IMG/VR virus record: IMGVR_UViG_3300021425_002252
Coordinates: 1 to 23,835 of that record
Strand: one strand, 5' to 3'
Origin: a virus
DNA length: 23,835 nt
Shown: positions 1 to 23,835 of the stretch, piece by piece
How the letters are laid out: each line of letters begins with the position of its first letter
Numbering within the stretch: the stretch's first letter is position 1
Made by a program: the position numbers and the translations under genes
Notes under the pieces: model-generated
Database searches by the model: none
Told to the model about the DNA's origin: nothing
What the model saw: the letters and a program-made list of their open reading frames with translations, nothing else

Positions 1-1
1 T

Positions 2-427
2 GATAGTTATAACTCAAGAAGTTACCTACAAGGTAAACATGCTTGGGAACAAATTACTGTAACAGTAAGGGACGATATAACTAACCAAGTAGCCAAGTCA
101 GTTGGATCACAAGTCCAAAGACAGGTTAACCATTTCCAACAAACTACTCCAGCCGCAGGATCAGATTACAAATTTGATATGCAAATTGAAGTATTGGATG
201 GTGTTAATGCTGGTGCTACAGAGGTTTGGTTCCTTGAAGGATGTTTTTTAACAAACGTCGACTACAGTGATGGCGACTATGCTACAAACGACCAAGTAAC
301 AGTAACTATGCAGGTACGTTACGATAACGCAACTCACTACGAAGGTGATAACGATATTAACGGCAGAACAGTAGCAGGTAACCCATTCCCTGAAACAGTA
401 GACACCGGAACAACAGTCGGAGTTTAA
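2..427 (+). CDS. 19: Tail tube protein gp19, C-terminal part (5' end outside window)
   Basis: The frame is open from base 2, so this is the C-terminal 141 residues of a longer protein. It should be the tail tube subunit, which stacks as hexameric rings inside the contractile sheath and carries DNA at ejection. The visible part has a WEQITVTVRDD segment, a QVQRQVNHFQQ helix, then DYKFDMQIEVLDG and a FLEGCFLTNVDYSDGDYA stretch. These follow the T4 gp19 pattern (W-I-V-RDD, YKF-M-IE-LDG, GC-L-NV-Y). An ATG at 179 is internal and is not the start. A second tube-like gene follows 23 bases downstream. The gene for the sheath (gp18) would be expected upstream but is out of view. Confidence 0.9.
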   Translation, partial: DSYNSRSYLQGKHAWEQITVTVRDDITNQVAKSVGSQVQRQVNHFQQTTPAAGSDYKFDMQIEVLDGVNAGATEVWFLEGCFLTNVDYSDGDYATNDQVTVTMQVRYDNATHYEGDNDINGRTVAGNPFPETVDTGTTVGV

Positions 428-450
428 TTTAAACTTGAGGTATCTCTGGT

Positions 451-1626
451 ATGGAATTTCTGAAATTTTTAGGTAAAAACACCAAAAGCAAATTCTACGC
501 CAGGGACTTCCGTAATAATTACAGGTTTAGACCTGACGTCAATCCACCACGTATCAAATTTGAAGGATATGTGAACTTTGTTTTTAATAGAGATTTATCT
601 TCCTTTCTTGGATTAGAAAATAATACTTACAAAACTAATATTACAAGTTTAGTAAGAAGAGCTAGTTTACCACAAGTTAGTTTTAAAAACGCAATTAAAA
701 ATCAATACAATAAGAAAAAAATAGTTACAACTGGTGTAGAATTTGCACCAGTTGACATTACTGTATATGATACAATTAATAATGAATGGTTACAGTTACT
801 AATGAGATATTTTTCATATCTATATATGAATCCTAGAAATAGAAACGAAGATGGTAACAGAGATATTAAATTAAACACGGTTGCAGAGTTCGAAAATTAT
901 AAAAGTGATTTTGGTGGAACTAAATTTAAAAGTGGTGAAGCAGGATTAAATTTACAAAGAAATAAAAATTTCTTTGAAAGAATAGATATTATAATGTATC
1001 ATGGCGGTAAAGGTGTACAATATAGTATGACAGCACCACTTATAAATCAATTTAGTTTTGGTGATATAGATTATACTAGTAATGAAGTTGTAGAATTTAC
1101 TATGCAGTTTGATTATGAAAACTTTACTACTTTTGATATAGCAAACTTTGATCTTACATCTGTTGATTTAGATAGATTTGAAAAAGTTAATGGTCTAGAT
1201 TTCACTAGTGATGAAATACTAGTTAAACCTTTAGGTATTGTGCAACCGGGAACAGATATGGAATTCCTAGGTCAACATGATAATCAATTTGGTACAAGAG
1301 GCAGGACATCGCAGGAACAATTTGTAGGTAGTACGGGAGAAACACCAACGCCTAGTACAAGTGGCACAGAAGATCCTAAATCTCAAATAGAAGTAAAACA
1401 AGGTACAACAGCAACAGGAAGTACATATACTGCTATTGATAATCCTTTTGATACAGACCCTAGCAAAGGAATAGGATTAGGATTTCTTAAAACTGCAATT
1501 ATGTCTAAGCTCACAGGAAATGATGTAGGAGATGCTCTAAAAAATTATGCATTAGATGTTACAGCAAATAAAATTAATGAAAACATACAAAATGCTCCTG
1601 AAAGGCCTGACCCTGAAGGTTCATAA
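451..1626 (+). CDS. Virion structural protein with tail-tube-like fold (gp19-related; possibly baseplate tube initiator)
   Basis: 391 residues. A stretch around residues 60-115 (LVRRASLPQVSF, TTGVEFAPVDITVYD) and another around 175-235 (FFERIDIIMYHGGKG, then YSMTAPLINQFSFGDIDY and EVVEFTMQFDYENF) resemble the alternating beta-strand pattern of gp19 tube subunits. It therefore looks like a second, larger tube-fold protein with an inserted segment and a low-complexity Gly/Thr/Ser-rich region (about 275-330) before a short C-terminal domain. T4 has tube-fold paralogues in the baseplate (gp48, gp54), and a tube-initiator role is possible but not shown. A GAGG about 12 bases before the ATG is the best ribosome site. 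It sits directly after gp19, consistent with tail assembly. The family assignment is by pattern only. Confidence 0.6.
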   Translation: MEFLKFLGKNTKSKFYARDFRNNYRFRPDVNPPRIKFEGYVNFVFNRDLSSFLGLENNTYKTNITSLVRRASLPQVSFKNAIKNQYNKKKIVTTGVEFAPVDITVYDTINNEWLQLLMRYFSYLYMNPRNRNEDGNRDIKLNTVAEFENYKSDFGGTKFKSGEAGLNLQRNKNFFERIDIIMYHGGKGVQYSMTAPLINQFSFGDIDYTSNEVVEFTMQFDYENFTTFDIANFDLTSVDLDRFEKVNGLDFTSDEILVKPLGIVQPGTDMEFLGQHDNQFGTRGRTSQEQFVGSTGETPTPSTSGTEDPKSQIEVKQGTTATGSTYTAIDNPFDTDPSKGIGLGFLKTAIMSKLTGNDVGDALKNYALDVTANKINENIQNAPERPDPEGS

Positions 1627-1637
1627 TAGGAAATAAA

Positions 1638-1856
1638 ATGACAGTTGAAAAAATTATAGCAGATCATTTAGATATAGATATTAGTAAAGTAACAGATGAT
1701 GCACACTTAGTAGATGACTTGGGTGCAGATTCATTGCATATAGTTGAGCTTGTGATGGCATTTGAAACAGAATACAATTTTGAAATACCAGATGAAGATG
1801 CAGAAGAATTAGTAACTGTAAAAGCAATTAAACAATATGTTGAGGATTATGCGTAA
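1638..1856 (+). CDS. acpP: Acyl carrier protein
   Basis: 72 residues, close to the usual 75-80 of bacterial ACP. It has the four-helix ACP signature: LGADSLHIVELVMAFE, then FEIPDEDAEEL and a C-terminal VKAIKQYVEDYA helix. Ser32 in the DSL motif is the attachment point for 4'-phosphopantetheine, added by the host AcpS. Host ACP usually reads DSLD here; this one reads DSLH. The highly acidic composition is typical. It is preceded by AGGA at good spacing and its TAA overlaps the next ATG (TAATG), so it is translated with the virion genes around it. No fatty-acid enzyme is near. It could feed acyl groups to lipid or lipid A synthesis, or act as a binding partner of host proteins. Family call is firm; role is open. 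Confidence 0.92.
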   Translation: MTVEKIIADHLDIDISKVTDDAHLVDDLGADSLHIVELVMAFETEYNFEIPDEDAEELVTVKAIKQYVEDYA

Positions 1857-2290
1857 TGTCTACATCAATATATAATACATTTGGAAACGATGTATCATAC
1901 AAAATTGTACAAGATACTCTAGTAGCATATATTGATAATGCAAGTATAAAATTTCCCTTACCTGAAGCAAGTTCTCAGATATTATCTGAAATTGCCGCAC
2001 CTAAAGATTCTCCAATAGACCCTGAAACACTTTCTGTAATTGAAACAAAATTATTTTCAATAGGGTTTAAAAAAGCAAATGCTACAGCAATGGCACGAGT
2101 ACTTATTAAAGTAGCAGAAGTTCAAGGACTACATCCTACAGAATACTTTGAAATGAATAAAAATTCTTTAAAATTATCGGTTGATGCTTATGCGGCCATA
2201 AATGCATACAGGCCTGCTGGTAATAAAATTGACTTAAAAACACCAACTTTAAATTCACGCAGTAAACTTTCAGACCTCATACAGCCATAA
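1856..2290 (+). CDS. Conserved phage protein of unknown function, probable virion/late protein
   Basis: 144 residues. I cannot assign a function. Its start overlaps the ACP stop (TAATG), implying coupled translation, and its own TAA lies inside the late promoter of the gp4 gene. The first third (YKIVQDTLVAYIDNASIKFPLP) looks like beta strands. The middle (IETKLFSIGFKKANATAMARVLIKVAEVQG) looks helical. The C-terminus (residues about 105-144, including PTLNSRSKLSDLI) is basic/polar and probably extended. The pattern LIKVAEVQG-HP-EYF ... AY-AIN--RP--N resembles small proteins encoded among virion genes of marine T4-like phages, but that is recollection, not a search. Its place between tail genes and head-completion/packaging genes suggests a neck, tail or assembly role. 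Confidence 0.7.
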   Translation: MSTSIYNTFGNDVSYKIVQDTLVAYIDNASIKFPLPEASSQILSEIAAPKDSPIDPETLSVIETKLFSIGFKKANATAMARVLIKVAEVQGLHPTEYFEMNKNSLKLSVDAYAAINAYRPAGNKIDLKTPTLNSRSKLSDLIQP

Positions 2291-2293
2291 ATA
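2286..2293 (+). promoter_or_regulatory. T4-type late promoter CATAAATA (gp4)
   Basis: CATAAATA followed by GTAAT and the ATG. In T4 the late -10 box TATAAATA ends 5 bases before +1, so transcription should begin at the A of the start codon. The TAA stop of the upstream gene (2288-2290) lies inside the box. Confidence 0.75.
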
Positions 2294-2298
2294 GTAAT

Positions 2299-2772
2299 AT
2301 GGCCAATAAATTCGCATCAGGTAAATACGATATCCAAAATACGTCTAAATTTGTGGGTGGAAAAGCACCTACCTATAGAAGTAGTTGGGAACTTGCCTTT
2401 ATGCGTATGTGCGACAGTCATCCAAATATTACTAAATGGGCAAGTGAAAATGTAAAAATACCTTATAGAAGTCCTATAGACGGAAAATATCATAATTATG
2501 TCCCGGATTTTATGGTGCAGTATACGGATAAAGACGGCGTACAACATGTAGAATTAGTAGAAATAAAGCCTAGTAATCAAACTACTTTGGAAAATGCCAG
2601 AAGCCAAGGACAAAAAATACAAACACACCTTAATGCCGCTAAGTGGACAGCCGCACAAGAATGGTGCAAACGCAAAGGCATACGTTTTAAAGTCATCAAC
2701 GAAGATCAAATTTTTAGAAATAACAAGCCTCGTAAGGCTAAAAAACGTACCGCTAAAAAACGCAAGTTATAA
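2299..2772 (+). CDS. 4: Head completion nuclease gp4 (gp50-like)
   Basis: 157 residues; T4 gp4 is about 150. It has a PDDEXK-type nuclease pattern: YRSSWELAFM (Glu31), VPDFMV (Asp70) and VEIKP (Glu88, Lys90). The opening GKYDIQNTSKFVGGKAPTYRSSWE and the later KWASENVKIPYRSPIDGKYHNYVPDF order match T4 gp4. The T4 protein is needed at a late step of head maturation after DNA packaging, before tail joining; trimming of packaged DNA is the usual proposal. The C-terminus is strongly basic (KPRKAKKRTAKKRKL), fitting DNA contact. The ATG lies exactly 5 bases after a CATAAATA late promoter and there is no Shine-Dalgarno, so it is predicted to be leaderless. Its TAA is part of the next late promoter. 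Confidence 0.88.
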   Translation: MANKFASGKYDIQNTSKFVGGKAPTYRSSWELAFMRMCDSHPNITKWASENVKIPYRSPIDGKYHNYVPDFMVQYTDKDGVQHVELVEIKPSNQTTLENARSQGQKIQTHLNAAKWTAAQEWCKRKGIRFKVINEDQIFRNNKPRKAKKRTAKKRKL

Positions 2773-2775
2773 ATA
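2768..2775 (+). promoter_or_regulatory. T4-type late promoter TATAAATA (gp16)
   Basis: Perfect T4 late consensus with the same GTAAT spacer, ending 5 bases before ATG. The gp4 stop codon TAA (2770-2772) is part of it. No Shine-Dalgarno is present between box and start. Confidence 0.82.
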
Positions 2776-2780
2776 GTAAT

Positions 2781-3260
2781 ATGACTAAGAAATTAGAAGA
2801 AGAATTTAATCTACCCCCTATTGAAGAGGTTACCGATGTTGTACCTACAGTAGAGGAAACAAAAGATGTCATAGAAGAAACTCAAGATGCTTTGACTGTT
2901 AGCGAAAAAATTAATGCGGCCTTTAAAGAAATCAGAGGCTTAGAAGATCACGAAGTTGAAATGAATGATATAGCCAAAAAGGCTATAAACAGTTATGAAC
3001 AACTAATGAGTTTGGGTATGAATGTCAGTGACATGGCGGCTGGTAAAGTATTTGCAGAAGCAAGTAACATGCTTAAAATAGCCTTAGACGCCAGTGACGC
3101 CAAAACAAAAGCAAAGTTACAACAAATAGATTTAATGCTTAAGAAAGCAAGAATAGATAAGTTTAGTGATAAAGGTGCAAACGAGGAGTCAGTTCAGGCA
3201 ACAGTTTTTGATAGAAATGATTTACTCAAAATCATAAAAGGCGGAGGTGGAGACAGTTAA
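2781..3260 (+). CDS. 16: Terminase small subunit gp16
   Basis: 159 residues; T4 gp16 is 164. An acidic, probably disordered N-terminus (residues 1-40, Glu/Pro/Thr-rich) leads to two long helices: KINAAFKEIRGLEDHEVEM to NSYEQLMSLG, and MAAGKVFAEASNML to LQQIDLMLKKARID. That is the helical hairpin expected for the gp16 oligomerisation core. A short C-terminal tail follows. The small subunit recognises phage DNA and stimulates the ATPase of gp17, which lies two genes downstream. The ATG follows a perfect TATAAATA late promoter by exactly 5 bases with no Shine-Dalgarno. The 3' end overlaps a small reverse-strand gene by 39 bases. The call rests on length, helical layout and position more than on a strict motif. 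Confidence 0.7.
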   Translation: MTKKLEEEFNLPPIEEVTDVVPTVEETKDVIEETQDALTVSEKINAAFKEIRGLEDHEVEMNDIAKKAINSYEQLMSLGMNVSDMAAGKVFAEASNMLKIALDASDAKTKAKLQQIDLMLKKARIDKFSDKGANEESVQATVFDRNDLLKIIKGGGGDS

Positions 3261-3401
3261 TTTTGTCATATCTACCCATTTACCTTCTTTAAAGACTACC
3301 AAATTACCAAAATTATCTAATGTATATTCACCCTCAGTAGGATGTTGTGGCTCTCTTACTAAAATTGTTCTCTCTTTATCTGTGTTTGTATATGTAGTCA
3401 T
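3222..3401 (-). CDS. Small reverse-strand protein, unknown function
   Basis: 59 residues from ATG at 3401; the frame could extend 5 codons upstream to a TTG. It is the only convincing reverse-strand gene in the window. Support: it fills a 200-base space otherwise without a gene, its composition is protein-like (TILVREPQHPTEGEYTLDN, then FGNLVVFKEGKWVDM), and on its own strand a GCTAAATA element ends exactly 5 bases before the ATG. That is the same spacing as four forward late genes in the window. The middle looks like a small beta-strand domain of the kind seen in short phage structural or fibre-associated proteins, but I recognise no family. Its 3' end overlaps the gp16 gene convergently by 39 bases, so its transcript would be antisense to the gp16 mRNA. 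Confidence 0.5.
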   Translation of the reverse strand: MTTYTNTDKERTILVREPQHPTEGEYTLDNFGNLVVFKEGKWVDMTKLTVSTSAFYDFE

Positions 3402-3406
3402 AATTT

Positions 3407-3414
3407 TATTTAGC
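3407..3414 (-). promoter_or_regulatory. Late promoter-like GCTAAATA for the reverse-strand gene
   Basis: On the reverse strand GCTAAATA matches the late consensus at 6 of 8 positions and ends 5 bases before the ATG at 3401. It is divergent from the forward late promoter at 3432. Weaker than the forward ones, but the spacing is identical. Confidence 0.5.
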
Positions 3415-3431
3415 AAAAAAATTTAAAAAGT

Positions 3432-3439
3432 GATAAATA
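3432..3439 (+). promoter_or_regulatory. T4-type late promoter GATAAATA with leadered start
   Basis: GATAAATA lies 24 bases before the ATG at 3464. The predicted transcript has a leader of about 19 bases containing GGAG at 3451-3454, 9 bases before ATG. It contrasts with the leaderless late genes around it. Confidence 0.7.
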
Positions 3440-3463
3440 AGTGTTATAACGGAGTTATTAATT

Positions 3464-4162
3464 ATGGAACTTAAAAATTATATAGCAGAGTCATTAAACA
3501 AGGAACACGGCTACAGAATTAAATTTGCCGCAGACTGTGGTTCTGAACATATGGATATGCTGGAAAAATGTCTAGCAAAATACAATTTAGTTAGTGCAAC
3601 ACCTTTTAAAAGAACACCAATTGAAGAAAACCCAATTGAGTTTTACAGAGTAAAAGGCACTCAGTGTACATCAGAAGTATGTAGTACTGATGTTATACTT
3701 AAATACCCAGTCAACGAAAGAATACTTGAAGTATGGTGTGCTGTTAATTTAGGTTTAGATCATGAAAGAGTGTTAGCATATAATGTCAAAGACCCTAGAA
3801 GAATAGAGTCAGAAATGGCAGAAGAGAAAGCGAAAGCAGATACTGACAGACAAGTTAGTGAAGAAGATGCATTACTTAATAATGAAGATCAAGCACATTA
3901 CGAAAAGCAAAATGAAGAAGTAGATTTTGCTAAATCACACTTTGGTGAAGAATATAATAAAGCATTTTTAAAGGCTTTAGAAGAAATTAAAGCAGAGAAA
4001 GGTGCTTCATACTTTAGTAATTATCCAACCAAAGATCAATTAATGGGTAAAGACTTAGAAGAACTTGGTGCTCAAATACACGGTATGCCTAATATGGGTA
4101 GAGGAACAGAGAGCCAGAAGCAAGTTGCTAACCATAGTCAATCCTTGAAGGGTATAGTATAA
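3464..4162 (+). CDS. Putative virion or capsid-assembly protein, unknown function
   Basis: 232 residues. Two parts are visible. Residues about 15-115 look like a compact alpha/beta domain (YRIKFAADCGSEHMDMLEKCL, NPIEFYRVKGTQCTSEVCST, DVILKYPVNERILEVWCAV) with five cysteines. The rest is very acidic and helical (MAEEKAKADTDRQVSEEDALL onward), ending in a polar Gly/Gln-rich tail. It has a late promoter GATAAATA at 3432-3439 and, unlike its neighbours, a real leader with GGAG 9 bases before ATG. Its stop overlaps the next start (TAATG). The placement between gp16 and gp17 and the MELKNYIAESL opening, a style common in marine T4-like head proteins, suggest a head or packaging-related structural protein. 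I cannot name it. Confidence 0.65.
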   Translation: MELKNYIAESLNKEHGYRIKFAADCGSEHMDMLEKCLAKYNLVSATPFKRTPIEENPIEFYRVKGTQCTSEVCSTDVILKYPVNERILEVWCAVNLGLDHERVLAYNVKDPRRIESEMAEEKAKADTDRQVSEEDALLNNEDQAHYEKQNEEVDFAKSHFGEEYNKAFLKALEEIKAEKGASYFSNYPTKDQLMGKDLEELGAQIHGMPNMGRGTESQKQVANHSQSLKGIV

Positions 4163-5448
4163 TGAATTTAAGAGATATGTTAGAAAGTATGGATGAAGCA
4201 AGTCCAATGGCATATGATAATCCAGAAACTCAAAATAAGCCTGCTATAGTTCCAAACCAAACAAACTTGGCAAAGGCTAGTGCAAAAGCATCGGCTAAAA
4301 GGCAAAATGAGTTTAATCACTCAGAGTTCTTGCAATGGATGATTCAAACATATCCTAAATTCTCATTAGAAAAACTGGGCCAACCAGGAATTCTTTTACA
4401 AAAACAAAATGAATTCTTAAATGCTAAAAACTCAGATAGAGTACATGCTAAGTTAAAACAAAAAAGATCACTTTCTGGCTTTATACCAGATTCAAATGAG
4501 TCTGTTGAAGAACAAGACTTAAATGAGTACACTAATGCAGGTGAAATAGATGACAATTTAATCAGATTAATGATGGATGGTGACCCAACATTAGCTCAGA
4601 AAGCAAAAATGGCTTTAAGAAATATTGAAAACAATAAAGGTGTAAATAAAACTTTTAGTGCGGCTATTAAGAAATTATTATCTCATTTAACAGATATTTT
4701 AGCAGATGGTGGTGTAGCAGGTTACAAGGTTATAGATAATTTACATAAGTCAATGGCTCCTGAAAAACATGCAAAAGATGAAGCAGAGGCCCTTGCACGA
4801 CAACAATCGCAGGTGCCACAAGAAACAGAAGTAGAACAAGAACCTACAGATAAAGAAATTTCAGATTATGCAAAAGCAAATAATACAAATATTGTTACTG
4901 CACAGCAAAAACAAGACGTGATTGATAGAATAAAAGCAGATAAAAAATCTAAACAAATGAAAAATTTAGATACAGGAAAAGAACCTGAAGGAGAAGAGAT
5001 GAAGTTGGCCGCAAGTAAGCAATATGAAGAACCTAGAGAAGAATTAAAAAGACTTTCTGCTATGATAGAAGCAATGAGCGATGCATACGGTGAAGACCAA
5101 GTGGTTGCTCCTGTAGAAATTAAATCAGACGATCAAGTTGAAGGTTCAGTAGAATTTAAGCAACATAAAAATACTGATAAAGGTTCAGTAAGTATTGAAG
5201 CGGCAGGCGATACAATGCAGGACTTAGCAGATGTACTTAAACTTGCAGGATTAACTTTACCTAAAGACATGCATAGCGATGACCCTAAAGACGATGAACC
5301 TAAAGACGATGAGCCTAAGGTAGATGTTGTTGCTGTAGAACCAGAACAAGATACTCCTTGTGGATCAGATGAAGACCCTTCATACTCTACAGATAAAGAA
5401 GTATTAGTAAATTATATCAAAGATAAACTTAAAAAAAGCATTACCTAA
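4162..5448 (+). CDS. Large acidic phage protein, probable virion/head-associated, unknown function
   Basis: 428 residues, strongly polar, rich in Lys, Glu, Asp and Gln, with no membrane segment. A helical N-terminal part (residues 45-100, NEFNHSEFLQWMIQTYPKF) is followed by a helical domain around 125-200. Then come a Gln/Glu-rich linker, an ELKRLS motif at 294-299, and a short domain near 300-360. A tandem repeat of the DDEPK type lies near 373-386. The ELKRLS motif recurs in the 640-residue protein encoded at 7748-9670. Translation is coupled to the preceding gene by TAATG. It sits just upstream of the gp17 gene in the late module. Internal head, scaffold or decoration roles would fit its composition, but nothing in the sequence decides between them. 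Confidence 0.65.
   Translation: MNLRDMLESMDEASPMAYDNPETQNKPAIVPNQTNLAKASAKASAKRQNEFNHSEFLQWMIQTYPKFSLEKLGQPGILLQKQNEFLNAKNSDRVHAKLKQKRSLSGFIPDSNESVEEQDLNEYTNAGEIDDNLIRLMMDGDPTLAQKAKMALRNIENNKGVNKTFSAAIKKLLSHLTDILADGGVAGYKVIDNLHKSMAPEKHAKDEAEALARQQSQVPQETEVEQEPTDKEISDYAKANNTNIVTAQQKQDVIDRIKADKKSKQMKNLDTGKEPEGEEMKLAASKQYEEPREELKRLSAMIEAMSDAYGEDQVVAPVEIKSDDQVEGSVEFKQHKNTDKGSVSIEAAGDTMQDLADVLKLAGLTLPKDMHSDDPKDDEPKDDEPKVDVVAVEPEQDTPCGSDEDPSYSTDKEVLVNYIKDKLKKSIT
5278..5319 (+). repeat. 15-base in-frame tandem repeat (about 2.8 copies)
   Basis: Units begin at 5278, 5293 and 5308 (GATGACCCTAAAGAC, GATGAACCTAAAGAC, GATGAGCCTAAG). They encode a repeated D-D/E-P-K-D acidic linker inside the 428-residue protein. 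The third unit is 12 bases. The near-identity of the units suggests recent slippage duplication. Confidence 0.85.
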
Positions 5449-5459
5449 TACCTATCCTA

Positions 5460-5467
5460 CATAAATA
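5460..5467 (+). promoter_or_regulatory. T4-type late promoter CATAAATA (gp17)
   Basis: CATAAATA, a GTAGT spacer, then the gp17 ATG. The spacing is exactly 5 bases, predicting +1 at the A of ATG. No Shine-Dalgarno. Confidence 0.75.
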
Positions 5468-5472
5468 GTAGT

Positions 5473-7068
5473 ATGGCAAGAGGAACAGCAGATACCAGTC
5501 TGGTTAAACAGGGCTACAGCAAAGTAGCATATACACCAGATACCATAGAAGATTTTAAGAACTGTGCAAATACAGATACAGGTCCTCTGTATTTTATGAC
5601 AAATCATGTGAAAATACAACATCCAACAAAGGGTGGAATGGATTTTGATCCATTTAGTTATCAGTTAGATCTTATTCATAATTATAATAATTACAGATAC
5701 AGTATAAACATGCTGGGCAGACAGATGGGTAAAACTACTGTAGCGGCAGGATATCTGTTATGGTATGCTATGTTTAGACCAGACAGCACAATATTAGTTG
5801 CGGCTCACAAACAAGCAGGTGCTCAGGAAATTATGCAACGTATTAGGTATGCTTACGAAAGTGTGCCAGATCATATCAGAGCAGGCGTTACAGAATACAA
5901 TAAAGGTAGTATAAGTTTTGATAACGGTAGTAGAATTGTAGCAAGTACCACAACCGAAAATACTGGTAGGGGTATGTCGCTTACGTTAGTATACTTGGAC
6001 GAGTTTGCATTTGTACCTCCCAGAATAGCAAGTGAATTTTGGACTGCATTGTCACCTACACTAGCAACAGGTGGTAAATGTATTATCACAAGCACACCTA
6101 ATAGTGACGAGGATACTTTTGCTATGATTTGGAATCAAGCAAATAATTTATTTGATGAACATGGAAACGAACAAGACCTAGGTGTAAACGGCTTTAAGCC
6201 AATGTTAGCAACATGGGATCAACATCCTGATAGAGATGCCACATGGGCAACAGAAGAAAGAGGCAGAATTGGAGAAGAACGATTTAGACGAGAACATGAA
6301 TGTGAATTTATTATATATGATGAAACATTAATAGATCCTTTAAAACTTGTAGAAATGACAGGTGTAGAACCTAAAAATAGAATGGGACAGGTTAGATGGT
6401 ATAAACAGCCTAGCCCAGAAAATATTTACCTTGTTACGTTAGACCCTAGTTCTGGTACTGGAGGCGATTATTCTGCAATACAGGTTATAGAAGTACCTTC
6501 AATGATACAGGTAGCAGAATGGCAACATAATAAATCTCCTGTAGAGAAACAAATAAAGGTAATGATGGAGATTATGCATTACATAAAAGAACAAACCATG
6601 TCATTATCAGAAATATATTGGACTGTTGAAAACAATGCAATTGGTGAGGCGGCATTAGTAGTTATTAGAGATACTGGAGAAGAAAGTTTTCCAGGAGATT
6701 TTTTACATGAACCAAAACGCATACAAGGAAAAAAAGGCAGAAAGGGATACCATACAACACATAAAAATAAGATGGAAGCCTGTTTACAGTTAAAACGGTT
6801 AATAGAAAGTAATAAAATTACTTTAAATAGTAAAGCATTAGTTAGCGAGTTAAAGAGTTTTGTAAGCTCAGGAAATAGTTTTAAAGCAAAACCAGGTGCT
6901 ACAGATGACTTAGTTATGGCACTGGTTATAGCAATCAGAATGGTAGAATATATTAGTGGCTTTGAGGACGATGTTTACAATGCAGTTAATAGTAGTTTAA
7001 GTGTAAATCCAAATGATCCAGACGGAATGGATGATATGGATTACCCTATGCCTATAGGACTTCTATAA
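5473..7068 (+). CDS. 17: Terminase large subunit gp17 (DNA-packaging ATPase/nuclease)
   Basis: 531 residues. The ATPase domain has Walker A GRQMGKTT (82-89), Walker B LVYLDEF (172-178, Asp176-Glu177) and coupling motif ITSTPN (205-210). The RNase H-like nuclease domain shows LDPSSGTGGDYS (Asp324), TVENN (Glu386) and ATDDLV (Asp478/Asp479), giving the expected acidic metal-binding set. It pumps DNA into the prohead at the portal and cuts concatemers. T4 gp17 is about 610 residues; this is a shorter form, as in marine relatives. The ATG follows CATAAATA by exactly 5 bases with no Shine-Dalgarno, so the mRNA is predicted to be leaderless. The stop overlaps the next gene's ATG (TAATG), coupling an oxygenase to packaging. 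Confidence 0.97.
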   Translation: MARGTADTSLVKQGYSKVAYTPDTIEDFKNCANTDTGPLYFMTNHVKIQHPTKGGMDFDPFSYQLDLIHNYNNYRYSINMLGRQMGKTTVAAGYLLWYAMFRPDSTILVAAHKQAGAQEIMQRIRYAYESVPDHIRAGVTEYNKGSISFDNGSRIVASTTTENTGRGMSLTLVYLDEFAFVPPRIASEFWTALSPTLATGGKCIITSTPNSDEDTFAMIWNQANNLFDEHGNEQDLGVNGFKPMLATWDQHPDRDATWATEERGRIGEERFRREHECEFIIYDETLIDPLKLVEMTGVEPKNRMGQVRWYKQPSPENIYLVTLDPSSGTGGDYSAIQVIEVPSMIQVAEWQHNKSPVEKQIKVMMEIMHYIKEQTMSLSEIYWTVENNAIGEAALVVIRDTGEESFPGDFLHEPKRIQGKKGRKGYHTTHKNKMEACLQLKRLIESNKITLNSKALVSELKSFVSSGNSFKAKPGATDDLVMALVIAIRMVEYISGFEDDVYNAVNSSLSVNPNDPDGMDDMDYPMPIGLL

Positions 7069-7730
7069 TGGAAAAAAGGAAAACACATAGGGATTTAATT
7101 GAAAATAATGTTGCATATCAAAATATGGCTTTATATGGCCAACAACTTAAAACAGAGTTTTACATTGATCCTGACAATTTTTTAGACTGGGTAAACAACC
7201 AATTTGAGTGGGTGCAATATAATCCTAGGAAGCAAATTAACAGATACGGACTAAGCATTACTAGTTTAGATGGTGGTTTAAGTGGTATTCCTGATTTAGA
7301 CAGTTTACGTGAATACAATGCACAATTTGAGACAAATTATAATGAAATGGATTTTTCTATAAGAACTCCGGTTGCAGAGTATCCAGAATTAAAAGATATT
7401 TTAGATCAATTCGATGGTGTATTTAGAACTCATATATTAAAATTAAATGCTGGAGGGTTCTTTACTCCACATAGAGACCATAAAGAACCTTTTATTGACA
7501 GTTTTAGATTAATAGTTCCATTAGAATTTTGTAATCCTCCATTTTTTAATTTTGTAATCGACCAAAAAATTACTCATTGGGATACTGGATTTGTATATTA
7601 TGTAGACACTACAAAAGAGCATTATTTGTTTAATGCTGGGAACAGACCTAGTTATTGGATTGTTTTTAATATAGAAAATACAGTAAAAAATGTCAGAAAA
7701 GTATTAAACAATTTATCGGTAAGAGTGTAA
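7068..7730 (+). CDS. 2-oxoglutarate/Fe(II)-dependent oxygenase, Asp/Asn beta-hydroxylase-like
   Basis: 220 residues with a double-stranded beta-helix oxygenase signature. H135-x-D137 in FFTPHRDH and H185 in TTKEHYLFNAG form the iron triad, and R193 in NRPSYWIVF is the likely 2-oxoglutarate anchor. The pattern LKLNAGGFFTPHRD ... FRLIVPLE ... FVIDQ ... W-TGF-YYVD-T--H resembles the aspartyl/asparaginyl hydroxylase and prolyl 4-hydroxylase branches. The substrate is unknown. Such oxygenases are frequent in marine T4-like phages. The start codon overlaps the gp17 stop (TAATG), so it is made with the terminase as a late protein. That favours modification of a virion or host protein over DNA repair, but this is inference. 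Confidence 0.8.
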   Translation: MEKRKTHRDLIENNVAYQNMALYGQQLKTEFYIDPDNFLDWVNNQFEWVQYNPRKQINRYGLSITSLDGGLSGIPDLDSLREYNAQFETNYNEMDFSIRTPVAEYPELKDILDQFDGVFRTHILKLNAGGFFTPHRDHKEPFIDSFRLIVPLEFCNPPFFNFVIDQKITHWDTGFVYYVDTTKEHYLFNAGNRPSYWIVFNIENTVKNVRKVLNNLSVRV

Positions 7731-7734
7731 ATTA

Positions 7735-7742
7735 GATAAATA
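7735..7742 (+). promoter_or_regulatory. T4-type late promoter GATAAATA (640-residue structural gene)
   Basis: GATAAATA, a GACGT spacer and then ATG at 7748, again exactly 5 bases. It lies 4 bases after the oxygenase stop codon. No Shine-Dalgarno. Confidence 0.75.
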
Positions 7743-7747
7743 GACGT

Positions 7748-9670
7748 ATGAACATTAAGTTAATAGCAGAAAGAACCTTTAATTTGTTAAAAGGATTTGG
7801 TTTCGATGTAAGCAGTTACAATAAAGAAGGCGATCTAGTTATAGATCCAATGGAGGCAACACGTTTTGCTGTAAAGACTCCTAATGTTTTAGTTAGGTTA
7901 GACCCTACAGAAAAATATTTAAGTCTTAAAACTGGCGAACCAGGCGAACTTATAGAAAAATTAAGACCTATGTTAAAAGAATTAGCTCAAGATTACTTAT
8001 TAGATTTTGATTATTCTGTATTTGATAAACAAATAAAACCAAAAGGTGAAAAGATAGATGTTGCTAAAAAAAGTCAAGAGGAAAATACAATGTCAGAAGA
8101 TATAAAGGAATTAAAAAGGTTATCAGGTTTGGAAGAAAATCCAAGATTGCAAAACCCACCTGGAGCAAATCTTAAATTTGGCCAAGATACAGGTCGAAAA
8201 CTAGATTTTACATCTTTAGATGCAGAAGATGAGAAGATGTTTTATCTTGAAGTAGGAAAACAATTACCAAATGACAAAGATTTGAAAAAGGAAAACCCTT
8301 TAGCACAACAAATAATGAAAAGGGCATATAAGTTTTATAAACTTAATAAAGAAAATCCTAAATCCGCAGTTGCTCAAGCAAAACTGGCACTTAAAATAAC
8401 ACCTGATCCGATAGGCCAACCTACACCAGAAGGTATTACTGAAGAAGCAACAAATATTCCATGGGCTATGAAAGACTTTGGAGACTTTACATGGAACTCA
8501 ATAAAAACAGGAATGGACTCTAATGATGCTTTTAAATTGTTCATAGACGGAATAATTCAGTATAGAGGTACTCAAGGTACAGGTGGCTATACAGCACAAA
8601 ATTTAGCAGATAAAAATGGAATACATTATCAGGAAGTGTTAAAAACATATTTAGATAAATTAGCACAAATGGGTATGTCGGTAGAAGGCGGTACCGGAAA
8701 GTTAGTATTAGACCAAGTTCAACCCGGAAGCACTAATGATTCTTCTATAATGGACAATATTAACGAAGCAAGTTTAGGTAAAATGACTGGTAGCAGAAAG
8801 TCCAGTTATCAACCACTAGCAGATAATGTTAAAATTATTGTTAGGCATAACAAAGAAGTAAACGAAGAAGTTCGTGGTGCTAGAAGCAGAAACATCCATA
8901 GTATTTTAATACAACGTGGAGAAGAGAAATTTAAAATGGCAGAAAATAATCTGTCAGCCGCAAGAGCAATGGCAAGACATTTGCATAATGGCGGAGAAAC
9001 TTTTGACGAGATAGGTGAAGCAATTACAGAAATGTCAAGAGAGTTTAAAAAATTAAAAGAATTTGTAAACTATGTTAGAAAAGCAAAATTAGTAAATGAA
9101 ACAAATGAAGAGTTTGTTACTATGGCAATGGAAAACATTAATACAATTAAAACAAATTTTAAAAGACTGAGTGGTGTTAAATCATATGCTAATGCTGTGG
9201 AAAGTGTTAAGGCATATAACAATGTAGAATTACTACAAGACGACTTAGACTTAGAAAGCAAATTTACTGAAACACATTTTGACGATAAAGTTGCAAATGT
9301 AATGGATAGTTTAAAAGCAAGTGCTAGTAGAAGAAATAGTTTTGAAAGTAAAATTATTACAGCAATCGAATCAGAAAGTTTCAGCAATATATCAGAATTA
9401 CTTAAAGAAGATGATCTTTTAAACTTTGAATCTCTTAATCAACAACTTGGACATCAGGTTAGTAAACTAGGATATTCTGCCAAAGATGAAACTTTAGGTA
9501 ATTATTTACATAGCATAAGTGGTAAACTTAATGCTGGTGAGCAACTTAGCCAATTCGAGTATGGTGCAATTAAAAGTTGTTTACTAAGTGCAGGTCAGCA
9601 CAATGTACAAAGTGCTCCAATGAGTATGGAAGAGTCATATGAAGCATTTTTAGACCGTTTTGTAGACTAG
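7748..9670 (+). CDS. Large virion-type structural protein (candidate internal head protein)
   Basis: 640 residues, no membrane segment. The N-terminus (1-95) looks like a small alpha/beta domain. An ELKRLSG motif follows at 121-127, then helical segments, then a distinctive core near residues 360-445 (VKIIVRHNKEVNEEVRGARS, IHSILIQRG, NLSAARAMARHLHNGG). I associate this core with structural proteins of marine T4-like phages (from memory, not searched). A second KRLSG motif is at 472-476 in a largely helical C-terminal part. GATAAATA at 7735-7742 ends exactly 5 bases before the ATG and there is no Shine-Dalgarno, so a leaderless late mRNA is predicted. It is the last gene of the late module. 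A virion role is likely; the exact function is unknown. Confidence 0.65.
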   Translation: MNIKLIAERTFNLLKGFGFDVSSYNKEGDLVIDPMEATRFAVKTPNVLVRLDPTEKYLSLKTGEPGELIEKLRPMLKELAQDYLLDFDYSVFDKQIKPKGEKIDVAKKSQEENTMSEDIKELKRLSGLEENPRLQNPPGANLKFGQDTGRKLDFTSLDAEDEKMFYLEVGKQLPNDKDLKKENPLAQQIMKRAYKFYKLNKENPKSAVAQAKLALKITPDPIGQPTPEGITEEATNIPWAMKDFGDFTWNSIKTGMDSNDAFKLFIDGIIQYRGTQGTGGYTAQNLADKNGIHYQEVLKTYLDKLAQMGMSVEGGTGKLVLDQVQPGSTNDSSIMDNINEASLGKMTGSRKSSYQPLADNVKIIVRHNKEVNEEVRGARSRNIHSILIQRGEEKFKMAENNLSAARAMARHLHNGGETFDEIGEAITEMSREFKKLKEFVNYVRKAKLVNETNEEFVTMAMENINTIKTNFKRLSGVKSYANAVESVKAYNNVELLQDDLDLESKFTETHFDDKVANVMDSLKASASRRNSFESKIITAIESESFSNISELLKEDDLLNFESLNQQLGHQVSKLGYSAKDETLGNYLHSISGKLNAGEQLSQFEYGAIKSCLLSAGQHNVQSAPMSMEESYEAFLDRFVD

Positions 9671-9684
9671 AATACTGGTTTATA

Positions 9685-9692
9685 GATAAATA
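9685..9692 (+). promoter_or_regulatory. Late promoter-like GATAAATA upstream of gp32
   Basis: GATAAATA is 148 bases before the gp32 ATG and upstream of the sigma70-like promoter. T4 gene 32 also has a late promoter besides earlier ones, so continued late synthesis of gp32 is plausible. No nearby start codon is served. Confidence 0.5.
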
Positions 9693-9698
9693 AATTTG

Positions 9699-9727
9699 TT
9701 GGAAAAATAAAGTAATTTAATTTCCAA
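9699..9727 (+). repeat. Inverted repeat between the late module and gp32
   Basis: TTGGAAA (9699-9705) pairs with TTTCCAA (9721-9727), a 7-bp stem with a 15-base AT-rich loop. No T-run follows, so a terminator is doubtful; it may be a weak pause or processing site. Confidence 0.4.
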
Positions 9728-9744
9728 TAGTTGTAAGAAAGTAC

Positions 9745-9773
9745 TTGACTTTTTTACATCAAGGCATTATAAT
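9745..9773 (+). promoter_or_regulatory. Sigma70-like promoter for gp32-uvsX-uvsY
   Basis: TTGACT (9745-9750), a 17-base spacer, TATAAT (9768-9773). Nearly perfect consensus. Predicted start about 9780, giving a leader of about 60 bases with a small hairpin and AGGAG. It drives the recombination operon with host RNA polymerase. Confidence 0.85.
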
Positions 9774-9785
9774 AAAAAAACAGTT

Positions 9786-9807
9786 GTACCCTAAACACAG
9801 AAGGTAC
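9786..9807 (+). promoter_or_regulatory. Hairpin in the gp32 mRNA leader
   Basis: GTACC (9786-9790) pairs with GGTAC (9803-9807) around a 12-base loop, 33 bases before the start codon. T4 gp32 represses its own translation by binding a structured leader. This hairpin is a candidate equivalent, though small. Confidence 0.35.
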
Positions 9808-9840
9808 GGCGAAACATGGCACATAAAAGGAGAAAACATT

Positions 9841-10863
9841 ATGGCATCTTTACAAGAAATCAGAGCAAAACTACAATCAATGGAATCTAAACCAGGCAGT
9901 AGTTCCCCCGCTCAAGGCGATAAAGCAATATACCCGTTTTGGAACATCGATGAAGGCACAAGCACCGTGTTAAGGTTCTTACCTGACTCAGATCCAAATA
10001 ACACGTTCTTTTGGGTAGAACGACAAATGATCAGACTAACATTCCCAGGAATTGTTGGAGGCGAACAAAAGCCAACAACAGTACAAGTTCCTTGTATGGA
10101 AATGTTTGCTGGTGAAACATGTCCAGTATTAACTGAGGTAAGACCTTGGTTTAAAGATCCTTCATTAGAGGATATGGGACGTAAGTATTGGAAAAAAAGA
10201 AGTTACATCTTCCAGGGATTTGTTAATGAAAATCCATTAAATGAAGAAGCACCTGAAAATCCAATCAGACGTTTTGTAATTGGACCGCAAATATTTAATA
10301 TAATCAAATCAGCACTCATGGATCCTGATATGGAAAACCTTCCAACAGACTATGTAGCAGGTACTGATTTTAGATTAGCAAAAACTACAAAAGGACAGTA
10401 TGCAGACTACAGTACTTCTAAATGGGCAAGAAAGGAAACTGCTCTAACTGAAGAACAATTGGCGGCAATTGATACACATGGTTTGTATAACTTAAACGAC
10501 TTCCTTCCTGCAAAACCAACACCAGAAGGTGTACAGGCGATTGCGGAAATGTTTGAGGCAAGTGTAAATGGAGAACTGTATGATCCAGCAAAATGGGGTA
10601 ACTTTTACAAACCCTACGGACTTGATGTTGGAACACAGACACAATCAACTGTGGCACCAGCTCAAACTGTACAGCCAACTGCAACAGAGAGTGTGGCTCC
10701 TGTAACAGCACCTACACCAGCAGTAGCAGAAACAACTGCACCAGCAGTAGAAACTCCTGCTCCAGCACCAGTGGCTGAAACAGTAGCAACTGCTCCAGCA
10801 GAGGACACAGGCAAGAAGTCAGCAGATGACATTCTTAATATGATTCGTAACAGACAATCATAA
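9841..10863 (+). CDS. 32: Single-stranded DNA-binding protein gp32
   Basis: 340 residues; T4 gp32 is 301. The N-terminal LQEIRAKLQSMESK is the kind of basic helix used for self-assembly. The OB-fold core contains IYPFWNIDEGTSTVLRFLPD, VQVPCMEMFAGETCPVL and MGRKYWKKRSYIFQGFV, as in cyanophage gp32. The Cys pair near residues 82-91 may be part of a metal site, but the complete T4 zinc set is not obvious. After about residue 265 comes an unusually long Ala/Pro/Thr/Val linker, then the short tail KKSADDILNMIRNRQS. I chose ATG 9841 because AGGAG lies 8 bases upstream. The longer frame from 9745 would begin inside the -35 box of a strong promoter. It coats ssDNA and works with UvsX and UvsY encoded next. 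Confidence 0.93.
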   Translation: MASLQEIRAKLQSMESKPGSSSPAQGDKAIYPFWNIDEGTSTVLRFLPDSDPNNTFFWVERQMIRLTFPGIVGGEQKPTTVQVPCMEMFAGETCPVLTEVRPWFKDPSLEDMGRKYWKKRSYIFQGFVNENPLNEEAPENPIRRFVIGPQIFNIIKSALMDPDMENLPTDYVAGTDFRLAKTTKGQYADYSTSKWARKETALTEEQLAAIDTHGLYNLNDFLPAKPTPEGVQAIAEMFEASVNGELYDPAKWGNFYKPYGLDVGTQTQSTVAPAQTVQPTATESVAPVTAPTPAVAETTAPAVETPAPAPVAETVATAPAEDTGKKSADDILNMIRNRQS

Positions 10864-10872
10864 GGAGATATC

Positions 10873-11976
10873 ATGCAAAAACCTTTTGACTTAACAAAGT
10901 TCAGAACTGGATTGACAAAAAGCATATCTGGTATTAGTGCAGGATTCCATGACCCTAGGGATTGGATCAGCACTGGTAACAAAACATTAGACTACCTAAT
11001 TAGTGGGGACTTCAATGGAGGTATCCCACTAGGTAAAGTTAGTGTGTTTGCAGGTGAATCAGGTTCTGGTAAATCGTTTATATGTTCTGGAAACATTGTT
11101 AAAAATGCACAAGATAAAGGATGTCAAGTAGTATTATTTGACTCTGAAAACGCATTGGATGAACAATGGTTACAGGCATTAGATGTAGACACTTCTCCAG
11201 AAAAATTACTGAGAGTAAGTGTTTCAATGATTGATGACGTTGCCAAAGCAATATCTGAATTTATGAAAGACTACAAAGCAAATTATGGTGATCTGGAATA
11301 TGATGAAATGCCAAAACTTGTTTTTGTAGTAGACAGTTTAGGTATGCTTTTAACTCCTACAGACGTTGATCAATTTAACAAAGGTGATATGAAAGGCGAT
11401 ATGGGCCGTAAACCAAAGGCATTAGCCTCCTTGGTTAGAAATACGGTAAACCAAATCGCCCCTTTCCCTATTGCCTTAGTGGCAACAAATCATACTTATG
11501 CATCACAAGATATGTTTGACCCTGATGATAAAATATCAGGCGGACAAGGTTTTATATATGCATCAAGTATTGTTGTAGCAATTAAAAAACTTAAACTAAA
11601 AGAAGATGCTGACGGAAACAAAGTATCTACAGTACAAGGTATTAGAGCCGCTTGTAAAGTTATGAAGTCAAGATACAGCAAACCTTTTGAAGGTGTGCAG
11701 ATCAAGATACCATATGAAAGCGGAATGGATCCATATAGTGGTATGTTAGAGATGTTAGAATCCAAAGGCATTGTGGAAAAAGTCGGGAATAAACTTTCTT
11801 ATGTATCACCAGTAACTGGTGAGGAAATAAAAGAGTTCAGAAAAGGCTGGACTAATGATAAACTTCAACTAATTATAGATGAATGGGGACAAAATCCTAA
11901 AGTACAAGATGAAGTTGAGGATATAGACCCTGATGTATTAGAACCAGATATGGAGGATTATACAGATGAGTCCTGA
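10873..11976 (+). CDS. uvsX: RecA-like recombinase UvsX
   Basis: 367 residues; T4 UvsX is about 390. Walker A GESGSGKSF at 61-69, Walker B KLVFVVDSLG at about 148-157, and the downstream VATNHTYASQDMFDPDDKISGG region matches the recombinase L2/ssDNA-binding area. It forms helical filaments on ssDNA for strand exchange, recombination-dependent replication and repair, loaded by UvsY onto gp32-coated DNA. The acidic C-terminus (EDIDPDVLEPDMEDYTDES) is typical. AGGAG precedes the ATG by 6 bases and the gene lies only 9 bases after gp32, so both share the promoter at 9745. The last 11 bases overlap the next gene. Confidence 0.96.
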   Translation: MQKPFDLTKFRTGLTKSISGISAGFHDPRDWISTGNKTLDYLISGDFNGGIPLGKVSVFAGESGSGKSFICSGNIVKNAQDKGCQVVLFDSENALDEQWLQALDVDTSPEKLLRVSVSMIDDVAKAISEFMKDYKANYGDLEYDEMPKLVFVVDSLGMLLTPTDVDQFNKGDMKGDMGRKPKALASLVRNTVNQIAPFPIALVATNHTYASQDMFDPDDKISGGQGFIYASSIVVAIKKLKLKEDADGNKVSTVQGIRAACKVMKSRYSKPFEGVQIKIPYESGMDPYSGMLEMLESKGIVEKVGNKLSYVSPVTGEEIKEFRKGWTNDKLQLIIDEWGQNPKVQDEVEDIDPDVLEPDMEDYTDES

Positions 11977-12199
11977 AACAGCACTACTATTAGATGCCTG
12001 GGATACCGTTAAGTCGTTTATTCCGGCAAAGGAAAGGCTTCACGTAGCAGAAGAACTTGTAAGAACATTTGAAGATCATGTAAGCATCTCAGATGCAGAG
12101 GATCATTTAAATGAATTCGATACAGTTATGAAGGCGGCGTTGGTTAGTCATTTTGATATCGGCCTTGAAGATGAGGACGATGAGGAGTGGGAATATTAA
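11966..12199 (+). CDS. Small acidic conserved phage protein between uvsX and uvsY
   Basis: 77 residues, no recognised function. A helical body (ETALLLDAWDTVKSFIPAKE, VAEELVRTFEDH, AEDHLNEFDTVMKAALVSHF) ends in a very acidic tail GLEDEDDEEWEY. The acidic tail resembles those of ssDNA mimics and SSB-type proteins. The location, overlapping uvsX by 11 bases and joined to uvsY by TAATG, makes an accessory role in recombination or replication plausible. I recall similar small proteins beside uvsX in marine T4-like phages, but this is unchecked. Confidence 0.75.
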   Translation: MSPETALLLDAWDTVKSFIPAKERLHVAEELVRTFEDHVSISDAEDHLNEFDTVMKAALVSHFDIGLEDEDDEEWEY

Positions 12200-12660
12200 T
12201 GGCAACCCATTATAATAAAATTGTTGACGATCTAGGTAATATTGTAGATGCTATTGCATACTATGAGAAAGAACTAGAAGATGCAAGATGGGAAGTCAGA
12301 ATAAAAGGGAGTTTGGAGAAAGCCTCCTCCTCCCTTCCCGGTCTGACAGAGTTTCGCTTCAATCAACTACAAGAGATTGAAGCAATACTCGAACATTTAA
12401 ATATAGAACTTCGCAAAGAACGTTCTAAAATATTTCGTAAATACCTAGAAAACTATAATAGAACTTTAAGTAGCCGAGACGCAGATAAATTTGTTGACGG
12501 TGAACAAAGTGTTATAGATTTATCTCACTTAGTTAATCAATTCAGTCTTTTAAGAAATAAATACTTGGGTATAATGAAAGGTCTTGATACAAAACAATGG
12601 CAAATTGGACACATTACAAGACTCAGAACTGCAGGTATGGAAGATATAGTAATTGATTAA
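12199..12660 (+). CDS. uvsY: Recombination mediator UvsY
   Basis: 153 residues from ATG 12199; T4 UvsY is 137. A longer frame exists from 12187, but TAATG at 12197-12201 gives the natural coupled start. The sequence is almost entirely helical: an N-terminal coiled-coil-like part (IVDAIAYYEKELEDARWEVRI), a basic middle (LRKERSKIFRKYLENYNRTL) for ssDNA contact, and a C-terminal helix pair (LLRNKYLGIMKGLDTKQWQIG, ITRLRTAGMEDI). The C-terminal Q-x-x-x-I--LR--G pattern parallels the T4 protein. It displaces gp32 and loads UvsX. Identification rests on these similarities plus its place two genes after uvsX. The 3' end couples by TAATG to a glycosyltransferase-like gene. Confidence 0.8.
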   Translation: MATHYNKIVDDLGNIVDAIAYYEKELEDARWEVRIKGSLEKASSSLPGLTEFRFNQLQEIEAILEHLNIELRKERSKIFRKYLENYNRTLSSRDADKFVDGEQSVIDLSHLVNQFSLLRNKYLGIMKGLDTKQWQIGHITRLRTAGMEDIVID

Positions 12661-13805
12661 TGATTAAAACATTTGAATACGACCTAATACAATGTCAAGA
12701 AAGAACTTGGCATAGTTGGGAAAATTTTACAGAAACACTAACACAAAACTTCCAAAGTTTTAGGCAGTCAAATCCTGATGAGCCTGTAAAAATTGTTTTT
12801 AGTTATACTTGTGAAGGTACAATGTGGCTTGTTGACGGCAGTCACTTTTATAAAGCAATACATGATTTCGGTAAAAAGTATAATGTAAATTTAAGCAATA
12901 TAACATACAAAGGCTCAAACGAAAAATTACAAGACAGTTACGATAATTGGCATAGGCTATACTCAGACACACCAGACAAAATAAATGTAGTGAGTGAATG
13001 CTTTGGACTCTACTTGTATAGAAAAAATAGTGGGTATCATGATAAATTAATATACACTAAAGAAGCACCTACACACCTAAGAAGTAAAAAATATAATTGC
13101 CTAAATGCAAATATGTTGCCACATAGATTAATGTTTATGTTAGCAATGCAAAAAAATGGTTTGATAAATACGGAAAATACTTATACAAGTTTCCATGCTT
13201 ATCCAGAACTATTAAATCCAAGTCCTGAAGATCCTATACTTAAACATGATAAATGGGCCAGCATACTGACACCAGAATTTAAATCTCAATTACCAATACA
13301 ATTTGATTTGTCTGGGAATTGGGAACAAATATACGATAAGATATTTGAAAGTTATCCTCAGGTAAATGGATTAGATTGGAATAAGGTGGGAGATTTTAGA
13401 TATCTTTATGAAGATTGTTACTTTACTGTAACTACAGAAAGTTCAGAGAGTCATGATTTATGTGATTATCATTGGGACGACAAAGTAAATGACTATTTTA
13501 GAAGTTTTCATAAAGAGATGTTTCTAACAGAAAAAATTACAAGGCCTATGCTTAACTTACATCCACAAATTATATACGGAGCATCAGGAACATTAGAACA
13601 TTTACACAGTATTGGATTTAAAACATTTAGTGACTATTGGGACGAACATTATGATCATTTAAACGGAGAACGTAAACTAGATGCAATAATGGATATACTA
13701 ATAGACTTAGGTTCCAGATCACAAGAAGACTTACACGACATGTATTGGGATATGATGCCAATACTTAAACATAATCAAGCAGTTCTGCTCGATATTACTA
13801 TTTAA
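12660..13805 (+). CDS. Glycosyltransferase-like protein of unknown specificity
   Basis: 381 residues, soluble. The middle contains a YNCLNANMLPHRLMFMLAM segment (145-163). The C-terminal part has MFLTEKITRPMLNLHPQI (287-304), then GTLEHLHSIGFKTFSDYWDE (310-329). The pattern TEK--RP----P-I------L--L---GF-TF--YWDE-YD is one I associate with phage and marine-bacterial glycosyltransferase-like proteins related to GT10 (fucosyltransferase) C-terminal domains. No classical N-terminal Rossmann glycine loop is clear. It might glycosylate a virion protein, host surface sugars or modified DNA. It starts at TAATG on the uvsY stop, so it is co-expressed with recombination genes, which is odd for a surface-sugar enzyme. 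Moderate confidence in the fold, low in the role. Confidence 0.55.
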   Translation: MIKTFEYDLIQCQERTWHSWENFTETLTQNFQSFRQSNPDEPVKIVFSYTCEGTMWLVDGSHFYKAIHDFGKKYNVNLSNITYKGSNEKLQDSYDNWHRLYSDTPDKINVVSECFGLYLYRKNSGYHDKLIYTKEAPTHLRSKKYNCLNANMLPHRLMFMLAMQKNGLINTENTYTSFHAYPELLNPSPEDPILKHDKWASILTPEFKSQLPIQFDLSGNWEQIYDKIFESYPQVNGLDWNKVGDFRYLYEDCYFTVTTESSESHDLCDYHWDDKVNDYFRSFHKEMFLTEKITRPMLNLHPQIIYGASGTLEHLHSIGFKTFSDYWDEHYDHLNGERKLDAIMDILIDLGSRSQEDLHDMYWDMMPILKHNQAVLLDITI

Positions 13806-13809
13806 ACAC

Positions 13810-13837
13810 TTGACATTTAGTTAAAATTTGCTATACT
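13810..13837 (+). promoter_or_regulatory. Sigma70-like promoter for the 47-residue membrane protein
   Basis: TTGACA (13810-13815), a 16-base spacer, TATACT (13832-13837). It sits just after the glycosyltransferase-like gene and 22 bases before the small gene's ATG. Confidence 0.75.
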
Positions 13838-13858
13838 ATATATATTAGTTAGGTATAT

Positions 13859-14002
13859 ATGGGAATAATTTTAACAATTTTAATTTTACTAGGTTTTGGG
13901 TATATCTTTAGAGATACATTTGATAGTCCTAGTGGTTGTTTATCTACAATACTTTCGATTTTATTGTTAATTTATCTTACAAATTTATTATTTACTAGTT
14001 GA
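13859..14002 (+). CDS. 47-residue two-helix membrane protein
   Basis: Short gene, starting MGIILTILILLGFGYIF. Two hydrophobic segments (about residues 2-17 and 28-45) flank a polar turn RDTFDSPSGC, giving a helical hairpin in the membrane. AGG lies 5 bases before the ATG. It has its own sigma70-like promoter (13810-13837), so it is probably made early. Its TGA forms part of the -35 box of the next promoter. Small early membrane proteins of T4-type phages often act on host membrane functions, superinfection or lysis timing, but there is no specific match here. Confidence 0.6.
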   Translation: MGIILTILILLGFGYIFRDTFDSPSGCLSTILSILLLIYLTNLLFTS

Positions 14003-14026
14003 CAAATATAAAAAATTTGTTATAAT
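13999..14026 (+). promoter_or_regulatory. Sigma70-like promoter for the AAA+ ATPase
   Basis: TTGACA (13999-14004), a 16-base spacer, TATAAT (14021-14026). The -35 box contains the TGA stop codon of the 47-residue membrane protein. The leader carries the strong ribosome site GGGAGG. Confidence 0.82.
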
Positions 14027-14061
14027 ATACTTATATTTAAATAAAGCCGTGGGAGGCAAAT

Positions 14062-15102
14062 ATGAAAAATAGAGACTTTGTTAAGATTAAAAATGGCATA
14101 CACAGAAGTAAGCCAGTAACAAACGCAGTATTCCCTTTACTCAAAGGGGTAACATTTGGTAAACGTGGAGCATTTGTAACAGTTGATGCAACTGCTTTAA
14201 TGGGAGCCGAGTTCACAAAAATCAGAGTATTAGTTGATTCTCCAAGTGAAGTTGTTCCAGCAACTGAGCAAGAGTATAACAGTTTTATACCTGAAAACAT
14301 GAAGCCTAAAAAGAAAAAGGAAACTACCAAACAAGCAATGGACAGAATTGCTGAAAGATTTAGAATCCTTGATGAGATGACTGATGCAGTTGCTAACGGT
14401 GTTGTTAGAGGACTAATTGTATCAGGCCCTCCAGGAGTAGGTAAAAGTTTTGGTGTTGAAACTATACTTGAAGAGTATGATGCAATGGCAAAAATTGGTG
14501 GTAAAGTAAAAACTGAAATTGTAAAAGGTTCAATGACACCAATTGGTTTATATCAAACACTATTTAATAATAGTGCAGAAGGTGATATACTTGTATTTGA
14601 TGACTGTGATAGTGTGCTATTTGACGAAGTTTGTCTTAATATGCTTAAAGCGGTTTTAGACTCAGGTAAGAAAAGAACTATTAGTTGGAAAGCAGAATCT
14701 TCAGCACTAAGAAGAGAAGGAATACCTGATAGATTTGATTTTAAAGGTGGAGTTATCTTTATTACTAATGTGAACTTTGAAAATGTTAGAAGTAAAAAGA
14801 TACAAGATCACTTAGCCGCTCTTATGTCAAGATGTCACTACATTGATTTAGGAATGGATTCAATAGACGATAAGTTTATTAGAATTAACCAAATCATTAG
14901 AGATGGTATGCTTAAAGAGTATGGCTTTAGCAAGGAGTTCGAAAAAGAAATTGTTGACTTTATGCATGAGAACGCTCAGAGGCTCAGAGAGATATCATTA
15001 AGAATGGTACTCAAGATAGCCGACTTGGCAAAAATGAACTTTGATAACTGGAAGGGGTTAGCAAGGTCAACATGTATGACTAGGTTCGATATCTACTCGT
15101 AA
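14062..15102 (+). CDS. AAA+ family ATPase
   Basis: 346 residues. A basic N-terminal domain (1-90) precedes an AAA+ core: Walker A GPPGVGKS (122-129), Walker B ILVFDDCD (176-183), sensor-1 VIFITN (231-236) and a candidate arginine finger in ALMSRCHYIDL (about 249-259). A helical lid region follows (EIVDFMHENAQRLREISLRM). AAA+ proteins of this kind occur in many phages; roles range from DNA remodelling to chaperone-like activity, and none can be chosen here. It is an autonomous unit: a strong sigma70-like promoter (13999-14026), a very strong ribosome site GGGAGG 5 bases before ATG, and a structured 3' region with an intrinsic terminator. That 3' region carries a hairpin loop complementary to the ribosome site. 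Confidence 0.9.
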   Translation: MKNRDFVKIKNGIHRSKPVTNAVFPLLKGVTFGKRGAFVTVDATALMGAEFTKIRVLVDSPSEVVPATEQEYNSFIPENMKPKKKKETTKQAMDRIAERFRILDEMTDAVANGVVRGLIVSGPPGVGKSFGVETILEEYDAMAKIGGKVKTEIVKGSMTPIGLYQTLFNNSAEGDILVFDDCDSVLFDEVCLNMLKAVLDSGKKRTISWKAESSALRREGIPDRFDFKGGVIFITNVNFENVRSKKIQDHLAALMSRCHYIDLGMDSIDDKFIRINQIIRDGMLKEYGFSKEFEKEIVDFMHENAQRLREISLRMVLKIADLAKMNFDNWKGLARSTCMTRFDIYS

Positions 15103-15109
15103 AGTTTAG

Positions 15110-15136
15110 AGCCCTTAATAAATATTTTTAAGGGTT
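15110..15136 (+). other. First 3' hairpin after the ATPase gene
   Basis: CCCTTAA (15112-15118) pairs with TTAAGGG (15128-15134); the stem can extend to 9 pairs with one G-U. The loop is AT-only. It is followed by CCCC, not T, so it is not an intrinsic terminator. It contains AATAAATA (15117-15124), a late promoter-like sequence. Confidence 0.55.
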
Positions 15137-15205
15137 CCCCCTAGTGTTCAAAACCCTCCCACTTTGAACACGATTAGCCCCCAAATTTATTTGGGGGTTT
15201 CTTAT
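15130..15205 (+). ncRNA. Candidate small RNA or regulatory 3' UTR with an anti-Shine-Dalgarno loop
   Basis: A possible late promoter AATAAATA (15117-15124) would start RNA near 15130. The next element is a perfect 9-bp stem (GTGTTCAAA 15144-15152 with TTTGAACAC 15163-15171) closing a 10-base loop ACCCTCCCAC. Five bases later comes an intrinsic terminator. The loop's CCTCCCAC (15155-15162) is complementary over 8 bases to GTGGGAGG (14049-14056), the ribosome site of the ATPase gene just upstream. This is the architecture of a compact sRNA, seed loop plus terminator, but it could equally be a 3' UTR element of the ATPase mRNA. The promoter match could be chance in AT-rich DNA. Confidence 0.4.
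15176..15205 (+). terminator. Intrinsic terminator after the ATPase gene
   Basis: CCCCCAAA (15178-15185) and TTTGGGGG (15190-15197) form a perfect 8-bp stem, extendable to 10, with loop TTTA, followed by TTTCTTAT. It separates the ATPase unit from the receptor unit. Confidence 0.85.
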
Positions 15206-15214
15206 ATAAACCTC

Positions 15215-15242
15215 TTGACAAATTCTAATACCAATGTATAAT
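15215..15242 (+). promoter_or_regulatory. Sigma70-like promoter for the TonB-dependent receptor
   Basis: TTGACA (15215-15220), a 16-base spacer, TATAAT (15237-15242), directly after the terminator. Predicted start near 15249, leaving a leader of about 38 bases with GGAG at 15278-15281. Confidence 0.82.
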
Positions 15243-15286
15243 TAAACTTATAAATTAAATTGCGACTTTTACGTCATGGAGATATA

Positions 15287-17260
15287 ATGAATTTTGAAGA
15301 TTTTTTTCATAAACACATATTAAAGATTACATTTATAATATGTTTACCGCTTCTTACTGCATGGGCATTTGCAGATGAAATAGAAGAAATTGTTGTGACA
15401 GCACAACAAGAAAAAACAATTAAAGCAGACCCAATTACTAGCAGTAGTTTAATGAGTGCTATAATGCCAGTCTTTACCTGGAATGCAGGTGGCTATGGCG
15501 GGTTTATTGGGTATAATGAAAGAGGTGCTCAAACATCACATACATCAGTTTATGTAAATGGTATTCCAGCAAACGACCCAGGTGCAAGTTGGTATGACTT
15601 TGGACATGACTTTGCTAGTGGCCAAACAGTTAAGGTTATATCTGGTGCTAATGGAGTTTTATACGGCTCAGGTAGTATGGCTGGAACAGTACTAATACAA
15701 GACACTATAGAACGTGGACTAACACTTAGAGCAGAGGATGAAGTAAACTATTTTAGAATTGCTCCTGTTGATCAGTTAGAGTTTAGTATGGTTAAAGATA
15801 GTATGGGTAGTGTTCGTAATGACAATGACGAAGAAGACAATTACGAAAACAAAACAGCAAGGTTTAATATAGATGCAGGAGACTTTAGTATTGTAGGTAA
15901 GTTTACTGAGTACGAATACGACTATGATAATTGTTATGATTATGACTTTGGGCAAAGTAACGACTGCTTACAAGACGGTCAAAGATATAATGTTGCTATT
16001 AGGAATGATTATATCACAATAGGCAGAAACTATAATACAGCAGAATACTTTACTGAATTAGAACCTACATATACAAATGAAAGTTATAGAGATTATTTTA
16101 GAATTGGTAATCAAGTAGAACTTAGTAATAGTTTGAATGTTGCATTTGGTATAGATGTAGAAAAACAGTATTATAATACAAGCAGTTGGCAAAATGTGGA
16201 AGGTACTGAAACAGTTTTAGTAAGTGATACAAGACCAGGCTCCTATACAGATGACAATTTAAGTTATAATGATGGTACATTATTACCTTTATGGAATGGT
16301 ACAATAGAACCTGATCTTGATAATGCATATGAAGTTGTACAAGGAAACGGTGTATATACCCTAACACAATTAGATGAAAAACATTCAGATGAAAATGGAG
16401 GTATATATTTTCAAGCCAATGCTAACTTTATACTAAATTATAACTTTGGTATTAGACTAGGTAATGATGATCAGAATGCTCTTAGACTGGGTATAGAAAA
16501 AGGAGACTTCTTTTTTAACATTGGTAACAGTTTTAGAAAAGCAAACTTATATGAAAAGTTTGGTGATGGAGTTGTACAAGGCAATGAGGAACTAGAGCCT
16601 GAAAAAGGTGTAGGTGTTGAATTAGGATATGGTGTATTAAGTGTATTCATGTATGATTTTGAAGAAGCAATAGAATATGTTCCAGGATATTATACAGATG
16701 TTATTACAGCAACATTGGAACTTAATGCTGATTTATCTGTAAATAAAGACGGCACATATGGTGGTTGTGTATTAGATCCTAATTATACAGCATCAGATGG
16801 TATGCCATTAGGTTGTGTTTACACATTAGTAGAAGATAATAATCCAGTTTATACTATGCCTACCTATGCTAACACAGGAGAATACACCACAGCAGGTATG
16901 AGATATGCAAATAACTTTGGTCCTCTTTTTGTAATGTTAAAATATACAGATACAGATCAAACCAGAGTACCTAAATTTGCTGGTGTATTACAATACAGCG
17001 AAGACTTTTTTAATGTAAACTTTAGAATAAAGTATGCATTTAATTTAGATAGAGCACCTGGACCTTATGATGTATTAGAAGAAGGACAGGAGTATTTAGA
17101 AGACTTGAATAAGTTAAACTTGTATGTGACAAAACAGTTTACAAATGGTTTAACAATTTCCTTTAAAGCAGAAAACATAACAGACGAAGTAGTAGAAGTT
17201 GTTCCTTTTTATAATACACAAGGTACAGAATATTACTTGACATTAGGGTACACTTGGTAG
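15287..17260 (+). CDS. TonB-dependent outer-membrane receptor, phage-encoded
   Basis: 657 residues from ATG 15287, chosen because GGAG lies 5 bases upstream; a TTG 27 bases earlier is less likely. Residues 1-29 form a sec signal peptide (basic start, hydrophobic ITFIICLPLLTAWAF, cleavage after AFA). EEIVVTAQ (33-40) is a TonB box. Residues about 50-140 form the plug, with NERGAQTSHTSVYVNGIP and VISGANGVLYGSGSMAGTVL matching the family's conserved blocks. The rest is Tyr/Asn/Asp-rich beta-barrel, with paired cysteines in two probable extracellular loops, ending YYLTLGYTW with a terminal aromatic residue as outer-membrane barrels do. No truncation is visible. Substrate is unknown; size is BtuB-like. 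It has its own promoter right after a terminator and reads into uvsW. Possible roles: nutrient uptake during infection, or blocking superinfection. Confidence 0.93.
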   Translation: MNFEDFFHKHILKITFIICLPLLTAWAFADEIEEIVVTAQQEKTIKADPITSSSLMSAIMPVFTWNAGGYGGFIGYNERGAQTSHTSVYVNGIPANDPGASWYDFGHDFASGQTVKVISGANGVLYGSGSMAGTVLIQDTIERGLTLRAEDEVNYFRIAPVDQLEFSMVKDSMGSVRNDNDEEDNYENKTARFNIDAGDFSIVGKFTEYEYDYDNCYDYDFGQSNDCLQDGQRYNVAIRNDYITIGRNYNTAEYFTELEPTYTNESYRDYFRIGNQVELSNSLNVAFGIDVEKQYYNTSSWQNVEGTETVLVSDTRPGSYTDDNLSYNDGTLLPLWNGTIEPDLDNAYEVVQGNGVYTLTQLDEKHSDENGGIYFQANANFILNYNFGIRLGNDDQNALRLGIEKGDFFFNIGNSFRKANLYEKFGDGVVQGNEELEPEKGVGVELGYGVLSVFMYDFEEAIEYVPGYYTDVITATLELNADLSVNKDGTYGGCVLDPNYTASDGMPLGCVYTLVEDNNPVYTMPTYANTGEYTTAGMRYANNFGPLFVMLKYTDTDQTRVPKFAGVLQYSEDFFNVNFRIKYAFNLDRAPGPYDVLEEGQEYLEDLNKLNLYVTKQFTNGLTISFKAENITDEVVEVVPFYNTQGTEYYLTLGYTW

Positions 17261-17266
17261 TATAAT
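17237..17266 (+). promoter_or_regulatory. Sigma70-like promoter inside the receptor gene end, for uvsW
   Basis: TTGACA (17237-17242), an 18-base spacer, TATAAT (17261-17266), then ACAGT and the uvsW ATG. Expected start is at or within a base or two of the ATG, so uvsW mRNA from here would be leaderless. Confidence 0.65.
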
Positions 17267-17271
17267 ACAGT

Positions 17272-18729
17272 ATGGCAAAATGTGTTTTAGAAATTAGAGA
17301 CGAGGTTAATGTTCGTTTCAAAGGACTTGATGTAAAAGCAAGGCGAAAGATTTCTGATGCCTGTAAATATTTTTTACCACATGCTTATCATATGCCTGCT
17401 TATAAGTTAGGCAGATGGGACGGCTGTGTAAGGTATTGTGACATTGGTGGCAGAACATATTTCCATTTATTAGATAAACTTGTTCCTATTATTACTGCTG
17501 AAGGTTATGAAATAGAAGTACAAGATAATCGTAAGCCTTGGGAATTTAGTTTCCAACATGTAAATCAACAAAGTTATGAACATGTAAAGTGGCCTAAAAA
17601 ACATCCAGCAGAAGGACAGCCTGTAATACTTAGAGACTATCAGGTTGATATTATAAACAAGTTTTTAGATAACCCACAATGTTTACAAGAGATTGCCACA
17701 GGTGCAGGTAAAACACTTATAACTGCCGTGTTAAGTCATAAATGTGAACCATATGGTAGAACAATAGTAATTGTTCCTAACAAAGATTTGGTTGTACAAA
17801 CAGAAAAGGACTATAAAAATTTAGGCATGGATGTTGGTGTACTTTACGGAGACAGAAAAGAATATGATAAGACACATACAATATGTACATGGCAAAGTTT
17901 AAGTGTATTGGAAAAGAAAAGTAAAAATTATGAAGCAGATTTCCCTATAGATGAGTTTTTAGAAGATGTTGCCTGTATTATGGTAGACGAGGTTCACAAA
18001 GCCAAAGCAGATGTATTAAGAAACTTATTGAGTGGTGTGTTTGCTCATGTACCTATTAGATGGGGACTTACAGGAACTATTCCTAAAGATGAACATGAAG
18101 CAGTAGGTTGTACTTGTAGTTTAGGACCTGTGATAGGAAAAATGAGCAGTAAAGATCTACAGGATAAGGGTGTACTTGCTGATTTAGATATTAATGTACT
18201 ACAACTGCAAGACGGTATGATTCAGTTTAGTAATTATGCACAAGAGCTAAAATGGCTAGTAACTGATGAAAAAAGGTTAAAAGAAATATCAGAAATAATA
18301 AAAAGTGTTGCTATAAATGGAAATACGTTAGTATTAATAGACAGAATAGCAACAGGAGAACGTTTAGAAGAATTAAATCCAGATTGGGTATTTGTTTCAG
18401 GTTCAATGAAACAACAAGATAGACAAGATAATTATGATGACGTATCTGAAATGGATAATAAAGTTATAGTAGCAACATATGGTGTTGCGGCTGTAGGCAT
18501 AAACATACCCAGAATATTTAATCTGGTAATGTTAGAGCCAGGAAAAAGTTTTGTAAGAGTAATACAAAGTATTGGCAGAGGCATAAGAAAAGCCTCTGAC
18601 AAAGACTATCTTAATGTATTAGATGTAACTAGTAACTTAAAATATAGTAAAAGGCATCTTACAAAAAGAAAACAATTTTATAAAGAACAAGGATTTAGAT
18701 TCCAAGTTACAAAAGTTGCATACAAATAA
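17272..18729 (+). CDS. uvsW: SF2 helicase UvsW
   Basis: 485 residues; T4 UvsW is 503. An N-terminal substrate-recognition domain (1-110) precedes the two helicase domains. Motifs are ATGAGKT (142-148), MVDEVHKA (238-245), GLTGT (265-269) and QSIGRGIRK (432-440), with VATYGVAAVGINIP as motif V. UvsW unwinds branched DNA and R-loops and in T4 drives the change from origin- to recombination-dependent replication. There is no Shine-Dalgarno before the ATG. Instead, TTGACA-18-TATAAT ends 5 bases before it, inside the 3' end of the receptor gene, so a leaderless transcript starting at or next to ATG is predicted. Downstream genes follow closely as an operon. Confidence 0.95.
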   Translation: MAKCVLEIRDEVNVRFKGLDVKARRKISDACKYFLPHAYHMPAYKLGRWDGCVRYCDIGGRTYFHLLDKLVPIITAEGYEIEVQDNRKPWEFSFQHVNQQSYEHVKWPKKHPAEGQPVILRDYQVDIINKFLDNPQCLQEIATGAGKTLITAVLSHKCEPYGRTIVIVPNKDLVVQTEKDYKNLGMDVGVLYGDRKEYDKTHTICTWQSLSVLEKKSKNYEADFPIDEFLEDVACIMVDEVHKAKADVLRNLLSGVFAHVPIRWGLTGTIPKDEHEAVGCTCSLGPVIGKMSSKDLQDKGVLADLDINVLQLQDGMIQFSNYAQELKWLVTDEKRLKEISEIIKSVAINGNTLVLIDRIATGERLEELNPDWVFVSGSMKQQDRQDNYDDVSEMDNKVIVATYGVAAVGINIPRIFNLVMLEPGKSFVRVIQSIGRGIRKASDKDYLNVLDVTSNLKYSKRHLTKRKQFYKEQGFRFQVTKVAYK

Positions 18730-18741
18730 AAAGGAAAAAAT

Positions 18742-19239
18742 ATGAAAATACTTACAGTAGAAAATAATACATACGATATAGATTGCGTACCTGATGAAAT
18801 AGATGATATTAGGTATTGTGTACTTGACGGAGGAGATCCAGAGTATGTAGACTTTTATTTTCTTCCATTGATATTTTTAGAGAGTTTCCATGCTCCTGCA
18901 ATATGTTTACAAATTGGCGAGTATAATGTACAAATGCCAATGGATTGGAGTGTACTACTTTGTGATGAAGATCTAGATGGTATAGAAGTATTGCCATTAG
19001 CAAGTTTAAACAATAGAGGATTTAGAGTGTTAGTAATGAATCCATTAACAACCAGGATACCACAGAGCCAAGAAATAGGTATTACAAATGTGTACCAGGA
19101 TGTAAAATGGTATTTCCCTAAATTAAAAAATGGTCATATGTTAGCAGTTCCATTAGAAGATGGACCTAATCCAAAGTGTGCATATTTTGTAAAAGATGCA
19201 AATAAAGTTAAAAATATCCAAATAGCAGATCTTGTATGA
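18742..19239 (+). CDS. Conserved phage protein of unknown function downstream of uvsW
   Basis: 165 residues. It looks like a compact globular, mainly beta protein: YVDFYFLPLIFLESFHAPAI, VQMPMDWSVLLCDED, then VKWYFPKLKNGHMLAVPLED and CAYFVKDANKV. No catalytic motif is obvious and there is no signal or membrane helix. AGGA lies just before the ATG. The stop overlaps the next small gene (ATGA). I recall similar proteins in marine T4-like phages but cannot name a function. Confidence 0.75.
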   Translation: MKILTVENNTYDIDCVPDEIDDIRYCVLDGGDPEYVDFYFLPLIFLESFHAPAICLQIGEYNVQMPMDWSVLLCDEDLDGIEVLPLASLNNRGFRVLVMNPLTTRIPQSQEIGITNVYQDVKWYFPKLKNGHMLAVPLEDGPNPKCAYFVKDANKVKNIQIADLV

Positions 19240-19331
19240 TAGAAGTTTTGTTTTGGAGTTTAATTGTAATTACATGGGCGTCAGTAGGCTTACATGTAAT
19301 AAAAGAGTTTGTGAGAAATCACATAGAATAG
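19236..19331 (+). CDS. 31-residue single-helix membrane peptide
   Basis: Starts with an ATGA overlap on the preceding stop, so translation is coupled. The peptide begins MIEVLFWSLIVITWASVGL and ends in a charged HVIKEFVRNHIE tail: one membrane helix with a basic cytoplasmic end. It fills the gap to the next gene, which has its own AGGAG. Function is unknown; the coupled start and membrane profile are the support. Confidence 0.5.
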   Translation: MIEVLFWSLIVITWASVGLHVIKEFVRNHIE

Positions 19332-19340
19332 GAGAATAAA

Positions 19341-19751
19341 ATGATAGAACCAAGTATTAACAAACCTAGTCTATTTAGAAGAACTGTAATGGGACTTGTA
19401 AATGGCTGGAGACGTGTAATGGATGTGAGATACAATCCATTAAGAGTAATCAAAGACCCGAGTCTGCAGACATACTTTATGTTGGTATTATTTACTATAT
19501 GGAGTGTGTTCTTTGGCTTCTTAGCCGCAAACTACTTAGGGTTTTTTAATTATAATACTGTTATCAGTATTGTAATACATATTTCTATTTTGCTACCATT
19601 AGCATTCACTAATGCAATCTTTGTTGATGCAGAACGTGATGGGCATAAATGGTTAAAAGAATGGAAAGAAGAGCAGAATAGATATACTATTATAACAAAC
19701 AGACTAAAAAAGAAAAATTTAGTTATGTGGGATCCGAGCAAGGAGGCATAA
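19341..19751 (+). CDS. Conserved phage membrane protein with two transmembrane helices
   Basis: 136 residues. A basic amphipathic N-terminus (FRRTVMGLVNGWRRVMDVRY) leads to two membrane helices at about 43-65 and 72-95. A charged C-terminal region follows (DAERDGHKWLKEWKEEQNRY, NRLKKKNLVMW), so both ends are probably cytoplasmic. AGGAG lies 8 bases before ATG. I recall similar two-helix proteins (DPSLQ-YF-LVLF-W, FTNAIFVDAER) in marine T4-like phages, always unnamed. Together with the 31- and 47-residue membrane proteins it may belong to early host-membrane takeover. Its stop overlaps the next ATG (TAATG). Confidence 0.8.
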   Translation: MIEPSINKPSLFRRTVMGLVNGWRRVMDVRYNPLRVIKDPSLQTYFMLVLFTIWSVFFGFLAANYLGFFNYNTVISIVIHISILLPLAFTNAIFVDAERDGHKWLKEWKEEQNRYTIITNRLKKKNLVMWDPSKEA

Positions 19752-19933
19752 TGGCAATATCAGATGAAATGAGAGAACAACTTGAAATGGTTGTTCAGTA
19801 TGGTGATCAAATAAAAGCAATGTTCAAAGAACAAGATGACGTTGACTATGAAATTGGTGACTATGATGAACCTATCACACAAATGTTAGGTCATATGAAT
19901 GAAGTAATGGAAACAATTGACGGAGGTTGGTAA
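19751..19933 (+). CDS. 60-residue acidic protein, unknown function
   Basis: Start chosen at ATG 19751, overlapping the previous TAA and with GGAGG 4 bases upstream; an earlier GTG/ATG-like extension reads through the neighbour's frame and is unnecessary. The sequence is acidic and helical (ISDEMREQLEMVVQYGDQIK, HMNEVMETIDGGW). No family is recognised. It lies in a run of tightly coupled small genes between uvsW and the nucleotide-metabolism genes. Confidence 0.6.
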   Translation: MAISDEMREQLEMVVQYGDQIKAMFKEQDDVDYEIGDYDEPITQMLGHMNEVMETIDGGW

Positions 19934-19935
19934 AA

Positions 19936-20712
19936 ATGTCAAAAAGAAGATTTAGAATAGAAGGCGGCAGATACGGTGGAGAACTTGTTTTAGGAGAAGT
20001 AAATCCATCATTTGTAAGTTATTATGCAGAACTAGATGATACTAGTGAACTTATTGATGCAGTATTAGAAGCAGAAGATTGGGAACCAAAAGAGGACGAA
20101 GATAATGATACATTATTAGATCCAGAAGGCCCACCACACCCTGCATGTCCAGGTGAAGATTTTTACATGTGGGAAAATGATGAATTTGAACACATTAATA
20201 GTGCCTATGCAGATGGCGGATTTACAGTATATGAAGTTCCAGCAGATGGCTCAGAAGATTATGATTATGAAAAAGAAGTCTACGAAGGAGAAGCAATCCA
20301 TGTATATGGCAGAGAAGGCGGATACTTTAGTACTGATGACGAACCAGAAGTAATAAACGAAGAAGATGAAGACGGTAACAAATATGTTCCTGTCTTATGT
20401 TTTCATAGTTGCGAAAAAGGTTCTTTTGGTGCTTGGTTTGTGGAAACAGACGGCGAAGATTTTGATGAGTTTAAACTTGGAATGGGTGTTGTTGAAACAA
20501 ATTTAGGTGAATTTGTTGATGCAGTATTTTACGATAAAGTGGAATTAGATTGCGAATATGATTACAATGACACAACCGGTAAAAGTTATGACGCTCAAGT
20601 AGGCTGGTTAAATACTAAGTGGCATGATAGTCAGGAAAACATTAATGAAAACATTGATGAATATCTTGCAGAGTTTGAAGATAATGCAGAATGGGAAAGG
20701 GAAAATAGATGA
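19936..20712 (+). CDS. Very acidic conserved phage protein, unknown function
   Basis: 258 residues from ATG 19936 (GGAGG lies 9 bases upstream; a TTG 9 bases before the ATG is a weaker alternative). It is extremely rich in Asp and Glu (for example DTSELIDAVLEAEDWEPKED, INEEDEDGNKYV, FVETDGEDFDEFKL) with many aromatic residues (Tyr, Trp, Phe). The N-terminal RRFRIEGGRYGGELVLGEV and the middle YVPVLCFHSCEKGSFGAWFV look like beta strands. Charge this negative could mean a DNA-mimic inhibitor or a binding scaffold, but no known family is recognised. The stop overlaps the next gene (ATGA). Confidence 0.7.
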   Translation: MSKRRFRIEGGRYGGELVLGEVNPSFVSYYAELDDTSELIDAVLEAEDWEPKEDEDNDTLLDPEGPPHPACPGEDFYMWENDEFEHINSAYADGGFTVYEVPADGSEDYDYEKEVYEGEAIHVYGREGGYFSTDDEPEVINEEDEDGNKYVPVLCFHSCEKGSFGAWFVETDGEDFDEFKLGMGVVETNLGEFVDAVFYDKVELDCEYDYNDTTGKSYDAQVGWLNTKWHDSQENINENIDEYLAEFEDNAEWERENR

Positions 20713-21503
20713 AACGAATTTTAATTTGTGGACTACCAGGTTCAGGTAAATCTACTCTTGCAGAAAAACTAGTTAGTATTTTAGGAAATGCTGACTGGTA
20801 TAATGCAGACGATATTCGTAAAAAATTTAATGATTGGGACTTTTCTATAGAAGGCAGAGAAAGGCAAATGAAACGTATGCAGGATTACGTTCGTAAGAGT
20901 GTTGCTAAAGGTAATTATGGCATTGCAGACTTTGTGTGTCCAACCAATGAACTTAGAGAAAAATTTATGCCTGAGTATGTTATTTGGATGAATACCATAG
21001 AAGAAGGCAGGTTTGAAGATACTAACAAATTGTTTGAAAAACCACAAGGTCCCATTGATGTTGAAATAAAAGCAGACGAATGGTGGACAGAAGAAGCGGT
21101 AGAGCACTTTGCTAGGCTTATAGCAGTAGATATCAAAGACCATGAATTCCAACCTAAACTTCCTGTTACACAAATGCTAGGAAGATTTCAACCCTGGCAC
21201 GAAGGACATCAAAAGTTATTTGAAAGAGCACTAGCAAAACATGGACAAGTTGCAGTAATGGTCAGAGATATGCCATTAAGTGATGACAATCCGTGGCAGG
21301 TAGATGATGTTTGTGAACTAGTTGAACTTGCATTGGCTGACTTTGCCGGTAAGTTTAGAGTATATAGTGTTCCAAATATTATGAATATTACTTACGGCAG
21401 AGGCGTAGGTTATAAGATTGAAGAGGAAGTTCTCGATGAGGAAACACAACAAATTAGTGCAACTAAGATTCGAGAACAGATGAGAAAGGATGGCGAACTA
21501 TAA
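20709..21503 (+). CDS. Bifunctional P-loop kinase / nucleotidyltransferase (NMN adenylyltransferase-like)
   Basis: 264 residues in two domains. Residues 1-145 form a small-molecule kinase with P-loop GLPGSGKST (8-16), then NADDIRKKFNDWDFS and FVCPTNELREKF, closest in layout to adenylylsulfate (APS) kinase. Residues 152-264 form a HxGH nucleotidyltransferase: GRFQPWHEGH (158-167), NPW (194-196) and ISATKIR (249-255), the pattern of NadM-type NMN adenylyltransferases. The domain order is opposite to that of NadR (NMNAT first, ribosylnicotinamide kinase second). If both parts act on one pathway, the kinase may phosphorylate nicotinamide riboside and the second domain make NAD. An APS kinase role remains possible. 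Starts by ATGA overlap. Confidence 0.82.
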   Translation: MKRILICGLPGSGKSTLAEKLVSILGNADWYNADDIRKKFNDWDFSIEGRERQMKRMQDYVRKSVAKGNYGIADFVCPTNELREKFMPEYVIWMNTIEEGRFEDTNKLFEKPQGPIDVEIKADEWWTEEAVEHFARLIAVDIKDHEFQPKLPVTQMLGRFQPWHEGHQKLFERALAKHGQVAVMVRDMPLSDDNPWQVDDVCELVELALADFAGKFRVYSVPNIMNITYGRGVGYKIEEEVLDEETQQISATKIREQMRKDGEL

Positions 21504-21852
21504 AGTCTATGAAATAAAATTCAATGACGGAATGGTTTATTACGGTTATACAGCAAAGCCTTTTAAAATGAGAATGGCAGAGCATATGACAAGTAGCCAA
21601 AAAGGCAAGAACAAGTTATATAAAAAAATGCGTAATGCAGAATATGATTGTGATTGCAGAGTTATTAATAGTTTCCCAACAATGGAAGAAGCATTGGATT
21701 GGGAGAAGAAACTTATAAAAAGGACTCCACATGATTTGAAACTTAATACAAGTTGGGGTGGAGAGAATGGAGAAAATAATTTTAGACGATGGAAACAACA
21801 AGATATCATTAAAAAGTATTTTAAAAGGAAAAAGTCTAAATACAAGTTTTAG
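21490..21852 (+). CDS. GIY-YIG family endonuclease (free-standing)
   Basis: 120 residues. The N-terminal GIY-YIG module is KVYEIKF ... MVYYGYT (5-21), with catalytic-type Arg28 in KMRMAEH and Glu72 in LDWEKKLIKR. The C-terminus is short and basic (KKYFKRKKSKYKF), suitable for DNA contact. There is no separate DNA-binding domain as in the large homing endonucleases. It overlaps the kinase/NMNAT gene by 14 bases and the next gene by about 86 bases, so it is unusually tightly nested. T4-type phages use related Seg enzymes for marker exclusion; that is a possible role. Confidence 0.82.
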   Translation: MANYKVYEIKFNDGMVYYGYTAKPFKMRMAEHMTSSQKGKNKLYKKMRNAEYDCDCRVINSFPTMEEALDWEKKLIKRTPHDLKLNTSWGGENGENNFRRWKQQDIIKKYFKRKKSKYKF

Positions 21853-22096
21853 CCATCCTGCTTATACGAGGTATCCACATTTGAAGCCACAACCAACTGA
21901 TGCACAATATACAGATTGGAAAGAGTGGTTTGCATGGAAACCAGTAACACTACTTTCTGGAAGGAGAGTATGGTTGCAAAAAATATATAAAAGAGAAAGG
22001 ACGGTGCAATGGGTACCTCCTGCTTTCCCTGAAGGATCGTTTGATCGTATTGAATATTCTACTTGGGAAGACATAATGGAAAACAAATTTAAATAG
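21767..22096 (+). CDS. Conserved small phage protein, unknown function
   Basis: 109 residues from ATG 21767 (GGAG 3 bases upstream; a GTG 9 bases earlier is also possible). The first 28 residues overlap the GIY-YIG gene in another frame and look like low-information sequence, so the functional part is probably residues 29-109: HPAYTRYPHLKPQPTDAQY, DWKEWFAWKPVTLLSGRRVW and IYKRERTVQWVPPAFPEG. It is Trp-rich and basic with no enzyme motif. I recall a similar TDAQYTDWKEWFAW block in marine T4-like phages, unnamed. No good alternative ATG exists after the overlap, so either the long overlap is real or a non-ATG start is used. Confidence 0.65.
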   Translation: MEKIILDDGNNKISLKSILKGKSLNTSFSHPAYTRYPHLKPQPTDAQYTDWKEWFAWKPVTLLSGRRVWLQKIYKRERTVQWVPPAFPEGSFDRIEYSTWEDIMENKFK

Positions 22097-22107
22097 GAAA
22101 ACAAAAA

Positions 22108-23202
22108 ATGTACGAATTTACAAGTGAGAGTGTTAGTAAAGGGCACCCAGATAAGATAGCAGACCAAATATCAGATGCTGTAGCAACATATCTTATAGAT
22201 AAAAATATATCACATAGAGCGGCTGTAGAAACTTTAGTTACTACAAATATGGTTACACTTGCTGGAGAATATAAAAGCGATAAGTTTGATAAAATATATA
22301 TTGAAAAACTTATACGGGCTATAATAAGAGATATTGGCTATGAGCAAACCGGGTTCCATTGGGAAAAGTTAAAAGTTTACAATGAACTACATGGACAAAG
22401 TCCAGATATTGCACTAGGCACAGACGATTTCGGAGCAGGAGATCAAGGTATCATGTTTGGATATGCATGTAATGAAACTCCTAATAATATGCCTAGTGCA
22501 ATTTATTACAGTCATGAAATATTAAAGGCATTAGACAATGCCAGAACAAATGGTGCAACATGGCTAGGTCCAGATAGTAAAGCTCAGGTAACCTATTTTT
22601 ATGACAGTATTGGCAAGCCAATGTACATTAAATCTATTGTATGTAGCACTCAGCATAGTGAAGACTTAGATATAGAAGAGGTTAGAGAACGTGTAATAGA
22701 TATCATTTTGCCTGTAGTAAAAGATCAAATTCATGTACTTAAAACGGTATGGCATATAAATCCTACAGGCAGATTTGTAATTGGTGGTCCTGATGGAGAC
22801 ACAGGACTAACAGGAAGAAAAATTGTTGTAGACACTTATGGGGGATATGCTCCACATGGTGGAGGTGCCTTTAGTGGAAAAGATTGCACTAAGGTAGACA
22901 GGAGTGCCGCCTATATGGCCAGATACTTGGCAAATAATGTTGTAGGTTGTGGACAAGCAGATAACTGTACTGTACAATTAAGTTATGCTATAGGTATAAA
23001 AGAGCCTACTAGTGTATATGTTTATGCTGATGGAGAAGTTAGAGACGACTTATCAGAAAGTATTATAGATAAAGTAGACTTAACTCCTAAAGGTATAATT
23101 GATAAGTTTGACCTATTTAATTTAGATTTAACTAAAACAACTAATTATGGTCATTTTGGTAAAAGTGACATGTTATGGGAAAGAATAAATTTATGGACAT
23201 AA
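22108..23202 (+). CDS. metK: S-adenosylmethionine synthetase
   Basis: 364 residues; E. coli MetK is 384. The signature FTSESVSKGHPDKIADQISD (residues 4-23) holds His13 and Asp15 of the ATP/Mg site. Further motifs are GAGDQGIMFGY (109-119), PTGRFVIGGPDGDTGLTGRK (219-238) and GGGAFSGKD (251-259). The C-terminus NYGHFGKSD matches the family end, so it looks complete but trimmed. It condenses ATP and methionine to SAM, phosphate and pyrophosphate in the cytoplasm. Products could supply methylation or polyamine synthesis. AGGA lies upstream and the 3' end overlaps apt by 10 bases, pairing SAM supply with adenine salvage. Confidence 0.97.
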   Translation: MYEFTSESVSKGHPDKIADQISDAVATYLIDKNISHRAAVETLVTTNMVTLAGEYKSDKFDKIYIEKLIRAIIRDIGYEQTGFHWEKLKVYNELHGQSPDIALGTDDFGAGDQGIMFGYACNETPNNMPSAIYYSHEILKALDNARTNGATWLGPDSKAQVTYFYDSIGKPMYIKSIVCSTQHSEDLDIEEVRERVIDIILPVVKDQIHVLKTVWHINPTGRFVIGGPDGDTGLTGRKIVVDTYGGYAPHGGGAFSGKDCTKVDRSAAYMARYLANNVVGCGQADNCTVQLSYAIGIKEPTSVYVYADGEVRDDLSESIIDKVDLTPKGIIDKFDLFNLDLTKTTNYGHFGKSDMLWERINLWT

Positions 23203-23732
23203 AAGAAAGTATTAGAACAGTTCCTGATTTTCCTATAGAAGGAATACAGTTCAGGGATATTACAAGCCTATTAGAAAGCCCAGAAGCTCTTAATAAAGCA
23301 CTTATAGACATGACTGCTAGTTGTATGATGTTTAAAGCAACAAAAATTGTAGCAATAGAAAGCAGAGGGTTTATTTTTAGTTCTCCAATTGCTAGAGATA
23401 TGGAGTTACCTTTAATACTTGCAAGAAAGCCTGGTAAATTACCTAACCCTACATATCAAAGAAGTTATAAGTTAGAATACGGAGAAACATCGCTACACAT
23501 ACAGCAAAATTCAAATTTAAAGCCTAATGATAAAATTGTTATTATAGATGACTTGATTGCAACAGGTGGTACAGCCACAGCAATAGCAAGTTTAATTTGC
23601 CAATGTTGGAATATACCTAGAGAAAATATTTTAATTCTGGCCGCAATAGACTTGCCCGATTTAGGTGGAAGTGCTATAATAAAAGAAGCAGGATTTAATG
23701 TAGAAACATTAATAGAGTTTGAAGGAGAATAA
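23193..23732 (+). CDS. apt: Adenine phosphoribosyltransferase
   Basis: 179 residues from ATG 23193 (an in-frame ATG at 23175 would give 185). It starts MDIKESIRTVPDFPIEGIQF, then FRDITSLL, ESRGFIFSSPIA (56-67), ARKPGKLP and the PRPP loop IVIIDDLIATGGTATA (115-130), all in the order of bacterial Apt. It converts adenine and PRPP to AMP and pyrophosphate. Next to metK it would recover adenine released when SAM products such as methylthioadenosine are broken down; this link is inference. It overlaps metK by 10 bases and is followed after 2 bases by a small membrane gene. The start is not settled, as both candidates have weak ribosome sites. Confidence 0.93.
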   Translation: MDIKESIRTVPDFPIEGIQFRDITSLLESPEALNKALIDMTASCMMFKATKIVAIESRGFIFSSPIARDMELPLILARKPGKLPNPTYQRSYKLEYGETSLHIQQNSNLKPNDKIVIIDDLIATGGTATAIASLICQCWNIPRENILILAAIDLPDLGGSAIIKEAGFNVETLIEFEGE

Positions 23733-23734
23733 TA

Positions 23735-23835
23735 ATGGAAATTATAAATTTTATAATTGGAATTATTTTTTTAATTGGTGCAGGTGCATTTGCAATAGGT
23801 TCCTCTATATTGGTACATGAGAAAAAAGAAAGATA
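23735..23835 (+). CDS. Small single-helix membrane protein, cut by window end
   Basis: Starts 2 bases after the apt stop, with GGAG 8 bases upstream. The visible 33 residues are one hydrophobic helix (IINFIIGIIFLIGAGAFAIG), then SSILVHEKKER before the window ends. The stop codon is not seen. Function is unknown. Confidence 0.55.
   Translation, partial: MEIINFIIGIIFLIGAGAFAIGSSILVHEKKER

Follow-up and report, generated by a model that had tools for sequence, protein, structure and literature searches.

Co-evolving complementarity between the translation start and the 3′ UTR of an ATPase gene in T4-related phages, with a possible role in self-repression

Sib retroregulation of the lambda int gene is a case in which a downstream RNA element controls an upstream gene, with RNase III processing of a 3′ hairpin, and in RNA phages long-distance pairing within the RNA genome hides a start site. 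In bacteria, pairing between the two ends of one mRNA has been described. The 3′ UTR of icaR from Staphylococcus aureus carries a UCCCCUG motif that pairs with the Shine-Dalgarno sequence of its own mRNA; experiments showed that this keeps ribosomes from loading and favours cleavage by RNase III (Ruiz de los Mozos et al. 2013, PMC3868564). A 14-nt pairing between the 5′ and 3′ UTRs of hbs in Bacillus subtilis protects the mRNA from RNase Y, according to the account of Braun et al. 2017 given in PMC7821165, and RNAIII of S. aureus pairs its own ends (PMC7821165). In reviews, the bacterial examples named for such 5′/3′ UTR contacts are icaR, hbs and RNAIII, with no verdict on how widespread the phenomenon is (PMC7821165). 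No phage report of such self-pairing was found in the open-access literature.

The phage ATPase gene described here is, as far as its anatomy can tell, arranged to work like icaR. A motif in the 3′ UTR faces the start region of the same mRNA, with a complement of at least 7 nt in 112 of 113 distinct cases. The compensatory changes in icaR were made by mutagenesis, whereas the phage pairing is supported by natural compensatory changes between clades. Moreover, icaR is a bacterial repressor gene, and the phage system is unrelated to it in sequence and not homologous. Unlike the icaR motif, the phage element lies in a covarying hairpin, in a pseudoknot or at the stop codon. Its pairing sequences differ from clade to clade, the start codon is the target in one of them, and there are no data on repression or RNase III cleavage. 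The likeness to hbs lies in the long-range pairing of two ends of one mRNA, but the phage pairing covers the ribosome-loading site. RNAIII and other small RNAs with C-rich loops also direct such a loop against a Shine-Dalgarno sequence, as the hairpin clades of the phages alone would do; however, those RNAs act on other mRNAs in trans, and the only target found for the phage element is its own start. The sib element shares the logic of a downstream phage RNA element and an upstream gene but lacks complementarity to a ribosome site, and the RNA-phage interactions hide a start by distant pairing but do so in an RNA genome.

The ATPase gene, its transcript and the match in one genome

The whole stretch of DNA analysed, referred to as the window, is a 23.8-kb virus record with the T4-type genes terminase, UvsX, a gp32-like protein and a UvsW-like helicase. 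Judged by terminase, its closest cultured relatives are PA5oct-like Pseudomonas phages (59% identity). The features of the ATPase locus are as follows.

13,999–14,026, + strand: sigma-70-type promoter TTGACA-N16-TATAAT of the ATPase gene (12 of 12 consensus letters)
14,049–14,056, + strand: 5′ element GTGGGAGG in the Shine-Dalgarno region, target of the 3′ element
14,062–15,102, + strand: AAA ATPase gene of the T4 nrdC.10 family, 346 aa (phrog_1250, E = 7e-87; nrdC.10 homologues by tblastn)
15,109–15,137, + strand: hairpin 1, CCCTTAA...TTAAGGG with TAAATA in the loop, missing in part of the clade
15,144–15,171, + strand: hairpin 2 with the 3′ element in its loop; the stem covaries in relatives
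15,155–15,162, + strand: 3′ element CCTCCCAC, complement of the start region
15,176–15,199, + strand: intrinsic terminator hairpin and T-rich tail, end of the predicted one-gene transcript

The ATPase gave a full-length profile match to phrog_1250 (residues 7–339). Its AlphaFold model was of low confidence (pLDDT 71, pTM 0.43), and a profile search for a PDB relative of the protein found none. Both transcript limits were demonstrably recurrent patterns: the promoter kept 11–12 of the 12 consensus letters in 108 of 113 relatives, and a terminator-like site was present in 109 of 113. Since the gene has its own promoter and its own terminator, the predicted ATPase transcript comprises a single gene, running from ~30 nt ahead of the start codon (predicted 5′ UTR of about 25–30 nt) to ~100 nt past the stop codon.

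Several other genes of the window were of separate interest. The product of the gene next after the ATPase (15,287–17,260) contains the Plug domain of TonB-dependent receptors (Pfam, E = 1e-8), which is unusual in a phage, and the gene has its own perfect TTGACA-N16-TATAAT promoter at 15,215–15,242. Three host-like metabolic genes, judged from their translations only, resembled an acyl carrier protein (1,638–1,856), an S-adenosylmethionine synthetase (22,108–23,202) and an adenine phosphoribosyltransferase (23,175–23,732). At four genes including the large terminase (2,286, 2,768, 5,460 and 7,736), ATAAATAG ends only a few bases ahead of the start codon, with little or no Shine-Dalgarno sequence; with T4-type late-promoter motifs placed by the ATG in this way, the late mRNAs would be nearly leaderless.

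The first-pass annotation had pointed to the complementarity between the hairpin loop after the ATPase gene and the ribosome site of that gene, while cautioning that a complement to Shine-Dalgarno-type sequence is easily obtained, and both statements held. The loop element CCTCCCAC (15,155–15,162) is the exact reverse complement of GTGGGAGG (14,049–14,056), and the segment 15,144–15,171 reads GTGTTCAAA-ACCCTCCCAC-TTTGAACAC, in which a perfect stem of 9 bp closes a loop of 10 nt. On the + strand of the window, GTGGGAGG and GGGAGG each occur once. As a control, 215 other genes from the window and related contigs were inspected for a match between start region and 3′ flank; 4 had at least 8 nt and 26 at least 7 nt, mostly AT-rich and off-centre from the ribosome site. 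A single match in one genome is therefore weak evidence. The 8-nt match in the window alone is only mildly unusual, and its significance comes from the comparative evidence.

Compensatory changes and the shift of target among relatives

IMG/VR was scanned with four family members, and both UTRs could be taken from 296 loci, which included 118 distinct ones. Of these distinct loci, 113 belong to a large group of uncultured, mostly marine, T4-related phages, reaching down to ~63% identity to the window protein. A search of genome contigs gave no relative, and the window had no Rfam match at the gathering threshold. Pairing was scored as a perfect helix between the start region (−28 to +14) and the first 100 nt past the gene's own stop codon. 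By this measure, complements of at least 7 nt were observed in 112 of the 113 distinct UTR pairs and of at least 8 nt in 102, with a maximum of 12; the sole exception (L221) has 7 bp including one G-U pair. In two variants (L012 and L038) one pair is lost in the 5′ element with the 3′ side unchanged, and pairs flanking the core helix often fail to form in relatives.

Covariation of the loop and the ribosome site in related phages, proposed beforehand as a check on the idea, proved strongly positive. The two sides were found rewritten together as GUGGGAGG/CCUCCCAC, as CUGUAGGAG/CUCCUACAG (L156 and L250, a single clade with support 99/100), as GUGGGAGAAC/GUUCUCCCAC (L143), as UGUGGGAGA/UCUCCCACA (L088), as GGGGAGG/CCUCCCC (L300) and as GUAGGAG/CUCCUAC. 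The pair GGGGAUGAC(UAA)/(UUA)GUCAUCCCC occurs in L182, L197 and others within a 32-member clade (support 100/100). In this clade, the 3′ element pairs with the Shine-Dalgarno sequence in some members and with the start codon in others: L157, L160, L171, L175–L179, L181 and L212 have GAUGACUAAC/GUUAGUCAUC with the start codon as target, and in L173, L174 and L196 the 3′ element is paired with AUGACUAAC, again at the start codon. About 3–4 changes of target label are needed on the tree of the clade. The compensatory changes thus reach the start codon as well as sequence that is not of Shine-Dalgarno type (AUGAC, UGU). The target had earlier been given as the Shine-Dalgarno site, which is accurate for many relatives and too narrow for those that target the start codon instead. 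What is constant across the clade, to judge from these sequences, is that the translation start is covered, whether by pairing with the Shine-Dalgarno sequence or with the start codon.

When an 8-bp core was compared in a common register, 89.5% of positions were paired; with the 3′ elements exchanged at random across the 74 distinct pairs, the figure was 79.5% (sd 1.2%). None of 2000 such shuffles was as high as the observed value, with relatedness uncorrected. What chiefly carries the argument is the set of discrete compensatory changes on branches with good support, together with the move to a new target. Co-evolution that maintains a pairing between the 5′ and 3′ elements is well supported; that the pairing forms in cells is an inference.

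Two earlier results were set aside. Six loci (L157, L160, L171 and L175–L177) were scored without pairing in a first pass, a result that was overturned when extension of the 5′ window past the start codon revealed pairing with AUGACUAAC. Best-duplex energies with a free register were confounded by terminator stems and left the ranking of own against swapped partners unclear, and the anchored and perfect-helix measures were used instead.

Among cultured homologues, no comparable pairing was seen in CC31, LPCS28, ZZ1, Vibrio phage 1.081.O, Atu_ph07, VAP7 and TSW001, nor in T4-type phages, where for T4 nrdC.10 itself only the 3′ flank was examined. The nearest cultured relatives, PA5oct (L162) and Paride (L352), have an 8-nt match of AGUAGCAU in the start region to AUGCUACU in the 3′ UTR. 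There, AUGCUACU doubles as one arm of a local hairpin, and the two genomes are too alike for covariation; the match may be a remote version of the ATPase arrangement, or chance.

RNA context of the 3′ element and its linkage to the gene

The 3′ UTR of the window folds into three hairpins, the second of which holds the 3′ element in its loop. Covariation of its stem was evident among relatives, with 100% of cells paired and both-side changes in 4 of 8 pairs. In a sister clade, the 3′ element instead lies within a predicted H-type pseudoknot formed by CUAACR/YGUUAG and GGUGCUC/GAGCACC (L160-type 3′ UTRs), the helices of which are 99.6% paired with both-side changes in 3 pairs. The first helix, CUAACR/YGUUAG, overlaps the anti-start element, and this overlap could, if the predicted fold is right, act as a switch. 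Other lineages, about 45 of the 113, have no hairpin and carry the element 0–9 nt past the stop codon, where a terminating ribosome is expected, by inference, to cover it.

Retention of the hairpin with loss of the complementarity had been named as the outcome that would refute the regulatory idea. The reverse was observed: relatives that lack the hairpin still have the complementarity. What evolution has conserved is thus the complementarity, for which the hairpin is one mode of presentation. The perfect presentation by a hairpin, earlier stressed as a reason for interest, accordingly stands for some clades and is not the core of the system, as other clades do without it.

Two further motifs were noted in this region. 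An invariant C-run, CCCCCT[A/G]G, directly precedes hairpin 2 (15,137–15,143) in 17 of 17 distinct hairpin-clade sequences and could pair with the G-run of the terminator. TAAATA at 15,117–15,123, often in the hairpin-1 loop of relatives, might be a late promoter giving rise to a separate 3′ RNA, for which there are no RNA data.

In the contigs searched, the element was linked to the ATPase gene exclusively or nearly so. A 35-nt hairpin pattern matched 31 contigs, in all 31 directly after the ATPase gene. The 8-mer GTGGGAGG has exactly two copies, at both ends of the ATPase gene, in contigs of 45.9, 44.5 and 58.6 kb; a 250.5-kb contig has three, the third antisense inside a coding frame. The same two-ends pattern was found for GGGGATGAC in 5 of 6 contigs of its own clade, the sixth being a start-codon-type member, and for CTCCTACAG in its own three contigs. 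No second start-site target for the 3′ element was seen in the related viral contigs examined (host mRNAs were outside the scope), which favours self-regulation.

Proposed self-repression and its alternatives

Given that the Shine-Dalgarno sequence or the start codon is covered in all lineages, repression of initiation is the best explanation, and we consider it probable that the ATPase mRNA represses its own translation through pairing of its 5′ and 3′ UTRs. In the proposed mechanism, once the 3′ UTR is made, the 3′ element would pair with the ribosome-loading site of its own message (8 bp in the window, 7–12 bp in relatives), closing the message into a near-circle and blocking initiation. 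The start would be open before the 3′ UTR is synthesized, or while ribosomes keep loading. The mRNA would then be translated mostly during its own transcription and shut afterwards, and the early-type ATPase product would be kept limited in amount. Repression, intramolecular action and timing are all inferred. The duplex of the two elements was calculated at −14.6 kcal/mol, with opening costs of 3.1 (5′ side) and 0.0 (3′ side), and that of the Shine-Dalgarno sequence with the 16S tail at −10.2 kcal/mol; by these figures the 3′ element is able to compete with the ribosome, subject to the entropic cost of a 1.1-kb loop. Scrambling the 3′ element in the window mRNA lowered the predicted long-range pairing from 0.59 to <0.002. 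Full-mRNA folding of L156, L250, L057 and L024 did not predict the long-range helix; RNA folding models handle loops of ~1 kb poorly.

Complementarity by itself says nothing on the sign of the effect, and the hbs pairing in B. subtilis protects its mRNA. Action in trans by a separate short RNA and an effect on mRNA stability are consequently live rivals to initiation repression. The first-pass annotation had suggested that the 3′ end folds back on the ATPase start or acts on it in trans; the covariation supports the interaction and leaves cis or trans undecided. A small RNA from the 3′ UTR, either cleaved or made from its own late promoter, would bind other ATPase mRNAs and give a late shut-off. 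The hairpin-clade module does resemble a small RNA, with a presented C-rich loop followed by a terminator, and of 49 distinct 3′ UTRs, 25 have TAAATA, the T4-type late promoter core, past the stop codon and ahead of the element, where shuffled sequences would give 5.6; ATAAATA also stands ahead of several window genes. We nevertheless regard this reading as unlikely, since the 3′ element is always joined to its own target gene (31/31), related contigs yielded no second target site, about 45 relatives carry the element 0–9 nt past the stop codon without a hairpin, and TAAATA is absent in about half of the sequences, which as relatives are not independent. Joined ends might instead shield the 5′ end from decay or offer a substrate for RNase III, without a direct block to ribosomes. 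The pairing site, ~20 nt from the predicted 5′ end, would suit such a role, and there are precedents in hbs, guarded against RNase Y, and icaR, where pairing also brings RNase III cleavage (PMC7821165, PMC3868564). An effect on stability alone, however, would not need the Shine-Dalgarno sequence or start codon to be covered always despite full sequence change, and we judge it a rather unlikely explanation.

Two readings that need no RNA interaction were given hardly any weight. GTGGGAGG and CCTCCCAC are inverted copies flanking the gene and could as DNA be sites for a DNA-binding protein or for gene inversion; yet the copies change together and move to the start codon, one of them forms part of a hairpin loop closed by a stem that covaries as RNA, and the conserved DNA stops at the paired letters, making this highly improbable. 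Chance, or separate reasons for keeping a strong Shine-Dalgarno sequence and a C-rich loop, would draw on the complementarity by composition of a purine-rich and a C-rich sequence, such that 26 of 215 unrelated genes reach 7 nt. This reading is refuted by the covariation, since the compensatory changes extend to AUGAC, UGU and even the start codon and no shuffle out of 2000 matched the observed pairing, and is left with next to no credence. A more elaborate scheme retains self-repression as one of two stages: a cis throttle in the early mRNA, followed by a late short RNA, started at the T4-type late promoter TAAATA in hairpin 1, that would silence leftover ATPase mRNA in trans. In the sister clade, competition of the CUAACR/YGUUAG helix with the anti-start element would permit release controlled by a signal or protein. 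We view this two-way switch as speculative and decidedly unlikely.

Only a few bacterial genes, most of them in Firmicutes, are known to repress themselves through 5′/3′ UTR pairing, and the ATPase arrangement would add an example from a DNA phage, backed by strong evolutionary evidence. Its pairing is kept down to ~63% protein identity while the sequence, the RNA context and the exact target have all been rewritten, and the natural compensatory pairs are material for swap experiments. If the repression proposed here holds, it would mark this conserved ATPase of the T4 family, whose function is unknown, as a protein whose amount phages keep in check.
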